A stretch of DNA of 45,249 bases from Pirellulales bacterium (lineage in GTDB: Bacteria > Planctomycetota > Planctomycetia > Pirellulales > JADZDJ01): positions 1-45,249 of the forward strand of contig DATJYL010000081.1 in the NCBI GenBank assembly GCA_035499655.1, in the 5' to 3' direction. Within the stretch, counting starts at the first letter, position 1; the number at the start of each line of letters is the position of its first letter. The position numbers and the translations under genes are program-made. The notes under the pieces were generated by a model. The model had not been told where the DNA came from. It was given only the letters and a program-made list of their open reading frames with translations, and ran no database searches. Positions 1 through 45,249 of this stretch are shown piece after piece.

Positions 1-1093
1 ATTCCGGGCGCTCCGCTTCCGGTAAATCGTCGTCCGTGAAGCGATGGTATTTTAAGTAGTGCGCAAGTTTTCCCGGCGTGCCGCCATCGTACAAATCGAT
101 TTCCGACTGGCCGTCGTGAAACGTCATCGCCACGGTATAAATCGCCAGCATGGTAAATAGCGACATCAACACCGGCCGATACCAGCGCGGGTGATCAAAC
201 GCGATGATAAACGTAACCAGGTACAGCGACAGCGGCACAACCCACAAAAACGGCATCACGGCCACGTCGGTGCATACGTGGTTGGTAATGGCCAGCAATG
301 CGACCGAAGCGAATGCCGGCAGCACCAGCCACAACATCCGCCCCAACACCGTCGGCGAGGAGAAAGTTTCCGCTTTCGCCGCAGTCGACGGCGCAGCTTG
401 ATTGGGTAAATCCATCACCACAGGATTGGCGCTGTGCAAATCGGTTACGTTCGGATCGGTCGAAACACGATCCGCGCAGCGCAATGCCCACCCGATATAG
501 ATTGCCGCACAACCGCACAACGCCGCATATAAATAAAATCCGCACGACCAAAAAGTCGCCTGGTCATGCACTGCCCAAATCCGTTCGAAAAAAAACGGAT
601 AACTCAACAACGCCAACAGCGAGCCCACGTTCGATAGCGCATACAACCGGTACGGAATGCGGCCAGGGTACGCCCGGGCAAACCAGGCTTGAATTAACGG
701 ACCCGTCGACGATAACACGAAAAAAGGCAACCCCACGCTCACTGCCAGCAACACCAATATGTGCCGTACGGGTTCCAGGCTATCAGTCGGTTTCCACGCA
801 TCGCTGGGGACCACACGCAGGAACACCAACGCCAACACCATCAATACCAAGTGAACTAACGCCTGTTGCTTGGGTCGCAACCACATTTGGCTGAAATGCG
901 CATAGGCGTAACCGCCGAACAACAGCGTTTGGAAAAACAACAAACACGTGGTCCACACGGCCGGCGTGCCACCGAACCAGGGCAATATATACTTGCTGAC
1001 TAGCGGTTCAATTTGAAACAGCAAAAACGCGCTCACAAATATGGTGGCCGCAAAATTCACGGCAAGCCAAACGCTGCGCGTAGATCTGCTCAT
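1..1093 (-). CDS. Membrane-embedded spermidine-synthase-like protein, N-terminal part (cut by window edge)
   Basis: The reading frame starts at an ATG (1093-1091) and stays open to base 1, so about 364 residues are present and the C-terminus is outside the window. The visible part is very hydrophobic, with about eight predicted membrane helices. The opening stretch, with FQIEPLVSKYILPWFGG then a helix ending GGYAYAH, is what I know from the membrane half of large bacterial proteins annotated as fused MFS/spermidine synthase. In those, a Rossmann-type aminopropyltransferase-like domain follows the helices; it would lie off the left edge, so it is not seen. Substrate is unknown; members are common in planctomycetes and often have no proven polyamine role. 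The agmatine-to-putrescine genes at the far right are 42 kb away, so I draw no link. Family call fairly sure, function unsure. Confidence 0.8.
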   Translation of the reverse strand, partial: MSRSTRSVWLAVNFAATIFVSAFLLFQIEPLVSKYILPWFGGTPAVWTTCLLFFQTLLFGGYAYAHFSQMWLRPKQQALVHLVLMVLALVFLRVVPSDAWKPTDSLEPVRHILVLLAVSVGLPFFVLSSTGPLIQAWFARAYPGRIPYRLYALSNVGSLLALLSYPFFFERIWAVHDQATFWSCGFYLYAALCGCAAIYIGWALRCADRVSTDPNVTDLHSANPVVMDLPNQAAPSTAAKAETFSSPTVLGRMLWLVLPAFASVALLAITNHVCTDVAVMPFLWVVPLSLYLVTFIIAFDHPRWYRPVLMSLFTMLAIYTVAMTFHDGQSEIDLYDGGTPGKLAHYLKYHRFTDDDLPEAERPE

Positions 1094-1293
1094 AACTAAA
1101 ATGCTCGGCGAACAAAGGCGCTTACTAGGAGAAGTGCGTCAACAGGAAGGAATCTCGGCGGGCAATGAAACCACCAGAGAATAACGCGCCCCCGGACCGC
1201 AAGCAATTCGACCCGTTTCAATTTAAGCAGGACCGTTTGAGCTCTAAGCACACGCGGGTTTGGCCAACACGGCTTCCGGGGGATCGCCTTCTT

Positions 1294-2463
1294 TCAATAA
1301 TCGTACCACAACCCATAACCGATCAACTGCTGGCTGTCTTGGAAAAATTGGCCGTAAATCGTCGGGCCAGTTTGGTAGAAGAAGCCCGTGCGAACCATCT
1401 GCCCACCGTGCATCGGCCGCCATTGCCAGCCAGTTTCGACGGTGAGCGGACCGCCCCAATTGTTTTCTTGTTTGAGATAGGCATTGATGTCGAAAAATGG
1501 CGCGCCGTGCCAGCCGCGAACGACCGGGTTGTATTCGATGCCAAACTGAATGGCCCAGGGCTTGCTGCCCCCCTCGGCGAAATAGGCCCATTCAAATTCG
1601 CTATAGATACGCAAATCGGGCGTGATGAAGTACCCGTGCCCCCAGACAATGGCATTGCGGCTGTAATTGATGCGCATGAACGTGGGGTGCTTCAGCTCAT
1701 ATTCATCGCCGATATGAGCGCTCGTGTGGTACCACGCAATTTTCATTTGATAATCGCCCCAGCCATACGTGACGGGAAAGCCGATGCGAAAATCGTAAGC
1801 ATCCACGTCGCTATTTTGCGTTAAATCCTGACGGATGAAAGCCGCTCCTTCCACATCCGCCTGCCAGCCCTGCGGACGAAAATCGGCAGTGTCGCCGTAA
1901 CGCAATAATCCCACGCGACCACCCACCGTGCCGTCCAGCTTCGTGTCCACGCCGGTGTCGCTGGCAAGTACGCCGCCAATCCGCGGCTCTTTTGGTCCGG
2001 CCAGGTCGGAATGCCAAATCAATCCGTCCGGCATCAGCTGCCAACTCCACGGTTCGTCGCAGTGGTCATAGCCTTCAGGCACGACCGCGCCGGGAGGCAG
2101 CGACGGCGCTTCAATGGTGTTGTACGCCACGGGCGACGCGCCGGAATGCGGGGCGTCAAGCAACTGAAACTGCTGACCGGGTTGATAAACCGCTTGGCTT
2201 GCCCCACTTGGAGAGGTGGCCATCGGCGCAGGCCCATCGAGAATATACACCGACTGACGTTGATCGTCGTAAGCTGTGCGCGGCACCGCCGGAAGCGGAC
2301 TGATGCCGTAAATATTCCCAGCGAATGTTGCCGGCTGCGGCGGCGGAATATCGCCTTCGACGCCCTGAGCAACTGAAACTCCACAGACGGCAATCACGCC
2401 GTACGTGAACAGTGCTACGAAGACGCACCACTGATCGAAATCAGTTTGCCGGAATCGATTCAT
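1294..2463 (-). CDS. DUF1207 family protein, probably exported
   Basis: 389 residues. Residues about 13-33 form a hydrophobic signal-like segment ending near SVAQG, followed by a low-complexity linker rich in Pro, Ala and Gln (about 35-125). From about 135 to the end the protein is full of alternating aromatic and polar residues (for example DYQMKIAWYHTSAHIG, YFITPDLRIYSEFEWAYF, and a terminal YGLWYDY), a pattern expected for beta-strands of an outer-membrane or surface protein. The motif MPDGLIWHSDLAGPKEPR and the overall layout match what I recall of DUF1207, a family of unknown function common in planctomycetes. It is transcribed alone and divergently from the thiamine-binding gene. A transport or structural outer-membrane role is inference only. 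Confidence 0.75.
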   Translation of the reverse strand: MNRFRQTDFDQWCVFVALFTYGVIAVCGVSVAQGVEGDIPPPQPATFAGNIYGISPLPAVPRTAYDDQRQSVYILDGPAPMATSPSGASQAVYQPGQQFQLLDAPHSGASPVAYNTIEAPSLPPGAVVPEGYDHCDEPWSWQLMPDGLIWHSDLAGPKEPRIGGVLASDTGVDTKLDGTVGGRVGLLRYGDTADFRPQGWQADVEGAAFIRQDLTQNSDVDAYDFRIGFPVTYGWGDYQMKIAWYHTSAHIGDEYELKHPTFMRINYSRNAIVWGHGYFITPDLRIYSEFEWAYFAEGGSKPWAIQFGIEYNPVVRGWHGAPFFDINAYLKQENNWGGPLTVETGWQWRPMHGGQMVRTGFFYQTGPTIYGQFFQDSQQLIGYGLWYDY

Positions 2464-2705
2464 AAATTCGCCAAATGCGACAAGCCGAACGGCCCTGAGA
2501 AAAGCAGGGTAGTGTACCGCAGCCCCACCGCACTGCCCAGGCCGATTTGCACCGCGATAATGGCAAGCCCGTCAAGCACTTAGGTCAGCCGGCCAATCGA
2601 CTTTTCGCCGGCCGGAATCTACAATCTACTCGCGCAACGCGAACGATCAACTCACCAACTGCATCGCAATCTTATCGCCGCCGATGCATATCCGCGGCTG
2701 GCAAA

Positions 2706-3026
2706 ATGGTTCTTCTCGAATTCAGTGTATCGCCGCTCGGTGCTGGAGAAAGCGTCAGCTCCGCCGTGGCAAAATGTTTGGAACTGGTAGAGCAATCAGG
2801 GCTCGACTATCAACTGCACGCCATGGGCACGCTCGTCGAAGGCGATCTGAACGCGGTCCTGGATCTCCTGCGCCGCTGCATCGAAACCGTGGCGGCTGAC
2901 TATCCGCGCGTTTCCTGCACCGCCAAACTTGACGTGCGACGCGGTCACAGCGGCCGCTTGCAAGCCAAAATCGCCAGCGTCGAACGACGCCTCGGCCGTC
3001 CCTTGAAAAAAACTCCGGGAGCTTGA
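2706..3026 (+). CDS. MTH1187-type thiamine-binding protein (DUF77)
   Basis: 106 residues from the ATG at 2706. An open frame continues upstream for 53 codons, but the homologous part begins exactly at MVLLEFSVSPLG, typical of this family. Small ferredoxin-like alpha/beta proteins of about 100 residues form tetramers and have been reported to bind thiamine or related ligands. The characteristic central portion, YQLHAMGTLVEGDLNAVLDL, is present, as is a conserved Arg-rich C-terminal helix (SVERRLGRPL). The stop is three bases before the next start, so it is almost certainly cotranscribed with the flavin reductase gene. Whether it serves thiamine uptake, storage or sensing is not shown by the sequence. 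I found no TPP riboswitch in front of it. Confidence 0.85.
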   Translation: MVLLEFSVSPLGAGESVSSAVAKCLELVEQSGLDYQLHAMGTLVEGDLNAVLDLLRRCIETVAADYPRVSCTAKLDVRRGHSGRLQAKIASVERRLGRPLKKTPGA

Positions 3027-3029
3027 TCT

Positions 3030-3503
3030 ATGCCCGCCACTCAACTGGAAGCAATTTTGGGGCGCATTCCCAGCGGGCTGTTTATTCTCACCATCGCGCA
3101 CGAAGGCAACGAAACCGGCATGCTCGCCAGTTGGGTCATGCAGGCCGGCTTCGATCCGCCGATGGTTACCGTGGCCGTCAAACAAGGCCGCTATGTGGCC
3201 CAGTGGTTATCCGCCAACGAATCCTTTGTGCTGAATTTGCTGCGCGACGATCAAAAGTCGCTCCTCAGCCATTTCGGCCACGGCTTCGAGCCCGGCACAC
3301 CCGCCTTCACCGGCTTAAAAGTGCATCGCACTTCCGGCAATCTGCCCGCGCTAACCGACGCCTTGGGACACTTGGAGTGCCGCCCAAAAACGTACTTCGA
3401 TTCCGGCGATCACCGTATTTTTCTGGCCCAAGTGCTCGCTGGCCACTTGGCGGCCGATGGTCAGCCCTACGTGCATATCCGTAAAAATGGCCTGCGATAC
3501 TAG
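3030..3503 (+). CDS. Flavin reductase-like domain protein
   Basis: 157 residues. The fold signature is visible: IPSGLFILTIAHEGNETGMLASWVMQAGFDPP near the start is the FMN-binding N-terminus of the flavin-reductase-like (split beta-barrel) family, followed by TVAVKQGRYVAQWL and SFVLNLL. Such proteins bind FMN non-covalently and either reduce flavins with NAD(P)H or act as FMN-dependent oxidoreductase partners. The length is typical of the stand-alone form. Three bases separate it from the thiamine-binding gene upstream, indicating an operon; 100 bases separate it from glcD. It could supply reduced flavin or be an orphan diflavin-like module; the true electron partner cannot be read from the sequence. 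Confidence 0.85.
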   Translation: MPATQLEAILGRIPSGLFILTIAHEGNETGMLASWVMQAGFDPPMVTVAVKQGRYVAQWLSANESFVLNLLRDDQKSLLSHFGHGFEPGTPAFTGLKVHRTSGNLPALTDALGHLECRPKTYFDSGDHRIFLAQVLAGHLAADGQPYVHIRKNGLRY

Positions 3504-3603
3504 GTTTTTGGCCATTGCCTAAGTTTCGAGCCGCTAACTTTCACTGCTGCGTCGCTCTATAATCTGTAGTTTGCTGCCCGATCTTCACGAGAATTTTCTT
3601 CGC

Positions 3604-5073
3604 ATGAGCACTTCTCTATTGCCGATGTTGGTCGACGAACTGCGGGAAGTCGTGGGCGTCGACGGCGTCCTTTCCGCCCATGCCGATCTCGTGGTTTACG
3701 AATGCGACGGCTTCGTCATCGAAAAAAACAGCCCCGACGTCGTTGTGTTTCCACGCACAGCACTGCAAGTGTCCGAAGTGGTAAAGTTGGCCAACAAGCA
3801 TCGCGTTCCGTTTGTGCCTCGCGGCGCCGGAACCAGTTTGGCCGGCGGCTGCTTGCCCGTGGGCGGCGGCATCATGATCGTCCTGACACGGATGAAAGCC
3901 ATTGAAGAAATCAATCTTCGCGATCGTTACGCGGTGGTCCAGCCGGGCGTGGTCAATGCCTGGTTGAATCTGGCCCTGAAAGGGCAGGGTTACCACTACG
4001 CGCCAGATCCTTCCAGCCAAGGCGCCTGCACCATTGGCGGAAATGTGGCCACCAATAGCGGCGGCCCGCACACGCTAAAATACGGCGTCACGGTCAATCA
4101 CGTGCTGGGCTTGGAGGCGGTATTGCCCGATGGCCGCATCGTGCAGTTCGGAGGGCCCAGCGACGATCCACTCGGCCTGGACATCGTTGGCACGCTCGTC
4201 GGCAGCGAGGGAACCTTGGCCATTGTCACGAAAGTATGGGTGCGCCTGACGCGCAATCCGCAAGGGGTTCGCACGCTGCTATGCATTTACGATTCCGTCG
4301 ACGACGCCACCAACACCATTAGCGAAATCATCGGCGCCGGCATCATTCCGGCGGCGCTGGAAATGATGGATGAGGGGATTTTGGTGGCTGTGGAACACGC
4401 CTTCAACATGGGTTTTCCGTTGGATGCCAAGGCGATTTTACTCATCGAAGTCGACGGCCTCGAGGTCGATTTAGACCGGCAACGCAACCGCATCATCCAA
4501 ATCTGCAACCAATGCCAAGCCCGCGAAGTGCGCCAGGCAAAAGATGCCGAAGACCGCCTTCGGTTATGGAAGTGCCGCAAGCAGGCGTTTGGCGCCGTCG
4601 GCCGGTTAAGTCCCAGCTATTGCACGCAGGACGGCGTCGTGCCACGCACCAAGTTGCCGCATATTTTTCGGCGGATCATGGAAATCGGCCAGCGGCACGG
4701 CGTGCGAATCGTAAATGTGTTCCACGCCGGCGACGGAAACCTGCATCCCATTTTGCTGTTCGACGAGCGCGATCCAAACCAAATCGAGCGCGCCTTGGCC
4801 GCCGGCGGCGAAATTCTCGATGAATGTATCGCCTGCGGCGGCAGCGTGACCGGCGAACACGGCATCGGCGTGGAAAAAATCGCCTTCATGCACAAAATGT
4901 TTACGACTGAAGATTTGGCCGCCATGGAGCGCCTCCGATTGGCGTTTAATCCCGAGGGTCGCCTCAGTCCCTGCAAAATGCTCCCTTCCGCCGGCGGTTG
5001 CGGCATGGAACATTCGGGGTCTAGTCCAAGCGTCATCAAACAAAAATTCCCCGGTCGGCAGGCCGCACTGTAA
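3604..5073 (+). CDS. glcD: Glycolate oxidase FAD subunit GlcD
   Basis: 489 residues from ATG 3604; an upstream in-frame TTG (3571) is less likely. The N-terminal half is a PCMH-type FAD-binding domain with VVFPRTALQVSEVVKLAN, VPRGAGTSLAGG and the pyrophosphate/FAD loop TIGGNVATNSGGPHTLKYG. The C-terminal half is the FAD-linked oxidase cap, with the metal/substrate motif VFHAGDGNLHP and the terminal CGGSVTGEHGIG signature. GlcD oxidises glycolate (or a related 2-hydroxy acid) to glyoxylate, passing electrons through the GlcF iron-sulphur subunit to the quinone pool. Order glcD-glcE-glcF is the usual one. D-lactate dehydrogenase is the alternative for this fold, but the presence of both E and F partners favours glycolate oxidase. 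Confidence 0.93.
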   Translation: MSTSLLPMLVDELREVVGVDGVLSAHADLVVYECDGFVIEKNSPDVVVFPRTALQVSEVVKLANKHRVPFVPRGAGTSLAGGCLPVGGGIMIVLTRMKAIEEINLRDRYAVVQPGVVNAWLNLALKGQGYHYAPDPSSQGACTIGGNVATNSGGPHTLKYGVTVNHVLGLEAVLPDGRIVQFGGPSDDPLGLDIVGTLVGSEGTLAIVTKVWVRLTRNPQGVRTLLCIYDSVDDATNTISEIIGAGIIPAALEMMDEGILVAVEHAFNMGFPLDAKAILLIEVDGLEVDLDRQRNRIIQICNQCQAREVRQAKDAEDRLRLWKCRKQAFGAVGRLSPSYCTQDGVVPRTKLPHIFRRIMEIGQRHGVRIVNVFHAGDGNLHPILLFDERDPNQIERALAAGGEILDECIACGGSVTGEHGIGVEKIAFMHKMFTTEDLAAMERLRLAFNPEGRLSPCKMLPSAGGCGMEHSGSSPSVIKQKFPGRQAAL

Positions 5074-5160
5074 CCGCAAGCTGCGACGACCATCGGAATA
5101 ATTCCGACTAACTGATTACTGGCGCATCAAGCTCTCATCATTCTTCTCATTCACCCTCCC

Positions 5161-6411
5161 TTGCCCCCCGCTGCTGATCCACTCCCATTGACCGATACGT
5201 TAACTCCCGTCGATCAGGCCGAGTTGGCTCAAACTGTGCGCGAAGCCTTTCACGAAGGGACCCCCATTTATCCCATCGGCGGCGGCGCTAGTCTCAATTT
5301 TGGCTTGCCGCCGCGCGATTCCGGACTGGGTTTGTCGCTGCAAGGTTTGAAGCGCGTGATCGATTACTCAGCCCGCGACATGACGGTCACGGTCGAAGCC
5401 GCCCTCTCGCTCGATGTCCTAGCCGCCACGCTGGCCAACGAAAAACAACGGTTGCCCATCGATTTGCCCGATGCCCATCGTGCCACGATCGGCGGCGTCA
5501 TCGCCACCAATACCTCCGGCGCAAGGCGCTATTCCCAGGGCACGATGCGTGATTACCTCATTGGGGTCACCGCAGTGGATGGCCGCGGCACTCTTTTCCA
5601 CGGCGGCGGCCGAGTCGTCAAAAACGTGGCCGGGTACGATTTTTGCAAACTCCTCACGGGCTCTCTCGGCACGCTGGCTGTCATTACCCAAGTGACGCTG
5701 CGCGTGAAGCCAATGCCCGAATGTTCACGGTTTGTGGTTTGCCACCCCAGAAGTCCGGAAACCGCCGAGCGATTGTTGGAGGCGCTCGTGACCACGCAAA
5801 CCGCACCCGCCGCCATCGAATTGCTCACCGGACCCGCTTGGAGCAACAATCCTGTGCTGGGTTCCGTAGCCGACCGTGGCTCGGCTCATCTGTTAGTCGG
5901 TTTCGAAGGCAGCGAAGTGGAAGTCCATTGGATGGCCGACACGCTCTGGAACGAATGGCGCAAGTTAGGGGTGGCGGGCGAAGTAATCGCCGATCATCAC
6001 ATCGCCGATCTGTGGAGGCGATTGGCGCAATTTCCGGTCGAAGGTAATCCGCCGCTGGTGATTAAAGCGGCGATGCTGCCCAGTCGCACGCTGCAGTTCG
6101 TCCAAATGCTAATGCGGATCGATCCCAACTGCTCCGTCCAAGCCCACGCCGGAAACGGAGTGGTCGTCGCCCGGCTGACGGAATTCGGGGCAGGCGGATT
6201 GTCAAAAATGCTCGTCAGCCGCTTGCAACCGGCCGCCGCCGAATACGGAGGGCACATCACCGTCCTGTCCTGCTCTACCCCCGCCGACCTCACCCGCCAG
6301 TGTTGGTGGGGTACATTCGGCGACACCGCCCCCGTGATGGAACAAATCAAACGCCAATTCGATCCCAAAGATCTGCTCAATCGTGGTCGTTTTGTGTACG
6401 CTGGATTGTGA
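5161..6411 (+). CDS. glcE: Glycolate oxidase FAD-binding subunit GlcE
   Basis: 416 residues if started at TTG 5161, the only plausible start before the conserved region; no clear ribosome site precedes it, so the exact start is uncertain. The FAD domain is clear: PIYPIGGGASLNFG, then HRATIGGVIATNTSGARRY and VVKNVAGYDFCKLLTGSLG, which is diagnostic of GlcE rather than GlcD. The C-terminal half is more divergent but ends with the family-typical FDPKDLLNRGRFVYAG. GlcE is required with GlcD and GlcF for active membrane-linked glycolate oxidase. It lies 87 bases after glcD and two bases before the glcF start chosen here, so the three are an operon. Confidence 0.92.
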   Translation: MPPAADPLPLTDTLTPVDQAELAQTVREAFHEGTPIYPIGGGASLNFGLPPRDSGLGLSLQGLKRVIDYSARDMTVTVEAALSLDVLAATLANEKQRLPIDLPDAHRATIGGVIATNTSGARRYSQGTMRDYLIGVTAVDGRGTLFHGGGRVVKNVAGYDFCKLLTGSLGTLAVITQVTLRVKPMPECSRFVVCHPRSPETAERLLEALVTTQTAPAAIELLTGPAWSNNPVLGSVADRGSAHLLVGFEGSEVEVHWMADTLWNEWRKLGVAGEVIADHHIADLWRRLAQFPVEGNPPLVIKAAMLPSRTLQFVQMLMRIDPNCSVQAHAGNGVVVARLTEFGAGGLSKMLVSRLQPAAAEYGGHITVLSCSTPADLTRQCWWGTFGDTAPVMEQIKRQFDPKDLLNRGRFVYAGL

Positions 6412-6413
6412 AA

Positions 6414-7796
6414 ATGGCGGCAACCCGAGCGCATATCGCCAAAAACCGTCTAGAGATGCCGGCAGAAAGCATGCACCGCGAGACATCTAACAGCATCGTC
6501 GAAACTGGGCAAACCAATCCCGGGGCAGCCATCGATTATCAGCGCTTTCTGGAGTGCGTTCACTGCGGACTCTGTACCGCATCTTGCCCCACGTATGCCG
6601 AGTTGGGCAATGAAAACGATGGTCCGCGGGGCCGAATTTATTTGATGCGGGCCGTAACCGACGGACGCCTGGAACTCTCCGCCGAGCTGCGCCGCCATAT
6701 CGATTTGTGCCTCGATTGCCGGGCTTGCGAAACCGCCTGCCCCTCCGGAGTGCAGTACGGTCGGTTGATCGAACCCTTCCGCGTGGGCTTGGAGCAATTC
6801 GGCGACGAAAAGCATGCCAGCGACGATTGGTTTCATCGCCGGATTTTGTTCGGCTTGTTTCCGTACCCGCGCCGCTTGGCGCGGCGGTTGTTTCCTGTTC
6901 GCGTGGCTCAGCGTACCGGATTGTGGTGGCTGCTAAAACATTTAGGAGCGATGCGCCTGTTGCCGGCGCAGTTGCGCCAACTAACGACCTTGTTGCCGCC
7001 GGCCAAGCGCAGGGGCCGCCGCTTGCCGGAAATTCTTCCCGCCGTCGGCAAGCCACGCGCCCGTGTGGCATTTTTTACCGGCTGCGTGGCTGATGTATTT
7101 TTTCGACCCACGCATTGGGCCACCCTCCGCGTGCTTCAGCAAAATGGCTGCGACGTGCTTGTGCCGCAGGCCCAAGCTTGCTGTGGCGCCATCCATTTTC
7201 ACGGTGGCGCCAGCGAACCGGCCCGACATTTCGCCGACGCAAACTTGGCCGCTTTCAAAGTCGACGAAGTCGACGCTGTGGTGGTCAACGTCGCAGGCTG
7301 CGGCGCCATGCTCAAAGATTACGGCCATCATTGGCACGACGAATTACAGCCACTGCGAAAAAAGTTTGCCGCCAAAGTGAAAGATATCCACGAATTTCTG
7401 GCTGAGCTTGGCCTCGTTGCCCCGCAAGGCGAAATCAATTTGAAGGCCACCTATCACGACGCCTGCCATCTGGTTCACGCTCAAAAAGTGCGTGATGCGC
7501 CGCGCAAACTACTGAGCCTGATTCCCGGTTTAGAACTCCGCGAGTTGCCCGAAAGCGAATTGTGCTGCGGCGCGGCAGGCACGTATAACCTCACCCAGCC
7601 GGAAATGTCGCAACAATTAAGTCGCAGAAAGTGGCAAAACATTCTCGGCACCGGCGCGCAAGCGGTAGTCACCGCCAATGCCGGCTGCATCTTGCAAATT
7701 GCCCGCGAAGCTCGGCAGCAAGGCCAGCGCTTGCCCGTGTATCATCCGATGGATTTGCTCGACCTCAGCTACCGCGGCAAAAAACCGCGCGGTTAA
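6414..7796 (+). CDS. glcF: Glycolate oxidase iron-sulphur subunit GlcF
   Basis: 460 residues from ATG 6414, two bases after the glcE stop; ATGs at 6456 and 6471 are also possible. Two ferredoxin-type 4Fe-4S sites are seen: Cys48, 51, 54, 58 (CVHCGLCTASCP) and Cys99, 102, 105, 109 (CLDCRACETACP). Two cysteine-rich CCG domains follow, one with FTGCVADVFF ... CCGAIHFHGG and a second with YHDACHLVHAQ ... CCGAAGTYNL. This is the layout of GlcF/LldE-like electron-transfer subunits, which carry electrons from GlcD to menaquinone or ubiquinone. With glcD and glcE it completes a glycolate-to-glyoxylate enzyme, plausible for photorespiratory glycolate released by algae. Confidence 0.94.
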   Translation: MAATRAHIAKNRLEMPAESMHRETSNSIVETGQTNPGAAIDYQRFLECVHCGLCTASCPTYAELGNENDGPRGRIYLMRAVTDGRLELSAELRRHIDLCLDCRACETACPSGVQYGRLIEPFRVGLEQFGDEKHASDDWFHRRILFGLFPYPRRLARRLFPVRVAQRTGLWWLLKHLGAMRLLPAQLRQLTTLLPPAKRRGRRLPEILPAVGKPRARVAFFTGCVADVFFRPTHWATLRVLQQNGCDVLVPQAQACCGAIHFHGGASEPARHFADANLAAFKVDEVDAVVVNVAGCGAMLKDYGHHWHDELQPLRKKFAAKVKDIHEFLAELGLVAPQGEINLKATYHDACHLVHAQKVRDAPRKLLSLIPGLELRELPESELCCGAAGTYNLTQPEMSQQLSRRKWQNILGTGAQAVVTANAGCILQIAREARQQGQRLPVYHPMDLLDLSYRGKKPRG

Positions 7797-7814
7797 CCAT
7801 TTTCCAGGAGTTCA

Positions 7815-8612
7815 TTACACCCGCCGCAGTTCCCAGCAAATACCGCCGGCGCGCAGGGCTTTGTGAATGTCGGAAAGCCACAGTTCTTGTACGGGCTCCA
7901 AGCCCACTTCGCGGCAAATGTGCAAAAGCTCCTGTCGGTTGTACGTGCGGCACAAAAACAAGCGGCTGGTCCACGCGCCGCCGAAGCTGTCTTCCGTCGT
8001 CAGCAGCAGCATGCGGCCGCCCGGCGCCAATACCCGGGCCATTTCCGATAAACCAGGCCCGGCTTCCGGCAAATGCTCCAATACGTAGCCGCAGGTAATG
8101 CAATCAAATGCGCAGTCGGCAAACGGGAGTCGCGAAAGATCTGCCGACAGAAATTGCGGCCGATCGCTTTTTATTCGGCCTCGCGCTCGCCGCAGCATCT
8201 CCGACGAAATATCCAGTCCCACGATGGCGGCGTCACCGTCCGCGTATTTCAGCAAGTGCTGCACAATTTGCCCGGCGCCGCTCCCCACGTCCAAAATGCT
8301 TTTGCGGCCGCGCAAGTCAAACCGTCGTTGGCGAAACATCCGGTCGCCCAGCGGTGCATGCAGTGACAGTAAGCTGCAAGCCCACAGCAGTGCGCCCTTC
8401 GGGCCGGCGTAAACGCGGCGCACATGCTCCCGGTACTCCGGATAAGAAACCCTCTCCCAGACTTTGGTTTCCACTAATCGGTTGAAGGCTTTGCGCCGCC
8501 GACGAGGCGACCGAAACTCCGGTGGCGTAAGCGACGTTGTGCTTTGTGACATGCGTAACCGCCCGGTCGATCTCGTTGTGACTATGGATCGATTTTTTGC
8601 GAACTCTGTCAC
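7815..8612 (-). CDS. Class I SAM-dependent methyltransferase
   Basis: 265 residues from a GTG start at 8612 that overlaps the stop of the upstream VWA gene by four bases (GTGA), a sign of coupled translation; an internal ATG at 8552 is the alternative. The SAM-binding motif I (ILDVGSGAGQ, residues about 106-115) is followed by an acidic VGLDIS after the second strand, then ADLSRLPFADCAFDCITC and LEHLPEAGPGLSEMARVLAPGGRML, the usual order of a UbiE/Methyltransf_11 Rossmann fold. The substrate cannot be told. About 100 residues precede motif I, longer than the minimal fold. Its coupling to the DUF58/VWA genes is of interest because those are thought to act on envelope or complex assembly. Confidence 0.88.
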   Translation of the reverse strand: MTEFAKNRSIVTTRSTGRLRMSQSTTSLTPPEFRSPRRRRKAFNRLVETKVWERVSYPEYREHVRRVYAGPKGALLWACSLLSLHAPLGDRMFRQRRFDLRGRKSILDVGSGAGQIVQHLLKYADGDAAIVGLDISSEMLRRARGRIKSDRPQFLSADLSRLPFADCAFDCITCGYVLEHLPEAGPGLSEMARVLAPGGRMLLLTTEDSFGGAWTSRLFLCRTYNRQELLHICREVGLEPVQELWLSDIHKALRAGGICWELRRV

Positions 8613-10675
8613 ACGTAAACGCGCCGATTATACATATACCATTCCAACAGCAAAACAACTAGCCCAGCCACGAGCAGCCACTTCCAGGTTTCCTGTCGAC
8701 CGGACTCATATGCCGCCCTCCCTTCGACAGTAACATGGCCAATTTCAATCGATTTGTCTTTCGCAGTCGGAATATCGCTTTCTGCCGGATCAAACAGATT
8801 TACCGTAAACCGCTCCACGATTTTTGACCCTTGGCTCACTTCGTACGGCCCCAATTCGTCGGTCTGGTTGAAATGGAACAAACCACTCTGGCCGCGCGGC
8901 ACCGCCAGCAACGTGCCTTGCGGAGTACGTACGCTTAACTCTCCCACCGGAGCGTCGCTTTTCAGCGTCACCGGCTGGCCGGGTTTCACGGTCTCGCCAG
9001 CCTGAACACCGTTTGCGCCTCCCAAATAGTCTAGCACAGCATACACAAACGCCGGAAAACTCCGCCGAATCGGCCACGTTGTGTTGGGCGCTGCCTCACC
9101 ATTTTTATCGACCGTGTAAATGTCGAACCCTAGCACTGCGTCCTCAAAACCTTCTCGGGCCGCAACTGCAAGTAGTGTGCCTTTGTTGGAATCGATGAGC
9201 CGTGTGCCGCCAGATGGCGGCGTTACCGGTCGCGATTCGGCAATATCGACATCTCCCAAATCGAGCCATTGCATCAACGGATGTGTCCGATCCAAATCGA
9301 TAATCTGCGGATACACCACCGGGGCGCCCAACGACCACCACGTATCGGCTGGCCCCTTGTCATTTGTCGCGCCGCCCTTCTCTCTCTCCCTTTGGGAGAG
9401 GGCCGGGGTGAGGGTGCCGCCGGTGTTGCTCGCCGGCGCGCTGCTGGTTTCCGGCGGTGGCACTGCCCCGATGAACAGCGTATTGGCCTGGGGCATGGTG
9501 ATCGGCTGGCAGCGATCGTAAATGATCAAATCGAATGCACCGCCGGCGGCCGCTCGCTCATGCACTTTGGTCATCAGCACTTCGGGCTTGGCCTTGGAAA
9601 CTTCCACCATTTCGCCGGCCCGGGGCGTAGCCAGTGCCATTTCCAGCGCTTCGTTCCCCGGCGTCACCAACAACACTTTTGGACGCCGTAATGAATTCAC
9701 CGCCGTCCAAGCGCAGTTGTCGTCGGGTAAAGCGTCGCCCTGGTTCAGCCGCAGCTCCAGCACCCCGGAATCGACCTCGCCCAAATGAAACGACACGCCG
9801 GCCGTTTCGCCCGGCTTCACGTGTACGGTGGAGGCATCGATCACATTGCCGTTCAAAAGCAAATCGACCGGCGCGGCAACTTCGGCCGCGCCAAAATTCT
9901 GCAGGCTGCCAAACGCCTCCAATTCGTTTTCGCGATCCTCGTTCCGCCGCACACTAAACGCCACAATCCCCACGTTTTCCGCCGATGTTTTCCCGATAGG
10001 CACATACACCAGCTCCAAATGTCCTGGTGCAACGTCGGTCGCTGGCGGAAATTTGCCGTCGCTGAATATGAACTCTTTAGCGGGCATGATCTCTTTTTGA
10101 TTTTCGTCCGTGGTGTGCGTCGGATTCGCCAACCCGGCGGCGACCCTCAACGCTTCTTCAATGGAAGTCGACCGATGCGTGGGCCTAATATTATTCACCG
10201 CCTGGCTTAATTCCCGCCGCACGTCGGTCCACCCCTGCTCCACCCGCGCCACGTCGGAAAAACTGATGACCATCGCCTGCTCGCCGCTGGGCATTTCGTC
10301 AATCATGGCCAGTGCCTGTCGCTTGGCTTCATCCAGCCGTGATGGGTTCACGTCGGTGGCATTCATGCTCGCCGAATGATCGATCAATAAAATGTAACGC
10401 CCGCCGCTCAGCATGCCGCTGCGCCACCCTGGCCGCAAGAGTGCGAAAATCACCAGCAGCACCAGCAGCAGTTGCAAATACAGCAGCAAGTTTTGCCGGA
10501 TCCGCTGCCACAGGCTATTGACGTGCAAATCTTCAACCGACTTGTGCCACAAATACGTGCTGGGCACTTCCAGCGGTTGCCGCCGCAGCTTGAGAAAATA
10601 TAGCGCCACAATCGCCGGCGGCACCGCCAGCAGCAGCGCCCATTGCCAAGCCGAAAGTGCCGGAAGAAAATCCAT
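8609..10675 (-). CDS. BatA/VWA membrane protein with in-frame DNA repeat
   Basis: 688 residues. It opens with the BatA N-terminal unit: two membrane helices (about 11-28 and 64-80) flanking a LKLRRQPLEVPSTYLWHKSV linker. A von Willebrand A domain follows with an intact MIDAS start, Asp99-x-Ser101-x-Ser103 (DHSASM), and FIFSDGKFPP later. The middle holds beta-rich (CARDB/Big-like) segments, and a final helix (TWKWLLVAGLVVLLLEWYMY) ends the protein. Such proteins occur with MoxR ATPases and DUF58 proteins; a DUF58 gene lies directly upstream, but no moxR is in the window. Residues about 420-433 (TLTPALSQREREK) are not domain sequence: they are the translation of a dispersed palindromic repeat at 9380-9416, lying in a linker. 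Confidence 0.88.
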   Translation of the reverse strand: MDFLPALSAWQWALLLAVPPAIVALYFLKLRRQPLEVPSTYLWHKSVEDLHVNSLWQRIRQNLLLYLQLLLVLLVIFALLRPGWRSGMLSGGRYILLIDHSASMNATDVNPSRLDEAKRQALAMIDEMPSGEQAMVISFSDVARVEQGWTDVRRELSQAVNNIRPTHRSTSIEEALRVAAGLANPTHTTDENQKEIMPAKEFIFSDGKFPPATDVAPGHLELVYVPIGKTSAENVGIVAFSVRRNEDRENELEAFGSLQNFGAAEVAAPVDLLLNGNVIDASTVHVKPGETAGVSFHLGEVDSGVLELRLNQGDALPDDNCAWTAVNSLRRPKVLLVTPGNEALEMALATPRAGEMVEVSKAKPEVLMTKVHERAAAGGAFDLIIYDRCQPITMPQANTLFIGAVPPPETSSAPASNTGGTLTPALSQREREKGGATNDKGPADTWWSLGAPVVYPQIIDLDRTHPLMQWLDLGDVDIAESRPVTPPSGGTRLIDSNKGTLLAVAAREGFEDAVLGFDIYTVDKNGEAAPNTTWPIRRSFPAFVYAVLDYLGGANGVQAGETVKPGQPVTLKSDAPVGELSVRTPQGTLLAVPRGQSGLFHFNQTDELGPYEVSQGSKIVERFTVNLFDPAESDIPTAKDKSIEIGHVTVEGRAAYESGRQETWKWLLVAGLVVLLLEWYMYNRRVYV
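9380..9416. repeat. Dispersed palindrome inside a coding region (LTPALSQRERE-type)
   Basis: The core is a perfect 7-bp inverted repeat, CTCTCCC (9384-9390) - TTT - GGGAGAG (9394-9400), followed by GGCCGGGGTGAGGGTG. This is a repeat I recognise from many unrelated bacterial genomes, where its translation in one frame gives the peptide LTPALSQREREK. Here it sits in frame inside the VWA gene on the minus strand, in a Pro/Ser/Thr/Gly-rich linker, and adds about 13 residues without breaking the frame. A degenerate relative may be at 18341-18378. Confidence 0.8.
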
Positions 10676-10718
10676 GGAAATCGATCCGTGGCCGTTGACC
10701 AGTCGCCTATTGAATCAT

Positions 10719-10740
10719 AAAGCCGCGACCGTTGGTCGCG
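10719..10740. repeat. 22-bp palindromic repeat, copy 1
   Basis: CGCGACC - GTT - GGTCGCG forms a perfect 7-bp stem within a 22-bp unit that recurs base for base at 38763-38784. It lies in the 122-bp gap between the DUF58 gene and the VWA gene. A REP-type dispersed element or a processing hairpin in the DUF58-VWA transcript are both possible; no T-tract follows, so it is not a standard terminator. Confidence 0.75.
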
Positions 10741-10797
10741 CCGAAATCCCATTACCGTCTCTGTCCGCTAGCGGTTTAGCACGTTCGCCTAAAAACA

Positions 10798-11688
10798 TCA
10801 CCTTACCAACCCTCGCTTGCGCAAATATCCGGCCACCAACTGTTCCACGGGCAAATCGGTCCGCGCCATCAAATAATTCATCCCCCTGCGGTGGCAAAAC
10901 GACCGCGCTGCTTCGACAAAGGCATTCAAAGTGCGTTTATAGCGTGCCAGCAGCGGCGCGCTGGCGGTAATTTCCGCCACGTCGGCGTCTTCGCAATCTA
11001 ATAGTTTCAAATCGCCTTTGATGTCCGGATCGATTTCTTCTGCGCTCAGCACTTGAATCACGTACACATCCATCTGCTGCGACACCAAATAGCGCAGCGC
11101 ACTTTCGTAACCGGCTTTATCCATTAGATCGGTGATGAGCAGCAGAATGCCTTTGCCGCGGTTGCGCAGGCAAAAATTTTTCACTCCCTCGGCCAACGAC
11201 ACGGCTTCGCCGGGCTCAATTTTCTCCAGGGAATCTAACATTCGCCACAGGCTGCGCCGTCCGCGAAAAATCGGCCCCGAAGCTTTTGCCGATTGTTCCA
11301 GCGATTCCACGCGCACCCGATCGCCGCGCACCAGTCCAATAAACCCCAGCGCTGCGGCCAATTGCTTGGCGTATTCCAATTTGCTGGGTGTGCCGAAATC
11401 CATCGAACGGCTGGCGTCGATCAGCGAATAAAAATGCAGCTCTTCTTCCTCGAGGAACATTTTCAGAAACAGCCGATCGAGCCGGGCGTACGTGTTCCAG
11501 TCGATGAATCGCAAATCGTCCCCCGGCACATAACTGCGAAAATCGGCGAACTCCACGCTTTGCCCCTTGCGCTTGCTGCGGCGCTCCCCCTTCATCCGCC
11601 CGCGAAAAATCTTCCGGCTAACCAACTCCAACTTTTCCAGTTGGGCCAGCAACTGCGGCGAAAGCAGAGGCGTTTGCGCGGTGGACAT
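10798..11688 (-). CDS. DUF58 domain protein
   Basis: 296 residues. The signature region is clear: RKGQSVEFADFRSYVPGD followed by DLRFIDWNTYARLDRLFLKMF (about 41-77), then an acidic stretch EEEELHF leading into a VWA-like fold with DASRSMDFG as the degenerate MIDAS. DUF58 proteins usually belong to MoxR-BatA/VWA clusters believed to act as chaperones in assembly or metal insertion of envelope or periplasmic complexes. Here the gene is followed 122 bases downstream by the BatA/VWA gene and then the methyltransferase, on the same strand. No MoxR-type AAA ATPase is present upstream within the window (the next gene is a secreted unknown), so either the ATPase is elsewhere or this is a reduced cluster. 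Confidence 0.92.
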   Translation of the reverse strand: MSTAQTPLLSPQLLAQLEKLELVSRKIFRGRMKGERRSKRKGQSVEFADFRSYVPGDDLRFIDWNTYARLDRLFLKMFLEEEELHFYSLIDASRSMDFGTPSKLEYAKQLAAALGFIGLVRGDRVRVESLEQSAKASGPIFRGRRSLWRMLDSLEKIEPGEAVSLAEGVKNFCLRNRGKGILLLITDLMDKAGYESALRYLVSQQMDVYVIQVLSAEEIDPDIKGDLKLLDCEDADVAEITASAPLLARYKRTLNAFVEAARSFCHRRGMNYLMARTDLPVEQLVAGYLRKRGLVR

Positions 11689-11870
11689 GCGAGCCTGGGT
11701 CGATTCCGATAAAACTGGAAAGGCACTGGTTCAGGCCGCGTTCTTTGTCGCAGCCCGGCAATATCTCCAGTTTAACCGCCCAAATAGCGGTATCCCAGTC
11801 AGGAAATGGGCGATACAAATCGAATGCGAAGCGCTGGCTCGCTAGACAATGTGCTTACTGTTCTCACCGG

Positions 11871-12668
11871 TTACCGCTTGGCCGTTTGCAGCGGGCGTAG
11901 GTATTCCTCGAGGGAAACCTCGGGGTATGTCACCAAGTCCTTCCCGGCGTCGTCGATGCGCTTCCGATCAGTCGGCAGCAGCCGCATCGTCAATAGATGT
12001 TCGCTCCGCAGCACCATGGGCTTGGCCATCAAATGGTTTTGCGCCACCACAGTCAACTGCACGCTTTCAGGGATTTGGCCGTTGTGCTCCAACGCGTCAT
12101 TCACGGCCAGACGCGGAAACGGGGGCAAAGCGCCGGGATGTGTCATGGCGTTCAACCGCGCCGACCAGTCCGAAAACATCCGATACTCATGCACCACGTT
12201 CGGATTGTCCGGCTTGGCCGGTTGCACTCGATACGTCATCTGCGGACTCGAAAACTGCAGCCACTGGTCGTCGCTTTTGCTGCCATCAAACTTCGGATTG
12301 GCTGCAAACTTCAACAAGGCGTCGGTTTGCCGAGCAGCCCGAACGCGCAGCTGCTCGGTGAATTCGTTCAATCTGTCGGTGGTCATCTCCGTTCGCAATT
12401 TGCGATTGGGGTCTAAAACCACGATCCGGTTGCGCTGAAAATCAAACACCGTAATCTCATCGGGCGAAGAAAGGAAATCGTACACCCGGTCGTCGGTGAA
12501 CAAGGTCACGCTTTGGCTGGTGTTCGATTCGTCCTTCCCGGAGTATACTTTCGATTCGACTCGGAACTCATCGGCACTCGTCGGCGCCGCTCCCCCTAGG
12601 GCCATCCCAGCGACGATTCCGAAGGTCAGCGTTGTGCATGCTTTCCAATACCTGGTTTTGATTTGCAT
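11871..12668 (-). CDS. Exported protein of unknown function
   Basis: 265 residues from the ATG at 12668. The frame is open for 88 more codons upstream, but that part has no protein character, whereas the chosen ATG has a GGGGAA ribosome site about six bases away and begins a classic signal peptide (MQIKTRYWKACTTLTFGIVAG ... PTSA, cleavage near DEFRVES). The mature part starts with a strand-rich segment (FRVESKVYSG, SQSVTLFTDDRVYDFL, ITVFDFQRNRIVVLDP), reminiscent of planctomycete periplasmic proteins that resemble outer-membrane lipoprotein sorting domains, but I cannot assign a family. It stands alone, divergent from the efflux operon. Confidence 0.72.
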   Translation of the reverse strand: MQIKTRYWKACTTLTFGIVAGMALGGAAPTSADEFRVESKVYSGKDESNTSQSVTLFTDDRVYDFLSSPDEITVFDFQRNRIVVLDPNRKLRTEMTTDRLNEFTEQLRVRAARQTDALLKFAANPKFDGSKSDDQWLQFSSPQMTYRVQPAKPDNPNVVHEYRMFSDWSARLNAMTHPGALPPFPRLAVNDALEHNGQIPESVQLTVVAQNHLMAKPMVLRSEHLLTMRLLPTDRKRIDDAGKDLVTYPEVSLEEYLRPLQTAKR

Positions 12669-12949
12669 GGCATATTCCCCGCGATTGAAGTGCTTTCCAG
12701 ACACGCGCCCCGGAGCGTAAAACAGATCGGCGGCGCGGCCAAAACAGTACCCAAACCGCTTGAAACGAGAAAGACAAATTGGCGGAAATGACCAGAACTT
12801 CGGGCTGCAGGCTGGGCAGCCCGCTGCCGTAATCGGTAGACGCGGCCCGTGAATCTGCCGCAAGGTGAAACAGGCCAATAGCTTGCGACGCACCAAAGAA
12901 TGCGGTGTTTTATTTTCGCAACATTTGCCCACTAACGTAAAATTGCTCG

Positions 12950-14596
12950 ATGTCTACGCCTGCACCAGTTCCTGTCCCGGCAAGCGCTCCCGCTCCCAAA
13001 GGCCGCAAGCCTGTTTTGCGCCGCCGTTTGATTTTGCTTGTGCTGGCCGCCGTGGTCGTCGCCGCGGCTGCTTGCTTCGGTATTCCCTTTGTCGAGACCG
13101 TGTTGAACACCGTCTCGACCGACGACGCCTACGTCAACGGCCACGTCACGTTTGTCGCGCCGCGCATTCAAGATCAGGTCGTCAAGGTGTTGGTCGACGA
13201 CAACAACCGCGTCCGCAAAGGGGATATTCTGGTGCAGCTCGATAAAACGCCGTACCAAGTCATCGTCGAAGTGAACAAAGCCCTGGTCGCCGTCGCTCAG
13301 GCCCAGCTCATCGTTTCCGAAGATGAAGTCCGTGCCGAAATTGCCACCGCTCGCGCCAATCGCTTCAAGCTGGAACATTCCATCGAAGATGTGAACAATC
13401 AAATCGCCTCGCTGCGGGCCACCGTCGCCGCGCTGGATACCGCCAAAGCTCGTTCGATTCGTGCCAAGGCCGACTGGGATCGTGCCCTGGAAGTGCAAAA
13501 AACTCCCGGCGCCATCAGCCAGCAAGATGTCGACCTGCGCGAAGAAGCATACCGGGTGACCCAAGCGCAGCAAAAGCAAGCGCTGGAGCAGGTGTACCAA
13601 ATCCGCGTCAGCTTGGGTTTGCCCGCCCAGCCGGACAATGGCGATTTGACTGAAGTACCGCCGAACCTGGATCAAAACTTCTCCACCGTTCGGCAAGCCC
13701 TGGCCGATTTGATGGTCAGCGCGGCGCCACTGGGCATTACGCCCCCCAGTTGGAACGCCACGCCGAAGGAAGTCATCGACGCTTTTTACAAACGCGATCC
13801 GCAAGGCAATCTCGACCGCATTTATGCCAAGCTGGAGGCCGACGCCCCGGCCATCAAGCTCGCGCAAGCCAAGCTGCAGCAGGCGCAGGCGAATTTAGAT
13901 CAAGCCAACTTGAACCTCAGCTACTGCGACGTGGTGGCGGAAATCGACGGCGTCATCACCCGCCGCAACGTCAATCCCGGCAACAACGTGCAGGTGGGCC
14001 AAAGTCTGATGGCCATCCGCTCGCTCACCGATATTTGGATCGACGCCAACTTCAAGGAAACGCAGCTCGACGAGCTCCGCATCGGACAGCGCGTCCGCAT
14101 GCGCGTCGATATGTACGGCCGCCAGCACGAATTCGAAGGCCGCATCTCCGGATTCACCATGGGCACCGGCTCTACGCTGGCCCTGCTGCCGGCCGAAAAC
14201 GCCACCGGCAATTTCATCAAGGTCGTGCAACGGCTGCCCGTGCGCATCGATCCGATCAATTACGATCCCGACAAACTGCCGCTGTTCATCGGCCTGTCCG
14301 TCGTTCCCTATGTGTACGTGAAGGAAGAGCCGACCGGCCCCGATGCCGGCAAATTCCTGCAGCCGTTTTTGCCGTTGCCGCGAGTCACGCAACAATCGGA
14401 ACAAAATGCCATGCTGGATGGATCCAATCCCGCCGTTCCCGCTGGCAAGCAAAACCTGACCGCGCCATCGGCGACAGCCCCCGCGCCGCAGCCGGACGCG
14501 CCGCAGCCAACGGAAACAAATCCGACCGATGCAAATCCGACAACTTCCAAGCCGTTGCCGCCGACGCCTCCGGAATTGAGTCAACCGTCGAAGTAG
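12950..14596 (+). CDS. HlyD/EmrA-type efflux adaptor
   Basis: 548 residues. A short Pro/Ala-rich cytoplasmic tail (1-25) is followed by one membrane helix (about 26-47). The membrane-fusion core then begins with TDDAYVNGHVTFVAPRIQDQVVKVLVDDNNRVRKGDILVQLD, the EmrA-like half-lipoyl motif. A long helical hairpin (about 105-340) rich in Ala, Gln and Lys, and the second half-lipoyl/beta-barrel part (YCDVVAEIDGVITRR, NPGNNVQVGQSLMAI, DIWIDANFKETQLDEL) follow. The last ~50 residues are a Pro/Thr/Ala tail not usual in EmrA. The hairpin is longer than in E. coli EmrA (about 390 residues in all). It forms a pair with the permease 27 bases downstream; an outer-membrane TolC partner is not in the window. 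Confidence 0.93.
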   Translation: MSTPAPVPVPASAPAPKGRKPVLRRRLILLVLAAVVVAAAACFGIPFVETVLNTVSTDDAYVNGHVTFVAPRIQDQVVKVLVDDNNRVRKGDILVQLDKTPYQVIVEVNKALVAVAQAQLIVSEDEVRAEIATARANRFKLEHSIEDVNNQIASLRATVAALDTAKARSIRAKADWDRALEVQKTPGAISQQDVDLREEAYRVTQAQQKQALEQVYQIRVSLGLPAQPDNGDLTEVPPNLDQNFSTVRQALADLMVSAAPLGITPPSWNATPKEVIDAFYKRDPQGNLDRIYAKLEADAPAIKLAQAKLQQAQANLDQANLNLSYCDVVAEIDGVITRRNVNPGNNVQVGQSLMAIRSLTDIWIDANFKETQLDELRIGQRVRMRVDMYGRQHEFEGRISGFTMGTGSTLALLPAENATGNFIKVVQRLPVRIDPINYDPDKLPLFIGLSVVPYVYVKEEPTGPDAGKFLQPFLPLPRVTQQSEQNAMLDGSNPAVPAGKQNLTAPSATAPAPQPDAPQPTETNPTDANPTTSKPLPPTPPELSQPSK

Positions 14597-14623
14597 CGCT
14601 TCGCTCCGCACTCGGAACGCGCC

Positions 14624-16234
14624 ATGAGCACCGCCCCCTTATCGCTTCCGGTCACGACTCGCAAGTCGATCAATCCCTGGATCGTCGCCGCCGCGGTCGT
14701 CATCCCCACGTTCATGGAAGTGCTCGATACGACCATCGCCAACGTCGCCCTGCGTTACATCGCTGGCGGACTGTCGGCAGCCGTGGTCGATAGCGAATGG
14801 GTCATCACCAGCTACCTGGCCGCCAACGCCGTCATTCTGCCCATTTCCGGCTGGATTTCCGCCCGCTTGGGCCGCCGCAATTACTTCATGCTTTCCATCG
14901 CCCTGTTTACAGGCAGCAGCATGATGTGCGGACTGGCCACCAGCCTGCCGCAATTGATATTGTTCCGCGTGATTCAGGGAATTGCCGGCGGCGGGTTGCA
15001 GCCCAGCAGCCAGGCGATTTTGCTCGACGCCTTTCCGCCGGAGAAGCAAGGCGGCGCTATGACCGTCTTCGGATTGGCGGCGCTGGTTGGACCGGTCGTC
15101 GGGCCCACGCTCGGCGGTTATCTGACCGACAATTACAACTGGCGGTGGATTTTCTACATCAACGTGCCCGTCGGGTTGATTGCCTTGGCCGCTTGTTGGG
15201 CGACCGTGACCGATCCCGATTATCTCCAGCAGCTCCGCGCCGACCTGCTCAAGAAGCCCCTCAATTTTGATTACATCGGCTTCGGACTCCTGGCGCTGGG
15301 TATGTCCTGCTGGGAAACATTTCTCAGCAAGGGACAGCAGTGGGACTGGCTGGGCGATCCGTTCTGGCGCGTGCAAACGCTCCTGGCGCTCATCATCCTC
15401 TGCTTTGGCTTCTTGGTTTTCCGCGAACTGCGTATCCGTAACCCGGTCGTCAATTTCCGGCCCCTGAAAGAACGCAACTTTTTGATGTCGTGCACCATCA
15501 TTTTCTGCGCCTATGGAGCACTGTATGCGGCCAGCATTTCGTTGCCCGGATTATTGCAATCCCTGTTCAATTACGATGCTTATCATTCCGGTCTGGTGAT
15601 GTCGCCCGCCGGCATTTTTGCGATTGGCGTCCTCTTGATCGGCGGCATTCTGCTGCGCGCAGGAGCCGACGCCCGGTGGCTGATCGCAGTGGGACTGGTC
15701 GTAGTCGGTTCCGCCAATTATTGGATGAGCCAAATGAATTTGGAAATCAGCCCTTGGCAAGTCGCCGCGCCGCGGATTGTGATGGTGATGGGCCTGTCGC
15801 TCACTTTCGCCCCGCTCAACGTGGCCGCTTACATGTACATGCCCCGCGAGTTGCGCGCGGCCGCCGTCGGTTTGTTCAGCCTGCTCCGCAATGAAGGGGG
15901 CAGCGTCGGCACCTCGCTCGCCCAAACCATTCAGGAACGGCGCGAGCAATTTCATTTACTCCGCTTGAACGAACAGCTCGATCTGTTCAATCACAACGTT
16001 GCCGCGTTTGCCCAGCAAATGCAGAGCTTCTTTTTCCAACACACCGGCGATGCGCCCTTGTCGCACGAAATGACCTGGCAAGTCTTGGCCAACCTGCGGG
16101 AACAGCAGGCCAGCTCGCTGGCTTTTTTCGACGTCTTTTGGGTGGCGTCGATGGTCGCCTTCTGCCTGGTTTTTCTGGTTTTCTTCATGAAGCGCTCCGT
16201 CGCCGAAAAAGGCGCCCACGTCGCGGCCGAGTGA
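14624..16234 (+). CDS. DHA2-family MFS multidrug efflux permease (EmrB-like)
   Basis: 536 residues with about 14 predicted membrane helices, the DHA2 number. The opening helix has the family pattern MEVLDTTIANVALRYIAGG; motif A-like GWISARLGRRNYF lies in the first cytoplasmic loop; and motif C is present as GLAALVGPVVGPTLGGYLTD followed by WRWIFYINVPVG. It should export hydrophobic compounds by proton antiport, together with the HlyD-type adaptor encoded 27 bases upstream. The substrate is not predictable. No regulator of the TetR or MarR type is adjacent, so control is not visible. Confidence 0.93.
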   Translation: MSTAPLSLPVTTRKSINPWIVAAAVVIPTFMEVLDTTIANVALRYIAGGLSAAVVDSEWVITSYLAANAVILPISGWISARLGRRNYFMLSIALFTGSSMMCGLATSLPQLILFRVIQGIAGGGLQPSSQAILLDAFPPEKQGGAMTVFGLAALVGPVVGPTLGGYLTDNYNWRWIFYINVPVGLIALAACWATVTDPDYLQQLRADLLKKPLNFDYIGFGLLALGMSCWETFLSKGQQWDWLGDPFWRVQTLLALIILCFGFLVFRELRIRNPVVNFRPLKERNFLMSCTIIFCAYGALYAASISLPGLLQSLFNYDAYHSGLVMSPAGIFAIGVLLIGGILLRAGADARWLIAVGLVVVGSANYWMSQMNLEISPWQVAAPRIVMVMGLSLTFAPLNVAAYMYMPRELRAAAVGLFSLLRNEGGSVGTSLAQTIQERREQFHLLRLNEQLDLFNHNVAAFAQQMQSFFFQHTGDAPLSHEMTWQVLANLREQQASSLAFFDVFWVASMVAFCLVFLVFFMKRSVAEKGAHVAAE

Positions 16235-16284
16235 CGCTGCGACATTTTGTCCCGCGACCGCACTCGGCAGGCGAGCATTGGCTC

Positions 16285-17094
16285 TCACCCGCCGACCGAC
16301 GTTCGCAAATCGGAAATCTCCCGTTCTTGCCGTCGAACGGTCTCCGTCAGTGCTTCCAAATCGCGCCGCATTTCCGCTAGTTCGGCACGGAGCGATTGCA
16401 ATTCGCCAATTGCTTTTCCTGGGGTAGTAACGGGTGTCGAACTGGGTGCTGCATGCGGCGATCCTCTCGGCGGCTCCCTTGACGGCTGAGCAGTTGGCAC
16501 CGGGGCCGAAGCCGTTTCGTAACCGCCGCTAGCCAGCCGCTCCTTCAACCGCTGCAATTCCTCCGGCTCATACAAGTTATGACTGATGATTTGGCCACGC
16601 CCCGGCGGCGTCAAATCAATGACTAATCGTTTCGCCCGCAACGATTGCAGAATTTCACGCAGCGCGTTCAAATCGGCAATCGGCTCCATTCGGGCCGCCC
16701 GGCCCCGCAATTCTCCTTCAGTCTGCGCCCCGCGCAACAGCAGCTCGGTCATCACGGCCAATTCCACTTTGTTCACGCCCAGCCATTCGTACAGCAAATG
16801 GCGAAATTTGGCCACCCGCCCGCTCCCCTGCACCTCGATAACCGCTCCCGCGCCTTTCAGCCGGTCGAGCGAGTCGTCGATGTCCGATTCTTCCAACTGC
16901 ATTTGCGGATCGCGGTTGCTCTTTTGGTTGCAGCCGTTGATCAGCCCATTCATGGTCATGGGATATTGATCCGGCGTGGTCTTGGCTTTTTCGACCAGTA
17001 CGCCAACCACACGGCGATCGATGCGCCCCAACGGTTTCCACTGCGGCGGCGACGGGGCTGACTCACCGGCAGCGGTGACAAATGGCTCGTTCAT
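16285..17094 (-). CDS. YceH family protein (DUF480)
   Basis: 269 residues from ATG 17094; 20 further upstream codons are open but unlike the family. Residues about 20-190 are the conserved part: LGRIDRRVVGVLVEKAKTTPDQYPMTMNGLINGCNQKSNRDP, SDIDDSLDRLKGAGAVIEV, and LLLRGAQTEGELRGRAARM, the two winged-helix units of YceH/DUF480. E. coli YceH has about 215 residues; this one adds a low-complexity Pro/Thr/Ser linker and a C-terminal coiled coil (about 230-269, LQSLRAELAEMRRDLEAL). The cellular role of YceH is unknown. Single gene between the efflux operon (convergent) and the ThuA gene (divergent). Confidence 0.92.
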   Translation of the reverse strand: MNEPFVTAAGESAPSPPQWKPLGRIDRRVVGVLVEKAKTTPDQYPMTMNGLINGCNQKSNRDPQMQLEESDIDDSLDRLKGAGAVIEVQGSGRVAKFRHLLYEWLGVNKVELAVMTELLLRGAQTEGELRGRAARMEPIADLNALREILQSLRAKRLVIDLTPPGRGQIISHNLYEPEELQRLKERLASGGYETASAPVPTAQPSREPPRGSPHAAPSSTPVTTPGKAIGELQSLRAELAEMRRDLEALTETVRRQEREISDLRTSVGG

Positions 17095-17323
17095 AGAGGG
17101 ATCGTGCAATTTTGGGCCTGGAGAAATTGACGCAGCGGATGAAAGTTGTACCACGAATGGTCGTGGCTCGCTATCGAGCGCCCGTCTTACATTCCCAATG
17201 GTGCCGCAAAAACCGGTTCAGTTTTAGAATTCTGTGTGAAACGCTTGACCGGCAACCGCACGTATGCGGAAATGATATGGCTTGCGCCATTCGCACCACC
17301 TTCATCGTTTCAAGAGCCCATTT

Positions 17324-18187
17324 ATGAAATCCACTCTGGCATGTATCGCGTTGCTGATTACCCCATTCTGTTTATGGACAGTGTCCGCGCAGGCTCAAAC
17401 TGGCTTTACGCTCAGCAACCAGCCGGCGAGCAACCTGCCGGCAGCGCCCCCCGCGCTGAAAGTGTTGTACATCACCGGCGGCGGATATCACGATTACGAA
17501 AAGCTCACCCCCATCATTACCGACGGCATTAAAAAACACGCCCATGCCGACATCGACGTGAAGATGCAAAAAAATGCCGACGGCAAGTGGAACTTGGATT
17601 GCATGCGCGATAAAAACTTGGGCGAAGGGTACGACGCCATTATTTACAACATCTGCTTCGCCGGCGATGAAAAAGCCAACACGCTGCCGCCGGAGGCCGA
17701 TCAAGATTTAATCGACAACGCCCTGCGTGTCACCAAGGAAGGCAAGCCGACATTGATGCTGCATTGCTCCATGCACACCTTCATGGCTTCGGACGATTGG
17801 ACCGATTGCTGCGGTCAGCGCACACGGCATCACGACAAATATAAGCCCTTCGCTACCGAAAAGGTGACCGCCGACCATCCGATCATGAAGCATTTTCCAG
17901 ACAACTGGAGCACACCGGGAGACGAATTGTACGAAACGCTGGTGTTCCCCGATTCTTCCACCCCGTTGCTTCGTTCCACCACGCCCGACAACAATGGCAA
18001 GCAAAGCATCGTCTGCTGGGTCCATACCTACGGCAAAGGCCCGGTGTTCGGAACCACCCTGGGGCACGATACTAAAACCGTGGAACAAGACGCTTACCTG
18101 CGATTACTGGCCGATGGTCTGCTGTGGGCGTGTGGCAAGCTAGACGCTGACGGAAACCCCGCACCCGGTTACGGCCCTGCGAATTAG
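17324..18187 (+). CDS. Secreted ThuA-like domain protein
   Basis: 287 residues from ATG 17324. The first ~25 residues are a signal peptide (MKSTLACIALLITPFCLWTVSAQAQ). The mature protein begins the flavodoxin/GATase-like fold seen in trehalose-utilisation ThuA proteins: LKVLYITGGGYHDYEKL, then YDAIIYNICFAG, LMLHCSMHTF, HPIMKHFPDNW, and GKGPVFGTTLGHDTKT near the end. ThuA domains are abundant in planctomycetes, often exported, and are thought to act on sugars or glycoconjugates, but no catalytic activity is established for most. Standing alone, with a 231-base gap behind it, it gives no pathway context. Confidence 0.88.
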   Translation: MKSTLACIALLITPFCLWTVSAQAQTGFTLSNQPASNLPAAPPALKVLYITGGGYHDYEKLTPIITDGIKKHAHADIDVKMQKNADGKWNLDCMRDKNLGEGYDAIIYNICFAGDEKANTLPPEADQDLIDNALRVTKEGKPTLMLHCSMHTFMASDDWTDCCGQRTRHHDKYKPFATEKVTADHPIMKHFPDNWSTPGDELYETLVFPDSSTPLLRSTTPDNNGKQSIVCWVHTYGKGPVFGTTLGHDTKTVEQDAYLRLLADGLLWACGKLDADGNPAPGYGPAN

Positions 18188-18340
18188 CGCTTATCTGTGC
18201 CAAAACCGCGACGCGCCGAGCAAAGAGCCAGGAATTACGACGGGTGCTCTTTGTTGACACCCTGGTTTACCCCATTTATCATCGAAGTATGGCGACGAAT
18301 GTCGCGCAAGTCCTTTTCCTGCCGAACGATATATGATTTT

Positions 18341-18378
18341 CCCTGTTCTCTAACCCTTTCCCCGCGGGAAGGGAGCGG
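18341..18378. repeat. Degenerate palindrome in an intergenic gap
   Basis: TCTAACCCTTTCCCC - GCGGGAAGGGAGCGG forms an imperfect inverted repeat (CTTTCCC/GGGAAGG core, offset by one base) between the ThuA gene and the coiled-coil gene. It resembles the CCCTCACCC...CTCTCCC class of dispersed bacterial repeats, the same broad class as 9380-9416. It could also serve as a transcript-end hairpin for the ThuA gene, though no T-run follows. Confidence 0.5.
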
Positions 18379-18418
18379 TTTCTTTACGGCCACAAGCACT
18401 CACTGAGAGTTGTTCCCG

Positions 18419-19801
18419 ATGCCCATTGTGCCGATTCTTTGCGGAGTGCTGGTCATCGGCGGCATTGTGGCGCTGGTGCTCAGCGCAACCACCTGGCGGT
18501 GGTATCACATCACGCTGGGCGCGCTGATCATGTTGCTGTCGGTGGTCTGGTTTTATCTAGCGGCCCGCACTTTGGAAATTCAAAGCGTCTGGCGCGGCGA
18601 AATCAACAAATACGAAAATGCCCTGACCGAAGAGGCAAAAATTCACGACAAGCTCATCCAAGGCGGTCCCGATGCCGCCGGAAACGAGCACCTCAGCTTG
18701 GCGCAATTGCGGACCGACCTGGAAAAAATGCTGCAAGGCCGGGGTCGGGTTTGGGCCCAGGTCACGCAAAAAGCGGTCGCCCCCGACACCGGAAAAATTA
18801 CCGCGGTCGTCGATAAGCCCGATCCGTCAGGTATCGAAAAAAATATGGTGTTGTATGTGTTCGACGACGTCGATGCCGGCGCCGGCGGCCAATTTCTCGG
18901 CGAGTTTGAAGTTACCGCCGTCAACGGCCAGGAAGTGCAATTGACTCCGGCGCTCAAATTGCGTCTGTCGGAATTGCAGCGCTTCGCAGCACGTCGCAGC
19001 GATCCGCTCATTCTGTACGAAGTCATGCCGACCGACAGCCGCGACATCTACGCGGATTTATTGCGCGCGGTTCAGGAACAATTTAAGCGACAGGGTAAGC
19101 AACCGCCCAACGATGCCGAAATCATCGGCGGTCAATTCCCGGCCAATGTGCCCGATCAAGTCAAGGAAGAATTCATCAAAGACGGCCAACCTCCCGCGGC
19201 CGACGAATCGCAAACCGACCGCGTCTGGCGACGGGTCAAAGCGCTGAAAGATTTTGATGTCTCCCTCGGCGCCGGCGCCGACAAGCAAACCCAGCATGTG
19301 ACCGCCGACACCATTTTGCTGCTCGACCCGCAATCGGCCCAGGAGCAGATTGCCGCAGGCAACGTGGTCCTCGTGCCCGAAAACCCGAATGTCTTTGTCC
19401 GTCCGCTGCGCGATTATGTACGGCTCTATCGCGATTTGAATTTAGCCATTGAAGGCTTGCTGCGCACCACGGCAGAGGTCGACAGCGAAAATGCCGCCGT
19501 GCAAGATGCACAGCAGAAAGTCGCCAAAGACATCGAGTATCGAACCGCCGAAATTGCCGCCTTGCAGCGCGACCTGGTTCGCTTTCAAGCGGAAAGCGAC
19601 ATGCTGAAAAAGCACGTCGCGGCGCTGGAAAAACAAGTCGCCTTGGTCAACGATCAGGCCAGCGACGCCGCCGAAAAAAATCGGCAATTGGTAACGCAGC
19701 TCAGCGATTACCAGCATCAAGCGGCCATGGAAATCAATCGCCGCATCCAAGCCGCCATGCAAGCCAGCGACAAAGATTTGGCATTGCCGCGGGCGAAATA
19801 A
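18419..19801 (+). CDS. Membrane-anchored coiled-coil protein of unknown function
   Basis: 460 residues from ATG 18419 (a TTG three codons earlier is less likely). Two membrane helices at the N-terminus (about 4-25 and 29-47) leave the rest on one side of the membrane. The middle (about 85-300) is a mixed alpha/beta part with strand-like segments such as NMVLYVFDDVDAG and GEFEVTAVNGQEVQLTPAL, and a beta-rich HVTADTILLLDPQSAQ. From about 330 to the end runs a long Gln/Ala/Glu-rich coiled coil. I do not recognise a named family; it resembles conserved planctomycete proteins of unknown role. It is not in an evident operon. A structural or scaffolding role at the membrane is only a guess. Confidence 0.72.
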   Translation: MPIVPILCGVLVIGGIVALVLSATTWRWYHITLGALIMLLSVVWFYLAARTLEIQSVWRGEINKYENALTEEAKIHDKLIQGGPDAAGNEHLSLAQLRTDLEKMLQGRGRVWAQVTQKAVAPDTGKITAVVDKPDPSGIEKNMVLYVFDDVDAGAGGQFLGEFEVTAVNGQEVQLTPALKLRLSELQRFAARRSDPLILYEVMPTDSRDIYADLLRAVQEQFKRQGKQPPNDAEIIGGQFPANVPDQVKEEFIKDGQPPAADESQTDRVWRRVKALKDFDVSLGAGADKQTQHVTADTILLLDPQSAQEQIAAGNVVLVPENPNVFVRPLRDYVRLYRDLNLAIEGLLRTTAEVDSENAAVQDAQQKVAKDIEYRTAEIAALQRDLVRFQAESDMLKKHVAALEKQVALVNDQASDAAEKNRQLVTQLSDYQHQAAMEINRRIQAAMQASDKDLALPRAK

Positions 19802-19892
19802 GTTATCGGGAAACGGCAGCGGCCGACGGCATATCTCTGGTGGTGTGTCGGCGAAGCATCACCGCTCGCGCAGTTCATCAAATTCCGTCCGC

Positions 19893-20099
19893 TCATTTCG
19901 TCAAATATAATTTGCCGGCGTGGGTCAGCCGCAAACGGTACATTTGCTGACCGTGCTCAATCCAAGCTTCACGGCAGCCCTGTAGCAGCTCGTTCGAACC
20001 ATAAATCGGCGGACGCACCTCCGCCGTTGGCAACAAACTCAGCGCCGCTGAGCGATCCGTAGATTCTTGCTTTTCGCCCGACATTTCGGTAAGCAACAT
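19893..20099 (-). CDS. hemP: HemP-like hemin uptake protein
   Basis: 68 residues from the ATG at 20099, which has an AAGGAA ribosome site about seven bases upstream; the open frame extends further but those codons look non-coding. The C-terminal ~40 residues carry the HemP signature: PPIYGSNELLQG (the I-x-S-x-x-LL-x-G helix), REAWIEHGQQMYRLRLT and the terminal GKLYLTK. HemP proteins are short, usually 40-80 residues, linked to heme uptake or iron-responsive control, though their biochemical activity is not settled. No heme receptor, TonB or Fur gene is adjacent, so it is an orphan here, as is often the case in planctomycetes. I see no clear Fur box in the 267 bases upstream. Confidence 0.85.
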   Translation of the reverse strand: MLLTEMSGEKQESTDRSAALSLLPTAEVRPPIYGSNELLQGCREAWIEHGQQMYRLRLTHAGKLYLTK

Positions 20100-20366
20100 G
20101 CGATGGTTCCTTGGGAGCGTTTGGAGCGGAGACAGATACAAAACGCACATTGCAATCGCCGTGCCGATTCCGCCGTGGAAAATTACCTGGATTTCCACCC
20201 AAATAAACTGCCTATCGACACGAGAAAGCACGAAGACGCTGCGATGACTATGGAGGCATTCCGCATTCGCTGGCCAACGATTGTCCACGCGTGATGAAGT
20301 TGTCGCCATGCAGCCTGGCAAGCGGACGCTAATAATCCTCCCGCCGCGCAACCAAACGCCCTCCTT

Positions 20367-20819
20367 TCATAATGTCGCTGGACTGCTAGCAGCCCTTATT
20401 TCCGCATAGCGTCGGAATTCCGTCTCGTCCAAAAACGCGGCTTCGCGCAACAATTGGAACATCACGGCCGTGGTCGGCCAACCGAAAGCCGCCAACAGTT
20501 GATCGAATTGCCGGCTCGGGCAAGTCCCCTTCAAATCGACAAACAGCAGCCGACCGGACCGATCGAACAAATTGCCGTCAATTTGCCACGCCAGTTCGTC
20601 ACGGCCCGAAACCCATACGAACGACCCATCCGGTTCGAAATGCAACCGCTCCAGCTTTTCCAGCGCCGCGCCGGCCTGTTCAAAACTGACGGGGAACGCC
20701 GTTGCTAATGCCGAAGGGTTGACGGTCAGCGTCTGAAATGTCGTGCCCCGCAATCTGATTTCCGGGCCAGCGGCAACTTCCGGCGAGCGTGCATGTACCG
20801 CAGTATGAAAGGAAAGCAT
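20367..20819 (-). CDS. Conserved-looking protein of unknown function
   Basis: 150 residues, starting at ATG 20819. No signal peptide or membrane helix. The sequence reads as a compact alpha/beta protein: EIRLRGTTFQTLTVNP, then a helix FEQAGAALEKLERL, then strands FEPDGSFVWVSG, LAWQIDGNLFDRSGRLLFVDLKG, and a C-terminal helical part with FDQLLAAFGWPTTAVMFQLL. I recognise no family or catalytic motif. It sits on the same strand 53 bases downstream of cutA and could be cotranscribed with it. Codon usage and amino acid content match neighbours, so it is a real gene rather than a shadow. Confidence 0.65.
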   Translation of the reverse strand: MLSFHTAVHARSPEVAAGPEIRLRGTTFQTLTVNPSALATAFPVSFEQAGAALEKLERLHFEPDGSFVWVSGRDELAWQIDGNLFDRSGRLLFVDLKGTCPSRQFDQLLAAFGWPTTAVMFQLLREAAFLDETEFRRYAEIRAASSPATL

Positions 20820-20872
20820 CCGACTATTTTAACCAATGCTTTCCGGGAACAGCATCTGCCAGTTCAACATGT

Positions 20873-21193
20873 TCAGCTCGTTTCGCTGGCCAGCCAACGC
20901 AAATACGCTTCAGAGCCCTCGACAATCGGCAGAGCCAAAATCTCCGGCAGTTCGTAGGTGTGGTGCTGGCGGATGACCTGGGCAGCCGGCTCGTACTTTG
21001 CTCGACGAGTTTTAATCCAACACTGCCACTCCGCGGCAGTTTCAATCTGGCCTTTCCAGCGGTAGATGCTTTTGACTGGCCCCACGATTTGCACACACGC
21101 GGCCAGCCGTTGCTCCAACAGCGCGTGGGCAATTTTTTTCGCGCTCTCCTGACTGGCCGCAGTGGTCACAATCTGGATAAATTCTTCGGTCAT
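20873..21193 (-). CDS. cutA: Divalent-cation tolerance protein CutA
   Basis: 106 residues, the usual length. The family core is intact: IQIVTTAASQESAKKIAHALLEQRLAACVQIVGPVKSIYRWKG, the WQCWIKTRR strand, and HHTYELPEILALPIVEGSEAYLRWL. CutA forms a very stable trimer with a ferredoxin-like fold; a role in copper or divalent metal tolerance was proposed in E. coli, but later work questions it. The gene lies between a zinc peptidase (upstream, same strand) and an unknown gene (downstream, same strand). Confidence 0.95.
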   Translation of the reverse strand: MTEEFIQIVTTAASQESAKKIAHALLEQRLAACVQIVGPVKSIYRWKGQIETAAEWQCWIKTRRAKYEPAAQVIRQHHTYELPEILALPIVEGSEAYLRWLASETS

Positions 21194-21307
21194 AAAATGG
21201 ATGAACTCGACTAGATGAACTCCACGAGCGTGCGAAACGACGTATCCGGCGACGGTCGCATGAATTGACGTGCGATCAGCAACCGTTGGGCTGCCCTAGG
21301 CGGCATT

Positions 21308-21994
21308 TTATCGCCGCGATTCGCCGCTGGCCCGAAGAACATAGTACAGCAACGTCATCACCGCTTGCAACGTGGCCGCCACATACGTCAGTGCTGCCGC
21401 ATTCAAGACGCTGTTCACGTAGTGCATGTCTTGCTCGGGCACAATGCCCAAGGTTACCAGTTCGCGCTTGGCTCGCGCGCTGGCGTCGAATTCCACCGGC
21501 AAATTCACCACTTGGAAAAACACGACCGTGCTAAACAGAATGATGCCGGCCCACAGCAAAGCCGGCAGGCTAAAAAGCACGCCCAGGATTAGCAATAGAA
21601 AACTGAAATGCGTTCCGATGCCAGCCGCCGGCACCACCGCATTGCGCACCAAAAGCGGCGCATAGTGCTTGGCGTCTTGCAAAGCGTGACCCGATTCGTG
21701 TGCCGCAATACCCACCGCTGCTAACGACCGGCTTTGATACACCGCCGAACTCAGCCTCAGCACTTTATCGCGAGGATCGTAATGATCGGTCATTTCCCCC
21801 GGCACCATCTCAATGTTGACCGCTTGTAAACCTGCTTGATCCAAAATATGACGGGCGGCGGCCGCTCCGCTCAGCGGCGCCGGCTGTTGCTGCGCTTGAG
21901 CATACGCCGACTTAACGCGGAATTGCGCCCACATCGCCAGCAAAAAAGCAGGTGCCAGGAACAAAAAATACAACGGATCAAACATGTGAAACAT
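21308..21994 (-). CDS. Neutral zinc metallopeptidase, YugP type
   Basis: 228 residues from ATG 21994, which has GAGGA nine bases upstream. An N-terminal membrane helix (about 7-24) is followed by LSSAVYQSRSLAAVGIAAHESGHALQDAKHYAPLL, holding the zinc-binding HESGH, and further helices (about 125-165 and 195-222). This is the layout of the Zn_peptidase_2 (YugP) family of membrane-associated proteases of about 220-230 residues. The conserved PGEMTDHYDPRDKVLRLS precedes the active site. Substrate and role are unknown. Located on the minus strand, divergent from the lipoprotein gene. Confidence 0.93.
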   Translation of the reverse strand: MFHMFDPLYFLFLAPAFLLAMWAQFRVKSAYAQAQQQPAPLSGAAAARHILDQAGLQAVNIEMVPGEMTDHYDPRDKVLRLSSAVYQSRSLAAVGIAAHESGHALQDAKHYAPLLVRNAVVPAAGIGTHFSFLLLILGVLFSLPALLWAGIILFSTVVFFQVVNLPVEFDASARAKRELVTLGIVPEQDMHYVNSVLNAAALTYVAATLQAVMTLLYYVLRASGESRR

Positions 21995-22447
21995 TTGGTT
22001 GCGTCCTCAATACGCTTGGCTGCATTTGCCCAGCATTGCAGATGCATCAGCAGATGATGCGGGGGTGTAAATGCGATTATATTATTTCGCTTTACGACAC
22101 GTTTTCTTCGTTACTACGTATCCCAAAGGCCGTCGGATCTTGTCCGAAGCCTGTTTGCTCATGCGCAACCACTTGTCATCATAGGATTTACAAGCGATTC
22201 ACAAACCACCGCTCTGAGATCGCCTCGCCACTTAACCTCGCCTTTCAAATGGCTGGGGTAAAATCGCCGCTCCCTGCGGGTTGACCGAAGCTCCTTTCAT
22301 CCGGCAAACTCAACATATTCCGCCCACTTAACCGCACGTCTGCACTTTTACGCGACTTCTGCTAGCATCCGTGCCGAAGTGTTAAAAGACTGTCTGCCCC
22401 TGGAACCGCGTTTCTCTCCCGCCATTCCTCTCCCCATTGAGAATCCA
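21995..22447. other. 453-bp gap between divergent genes; possible tiny ORF
   Basis: This stretch should hold the promoters of the zinc peptidase gene (minus) and the lipoprotein gene (plus); I cannot pick out reliable -35/-10 pairs. On the minus strand, 22162-22082 encodes a possible 26-residue basic peptide (MSKQASDKIRRPLGYVVTKK then TCRKAK), but it lacks a good ribosome site and I do not call it a gene. No palindromic repeat is evident. Confidence 0.4.
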
Positions 22448-23662
22448 ATGTCATTTCTCCCTAGTGCTCGATGGTTCAGCGTTGCCTTGTTGTTAACGTT
22501 TGGCCTGGCCTGCGGTTGCTCGAAAGATACAACTCCACCTGCTCAGACGTTTAATGTCAACCTTTCCTCGCCCAACGAACTGCGCGATCGCATCGATGCC
22601 CTGGTCGATTACACGCTGAACAACCGCACGCTGAACACGCGCGACCACAATGCCTGGCAAATCATGCACGGTATTTTGGCCTATGGACACGATCTCAAGA
22701 TCGAACACGACGGACAAATGATTGGGGCCCTAGATTGGTTGCTCAACGGTGGTGATCTGCACGGCTGGGAATTGGAACCAGGCGATCACGGCGTAAAAGC
22801 ACACTTGGAACCCGGTTCGATGGCGGCCCAAGGCCATCCAGACCAATGGGTCGGCATCCTTTCGCAAGTCGGCGTTAAGCCTGACGACAAGCTCGTGGTT
22901 CAAGGCAAAGTCTACAAAGTGGAGGATCTTGCCACTCAGGCCCAATGGGATCTTTACCCAGGCATGGAAGCCTGCTGGACTTTATGGACCGTCAGCACTT
23001 TTTATCCTTACGATCACACCTGGGTAGATAAAGACGGCGAGCAGTGGAACACCGAACGCCTCGAAGCCATGGAGGCTGATGCTCCCGTTGTCGGCGAAAA
23101 AGCTTCCTGCGGCGGCACGCACCGCTTGTACGGCCTGACCATTGCCTTGAATCATTACATGGAGCAAACCGGCAAAACTCCCGACCAACTCACTGGCGGC
23201 TGGCAGAAAGCCCACAACGTCATTCAAGATTGCGTCCGCAAAGCCCGCGAATTTCAACAGCCCGACGGCAACTTTTCCACGAGCTTTTTCGTTCGGCCGG
23301 GCAGTTCCGCCGATGTCAAAGTTACCCTGCACGCCACCGGCCACACGTTGGAATGGCTGGATGTCGCATTGACCAAAGAGCAATTGCAAGAGCCGTGGGT
23401 CACGGCCGCGGTGAATCGGTTGTGCCAATTGCTGGAAGATAACGCCAACCGCCAGTTAGATTGCGGCGCTTTGTACCACGCGGCCCGCGGATTGAAGCTG
23501 TACCGCGAGAAGGTATTTGGCCCCCGCGACAGCCAATCCCCCATCGTAGCCCGCGCCCCGGCCGATTCGCACGGCGGCGATCCGATCAAACCCGCCGCCG
23601 CTGGCCCGGCAACCGACGATGCCGCCCCCGCCCCGCCTCCCGGCATCGGAACGGAAAAATAA
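22448..23662 (+). CDS. Planctomycete-type lipoprotein of unknown function
   Basis: 404 residues from ATG 22448; an open stretch of 23 codons upstream is probably not used. The N-terminus (MSFLPSARWFSVALLLTFGL then ACGCSKD) is a signal sequence with cysteines at 22 and 24, fitting a lipoprotein, though the lipobox is imperfect. The body is helical with repeated conserved-looking His, Trp and Gly residues (WQIMHGILAYGHDL, GALDWLLNGGDLHGW, ACWTLWTVSTFYPYDHTW, CGGTHRLYGLTIALNHYM, GHTLEWLDVAL, GALYHAARGLKLYREKVFG). The spacing of these helices suggests an alpha/alpha toroid like terpene cyclases or glycoside-hydrolase-type barrels, but this is inference. The last ~45 residues are a Pro/Ala-rich tail. 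Confidence 0.72.
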   Translation: MSFLPSARWFSVALLLTFGLACGCSKDTTPPAQTFNVNLSSPNELRDRIDALVDYTLNNRTLNTRDHNAWQIMHGILAYGHDLKIEHDGQMIGALDWLLNGGDLHGWELEPGDHGVKAHLEPGSMAAQGHPDQWVGILSQVGVKPDDKLVVQGKVYKVEDLATQAQWDLYPGMEACWTLWTVSTFYPYDHTWVDKDGEQWNTERLEAMEADAPVVGEKASCGGTHRLYGLTIALNHYMEQTGKTPDQLTGGWQKAHNVIQDCVRKAREFQQPDGNFSTSFFVRPGSSADVKVTLHATGHTLEWLDVALTKEQLQEPWVTAAVNRLCQLLEDNANRQLDCGALYHAARGLKLYREKVFGPRDSQSPIVARAPADSHGGDPIKPAAAGPATDDAAPAPPPGIGTEK

Positions 23663-23709
23663 AGGCCGCTTGTAGGAGCCTGTCCCGCAATTACGCGGTG
23701 GATGTAGTT

Positions 23710-23790
23710 GCCGCTGTCCTCAGCGGCTGCGGTCAGCCCGGATGTGGTGGCCGCTTGTCCTCAGCGGCTGGAGACCCCGGCGCGCCGGGG
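23710..23790. repeat. Cluster of three palindromes between convergent genes
   Basis: Three inverted repeats lie in one 81-base stretch: GCCGCT-gtcctc-AGCGGC (23710-23727); GCCGCT-tgtcctc-AGCGGC (23750-23768), clearly a copy of the first; and the perfect 16-base palindrome CCCCGGCG/CGCCGGGG (23775-23790). They sit between the lipoprotein gene (plus) and the next gene (minus), where both transcripts end. They resemble REP-type dispersed elements and may also block readthrough; no T-tracts are present. Confidence 0.7.
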
Positions 23791-23819
23791 CCGCTACGTC
23801 TTCTTGAGTTGTATACTAA

Positions 23820-24347
23820 TCACTGGATCCCCGGTCCCTTTTCCTGCGCGGGCGGCGGAACGGTCGAATCGGCGCCAGAGCCCGGCGATTTGTCAGAATC
23901 CGCCGGCTTGTCGGTCGAGTCTGATCGATCTGTTGTTTTTTCTTCAGGCCGTGGCAATCGAGGAATCGGCAAGACATTCATTAAGTAATACTTCTGCTCT
24001 CCCACTAATCCGGCAACCAGACCGATAATCTGCCCTTCGAAGCCGAGCGCCAAGAATTTTTTATGATCGCCGTCGAACAGGGTCAGGTCTGCACCGCTGG
24101 GGTTCGATCCCATTTTCATTGCCAGTAACCCGTTGGCAGTGGCGGTTTCCATCACGCCATCGCCGTTTTCATTGGTTCCCAGCGTGACTTTGGCTTTCCC
24201 GTCCGCGCCAATCACTTCCAGCGCCTTGCAGCGCACCCGATCCAAATCCGCGGAATGGTTTTGTTGTTCGTTTCCGGTTTGAAACACGCCCAAACCGATC
24301 GACAACAACAATAACGGATACACAATCCAGCGTTCGCGATCAGTCAT
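23820..24347 (-). CDS. One-TM protein of unknown function
   Basis: 175 residues. One N-terminal membrane helix (about 7-26, WIVYPLLLLSIGLGVFQTG) is followed by a strand-rich domain with a repeating pattern of short beta segments (RCKALEVIGADGKAKVTLG, GNLLAM-like ANGLLAMKMGSNPSGADL, TLFDGDHKKFLALGFE). A Pro/Ser/Asp/Lys-rich disordered tail fills the last ~45 residues. The beta pattern resembles small planctomycete envelope proteins that present a right-handed or trefoil-like beta domain, but I have no family name. It is convergent with the lipoprotein gene and followed upstream by a repeat-bearing gap. Confidence 0.62.
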   Translation of the reverse strand: MTDRERWIVYPLLLLSIGLGVFQTGNEQQNHSADLDRVRCKALEVIGADGKAKVTLGTNENGDGVMETATANGLLAMKMGSNPSGADLTLFDGDHKKFLALGFEGQIIGLVAGLVGEQKYYLMNVLPIPRLPRPEEKTTDRSDSTDKPADSDKSPGSGADSTVPPPAQEKGPGIQ

Positions 24348-24364
24348 GGCGGCACCATTTTTAG

Positions 24365-24432
24365 CCGCTGGACTTGCCAGCGGAAGTTGAATAGCGGAAG
24401 TTGAATAGTTAGCCGCTGGGCTTGCCCAGCGG
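24365..24432. repeat. REP-like palindrome pair with a 14-bp tandem duplication
   Basis: Two related palindromes flank a tandem repeat: CCGCTGG-actt-(G)CCAGCGG (24365-24383) and CCGCTGGGC-tt-GCCCAGCGG (24413-24432, a perfect 9-bp stem). Between them CGGAAGTTGAATAG occurs twice head to tail (24381-24394 and 24395-24408). The rest of the 364-base gap (to 24711) shows no gene or terminator that I can support; it must carry the promoters of the minus-strand one-TM gene and the radical SAM gene. Confidence 0.72.
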
Positions 24433-24711
24433 AGATTTCACAGAAGGAAAAGCGGGCGACGGCTCTGCAGTTTAGCGATTCCCCGGCCAATCGCCCAGCA
24501 AGCGCACGGCTTCTTCGACCTGAATTTTCTACTCGCCGCTGGCAAATCAGCCTCTTTGCGAAAAGAAGAAGCGGCCCGCGGCAGCCGCAATCCAATTCTC
24601 TTTGCTGCCGGAATGAAAAAACAGTGCCCTGGGTGTTCCGTCCACAATTGACCTTTGATTAGAACAAATGTACACTACTTGAAAGCCGGTCAAAACCACC
24701 CCGCGAAAGTC

Positions 24712-25806
24712 ATGCAGCCACTTCAACAACCTCCACAGCATATCGTCGGCCGCGGGGCCCAAATCGAGCCGACCAATCGGTTCGAAAAAGTTTCCACCCA
24801 CGCCGATTGGCAGCAGCTCGAACACGACGAATTGGCCGCCCAAAACCAGCGCCGCATTCCCACCGAATTCTTCCCCGACCACACCCGCAGCCTCATCACT
24901 CACAACGACAGCCCCGACATTCCATTCACGCACAGCATCAATCCTTATCGAGGTTGTGAGCATGGCTGCGCCTACTGTTACGCTCGCCCCGGACACGAAT
25001 ACCTGGGCATGAACGCCGGCCTCGATTTTGAAACCAAAGTGCTGTACAAGCCCGATGCCGCCCGCCTGCTCCGCGCCGAACTATGCAAACCGTCGTGGAA
25101 TGGCCGCGAAGTCATCGCCATGTCCGGCGTGACCGATTGCTACCAACCCGCCGAGCGCCGCCTGAAAATCACCCGCTCTTGCATCGAAGTTCTAGTCGAA
25201 GCCCGCCAAGCGTTTGGCATCATCACCAAAAACGCCCTCATCCTGCGCGATCTTGATTTGCTCGCCCCTCATGCTGCGCAGAGAATGTGCGCGATCAATC
25301 TTTCCGTCACCACACTCGATGCTGATTTAGCTCGCGATCTGGAACCGCGCACCAGTCCCCCAGACAGCCGGCTGCGCGCTGTGAAAGAACTTTCCACCGC
25401 CGGTGTACCAGTGCGCGTCATGGTCGCACCCATCATTCCCGGCCTTACCGACGTAGAAATCCCCGCCATTTTGGAAGCCGCCGCCCAGGCCGGCGCTTGT
25501 GGCGCAGGCTGGCAAATGTTGCGGCTCCCCTGGGCCGTGCGACCAATTTTCGAAGATTGGCTGGCCCGCAACCGGCCGCTGCAGCGAGACCGTGTAATCG
25601 CCCGCATTCAAGATGTCCGCGGCGGGAAAATGAATGATTACCAATTCGGCCGCCGCATGCGTGGTCAAGGCGAATACACCGACGGCATCGCCGACACGTT
25701 CCGCGTCTTCAAACACAAGTTCGGCCTGAACCGCGACCTGCCGCCGCTCGACACCACCCAATTCCACCCCCCGCGCTCCGCCGACGGCCAACTCACGCTG
25801 TTTTAA
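24712..25806 (+). CDS. PA0069-family radical SAM protein
   Basis: 364 residues from ATG 24712; an upstream TTG (24655) would add 19 residues. The family opening IVGRGAQIEPTNRFEKV and IPTEFFPDHTRSLITHND is followed by the radical SAM cluster-binding motif CEHGCAYC in the setting SINPYRG-CEHGCAYC-YARP, with HEYLGMNAGLDFETKVLYK after it. Later parts (MSGVTDCYQPAERRLKITR, INLSVTTLD, MVAPIIPGLTD) fit the SPL-like subgroup of radical SAM enzymes. The reaction is unknown. It is a stand-alone gene divergent from a one-TM protein gene, with rarA 161 bases downstream on the same strand. Confidence 0.93.
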   Translation: MQPLQQPPQHIVGRGAQIEPTNRFEKVSTHADWQQLEHDELAAQNQRRIPTEFFPDHTRSLITHNDSPDIPFTHSINPYRGCEHGCAYCYARPGHEYLGMNAGLDFETKVLYKPDAARLLRAELCKPSWNGREVIAMSGVTDCYQPAERRLKITRSCIEVLVEARQAFGIITKNALILRDLDLLAPHAAQRMCAINLSVTTLDADLARDLEPRTSPPDSRLRAVKELSTAGVPVRVMVAPIIPGLTDVEIPAILEAAAQAGACGAGWQMLRLPWAVRPIFEDWLARNRPLQRDRVIARIQDVRGGKMNDYQFGRRMRGQGEYTDGIADTFRVFKHKFGLNRDLPPLDTTQFHPPRSADGQLTLF

Positions 25807-25873
25807 TCCTCACCGCGTTCATTCACGTTCACCGAACCAACGGATACAATAAACCAGTCGGTTCCCACACAAA

Positions 25874-25940
25874 TCTCCGACCTCCGACTTTCTGCCTTCT
25901 GCTTTCCGCCTTCTGCCTTTTTTCCTTCCGCCTTCGTTTC
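25874..25940. repeat. Pyrimidine-rich low-complexity tract
   Basis: On the plus strand nearly every base is C or T with scattered G: imperfect repeats of CTTCTGCCTT and CTTCCGCCTT units occur about five times, ahead of rarA (start 25968). It probably arose by slippage. The strand bias is strong enough to favour unusual DNA structure, but no function is shown. It lies in the rarA leader and could affect rarA translation. Confidence 0.6.
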
Positions 25941-25967
25941 GTCCATCGACCCCTGACCACTTCCGCC

Positions 25968-27290
25968 ATGTCCCTCTTCGCCGCCGCCGAAGCCGAAAAC
26001 CGCCGCCAGGCCCAACCGCTGGCGGCACGCATGCGCCCCGAATCGCTCGACGACTTCGTCGGCCAGGAGCATTTCCTGGGCGAAGGAAAATTGTTGCGCC
26101 GCCTGTTGGCCGCAGACCGCTTGGGCTCGGTCATTTTTTACGGCCCGCCCGGCACCGGCAAAACAACGCTGGCGCATCTGTTGGCGACGGCCAGCCGCAG
26201 CATGTTTCAGCCCATGAGCGCCGTCGCCAGCGGCGTAAAAGAACTGCGCGAAGTGCTCGACGAAGCCCGCGACCGTCTCGCCGCCGCCGGCCAACGCACG
26301 CTGCTATTCATTGACGAAATTCATCGCTTCAACCGCGCCCAGCAAGATGTGCTCCTGCCCGACGTGGAAGAAGGCGTGGTAATATTGGTCGGCGCCACCA
26401 CCCAAAATCCCTTCTTCGCGCTCACCAGCGCCTTGGTCAGCCGCAGCCGCATTTTCGAGTTCAAACCCCTGTCCATCGACCACATCAAAGCCATCATTCG
26501 CCGCGCTCTGGCCGACGCGCAACACGGCCTCGGCCACGAACAAGTTTCGCTCGACGACGGCGCCCTGCAATTTCTGGCCGAAGTCAGCGATGGCGACGCC
26601 CGCCGCGCCCTGGGCGCTTTGGAAATCGGCGTCCTCTCGTCACCCGAGCGCCCGTTGCGGTTCACCAAAGCGCTGGCGCAAGAATCGGTGCAGCGCAAGG
26701 CCGTCGACTACGATGCCAGCGGCGACGCCCATTACGACGCTGCCAGCGCGCTCATCAAAAGCATCCGCGGCAGCGATCCCGATGCGGCCATTTACTGGCT
26801 GGCCCGCATGCTGGAAGGGGGCGAAGAAGTCCGCTTTCTCACCCGCCGCCTCGTGATTTTAGCCAGTGAAGATGTCGGCAACGCCGATCCGCACGCGCTG
26901 CCGTTGGCCGTCGCCGCCATGCAAGCCTGCGAGTTCGTCGGCTTGCCCGAATGTCAGTTGACGCTGGCCCAAGCGGTGGCTTACTTGGCCTGCGCGCCCA
27001 AAAGCAACGCCGCCACCGTGGCGATCGGCGAAGCCGTGCACGATGTCCGCGACGGCCGATTGCTACCGGTGCCGGTGCAACTGCGCGACAAGCATTACCA
27101 GGGCGCCGAGCGGCTGGGCCACGGCAAAGGCTACGAGTATTCGCACAATGCGCCAGGCGCCATCGCCGCGCAAGACTACTTGGGCATCGAGCGCGAATAC
27201 TATCGCCCCGTCGATCGCGGCTTCGAAAAAGAACTGGCCTCGCGCCTGGAAAAAATTCGCGCCCGCCTGCGCGAAGCAAAAAAACAGTAG
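25968..27290 (+). CDS. rarA: Replication-associated recombination protein RarA
   Basis: 440 residues, the usual length. The AAA+ core shows PLAARMRPESLDDFVGQEHFLG at the N-terminus, Walker A GPPGTGKT (residues 59-66), Walker B LLFIDEIHRFN, sensor GATTQNPFFALTSALVSRSRIFEFKPL, and the C-terminal MgsA/Rad17-like region with WLARMLEGGEEVRFLTRRLVILASEDVGNADP. RarA (MgsA) is a tetrameric DNA-dependent ATPase acting at stalled replication forks. Its TAG stop is part of the left arm of a large inverted repeat. Confidence 0.97.
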   Translation: MSLFAAAEAENRRQAQPLAARMRPESLDDFVGQEHFLGEGKLLRRLLAADRLGSVIFYGPPGTGKTTLAHLLATASRSMFQPMSAVASGVKELREVLDEARDRLAAAGQRTLLFIDEIHRFNRAQQDVLLPDVEEGVVILVGATTQNPFFALTSALVSRSRIFEFKPLSIDHIKAIIRRALADAQHGLGHEQVSLDDGALQFLAEVSDGDARRALGALEIGVLSSPERPLRFTKALAQESVQRKAVDYDASGDAHYDAASALIKSIRGSDPDAAIYWLARMLEGGEEVRFLTRRLVILASEDVGNADPHALPLAVAAMQACEFVGLPECQLTLAQAVAYLACAPKSNAATVAIGEAVHDVRDGRLLPVPVQLRDKHYQGAERLGHGKGYEYSHNAPGAIAAQDYLGIEREYYRPVDRGFEKELASRLEKIRARLREAKKQ

Positions 27291-27366
27291 GAGGGGAATC
27301 CTTTCCCCGACGGCAGCTTTAATGAAGATGCATTCGCGAGGGTCGGCGAAAGGATTCGCCTCCTAC
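27287..27366. repeat. 25-bp inverted repeat filling the rarA-glyA gap
   Basis: Left arm 27287-27311 and right arm 27342-27366 are inverted copies matching at 23 of 25 positions, with a 30-base spacer. The left arm opens GTAGGAGGGGAATCCTTTCC and includes the rarA stop codon; the right arm ends GGATTCGCCTCCTAC, three bases before the glyA stop. The element thus occupies the entire space between two convergent genes. It could be a miniature dispersed element that supplies the rarA stop, or a two-way transcript end; no T-tract is visible. Confidence 0.8.
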
Positions 27367-27369
27367 AAA

Positions 27370-28644
27370 TCAGAAAGCTCCTAATCGCGCCGCCGGTACC
27401 GGAAACTGCTGGCACAACTCGCTCACTTCACCGCGGATTTCCGCCAGCGCCGCTTCATTCTCCGCCGACTTAAGCGCCCGCAAAATCCAAGCGGCAATCG
27501 TTCGCATTTCGTCCGGCCCCATGCCGCGCGTCGTCAGCGCCGGCGTGCCAATCCGCACGCCCGAAGGGTCCATCGGCTTGCGCTCGTCATACGGAATCAT
27601 GTTTTTGTTCACGGTGATGCCCGCCTTGTCGAGCGCCGCTTCCGCCAGCTTGCCGCCGATGCCCAGCGTCGTGACGTCGACCAACATCAAGTGGTTGTCA
27701 GTCCCACCGCTGACTAATCGCAGGCCGCCCGCCATCAGCGCTTCGGCCAGCGCCTTGGCGTTATCCATAATTCGCTGCGCGTAAATTTTGAAGTCGGGCC
27801 GCAGCGCCTCGCCAAAGCACACCGCCTTGCCGGCAATCACGTGCATCAGCGGCCCGCCTTGAATGCCCGGGAACACGTTGCGGTCCAAATCCTTGGCGTA
27901 TTCCGTTTTGCACATGGCCAGCCCGGCCCGCGGACCGCGCAAAGTTTTGTGCGTCGTCGTGGTGACAAAATCGGCGACACCCACGGGATTATCGTGCAAA
28001 CCCGCCGCCACCAACCCGGCGTAATGGGCCATGTCGACGAACAATTTCGCCCCGACTTCCCGCGAGATTTCCGCAAACTTCCCATGCGGAATTTGCCGCG
28101 GATAAGCGCTGGCCCCGGCCACAATCAACTTCGGCTTATGCTCACGGGCCAGCCGCGCCACCTGGTCGAAATCCAATCGGTTAGTATCCCGCGTCACGCC
28201 GTACGCCACGAAGTGATACAGCATGCCCGAAATGTTCAATTTCATGCCATGCGTCAAATGCCCGCCGTGGGCCAGGTCCAAGCCCAACACCGTATCGCCC
28301 GGCTGCACCGCCGAAAGATACACCGCGAAATTCGCCTGACTGCCCGAGTGCGGCTGCACGTTGGCATGCTCCGCGCCGAATAATTGCTTCGCCCGGTTGC
28401 GGGCCAGTTCTTCCACGGTGTCGACATGCTCGCAGCCGCCGTAATACCGCCGGCCCGGATACCCTTCTGCATATTTGTTCGTCAGCACGCTGCCCACCGC
28501 CTGCATCACCGCCGGGCTGACATAATTTTCGCTGGCGATCATTTCCAGCCCGTCTTGCTGCCGCTGCGCCTCGGCATCAATGGCGGCCCAAACATCGGGA
28601 TCTTCCTGCTCAATAAAATTCATGGGCGATTGCAGAAGTGGCAT
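27370..28644 (-). CDS. glyA: Serine hydroxymethyltransferase GlyA
   Basis: 424 residues from ATG 28644; the ATG at 28623 (417 residues) is equally plausible and is the usual family start region. PLP-fold hallmarks: [65 protein letters not shown], and the PLP-lysine motif [15 protein letters not shown] (Lys233 counting from 28644). The enzyme interconverts serine and glycine while charging tetrahydrofolate, and can accept glycine made from glyoxylate, so it fits downstream of the glycolate oxidase encoded in this window, though the genes are not linked in an operon. Upstream codons in the open frame are not family-like. Confidence 0.96.
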
Positions 28645-28736
28645 GGGATGGTTTGGAAGTGAATTGACGGATGGATGAAATCGACGACCGAAAATCACCG
28701 CACGCTGAATAATTGTCGGCGCTGCAATGCACATCG

Positions 28737-30086
28737 TCAATCCGTCGAAATGTTCACTTCCGCCTGTCCGGCGTTGTCGCTGAGTTCACCCGCGGAATCG
28801 TTCACTCGCAAATACAGCGTGCCGGTTTCGTAGGGCGTAATTGTCGCTGCCAGACCCACCACAATCGGATTCACCAGCGAACTAACCGCGTGGTCAGTAT
28901 GTTCCGGATGCACGGCCCCCAGCATTAAACCCAGCGGCCGCCCATGAATATAACGCACCGAAACGCCGTTCGGTTCGCTGATCCACGGCTTGGGATCGCT
29001 GGCCACTTGAAATCGCCCGCTCGCCGTCAGTTTGTAGGTTTTCCCCGCTTCCAGTAGCACGCCGCTGTTCTGCCAACCCCGGTCGGCCTGCACTTCAACA
29101 CGACGGTTTTGCGAGCCCAAAGGTTCGCCCGGCGTAAAGTCGATGGCCATGCGACCAAAATCGTAACTGTAATCTAAATTGGCGACAAACACTTCCCACT
29201 CTTCTTCCAAGTGCGGGTAATCGTCGCCGTATGCGGCCACCAAATCGGCGTTGAAGTGGTTATGCACGCTCAGCCGTCCCTGCATTTGCCAAAACTTATC
29301 GCGGTACTTCGGATGCCCATCCAAAAACGCGCACGCCGCCCACGACCAGCCATACGGTTCCACATGCAAATGGGCCAAGCGGTCGTAAGCCATCACATCC
29401 GCCAGGCGCATGGCCCGATGCTGTTCAAAATCTTTCTGCACAATTTCAATCCGGCCTAGCTTGGGCACCTCGGCGGCGTGCTGCGGAAAGTAAGGCAATT
29501 GCAATTTGCCCTGTTCCCAATGGTGCGTGCCCAACAATTCCGCCATCCCTTCGATGTACCACGGTGGCGCATTGCTCCCCACCAGCGAGAACATGAACCC
29601 ATGCACCCCCTCGTGCAACAATAAATGCCGCCGATAGTACGGGCTGGTTTGGTTGTACAGCCAACACTCATGTCCGCGAGTATACCCGTTGAGAAATTTC
29701 GGCAAATCGGCCGGCATCAGCCCCGCGTCGATAAATCGCTGTGGATTGTCGATGATCGACGCCCGCATTTTCCAATCCGGATACCGCGCCGCATCGAGCC
29801 CAAAATACTTGCACCACAATTCAAACGCCTGGTCAAACACTTGCGGCAATTCATCAACTTCCGGCACAGTGGGCAAATCGGTGTACAACACCAGCCGCCG
29901 GCTTTCCAGCTTGCGAATGCCCAAAGCCCGCACCGCGGCTTCGTCGACGGCGGCAAAGAGCGGCGCAGAAGAAACCAATGCGCCTTGATTCGCGCCGCCG
30001 GCCGTTTGCGCCCAAGCGCTGCCGCAACTGCACACCAGCGCCGCCGCCAACAAGCCCACGCTGGCCAACCCAATGCGAAAAAACAT
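28737..30086 (-). CDS. Secreted HExxH protein with LecA-like C-terminal domain
   Basis: 449 residues with an N-terminal signal peptide (about 1-27, ending SAWAQ). Residues about 60-320 contain a likely zincin: HEGVH at 158-162 and an acidic downstream helix [11 protein letters not shown] with Glu179 as a possible third ligand, the gluzincin arrangement of DUF1570-like planctomycete proteins. Residues about 330-449 are beta-rich and close to the galactose-binding PA-IL/LecA lectin: [29 protein letters not shown], then [40 protein letters not shown] protease carrying its own sugar-binding module would act on glycosylated surface or algal material. The LecA likeness is by eye and the calcium-site residues are not all verified. 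Confidence 0.75.
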
Positions 30087-30172
30087 AGAATAATTGCCGG
30101 ACCAAATTCACTGAAATCGAATTTTTCGCCGCTTTCTTTATTGTAACTTCCGCCAGGTAAATCCGGGGCCGC

Positions 30173-30565
30173 ATGATGAATCGCCCACAAATTTCGACAT
30201 ATCGCCTCGGTTCCCCGCGAACAAAGCACGAAGGCCTGCGTCTGGGCACGGTCCGGCATCTGCCGCGCGGTGTCCCTCGCAGTGAATATGCCCGGCGCGA
30301 CTTCTTCGACGTCTGGCTCCCGCTGGTCGCCCCCAGCCGGGAATTGCTCGCCGCATTCAAAGACGGCAAAAAAACTCCGCAACAATTCTTTCGCGCTTAT
30401 CAAGCGGAAATGCAGCGCCCCGAAGCCCGGCACACCATCGAATTGCTCGCCGCCATCAGCCGCCGCACCCCAATTGCGGTCGGCTGCTTCTGCGAAGACG
30501 AAACCCGCTGCCACCGCTCAGTCCTGATCGAACTGATTCGTGCCGCCGGCAAACACTTGCCGTAA
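30173..30565 (+). CDS. DUF488 (YeaO-type) protein
   Basis: 130 residues from one of two adjacent ATGs (30173 or 30176). Family marks are LGTVRHLPRGVPRSEYARRDFFDVWLPLVAPSRELLAAF, where family members usually show a similar RG(V/L)-x-K-x(n)-D-x-W-x-x-x-(L/V)-AP-S segment, and the end VGCFCEDETRCHRSVLIELI, with the Cys-x-Cys ... CHR pattern. DUF488 proteins are small, cytosolic, of unknown activity. Stop is two bases from the end of the converging nucleotidyltransferase gene. Confidence 0.9.
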   Translation: MMNRPQISTYRLGSPRTKHEGLRLGTVRHLPRGVPRSEYARRDFFDVWLPLVAPSRELLAAFKDGKKTPQQFFRAYQAEMQRPEARHTIELLAAISRRTPIAVGCFCEDETRCHRSVLIELIRAAGKHLP

Positions 30566-30567
30566 CT

Positions 30568-31218
30568 TCAACCGCCCGCAGATTCATCAAGTCGGGCCAG
30601 TAATTGCTCCAGCCGCGTCACATATTGTCGATGTACTGCGGCCAGATGCTCTCGTAGCGGTTCAACTTGCTCCGGATTTTCTCGCAACAGTTCCAGAATA
30701 TCGGCCTCGTCGCGCAGCCGGCCGGCCGCCAATTTAAGTTCCACCAAAGCGGGCAGCGAAATGTAGCGCAACTGCCCACGAACGCCCCCCATCAAACTCG
30801 GGTGGGCAATCGTCGTCGGCGCGGGGTGCGTCATGGTGCCAGGCCGCTCCCCCTCGGGCAAAATATCGACGTCGATTCCCGTCTCTCGATGTTGCAGCTT
30901 AGGCCAACGTCCTGCCGGTTGATTGAGGATAACAAATCCGCTCACCGACGCCGTTTTGAGAAAATCGTCGATGCGATCGCGCGGCAACACCATGTCAATG
31001 TCTTGCGTCACACGGCCAACGTACCCGTGCCGCCAAACGGCCCAACCGCCGCCCACCACCGCTTCGCAATCGCACGCGGCCAGCACCAGATCCAGCGCCT
31101 TCACCACGCGTCCATATCGGCCCGGCAAATCCTGCGGCTGTAGCATGCGATTTCTTCCTGCCGCTAAAGCGTCGGCCAATTCCAACTGCTGCGCCAAAAA
31201 ATCTGCGGTGATCTGCAT
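30568..31218 (-). CDS. Nucleotidyltransferase-like protein
   Basis: 216 residues from ATG 31218. The core motif AVVGGGWAVWRHGYVGRVTQDIDMVLPRDRIDDFL has the glycine-rich helix and the D-x-D (Asp-Ile-Asp) metal pair of the polymerase-beta-like nucleotidyltransferase fold, and VELKLAAGRLRDEADILELLR near residue 180 is typical of AbiEii/MNT-like stand-alone members. Some such proteins are toxin halves of toxin-antitoxin pairs, but no antitoxin partner gene is adjacent, so I do not call it a TA system. Convergent with DUF488, upstream of the helicase end on the same strand. Confidence 0.8.
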   Translation of the reverse strand: MQITADFLAQQLELADALAAGRNRMLQPQDLPGRYGRVVKALDLVLAACDCEAVVGGGWAVWRHGYVGRVTQDIDMVLPRDRIDDFLKTASVSGFVILNQPAGRWPKLQHRETGIDVDILPEGERPGTMTHPAPTTIAHPSLMGGVRGQLRYISLPALVELKLAAGRLRDEADILELLRENPEQVEPLREHLAAVHRQYVTRLEQLLARLDESAGG

Positions 31219-31322
31219 AGAGCGGTCTCGAACTCCCCAGAATTCTATCTCGCCGTTCGCGATGTTGCAAAACGACACCACCGCCGGGCTGAACGATGCA
31301 CCTGCTGCCCTGAATCAGCCCC

Positions 31323-32726
31323 TCAAAGCGCCCGGCGATAGCGCTTGGTTGCCGGTTTCGCTGCCGCGGCCGGCGGTGGCGATGCGCTCTTTGGTTCGGA
31401 GCCTGTTCCGGCTGCTCCCGCTTCACTTGCGTTGGCGGCCTCTGTCGCCGCCGCGCCGGCGCTGGGCTGGCTATACTCCTCCTGGCTGTTTCCCCAACCG
31501 CCGCCGGGTCTCCACTGCACGGGGCCGCTATGGGCCGGAATGCCCGTCGTGTCGGCCGGTTTTCCCGCGTTGGAAATGCCCGGCATTTCATCGCGATGCA
31601 GAAGCCGGTTGATTCTCATCTCAATCCGCGTCAATTCGTTTCCTTCCTCGGGAGTGACAAACGAGTACGCCACGCCTTCCCGCCCCATGCGGCCGGTGCG
31701 CCCCACGCGGTGCACGTAATCATCGCAGAATTGGGGCAAATCGTAGTTGATAATGTGCGAAATCCCCGATACGTCGATGCCGCGTCCCACCACGTCGGTG
31801 GCCACTAAATACCGCACCTCGCCCGCTCGAAACGCGGCCATCACGCGATCGCGCGCCCCCTGGTGCAAATCGCCATGAATCGTGGCCGCTTCGGACAGCT
31901 TTTTCGAAAGCCGCTGATACACTTTTTCCGTTCCCCTCTTGGTCCGGCAAAAAATAATCGCCTGCCGAGGCTGCTCGCGCTGCAGCAGCTTCTCCAGCAG
32001 CTCGAATTTGCGGTTGGCGTCGACCGTGAAATAAAATTGCTCGATCGTCTCCACCGCCACGTCCTTGGGCGAAAAATTCTGCACTTCCGGATCGCGCATG
32101 TAGCGCTTCGCCAGCCGTTCCACCGGCGGCGGCACCGTCGCAGAAAGCAGCAGCGTTTGCCGCGATTGGGGGCAGTTCCGCAGAATTTTTTCGATGTCCG
32201 GCCGGAAGCCGATGTCCAACATCCGGTCTGCCTCGTCCAGCACCACCATTTTCAAATCGCGCAGTCCCAAAGTGCCCCGCGCCAAATGGTCCAGCACCCT
32301 TCCCGGAGTGCCGATGACCACTTCCACGCCGCGGCGAAGTTTTTCGATTTGCCCCTTGATCGGCTTGCCGCCGTATAAGGCCACCGCATGCACTTTGCGC
32401 CCATGCGACAGCTTGATGACTTCTTCGCGCACTTGCACGGCCAGTTCGCGCGTCGGTACCAACACCAGCGCTTGCGGACCGGGATGTTTTTTCCCCAAAT
32501 CAAGCTGCTCTAATATCGGTATGGCGAACGCCGCCGTTTTTCCGGTCCCGGTACGGGCTTGGCCCAGCACGTCAACTCCGGCCAAGGCCCGTGGAATCAA
32601 GCCGGCCTGAATTGGCGTCGGTTGCGAGTATTCCGCAGCAGCCAGCGCCGCCAGCATCGTGGTTGAAAGATTTAGCTGATCGAATCGGGTCGATTGATCC
32701 AGCACACTGGTTGCCGTATCGGTCAC
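31323..32726 (-). CDS. DEAD-box RNA helicase, RhlE type
   Basis: 467 residues. The helicase motifs are complete: Q motif with YSQPTPIQ, motif I ARTGTGKT, Ib/GG LYGGKPI, motif Ib TPGRVLDHL, motif II DEAD in VLDEADRMLDIGF, motif III SAT, and motif VI HRVGRTGRMGREG. RhlE-like proteins remodel RNA in ribosome assembly and cold adaptation. After the helicase core come about 80 residues that are Gly/Ala/Glu/Pro-rich, with a final basic KPATKRYRRAL, longer than minimal RhlE and probably disordered. Gene is monocistronic with no partner evident. Confidence 0.95.
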   Translation of the reverse strand: MTDTATSVLDQSTRFDQLNLSTTMLAALAAAEYSQPTPIQAGLIPRALAGVDVLGQARTGTGKTAAFAIPILEQLDLGKKHPGPQALVLVPTRELAVQVREEVIKLSHGRKVHAVALYGGKPIKGQIEKLRRGVEVVIGTPGRVLDHLARGTLGLRDLKMVVLDEADRMLDIGFRPDIEKILRNCPQSRQTLLLSATVPPPVERLAKRYMRDPEVQNFSPKDVAVETIEQFYFTVDANRKFELLEKLLQREQPRQAIIFCRTKRGTEKVYQRLSKKLSEAATIHGDLHQGARDRVMAAFRAGEVRYLVATDVVGRGIDVSGISHIINYDLPQFCDDYVHRVGRTGRMGREGVAYSFVTPEEGNELTRIEMRINRLLHRDEMPGISNAGKPADTTGIPAHSGPVQWRPGGGWGNSQEEYSQPSAGAAATEAANASEAGAAGTGSEPKSASPPPAAAAKPATKRYRRAL

Positions 32727-32874
32727 TGAATTCGCTGCCAGAAGAGCTTGAAGAAGCGGGTTGATCGCCCCCCGCGCAAGAATGAATCACTATTTACATT
32801 ACACGCAACTCTAACATGCCAAACAAGTTTGGTCAATGTCGCGCCGTCGTCCACGGAACAGCGGCCCGACCATG

Positions 32875-32916
32875 AAAAAATAGGTCGGTCTGTGCCGCAA
32901 GCGCGCAGACCGACCT
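32875..32916 (-). terminator. Intrinsic terminator behind the small basic gene
   Basis: On the minus strand the hairpin AGGTCGGTCTG ... CAGACCGACCT (11-bp perfect stem, loop of 13 bases with extra GC pairing possible) is followed by ATTTTTT. It starts 47 bases after the stop of the 33-residue gene. This is the clearest intrinsic terminator in the window and shows that the tiny gene is a transcription unit of its own. Confidence 0.85.
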
Positions 32917-32962
32917 TTCTCGTCGGAATCAAACAACGATTAGCATACGCCTATTGGGGCGC

Positions 32963-33064
32963 TTACCATCGCCGGCTGCTCTTTTTCTTTGCAGAACGCT
33001 TGCTCGCCTTTTTTTTCGGTGAGCGTTTCGATTTTCGAGCACTGGATTTCTTCTTGGCTGCCAT
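32963..33064 (-). CDS. 33-residue Lys/Ser/Arg-rich basic protein
   Basis: A short gene missed by usual length cut-offs: ATG at 33064, TAA at 32965-32963. The product opens MAAKKKSSARKSKRSPKKKA and ends SSRRW, with more than half of its residues Lys or Arg and most others Ser or Ala. It has a strong AGGAG ribosome site nine bases before the start and its own hairpin terminator, so I consider it real. The composition resembles bacterial histone-H1-like tails (Hc1/AlgP-type) or ribosome-associated basic peptides, which bind nucleic acid. No classical DNA-binding fold is possible in 33 residues. The neighbouring helicase gene is on the same strand but separated by the terminator. Confidence 0.78.
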   Translation of the reverse strand: MAAKKKSSARKSKRSPKKKASKRSAKKKSSRRW

Positions 33065-33576
33065 ATCTATTGGCTCCTGAACTAGCGAGCACCACATGCA
33101 AACAAATCAGCGGTCGAGCCTGGGGTGCTCCGGTTCAGGCCGGTTCCGCCAACAACACGTTCTAGTTCGATGACGCACTAATCCCGAAGTCGCTGTTTCC
33201 TACGGCACGGCGACTTTCGATCTGCAATCCAAGTTCCCGAGGGTGGCCAGTCGACAAAACTTGCCTGTGGCTGGCCTAACAACTACTCCCATGCAGGCCA
33301 TTGAAACACGATCCCCAGAAATCTGTCAATACGAGTTTGCCGCGCCATCAATCTGACGCGCCTTGGAACTTCGACGTGTCATTCTTGCGCCCCAGTAGGT
33401 TTCGCAACATGAGTTTCAATCGCTTCGCATCGGGCGGCTGGAAGGCGCTTTACCCGACCCGCTTGGAGACGAACCCGCAGGCGAATATGATTGTCCTGTC
33501 TTCCAGTACAATGCCGTGCGTGGTTCGTGTTTCTTGCCAGCCGCTTTCCGTTCATTGCAGCCCAAGGATTTCGCCC
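33065..33576. other. 512-bp gap between divergent genes
   Basis: This must hold the promoters of the 33-residue gene (minus) and the aminotransferase (plus). From 33301 the frame of the aminotransferase is open back to a TTG, but the translation has no protein character. A weak GGCCAG ... CTGGCC inverted pair occurs at 33245-33276. I can support no RNA gene or riboswitch here. Confidence 0.4.
33074..33078 (-). promoter_or_regulatory. Strong ribosome binding site of the 33-residue gene
   Basis: Minus-strand AGGAG stands nine bases before the ATG at 33064. It is one of the best Shine-Dalgarno matches in the window, where many genes have none, and it decides the start of this very short gene. 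Confidence 0.8.
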
Positions 33577-34779
33577 ATGGCGATGCAGATTTCACATATC
33601 GTTTCCGCCTTGGAACCCTCCGCCACGTTGGCGATGGCCGCCAAAGCCAAGGAGCTGGCTGCCGCCGGAAAGAAGGTGTACGACTTCAGCGTGGGCGAGC
33701 CCGATTTCACTACGCCCCCGCACATTTGCGCGGCCGCCGATGCGGCCATCGCGGCCGGCCACACGCATTACACCGTTGCCAGCGGCATTCCGGAATTGAA
33801 AAAAGCAATTGTCAAAACTTACAAGCAGCGCACCGGCCTGGAATACCAGCCGGCCCAAGTAGTGGTTTCCAACGGGGCTAAACATTCCCTGCACAATGTT
33901 TTTGCCGCGCTGTGCAATCCGGGCGATGAAGTCATTATTCCGGCCCCCTATTGGGTCAGCTATGCAGAATTGGTGAAGCTCACCGGCTCGAAGCCCGTCA
34001 TCCTGCAAACAGCCGAGACTAACGATTTCAAACTGACGCCCGCTCAACTGCAAGCGGCGATTACTCCGCGCACGACCATCCTCCTGGTTTGTTCTCCCAG
34101 CAATCCCACCGGCAGCGTCTACTCGCCGGAGGAGTTGGCCGCACTGGCTGACGTAGTTCTCCAGCACAATTTGCTGGTTGTGAGCGACGAAATCTATGAA
34201 CACTTGATTTACGGCAACCATCGCTTCAAAAGCTTCCCCACGGTGCGGCCGGGCTTGGTGGAGCGCACTGTGGTGGTGAACGGCGTAAGCAAATCGTACG
34301 CCATGACCGGCTGGCGCATCGGCTGGACCTTATCACCCACAAACGTGGCCAAGGCCATGGCCGATTTACAAAGCCAGGAAACCTCGAATCCATGCAGCAT
34401 CAGTCAGTATGCGGCGGCGGCGGCCCTGGAAGGTCCGCAACAATGCGTCCGCGACATGCACGCAGAATTTTCCATGCGACGCGATTTTGTCCGCAGCCGG
34501 CTGGCCAGAATCCCGGGCGTAAGCGTTCCGGAAATGGCCGGCGCCTTTTACGCCTTTGTAAACATCAAGCAGCATTTAGGCGGCACTTACAGCGGCGTAA
34601 AATGCGCCAACTCGGCCCAATGGTGCCTGGCGCTGTTGGAACAGCAAAATGTGGGGACGGTAATGGGCTCGGCCTTCGGGGCGGAAGGATACGTCCGCAT
34701 CTCCTACGCCGCCAGCATGGCCGACCTGGAAGCTGGCCTGGATCGAATCGCCGCTTTCATTGCCGGCGCGAAAAAATAG
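33577..34779 (+). CDS. Class-I PLP aminotransferase (aspartate aminotransferase-like)
   Basis: 400 residues from ATG 33577, which has AAGGAT seven bases upstream; an ATG two codons later is also possible. Fold type I marks: LAMAAKAKELAAAGKKVYDFSVGEPDF, TVASGIPELKKAI, NPGDEVIIPAPYWVSY, CSPSNPTGSVYS, SDEIYEHLIY, and the PLP-lysine motif NGVSKSYAMTGWRIGW (Lys239). The order and the GEPDFTTPPHI signature match subgroup I-gamma aspartate aminotransferases of thermophiles and many bacteria (AspC/AspB). Likely reaction: aspartate + 2-oxoglutarate to oxaloacetate + glutamate; prephenate specificity cannot be excluded by eye. Stand-alone gene. Confidence 0.94.
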   Translation: MAMQISHIVSALEPSATLAMAAKAKELAAAGKKVYDFSVGEPDFTTPPHICAAADAAIAAGHTHYTVASGIPELKKAIVKTYKQRTGLEYQPAQVVVSNGAKHSLHNVFAALCNPGDEVIIPAPYWVSYAELVKLTGSKPVILQTAETNDFKLTPAQLQAAITPRTTILLVCSPSNPTGSVYSPEELAALADVVLQHNLLVVSDEIYEHLIYGNHRFKSFPTVRPGLVERTVVVNGVSKSYAMTGWRIGWTLSPTNVAKAMADLQSQETSNPCSISQYAAAAALEGPQQCVRDMHAEFSMRRDFVRSRLARIPGVSVPEMAGAFYAFVNIKQHLGGTYSGVKCANSAQWCLALLEQQNVGTVMGSAFGAEGYVRISYAASMADLEAGLDRIAAFIAGAKK

Positions 34780-34841
34780 CCGCTGATAGCTAAGGGGAAA
34801 GCTGAAAAAGCAAAACCGCGGGATGCGATGCAGACCCTCCG

Positions 34842-35531
34842 CTATTTGTCCTTGCCGGCCGGTGGCGCTTCGTTCACCCGCTGACGCAGTTCGCTCACCT
34901 CTTTCCGCAGCGATTCCAACGTTTGCTGCATGTCCGCCTGCTCTTTGTCGCGCCGAGCCAGTTCATCTTGCAGCTTGCGTATCACCTGCTCGAACGCCGC
35001 CGATTGAATGCGCAACATCTCGACTTCGCTCAGTGTGGTTCGCGCGGCCGGGACCGTATTAAACCCGACGGCTTGCACACCGACGGAATTTTCATCGTCG
35101 CTGACAGCGCCGCTGCCCGAAGCTTTGCTGCCCGAAGTTTCGCTGCCTGAAGCTTCGCTGCTAGCGACCGGGCTGTGCAACGCGTGCGGCACCGGCCCAT
35201 TGCCCGCGCTGCGCGAATAAATAGTTATGGCCGTGGCTGCGCCCCCCAACCCCATGAACAGCACGGCCGCCGCCGCTTGCTGCCAAAATGGCCGGGGCCG
35301 GCGCACGGCAAGGCGCGTTTCAAGCGGCAGGACAATCTGGCGCTTGTCCACTTCACGAGCCACCGCTGCCGCAGCAACCGTGGCCGGATACCGCGCGGCC
35401 AAAAACTGTGCGTCATCAGTCAGTTGTTGCGCCACCGCCTGTAAATCGTCGGGCCATTCGTCCGCCGAAGAATCGTCGGACTCGTGGCCTGTCATCTGCA
35501 AAATCGATTTTCGCGGCGGTTCAATTGACAT
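34842..35531 (-). CDS. Putative anti-sigma factor, one TM, coiled-coil tail
   Basis: 229 residues from ATG 35531, which overlaps the end of the sigma gene by 11 bases; an upstream part of the open frame belongs to the sigma gene in another frame. The N-terminal ~85 residues are acidic then Ala-rich and helical (DDLQAVAQQLTDDAQFL, AAVAREVDKRQ), followed by one membrane helix (about 88-108, QQAAAAVLFMGLGGAATAITIY). The outer part holds a Ser/Gly/Ala repeat linker and a coiled coil (LSEVEMLRIQSAAFEQVIRKLQDELARRDKEQ). No Cys/His zinc anti-sigma motif is present. Its role as sigma partner is inferred from overlap and topology, not from a known family. Confidence 0.72.
   Translation of the reverse strand: MSIEPPRKSILQMTGHESDDSSADEWPDDLQAVAQQLTDDAQFLAARYPATVAAAAVAREVDKRQIVLPLETRLAVRRPRPFWQQAAAAVLFMGLGGAATAITIYSRSAGNGPVPHALHSPVASSEASGSETSGSKASGSGAVSDDENSVGVQAVGFNTVPAARTTLSEVEMLRIQSAAFEQVIRKLQDELARRDKEQADMQQTLESLRKEVSELRQRVNEAPPAGKDK
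35112..35156. repeat. Three 15-bp tandem repeats inside the anti-sigma-like gene
   Basis: The units GCTGCCCGAAGCTTT, GCTGCCCGAAGTTTC and GCTGCCTGAAGCTTC lie head to tail at 35112-35156. On the coding (minus) strand they give a Glu/Lys-Ala/Thr-Ser-Gly-Ser pattern (read ASGSETSGSKASGSG) in the linker just outside the membrane. Copy-number change would keep the frame, so linker length could vary between strains. Confidence 0.8.
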
Positions 35532-36132
35532 GGTGAATGTTTCCTGGCACTGCAGGCTGCGACTCGCTGCTGGGGCGATGTTCGGCCAACATGGCTTCAC
35601 GCAAGCCGGCCACGCCGTGAAAGATTCGAGATTTAACGGTCCCCACAGGGCAACGCAGTACTTCCGCAATTTCCTCGTAGGGCAGTTGCCCACTGAAGCG
35701 CAAAACCAAAGCGTGCCGCTGCGGAGTTGGTAAATCGGCCACCAGTCTCCACAGGCTGCGATTCCATTCCTTGATTTCCAGTGGCGTTTCCGCCGCAGGC
35801 GCCAATTTATCGACGCCGCTTTCGGTACTCCATAGCACGCGGAGCTTGTTTCGCCGTCTCGCGCCGCTGCGCCGCCGATTGCGATCTAAATTCAAGAGAA
35901 TTCCGTATAGCCAGGTGTAAATGCTGCTGCTGCCCCGAAAGCGCGGCAATTCCCGTGACAGCACCAAAAACGTTTCTTGCGTCAAGTCGTCCGCATCCCA
36001 CGGATTGCCGGTCAACACCAACGCAGCACGATGAATCCGCGCCAAATAATTCTCGCTAATCTGTCGAACGTCGAGCTCACTCATGGCAGCGAATGCCGCG
36101 GGGCGATAAAGGCACTGCACCAACAACACCAT
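35521..36132 (-). CDS. ECF-type RNA polymerase sigma factor
   Basis: 203 residues from ATG 36132, chosen because GGAGG lies five bases upstream; ATGs at 36144 and 36084 are alternatives. Region 2 reads ENYLARIHRAALVLTGNPWDADDLTQETFLVLSRELPRFRG then SSIYTWLYGILLNLDRNRRR; region 4 reads LPTPQRHALVLRFSGQLPYEEIAEVLRCPVGTVKSRIFHGVAGLREAML. Regions 1.2 and 3 are absent, as expected for an extracytoplasmic-function sigma. The anti-sigma-like gene follows with an 11-base overlap, so the two are translated together. The regulon is unknown; the sigma could direct the divergent alpha-glucan genes, but no promoter match was established. Confidence 0.93.
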   Translation of the reverse strand: MVLLVQCLYRPAAFAAMSELDVRQISENYLARIHRAALVLTGNPWDADDLTQETFLVLSRELPRFRGSSSIYTWLYGILLNLDRNRRRSGARRRNKLRVLWSTESGVDKLAPAAETPLEIKEWNRSLWRLVADLPTPQRHALVLRFSGQLPYEEIAEVLRCPVGTVKSRIFHGVAGLREAMLAEHRPSSESQPAVPGNIHHVN

Positions 36133-36510
36133 GGAAACCTCCATTTTATCAACACCCAATGCAATCCGCCACGCTACCGCGATAATGGTAGTGGGCCAAT
36201 TTGAACATAGCCCGACTGTGTCAGTCGGGAAAAGCGGCTGTCGGAATTTCAAATTGTCCCACCACCGCGATAATCGCTGCCCACCGCCGAGAAATCGTCC
36301 CCTAGCAGTGAGTGGTGCAAGTCCAAGCCAAAGTTCAATCGAATTTGCAATTTTCAGCCTTTTCACACCCCGCCCGATTGCGGCAAACACCGCACAGTTC
36401 AATTTTCCCGCATTTTGTGTTAGTTTAAGCCGCGACGCAGGCCAAATGCCGGCCTATGATTTTGAAGATGCCGGATTGTCGACATTTCAGCTCGGGGGGA
36501 GGCTGTCGCC
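36133..36510. other. 378-bp gap between the sigma gene and glgA, with a palindrome
   Basis: Divergent control region. It contains the perfect 8-bp inverted repeat CCCGACTG - TGT - CAGTCGGG at 36211-36229, followed by AAAA. A direct repeat of ACCGCGATAAT occurs around 36176 and 36266, and CTACC...GGTAG forms a small inverted repeat around the first copy. These could be operator sites or dispersed repeats. I cannot assign promoters with confidence. A GGAGG at 36498-36502 is the ribosome site of glgA. Confidence 0.5.
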
Positions 36511-38007
36511 TTGAAAATTGTTTTGGCCACTAGCGAGGCGGTCCCCTTTGCCAAAACCGGCGGTCTGGCCGATGTTTGCGGCGCGCTGCCCCAGGAGTTG
36601 CATCGCCTGGGACATCAAGTGACGGTCGTCATGCCGGCCTATCGTTCGGTGTTTCAAGCCGGCGTATCGATCGAAGCCACCGGCATTCCGCTCAATATTC
36701 GCATCGGCCGCAACAGCATTGCCGGTCGGCTGCTTCGCGGAAAATTTCCCGGCTCCCAAGTGCCCGTCTATTTTGTCGATCAACCCGGCTATTACGACCG
36801 GGACGGTCTGTACCAAACCGCCGGCAAAGATTACCCCGACAACTGCGAGCGGTTTGTGTTCTTCAGCCGCGCGGTGTTGGAGGCCGTGCGTTTGCTGGAA
36901 TTGGATGTCGATATTTTGCATTGCAACGATTGGCAAACCGGCCTCTTGCCGGCGTATCACAAAATCGAATATCGCGGCGTTCCGCGCTTTGAGCGAACGG
37001 CCTCGCTCATCACCGTTCACAATTTGGCGTTCCAGGGAACGTTTTGGCATTGGGACATGCTGCTCACCGGGTTGGATTGGAAGTATTTCAACTGGCATCA
37101 AATGGAATTCTTCGGTCAGTTGAATCTTCTCAAAACCGGCTTGGCATTCGCCGACGCCATCAATACGGTCAGCCCACGCTATGCCGAGGAAATTCAAACC
37201 GCTCCCTTGGGTTGCGGCTTAGAGGGTTTATTGCAGCAGCGCCGCAGCGTGTTGTCGGGAATCATCAACGGCGTGGACTATTCGCAATGGAATCCGCTAA
37301 CCGATCCTCATCTCCCCGCGAAATACAATTCAGCCAACGTGCGCGAAGGGAAAGCCAAGTGCCGGGCAGCGCTGCAACAGGAATTTGGTTTGCCCAAAGA
37401 TAACGGCGCAGCGCCCGTTGTGGCGTTCGTCGGGCGACTGACAGAACAAAAGGGAATTGAATTGCTCATCGCTGCCATTTCCGAATGGGTTCAGTCGACC
37501 GGTGTGCAATGGGTGATACTGGGAACCGGCGAGCCCAAATACCAGGAGCAATTGCAAACGCTGGCCCAGCGCCATCGGCAAAAAGTGGGCGTAAAGTTCG
37601 AATTCTCCGAACGGCTGGCCCATTTGATCGAAGCCGGCGCCGACATCTTCCTCATGCCCAGCCGCTTCGAACCCTGCGGCCTCAGCCAGCTCTACAGCCT
37701 GAAGTATGGCGCCGTGCCCATCGTGCGGGCCACCGGCGGCCTGGCCGATACCGTCATCAACGCCACTGACGAAACGCTGGCCGCGGGCACAGCCACCGGT
37801 TTTAGCTTTCACGATTACAGCGCTTTTGCCCTCAGCGAAACCCTCCGCCGGGCCGTGGGTTTGTTCGCCAAACCCGAAGTCTGGAATAAAATGGTCGCCG
37901 CCGGCATGCAGCAAGATTGGTCGTGGGGTCGCAGCGCGCGGGAATACACAGCGCTGTACGAGCGCACGCTCGCTCGAGTCCGCAGTGGCGATACTGCCAA
38001 GATTTGA
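36511..38007 (+). CDS. glgA: Glycogen synthase GlgA
   Basis: 498 residues from a TTG start at 36511; the strong GGGGGAGG eight bases upstream supports it, and the next codons give the family N-terminus MKIVLATSEAVPFAKTGGLADV with the ADP-glucose-binding KTGGL (Lys15). Further GT5 marks: HCNDWQTGLLPAYHK, TVHNLAFQGTFWHWD, INTVSPRYAEEIQT, SGIINGVDYSQWNP, FVGRLTEQKGIELLI, and the acidic-catalytic C-terminal LMPSRFEPCGLSQLYSLKYGAVPIVRATGGLADTV. It adds glucose from a nucleotide sugar to growing alpha-1,4-glucan. It heads a plus-strand block that includes GalT-like and GH57 genes, although glgB/glgC are not in the window. Confidence 0.96.
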   Translation: MKIVLATSEAVPFAKTGGLADVCGALPQELHRLGHQVTVVMPAYRSVFQAGVSIEATGIPLNIRIGRNSIAGRLLRGKFPGSQVPVYFVDQPGYYDRDGLYQTAGKDYPDNCERFVFFSRAVLEAVRLLELDVDILHCNDWQTGLLPAYHKIEYRGVPRFERTASLITVHNLAFQGTFWHWDMLLTGLDWKYFNWHQMEFFGQLNLLKTGLAFADAINTVSPRYAEEIQTAPLGCGLEGLLQQRRSVLSGIINGVDYSQWNPLTDPHLPAKYNSANVREGKAKCRAALQQEFGLPKDNGAAPVVAFVGRLTEQKGIELLIAAISEWVQSTGVQWVILGTGEPKYQEQLQTLAQRHRQKVGVKFEFSERLAHLIEAGADIFLMPSRFEPCGLSQLYSLKYGAVPIVRATGGLADTVINATDETLAAGTATGFSFHDYSAFALSETLRRAVGLFAKPEVWNKMVAAGMQQDWSWGRSAREYTALYERTLARVRSGDTAKI

Positions 38008-38022
38008 CAATCGCACGATTGT
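38007..38022. repeat. Small hairpin at the glgA stop
   Basis: ACAATCG - CA - CGATTGT is a 7-bp stem beginning in the glgA stop codon, and GCAATCGC follows at once. It may be a stalled-slippage product or a weak transcript-end structure; no T-tract follows. Confidence 0.45.
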
Positions 38023-38153
38023 GCAATCGCAGCATCGCCCAAAGCCTTCTACGGGGCTGCTGTTTTCTCAATAGGCCGGCGCGTGTAAACTACATTTCGT
38101 GGTTGGCCGGCATAGAGGCAGCGTGGATTGTCGCTTCGAGCAAGGAAATCGAC

Positions 38154-38750
38154 ATGAATTGGTATGCCATGGGCGTCGGCACAGCATGGGCCGTCGGCGG
38201 ATTCATCTTTGGCACCTTCGTCGAGTATTGGGGTCACCGCTTCATGCACGCCGTCACCTGGGGACCCGGAAAAACTCATCGGGAACATCATGCCCGCGGA
38301 ACGGCACAGGGGGTTTTGTTGGAATTCTGGGATTATTTCAAGTACACCTGGGTCCTCATGTGGCCGCCGTTTTTAATTTCGCTTCCGGCAGGAATTGGTT
38401 GGGTGATTGGAGCCAATGCCTTTATTTTTTTCTCCGCGTTCGGCCATCAAGTTCAACACGAAAATCCCAAACGCTGCTTCTGGATGCCCCGACCCGTGCA
38501 TTTCATGCATCATGCGCACAACCAGTGGCATCATAATTTCGGACTGTCGCTGGATATTTGGGACCGCATCTTCGGCACCTATCAGCCGCTGCAGTGGGAA
38601 GATCGTTTGAAGCCCGAGCAAGCAGCGGCAGCCACGCGCAAGTTCTGGCAAATCAACTGGCTCTGGGGCGGCAATGCCGAAGCCGAACGCCGCATGGAAG
38701 AAGAACGGCAAAAAAAAATGGAAAGCGCAAAGCAAATCGCCAAATCATAA
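38154..38750 (+). CDS. Fatty acid hydroxylase / sterol desaturase superfamily membrane protein
   Basis: 198 residues from ATG 38154, with AAGGAA seven bases upstream. The di-iron histidine clusters are present in order: HRFMH (28-32), HREHH (42-46) and, after two further membrane helices, FMHHAHNQWHHNFGLSLDIWDRIFGTY, which is the classic third cluster and end of the family. Members use O2 to hydroxylate or desaturate lipids, sterols or carotenoids. The protein is shorter than most sterol desaturases (around 250-300) and has a charged C-terminal tail (AEAERRMEEERQKK). It sits inside an alpha-glucan gene block with no lipid genes, so its substrate is open. Confidence 0.88.
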   Translation: MNWYAMGVGTAWAVGGFIFGTFVEYWGHRFMHAVTWGPGKTHREHHARGTAQGVLLEFWDYFKYTWVLMWPPFLISLPAGIGWVIGANAFIFFSAFGHQVQHENPKRCFWMPRPVHFMHHAHNQWHHNFGLSLDIWDRIFGTYQPLQWEDRLKPEQAAAATRKFWQINWLWGGNAEAERRMEEERQKKMESAKQIAKS

Positions 38751-38762
38751 AGCGCAAAGTAG

Positions 38763-38784
38763 AAAGCCGCGACCGTTGGTCGCG
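38763..38784. repeat. 22-bp palindromic repeat, copy 2
   Basis: Identical over 22 bases to 10719-10740, again with the CGCGACC - GTT - GGTCGCG stem, 13 bases after the stop of the hydroxylase gene and in the 96-base gap before galT. Two exact copies 28 kb apart, both between co-oriented genes, point to a dispersed REP-like family rather than chance. Confidence 0.8.
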
Positions 38785-38846
38785 CAGCACCGCTGATTGG
38801 GTATCAAAACGAACTTCGGCGCGATCAACCCTACTGGCATGTTGTA

Positions 38847-39842
38847 ATGTCCGAACTCCGCCGCAATCCGATCACCGGGCATTGGGTGATTCTGGCGGAA
38901 AATCGCGCCGCGCGGCCCCAGGAAGTGGATATTCAGCAGGTGGTGCGGACCCAAATTACCTGCCCGTTCTGCGAAGGCAACGAACATTGCACGCCCAGCG
39001 AAGTGCTGGCTCTGCGCGCCGCTGGTAGTCCGCCCGACTGTCCCGGCTGGCGCGTTCGCGTGGTGCCCAACAAATATCCGGCGGTGGAAGCGCTTGGCAA
39101 AATCAATCAACCGCTAGCCAATTCTCAAGCCGACCTCGTACCCGGTGCGGGTCTGCACGAAATCATCATCGAATCACCACGCCATTTGACCAGCGTTGCC
39201 GAACTGAGCGATGTGCAAATGGCCGAGGTATTGGAAGTTTACCGCCAGCGCCTGGCCACACTGCGAGGTGTACGTCGCTTTCGTTTGGCCGTTGTATTCA
39301 AAAACGGCGGACCATCAGCCGGGGCCACGCTAACTCATTTGCACAGCCAATTGCTGGCATTCGAAAACGGCGGACCAAACTTTGGCGACCGCCTTCCAAA
39401 TTTTCAGAACTACACCCAACAACATGGCATTTGTCCCGCGTGCCAGATGTCCCACGAACTGCCCAGCGACAAGAGCCGCCTCGTGGCCCGTACTGCCAAC
39501 TTTGTGGCTTTTTGCCCTTCTGCCTCGCGGATGGCTTACGAAACCTGGATTCTGCCGCTGGCCCACGCGCCCCATTTCGATGCCCAGGCTTCGGAAAGTC
39601 TGCCGGAATTGGCCAGCTTGCTGCGCAGGGTGCTCGTTAAACTCCAGCAGATCGTTAAACTGCCCGCCTACAATTACATCGTTCATACCGCCCCCTTTGA
39701 CACACCCGGTTGCGACCACTATCACTGGCATATAGAGATTCTTCCGCGCACCACGAACCTGGCGGGCTTTGAATTGGGCACCGGCTGCTACATCAACGCG
39801 GTCTTGCCCGAGCGGGCCGCGGCGGCACTCCGCGAAGTGTAA
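38847..39842 (+). CDS. GalT-like hexose-1-phosphate nucleotidyl transferase
   Basis: 331 residues. HIT-superfamily GalT marks: N-terminal RRNPITGHWVILAENRAARP, a zinc-type CPFC (Cys39, Cys42) with a following EHCTPSE, KNGGPSAGAT leading to the active-site block, CPACQ, and DHYHWHIEILPR near the end. The catalytic block reads His164-Leu-His166-Ser-Gln168, where E. coli GalT has His-Pro-His-x-Gln; the nucleophile-position His and the Gln remain, the Pro is Leu. Some relatives act on ADP-glucose rather than UDP-galactose. Placed between glgA and a GH57 gene with no galactose genes around, I favour a role in nucleotide-glucose exchange for the alpha-glucan pathway, as inference. I withhold the galT symbol for that reason. 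Confidence 0.88.
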   Translation: MSELRRNPITGHWVILAENRAARPQEVDIQQVVRTQITCPFCEGNEHCTPSEVLALRAAGSPPDCPGWRVRVVPNKYPAVEALGKINQPLANSQADLVPGAGLHEIIIESPRHLTSVAELSDVQMAEVLEVYRQRLATLRGVRRFRLAVVFKNGGPSAGATLTHLHSQLLAFENGGPNFGDRLPNFQNYTQQHGICPACQMSHELPSDKSRLVARTANFVAFCPSASRMAYETWILPLAHAPHFDAQASESLPELASLLRRVLVKLQQIVKLPAYNYIVHTAPFDTPGCDHYHWHIEILPRTTNLAGFELGTGCYINAVLPERAAAALREV

Positions 39843-39931
39843 TTTCGCTTGCCATTGGCCACAGGGTCGGTCAATCACTAAAATCAGTAGAGTCAAATTT
39901 CGCCGCCTTTTGCCCAGCGCTGCTTCCGCCG

Positions 39932-42160
39932 ATGCCCCATCCGATTCGCCTTTTGTTTGTGCTGCACGATCATCAGCCGGTCGGCAATTTCGAAGGCGTC
40001 TTCGAACAGGCCTATCAAGACAGTTACCGGCCGTTTCTGGACGTGATCGAGCCCTACGCCAATTTTAAACTGGCGTTGCACACCAGCGGCCCATTGATGG
40101 AATGGCTCGACGCGCATCATCCCGAATATGTCGACCGCTTGGCTGCGCTGGCGGCGGCGGGCCGCTTGGAAATTATTGGCGGCGCTTATTTTGAGCCAAT
40201 TTTGCCGATGATACCCTCCCGCGATCGCATCGGCCAAATCCGCGCTTATCGAGAATTTTTACAGCGCCGCTTTGGTACTCCGATCCGTGGAGCCTGGATT
40301 GCCGAACGCGTGTGGGAGCAAAGCCTCACCGCCGACTTGGCCGCCGCCGGCGTCGAATACATCATCCTTGACGATTCGCACTTTAAATCGGCCGGACTGA
40401 CCGAAGATCAACTGTGGGGTTATTACCTCACCGAAGATGACGGCCGTTTGCTGCGCGTATTTTCCGGCAGCGAACGCCTGCGGTACACCATTCCCTTTGC
40501 CGCCCCCAACGATTCGATCGATTACTTGCGCGGCATTGCCGAACGCCAGCCGGGCGCGGTGGCCGTGTTTGCCGACGATGGCGAAAAATTCGGCTGCTGG
40601 CCCGATACCAAAAAACCGGTTTATCAAGACGGCTGGCTGCGGCAGTTTTTCGATCTGGCGCAGGCCAACGCGGATTGGCTCCACTGGACTACCCCTTCGG
40701 AAACCATCGACCATGTGCTCCCCTTGGGCAAAGTTTACATTCCCGAAGGCAGCTATCGCGAAATGACCGAGTGGGTTTTGCCCCCTGAGCAATTGCTGGC
40801 TTACGAGGCCGCGCGGGCGGAGCTGAAGCAACACCCGCAATGGAATGGCATTTCGCGCTTTGTGCATGGCGGCACATGGCGAAATTTTTTGGTGAAATAT
40901 CCCGAAATCAACGAAATGTACTCTCGGATGATGATGGTCAGCCGCCGTCTGCACGATGCGTTGGAAAACGCGGCTTCAGTGGTCCCGCCCCCGCATGTGT
41001 CGCTCAATGGCCGCTCGGCCCTCTCGCGCGACGAATTGTTGCATGATGCCCGCACCGAAATGTATCGCGCCCAGTGCAATTGTGCCTATTGGCACGGCGC
41101 CTTCGGCGGCGTTTATTTGCCTCATTTGCGGCACGCAATTTATCAACACCTCATCGCCGCGGAAAATTTGCTCGACCGCGCCGCCGGACAGCATGCTTCC
41201 TGGGTGGAAGCGGTCTCGGACGATTTGAATTTCGACGACCGCCCCGAAGTCGAATTGTCCAACGATCGTTGCCTGGCACTCTTGTCTCCCAGCCGCGGCG
41301 GACAATTATACGAGCTCGATGTCCGCGCCATCTGCCACAACTTGTTGGCCACGCTCAGCCGACGGCCCGAAGCCTACCATCGCCGCGTGTTGGCGGGCCC
41401 CGGCGCCGCCGGCGGCAGCGTCATCGACGCCAACACGCCCGTGAAGTTTAAGCAGCAGGGCTTGGAGCGGCATTTGCAATACGACAGTTACTTGCGAAAA
41501 AGTTTATTGGATCACTTTTACGACGACGAAATTTCGCCCGAGGCCCTCGAACACAACGAGGCCCAGGAACGGGGCGATTTTTTGCAAGGACCGTACGAAG
41601 CACGCCTTCGCCGCAATCCAGACCGCGTGCAAGTCCAGCTTTCTCGCGCCGGAAACGCGTGGGGAATTCCGCTCAAAATCACCAAGGGGTTAACGCTGCA
41701 TGCCGGCAGTTCCACGTTGGAAATCGCCTACGTCCTCGAGGGCTTGCCCGCCGATCGCACGTTCCACTTCAGCGTGGAATTCAACTTCGCCGGAATGCCC
41801 GCCGGCGCCGACGATCGCTACTTTCACAACGGCGATCACCAGCGGCTTGGCCAACTCGGCTCGCGCTTAAGTCTTTCCGATGCTGCGACCCTGAATCTGG
41901 TCGACGAATGGCTGGGCCTCGACGTCGGATTGGCGTTCAATCGCCCCACGAATTTGTGGACCTACCCCATCGAAACCGTCAGCCAATCGGAAGGGGGCTT
42001 CGAACTGGTTCATCAAGCCGTCTGCCTGCAACCCCACTGGCATATCCAGCCCGATGCCAAAGGCCGTTGGACCGTCGTGATGCAACTCAAGCTCGATACA
42101 TCTTTAGCCGAGCAGCGCCAGGCAGCCGCTGCGGAACCTACCATTGCGCTGCATTCGTAG
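39932..42160 (+). CDS. GH57 4-alpha-glucanotransferase / alpha-amylase
   Basis: 742 residues. The GH57 catalytic barrel has LLFVLHDHQPVGNF (His12, Asp13, His14), GRLEIIGGAYFEPILPMIPSRDRIGQI, then GAWIAERVWEQ with the nucleophile Glu125, and FADDGEKFGCWP with the acid/base Asp (215/216). Both match the Thermococcus litoralis glucanotransferase pattern (Glu123, Asp214). The C-terminal part (about 400-742) is the DUF1925/DUF1926 beta-sandwich pair usual in this group. It should disproportionate or hydrolyse alpha-1,4-glucans, i.e. act on the GlgA product. Length (742) is slightly above the archaeal type (~660). Gene lies 89 bases behind the GalT-like gene, same strand. Confidence 0.94.
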   Translation: MPHPIRLLFVLHDHQPVGNFEGVFEQAYQDSYRPFLDVIEPYANFKLALHTSGPLMEWLDAHHPEYVDRLAALAAAGRLEIIGGAYFEPILPMIPSRDRIGQIRAYREFLQRRFGTPIRGAWIAERVWEQSLTADLAAAGVEYIILDDSHFKSAGLTEDQLWGYYLTEDDGRLLRVFSGSERLRYTIPFAAPNDSIDYLRGIAERQPGAVAVFADDGEKFGCWPDTKKPVYQDGWLRQFFDLAQANADWLHWTTPSETIDHVLPLGKVYIPEGSYREMTEWVLPPEQLLAYEAARAELKQHPQWNGISRFVHGGTWRNFLVKYPEINEMYSRMMMVSRRLHDALENAASVVPPPHVSLNGRSALSRDELLHDARTEMYRAQCNCAYWHGAFGGVYLPHLRHAIYQHLIAAENLLDRAAGQHASWVEAVSDDLNFDDRPEVELSNDRCLALLSPSRGGQLYELDVRAICHNLLATLSRRPEAYHRRVLAGPGAAGGSVIDANTPVKFKQQGLERHLQYDSYLRKSLLDHFYDDEISPEALEHNEAQERGDFLQGPYEARLRRNPDRVQVQLSRAGNAWGIPLKITKGLTLHAGSSTLEIAYVLEGLPADRTFHFSVEFNFAGMPAGADDRYFHNGDHQRLGQLGSRLSLSDAATLNLVDEWLGLDVGLAFNRPTNLWTYPIETVSQSEGGFELVHQAVCLQPHWHIQPDAKGRWTVVMQLKLDTSLAEQRQAAAAEPTIALHS

Positions 42161-42214
42161 ACGCCCTTGGTTCCTCAACGACAAAACGACGCAAAGAGCA
42201 TTGGCAGAACCGCG

Positions 42215-42907
42215 CTACGGCGCGCGGGCCACACTCCCCCAATCCACGCCCGGCTCGAAATTTTGCTGCCCGAACTTTACCTCTGCCAACAGCGGCGGCA
42301 CCGAACGCATTTCTAGCTGCCGCCGGTTGTCGATCAAACTCGGATCACCGTCCGGCTGCATGGTCCGATTCAACACAATGCCGGCGATGCTAAGCCCGTC
42401 GCGGAAAGTCATCGCCACAATCATGGTTTGCAGCGTTTGATTGATCACCCCGATCTGATTCCTTGCCACGACAATCAGCGGATAACCAAAATCGTGCGCC
42501 AGGTCAGCCACGTATTCGTCGTCGCCCAACGGGCTCATCAAGCCGCCGGCCCCTTCCACGATCAAAAAATTCGACCGTTCTCGCCAGTAATCCAATCCGC
42601 TGCGAAGTAAATTTGCATCCAACTCCTTGCCTTCGGCCTGCGCGGCCAAATGGGGCGACAGCGGCGCGGCAAACCGTTGCGGACAGACCCGCTCCAATTC
42701 GCCGGGCGAGCCGGCCGCCAACCACAACTCCTGGGCATCTTCGGCAATCAGGCTGCCGCTTTCGCTGGAGCATCCGCTGGCCACCGGCTTGTAAACGCCA
42801 ACGTCCAATCCTTGCGCACGGGCAGCGCGGGCAATCATCGCCGCCACGTGCGTCTTGCCGACGCCTGTATCGTTCCCGGTCACAAACAATCCGACGGGTG
42901 TACGCAT
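42215..42907 (-). CDS. bioD: Dethiobiotin synthetase BioD
   Basis: 230 residues from ATG 42907; 32 more upstream codons are open but non-homologous. The P-loop GNDTGVGKT (11-19) opens the protein, followed by VGVYKPVASGCSS, the substrate-shaping LSPHLAAQAEG (residues 96 onward), VEGAGGLMSPLGDDEYVADLA and VARNQIGVINQTLQTM, then GIVLNR. This is the ordered set for BioD, which closes the ureido ring of dethiobiotin from 7,8-diaminopelargonate using ATP and CO2. bioA/bioF/bioB are not in the window. It is convergent with the GH57 gene and divergent from aguB. Confidence 0.95.
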   Translation of the reverse strand: MRTPVGLFVTGNDTGVGKTHVAAMIARAARAQGLDVGVYKPVASGCSSESGSLIAEDAQELWLAAGSPGELERVCPQRFAAPLSPHLAAQAEGKELDANLLRSGLDYWRERSNFLIVEGAGGLMSPLGDDEYVADLAHDFGYPLIVVARNQIGVINQTLQTMIVAMTFRDGLSIAGIVLNRTMQPDGDPSLIDNRRQLEMRSVPPLLAEVKFGQQNFEPGVDWGSVARAP

Positions 42908-42989
42908 GTTGCAAACTACGCTACCATGAACCATTCGACTTGTTAACGCCGTTTTTTCCATGCCGCGAAAATGACTCGCGGTTGCTTCG

Positions 42990-43904
42990 ATGAACGCCGC
43001 CAACCAATCATCCGTTTCCGCTTCTGGAAACCTCTCCCCAGCAAGTCACGTCAACGTGGCGCTGGTGCAGATGAACTGCGTCGCTGCCAAGCAAAAAAAC
43101 GTCGACAAGGCCCTCGCTCGAATTGCCGAAGCCGCGGCCGCCGGAGCGAACGTCGTTTGCCTGCAAGAATTGTTCCAGGGACTGTATCCCTGCCAATCCG
43201 AAGACCATGCCCGGTTCGAGGAAGCCGAGCCCATTCCCGGCCCCACCAGCGAAGCCTTAGCCGCCGCCGCCAAAAAGCACGGCGTGGCGATCATCGGTTC
43301 GCTGTTCGAACGCCGCGCCGCCGGCGTGTATCACAATACGGCGGTCGTCTTCGATGCCGACGGCCGCACCGCCGGCGTCTATCGAAAAATGCACATTCCA
43401 GACGATCCGAATTATTACGAGAAGTTTTATTTTGCGCCTGGAGATTTAGGTTTTGCCGCCTTCGATACCCGCTTTGCCCGCGTCGGTCCGTTGGTGTGTT
43501 GGGACCAATGGTATCCGGAAGCCGCCCGGCTCACCTCGTTGCGCGGCGCACAAATCCTGTTTTACCCCACGGCCATCGGCTGGCTGCACGCGGAAAAAGC
43601 GGAATACGGCGTCAGCCAGCACGCCGCCTGGGAAACCATGATGCGCAGCCACGCCATCGCCAATGGCCTGTTCGTCGTGGCCGTCAACCGTGTGGGAACC
43701 GAAGGCGGCATCGAGTTTTGGGGCGCATCATTCGTGGCCGATCCTAACGGCAACATCCTGGCCCGCGCCACCCACGATCGAGAAGAAACATTGATCGTGG
43801 AGTGCGATTTAAGCCGCATCGACGTCGTCCGCACCCATTGGCCGTTCCTCCGCGACCGCCGGATCGACGCCTATGGCGACATCACCCGCCGCTACGTGGA
43901 TTGA
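42990..43904 (+). CDS. aguB: N-carbamoylputrescine amidase AguB
   Basis: 304 residues. The nitrilase-superfamily triad is intact: Glu60 (VVCLQELF), Lys133 (YRKMHIPDDP) and Cys170 (GPLVCWDQWYPEAAR). AguB-specific context includes YEKFYFAPGDLGF, LFYPTAIGW and NRVGTEGGIEFWGASFVADPNG. It hydrolyses N-carbamoylputrescine to putrescine, CO2 and ammonia. The aguA gene begins 16 bases after its stop, so the pair is an operon covering agmatine to putrescine. An N-terminal ~20-residue extension (MNAANQSSVSASGNLSPASH) precedes the usual start of the domain. Confidence 0.96.
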   Translation: MNAANQSSVSASGNLSPASHVNVALVQMNCVAAKQKNVDKALARIAEAAAAGANVVCLQELFQGLYPCQSEDHARFEEAEPIPGPTSEALAAAAKKHGVAIIGSLFERRAAGVYHNTAVVFDADGRTAGVYRKMHIPDDPNYYEKFYFAPGDLGFAAFDTRFARVGPLVCWDQWYPEAARLTSLRGAQILFYPTAIGWLHAEKAEYGVSQHAAWETMMRSHAIANGLFVVAVNRVGTEGGIEFWGASFVADPNGNILARATHDREETLIVECDLSRIDVVRTHWPFLRDRRIDAYGDITRRYVD

Positions 43905-43920
43905 ACACCACGCACACAAA

Positions 43921-45024
43921 ATGAACAGCGATCCACGCCCCTCGCCCCTCGCCCCCCGCGCCTCGCCTCTCTCCCCTGCTGAAGTCCCCGCCGCACTTGG
44001 CTACCGCATGCCCGCCGAATGGGAACCGCATGCCGCCACCTGGCTCGCCTGGCCCCACAAGCGGGAAAGTTGGCCCGGCAAGTTCGAGCCCATTCCGCCT
44101 CTGTTTGCGCGCTTGGTGCGCACACTGGCCCAGTTCGAACCAGTGCACATTCTGGCCGGCGGCGCCGATCCAGAATCCGGCACGCCGCTCATCGATCAAG
44201 TAAAACAACTTCTCGGCAACGTGCCCAACGTCACCCTGCACAACATCCCCACCAACGACGCTTGGACCCGCGATCACGGCCCCACGTTCCTTGTCGGACC
44301 GCCTGGCTCACCGCCAGCGCTGGTCGATTGGGGCTACAACGCGTGGGGCGGCAAATATCCGCCGTTCGATTTGGACGATGCCGTGCCCCAGCGCATCGCT
44401 CAATACACCGGCCGAAAGCTGTTTCACCCGGGAATTATTTTGGAAGGCGGCGCCATCGATTCCAACGGCCTCGGCACGATTCTCACCACCGAGCAATGCC
44501 TGCTTAACCCGAATCGCAACCCGCAGCTCTGTTGCCACGATATGGAAAAATATCTGGCCGATTATCTGGGCGCCAAAAAAACCCTTTGGCTGGGCGAGGG
44601 AATCGAAGGGGACGATACCGACGGCCACATCGACGAGCTGGCCCGCTTTGTCGGCCCACGTACTGTGGTCGCTGCGCTGGAAGACGACACAAACGACGTC
44701 AACTACTCGCCGTTACGAGAAAATTTCGAGCGGCTGCAGCGCATGACCGATCAAAACAATCAACCGCTTAATGTGATCGCGCTGCCCATGCCCCGGCCCA
44801 TCCACTACGAAGACCAGCGCCTCCCCGCCTCGTATTGCAATTTCTACCTGGCCAACGGCGTGGCCATTGTGCCGCAATTCGACGACCCGGCAGATGCTAA
44901 GGTTTTACAAATTCTCAGCCAACTGCTCCCGGGCCGCCAAATCATCGGCCTGCCGGCCCGTGACCTGGTGTGGGGCTTGGGTGCCTTCCACTGTATCACC
45001 CAACAAGAACCGGCCCTAAATTAA
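43921..45024 (+). CDS. aguA: Agmatine deiminase AguA
   Basis: 367 residues from ATG 43921, 16 bases behind aguB; an upstream in-frame ATG at 43873 overlaps aguB and is less likely. Guanidine-modifying marks: GYRMPAEWEPHAATWLAWPH, TNDAWTRDHGPTFLV, GIILEGGAIDSNG, ECLLNPNRNPQ (in TTEQCLLNPNRNP), GDDTDGHIDELARFV, and the catalytic Cys358 in GLGAFHCITQQEP. It deiminates agmatine to N-carbamoylputrescine, the substrate of AguB. Its TAA stop overlaps the TAA of the opposite-strand dockerin gene within a TTAA tetranucleotide. The first ~20 residues are low-complexity and may not be needed. Confidence 0.96.
   Translation: MNSDPRPSPLAPRASPLSPAEVPAALGYRMPAEWEPHAATWLAWPHKRESWPGKFEPIPPLFARLVRTLAQFEPVHILAGGADPESGTPLIDQVKQLLGNVPNVTLHNIPTNDAWTRDHGPTFLVGPPGSPPALVDWGYNAWGGKYPPFDLDDAVPQRIAQYTGRKLFHPGIILEGGAIDSNGLGTILTTEQCLLNPNRNPQLCCHDMEKYLADYLGAKKTLWLGEGIEGDDTDGHIDELARFVGPRTVVAALEDDTNDVNYSPLRENFERLQRMTDQNNQPLNVIALPMPRPIHYEDQRLPASYCNFYLANGVAIVPQFDDPADAKVLQILSQLLPGRQIIGLPARDLVWGLGAFHCITQQEPALN
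43937..43978. repeat. Low-complexity CT-rich tract in the aguA start region
   Basis: CGCCCCT units repeat imperfectly (CGCCCCTCGCCCCTCGCCC then CCCCGCGCCTCGCC) and encode the Pro/Ser/Leu/Ala-rich stretch at residues about 6-20 of AguA (RPSPLAPRASPLSPA). The unit is C-rich microsatellite-like and its translation has no counterpart in AguA of other bacteria as I know them. It makes the true AguA start uncertain. Confidence 0.6.
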
Positions 45025-45249
45025 CGAATTGCTCCAGTTGAATTTCGGCGGCGAAACATCATCAGCCAACCCGCCGCGGTGCTAATGGCCAACACCCACG
45101 CCTCCGGTTCGGGCACGCCGCTTGTCTCCGCACCGCCGCCGCGCAACATATTGAGTAAGTATTGCAGATCGGCATTCGTAACCCGTCCATCTCCGTTCAT
45201 GTCTCCCAATGTCAATAGATTATCGCTTGTCAAAAATGCGTTCTCAGGA
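45021..45249 (-). CDS. C-terminus of a dockerin/PEP-CTERM exported protein (cut by window edge)
   Basis: The frame is open to the last base, so only the final ~75 residues are present. One dockerin-like calcium repeat is visible: GDMNGDGRVTNADLQYLLNML, with Asp/Asn/Asp/Gly spacing of the loop. A Gly-rich hinge leads to PEP-CTERM sorting: VPEPEAWVLAISTAAGWLMM then FRRR. Such proteins are exported, processed by an exosortase and fixed to the surface or matrix; planctomycetes carry many with a single type-I dockerin-like tail. The functional domain lies outside the window. Confidence 0.85.
   Translation of the reverse strand, partial: PENAFLTSDNLLTLGDMNGDGRVTNADLQYLLNMLRGGGAETSGVPEPEAWVLAISTAAGWLMMFRRRNSTGAIR

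Follow-up and report, generated by a model that had tools for sequence, protein, structure and literature searches.

A tiny lysine-rich, H1-tail-like gene family of the planctomycete order Pirellulales, marked by an apparently undescribed pseudoknot leader RNA

A 33-residue gene of a Pirellulales bacterium is, to judge from comparative sequence analysis, genuine and conserved, and belongs to a family of tiny lysine-rich, H1-tail-like genes that is widespread in one planctomycete order, being one of its short members. Across this order the lysine-rich gene is marked by a leader RNA that is apparently undescribed. The window analysed here is the whole of contig DATJYL010000081.1 (assembly GCA_035499655.1; 45,249 nt). 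The ORF lies on its minus strand (33064–32963; 33 codons, with an ATG at 33064–33062 and a TAA at 32965–32963), and its Lys/Ser/Arg-rich product, MAAKKKSSARKSKRSPKKKASKRSAKKKSSRRW, contains KRSPKKK. It is the sole occupant of a gap of approximately 850 bases between a DEAD-box helicase gene and a class I/II aminotransferase gene.

An AGGAG is located nine bases 5′ of the ATG (33078–33074), within an extended Shine–Dalgarno site, AGGAGCCA (33071–33078, minus strand), that was found in 79 of 94 family members, a count that includes 41 first members selected on GGAGCC and others found with a model that itself includes GGAGCC. Further upstream, a putative promoter site comprising TTGACA (33329–33324) and TTTCAAT (33306–33300; whole site 33300–33329, minus strand) belongs to a TTGACR..TTCAAT block that is conserved in a congeneric genome and in other families, and 63 of the 94 members have TTGAC[AG] somewhere from −330 to −60. 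Downstream of the ORF, a long, G+C-rich hairpin (AGGTCGGTCTG..CAGACCGACCT, 32916–32882) is followed by six T at 32880–32875, forming a predicted intrinsic terminator (32875–32925, minus strand) led by the motif CGACGAGAAAGG; a terminator is often present in other members of the family as well. For the 71-nt terminator region the predicted folding energy is −34.5 kcal/mol, where shuffled sequences average −19.6 (z −4.9) and none of 200 is as stable; a simple terminator scan of the window did not list the hairpin at 32916–32882. The preliminary description had pointed to the ATG, the AGGAG at nine bases, the TAA and the hairpin with its T-run as signals not expected by chance, and had given no strand. 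All of them are confirmed on the minus strand, and the shuffled folds bear out the argument from chance, as does the ORF itself: none with at least 30 residues, K+R of at least 45% and K of at least 30% appeared in 100 dinucleotide-shuffled windows, and the real window contains exactly one. A 44-residue in-frame form with an ATG at 33097 (33062–33097, minus strand), starting within the pseudoknot described below, is possible, but this upstream ATG is not conserved; conservation favours 33064 as the start.

The one congeneric genome sampled yields a single peptide match, a 32-residue ortholog that is 88% identical, occupies the equivalent position and keeps the AGGAGCCA Shine–Dalgarno site, the start and the terminator. 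In other families of the order, short Lys-rich ORFs with AGGAGCCA are found divergently upstream of the aminotransferase gene; the peptides vary in length and arrangement but retain RSPKK-like motifs. A conserved homologue with its start, ribosome site and terminator had been set beforehand as the test of the proposed gene, and was found both in the congener and in these other families. The start, ribosome site and terminator being kept in relatives, the suggestion of a real gene below the size limit of gene finders has held. The proposed homologue search with the 33-residue peptide succeeded in part: 7 of 57 genomes gave matches at E ≤ 1, the congeneric ortholog among them, and convincing ones came only from the gene's own genome and that one congener, the other relatives being unconvincing. 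Sequence searches miss the gene because it is too short and of low complexity, and protein search as the route to the family was replaced by flanking DNA and RNA. Eleven codons have changed between the congeneric pair, seven synonymously and four non-synonymously, with 4, 3 and 8 differences at the first, second and third codon positions. For nine members of family f8 with 20 residues each, comparisons pair by pair, which are not independent of one another, count 86 synonymous and 54 non-synonymous codon differences, distributed over the three positions as 54, 54 and 122.

Covariation shows that the leader, as a predicted fold, contains an H-type pseudoknot (33087–33140, minus strand) just upstream of the ribosome site. 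It was found by hand and with a script, and its covariation was assessed on 39 leaders and on 53 others. The preliminary description lacked this pseudoknot, which is the most unusual part of the locus. In the window, P1 pairs GCCTG (33140–33136) with CAGGC (33122–33118) and P2 pairs GAGCACC (33130–33124) with GGTGCTC (33093–33087); for P1 the script chose another helix, of 7 pairs, and the helix given here is the one that aligns with the congeneric genome and the family. Family members typically have TTCCCC/GGGGAA as P1, enclosing a loop with GAGYRCCC that pairs with GGGYRCTC just 5′ of AGGAGCCA. The 3′ end of P2 lies 5–10 nt upstream of AGGAG/AGGAGCCA in most members, and AGGAGCCA is almost invariant.

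In an alignment of 39 leaders (A1; 41 rows less the divergent leaders L093 and L094), 80.7% of the P1 and P2 cells are paired against 71.3% in shuffled alignments, double changes number 90 against 39.8, and the covariation score is 0.392 against 0.240, a value that none of 500 shuffles reached. When the partners are shifted by one to three columns, 34–52% of the cells stay paired. For P2 taken by itself the paired share is 95.2%, with double changes in seven of its eight pairs. In 53 other distinct leaders (two duplicates having been dropped), P2 again covaries (0.333 against 0.206; 0 of 500 shuffles). P1 lies outside the structure of the search model; because its 5′ strand is misregistered in alignment A2, a partner-swap test was used there, giving 7.57 against 5.35 (sd 0.17) in the 53 other leaders. 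Among these held-out leaders, 41 of 53 beat all 20 of their shuffles for a pseudoknot adjoining the Shine–Dalgarno site, a comparison that is partly circular for P2 since the model selected on P2, and five gave none under the strict rule.

Rfam 15 returned no family at gathering score in the window and no match at E up to 0.1 at 11 other loci; sub-gathering matches in the region (E up to 10) were rejected, the best reaching 19 bits where 50 are needed. A simple translational OFF state through pairing of the Shine–Dalgarno site with the leader is not supported by predicted energies, the mean duplex over 94 leaders being −7.8 kcal/mol against −8.1 when shuffled, and sequestration of the site, being no better than chance, was rejected. 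Like the SAM-II, SAM/SAH and preQ1 riboswitches and ribosomal-protein autoregulatory leaders, the element has the last strand of its pseudoknot adjoining the ribosome site. It differs from them in lacking an Rfam match, in a stem that excludes the Shine–Dalgarno site, and in its loops, where no conserved ligand-pocket sequence was seen; its helices vary freely by compensation. The Rhodopirellula-1 RNA motif is likewise a candidate cis-regulatory RNA listed for Planctomycetes, though for Proteobacteria as well (PMC2864571).

A covariance model built from the leader comprised P2, the ribosome site and the start, with only the first five coding bases of the peptide included. At E ≤ 0.01 it gave 143 matches in 139 of 396 genomes from the order, nearly always one per genome. 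Sixty of the 143 were examined, mostly from families not seen before and with 30 f8 loci (L225–L254) left out. A Lys-rich small ORF follows in 55 of the 60, with K+R of at least 0.3 in 53 and slightly lower in two (L273 and L289, at 0.24 and 0.27), which were kept as the same type. Five, all with E above 0.003, were rejected as false: L299 (superoxide-dismutase-like), L304, L305 (GroEL-like), L306 and L307 (PdxJ-like), the names being suggested by the translations. These counts bear on whether the ORF is a chance one over a non-coding RNA, with the pseudoknot and terminator belonging to an RNA gene. The RNA leader is conserved as much as the ORF, and the peptide is of low complexity, as such an origin would have it; with frame, start and Lys-rich composition kept in the 55 matches and changes biased to the third codon position, it is nevertheless scarcely credible.

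The remaining 257 of the 396 genomes gave no model match, and the 139 are a lower bound because two genomes that the model missed (G033 and G070) carry the gene in a divergent form. No K-rich ORF lies within reach at 16 of 21 helicase-ortholog loci, in genomes mostly without a model match, and one of those genomes, G002, carries its own copy elsewhere. In places, then, its absence looks real; the gene is not universal and so would be dispensable in many genomes. In a sample of the phylum, 5 of 392 genomes match the leader model at E ≤ 0.001, one of them in another order of the class. That locus (L318, genome G758) combines the leader pseudoknot and AGGAGCCA with a Lys/Ala/Pro-rich ORF of 53 residues that contains SPK; since it lies outside the order, the cassette could be of greater age or have spread horizontally.

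Many families retain the motif CGACGAGAAAGG (32914–32925, minus strand) ahead of the terminator stem, though termination needs no such motif. ACGAGAAAGGYCGG has a single occurrence in the window's genome, and the AGAAAGG within it resembles the complement of the 16S rRNA 3′ end. CGAGAAARG is found no more than 260 nt 3′ of the stop in 50 of the 94 members, and in only 9 of the 53 found without using the motif. As a universal mark, ACGAGAAARGYCGG was rejected: 152 of 396 genomes match it, many by chance inside genes, and most members found with the leader model lack it. In a named genome collection, ACGAGAAARGYCGG occurs at no fewer than 80 loci, at least; the cassette was present in 11 of the 80 loci listed, and these 11, among the matches listed, are all in planctomycete-titled records, some with doubtful species names. 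One further ORF call in that collection (L188) was of low quality and was rejected.

The peptides encoded by the family were compared for 92 members, two ORFs cut by contig ends being excluded and the first 41 having been chosen partly on K+R. They range from 15 to 112 residues (median 52) and consist of 42% K and 24% A, with almost no aromatic residues and with D or E in only two. S[PT]KK occurs 166 times, in 59 of the 92, against a shuffled mean of 8.9 and a maximum of 19 occurrences and 15 peptides in 500 composition-preserving shuffles; repeats within peptides inflate the number of occurrences, while the number of peptides is independent of them. The control orders are nearly absent, with TPKK once and PSKK zero times, and SPKK appears a single time in the window peptide. 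The tails of eukaryotic H1 and of sea-urchin sperm histones carry S-P-K-K as their motif, which binds the DNA minor groove. The earlier comparison of the product to the tail of histone-H1-like proteins is thus supported at the sequence level by the S[PT]KK excess, the lysine richness and the near absence of acidic residues. Repeated S-P-K-K is common to the family and these histone tails; the peptides have no globular domain of the eukaryotic H1 kind, there is no evidence of common descent, and the likeness is more likely convergence. Family f8 has 18–27-residue Lys/Ala peptides plus longer KKVA repeats, with S-P-K-K mostly absent. Three of its loci (L080, L267 and L314) reach 53–64 residues through near-perfect KKVA/KKKVA repeats, where relatives have 18–21 residues; this expansion is rapid repeat growth under a fixed leader.

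The window peptide matches no family in Pfam or NCBIfam, and six other members gave none above cut-off. One 96-residue member weakly matches NF038053 (E 0.0011, 19.3 bits, cut-off 80) and HC2 (E 0.38, 11.3 bits, cut-off 40). The open-licence PMC literature yielded no paper on a planctomycete gene or leader of this kind, so that within these libraries and this literature the gene appears undescribed, as had been proposed. The family resembles bacterial H1-like proteins (chlamydial HC1/HC2, Burkholderia NF038053 and the AlgP/PhaF tails) in being Lys/Ala-rich, disordered-looking and repeated, with H1-tail composition. It falls, however, far below every cut-off for HC1/HC2 and NF038053, and differs from all of these in including peptides of down to about 20–33 residues with no other domain, in having S-P/T-K-K as an over-represented unit, and in its own conserved pseudoknot leader. 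AlgP and PhaF combine an N-terminal helical domain with a long KPAA repeat tail (for AlgP, PMC9239181), whereas the window ORF starts directly basic and has 33 residues.

The gene directly 3′ of the cassette encodes a CshA/DbpA/CsdA-like DEAD-box RNA helicase (31323–32726, minus strand; Pfam DEAD 3.9e-52, Helicase_C 3.2e-34), which falls below the equivalog cut-offs of NCBIfam. The divergent class I/II aminotransferase gene (33577–34779, plus strand; Pfam Aminotran_1_2 4.3e-76) lies on the other side. The preliminary description had proposed synteny with both as a check. Of 61 non-f8 loci for which 900 nt or more of downstream sequence is available, 45 have the helicase ortholog directly 3′ on the same strand, 188–579 nt away, and these orthologs are 60–91% identical over many families; in f8, none of 22 loci has it within reach, and the peptide is retained. 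Synteny with the aminotransferase gene holds in several families only (8 of 68 non-f8 and 6 of 21 f8 loci, counting those with 1200 nt or more of upstream sequence) and was rejected as a defining mark. The helicase is the wider neighbour of the two. A small ORF, yrbN, also precedes deaD in E. coli, a parallel that is not used as evidence here.

The helicase makes an RNA or ribosome role a serious rival. The peptide could be an RNA-annealing polycation beside the DEAD-box helicase, annealing what the helicase unwinds, or a ribosome binder, in either case regulating its own leader. Besides the position and conservation of the helicase gene, an FtsJ-type methyltransferase gene follows the cassette in one f8 locus tested with Pfam (L075, about 207–1320 nt past the ORF start), and both neighbours point to RNA and against a DNA reading; a structured leader conserved for one gene also recalls autoregulated RNA-binding proteins. 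Yet the peptide stays in f8, where the helicase is absent, and the helicase gene has its own promoter-like site after the terminator (TTGACC–17–TAGAGT, 32808–32836, minus strand; from a scan, with a putative function), conserved in the congeneric genome and with a similar site in another family. S-P-K-K, moreover, is best known as a DNA minor-groove motif. An RNA or ribosome role is, in our view, the less likely of the two, and DNA compaction is the favoured function. Given the promoter-like site of the helicase gene, the peptide gene looks monocistronic. The same-strand order of ORF, terminator and helicase gene could also be that of a regulatory leader peptide, with ribosome movement over the lysine codons gating terminator readthrough into the helicase gene. 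Such a device is hardly to be expected with lengths of 15–112 residues and ordered S[PT]KK motifs, with an ORF that persists without the helicase in f8, and with a separate promoter-like site for the helicase gene.

On balance, we incline to read the product as an H1-tail-like nucleic-acid-binding microprotein for nucleoid compaction, its dose set by the pseudoknot leader; the S-P/T-K-K motif makes the predicted nucleoid role plausible. Transcription would start from the TTGACR promoter, the pseudoknot would fold, and initiation would occur at AGGAGCCA. The disordered polycation would then coat nucleic acid, most likely DNA, and its S-P-K-K turns and lysines would neutralise and bridge DNA, helping to keep the nucleoid compact. 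Genomes with the pseudoknot have about one copy of it, in the confirmed matches always in front of the Lys-rich gene, and its stem abuts the ribosome site; its most probable task is therefore to set or gate translation and so keep the polycation at the proper level. That a single element serves a single gene suggests dosage control specific to that gene, and a pseudoknot that ends 5–10 nt before AGGAG would abut, not cover, the initiating ribosome. In the simplest version, the peptide would bind its own leader and thereby regulate itself, as some ribosomal proteins do.

Another polyanion might take the place of DNA, for example polyphosphate granules, which the peptide would tether to the nucleoid in the manner of Pseudomonas AlgP. 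AlgP has a Lys-rich tail that has been likened to histone H1, and is found at polyP granules (PMC9239181). The peptide has no AlgP-like N-terminal domain, and its gene has no polyP gene on either side in the window, which leaves this reading improbable. The nucleoid reading has a more far-reaching form, a protamine-like system in which a polycation of approximately 20–110 residues with S-P/T-K-K compacts the chromosome and a peptide-bound leader pseudoknot sets its dose. We consider this form doubtful; if true, it would be a peptide–RNA autoregulatory circuit of an undescribed kind, with protein and RNA both outside current family libraries.

Planctomycete nucleoids are unusually condensed. 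Genome analyses cited in PMC3440768 found no histone homologues in planctomycetes, and the compacting protein is left open there. In R. baltica, heat, cold and salt stress repress hypothetical proteins with a pI of about 12 or more along with the ribosomal proteins (PMC2754498). The peptide family may represent a widespread, unannotated-looking candidate for planctomycete nucleoid compaction. Its conserved RNA leader locates the gene where protein search fails, and would offer a practical way to study how a polycation is kept at the right dose in a bacterium.
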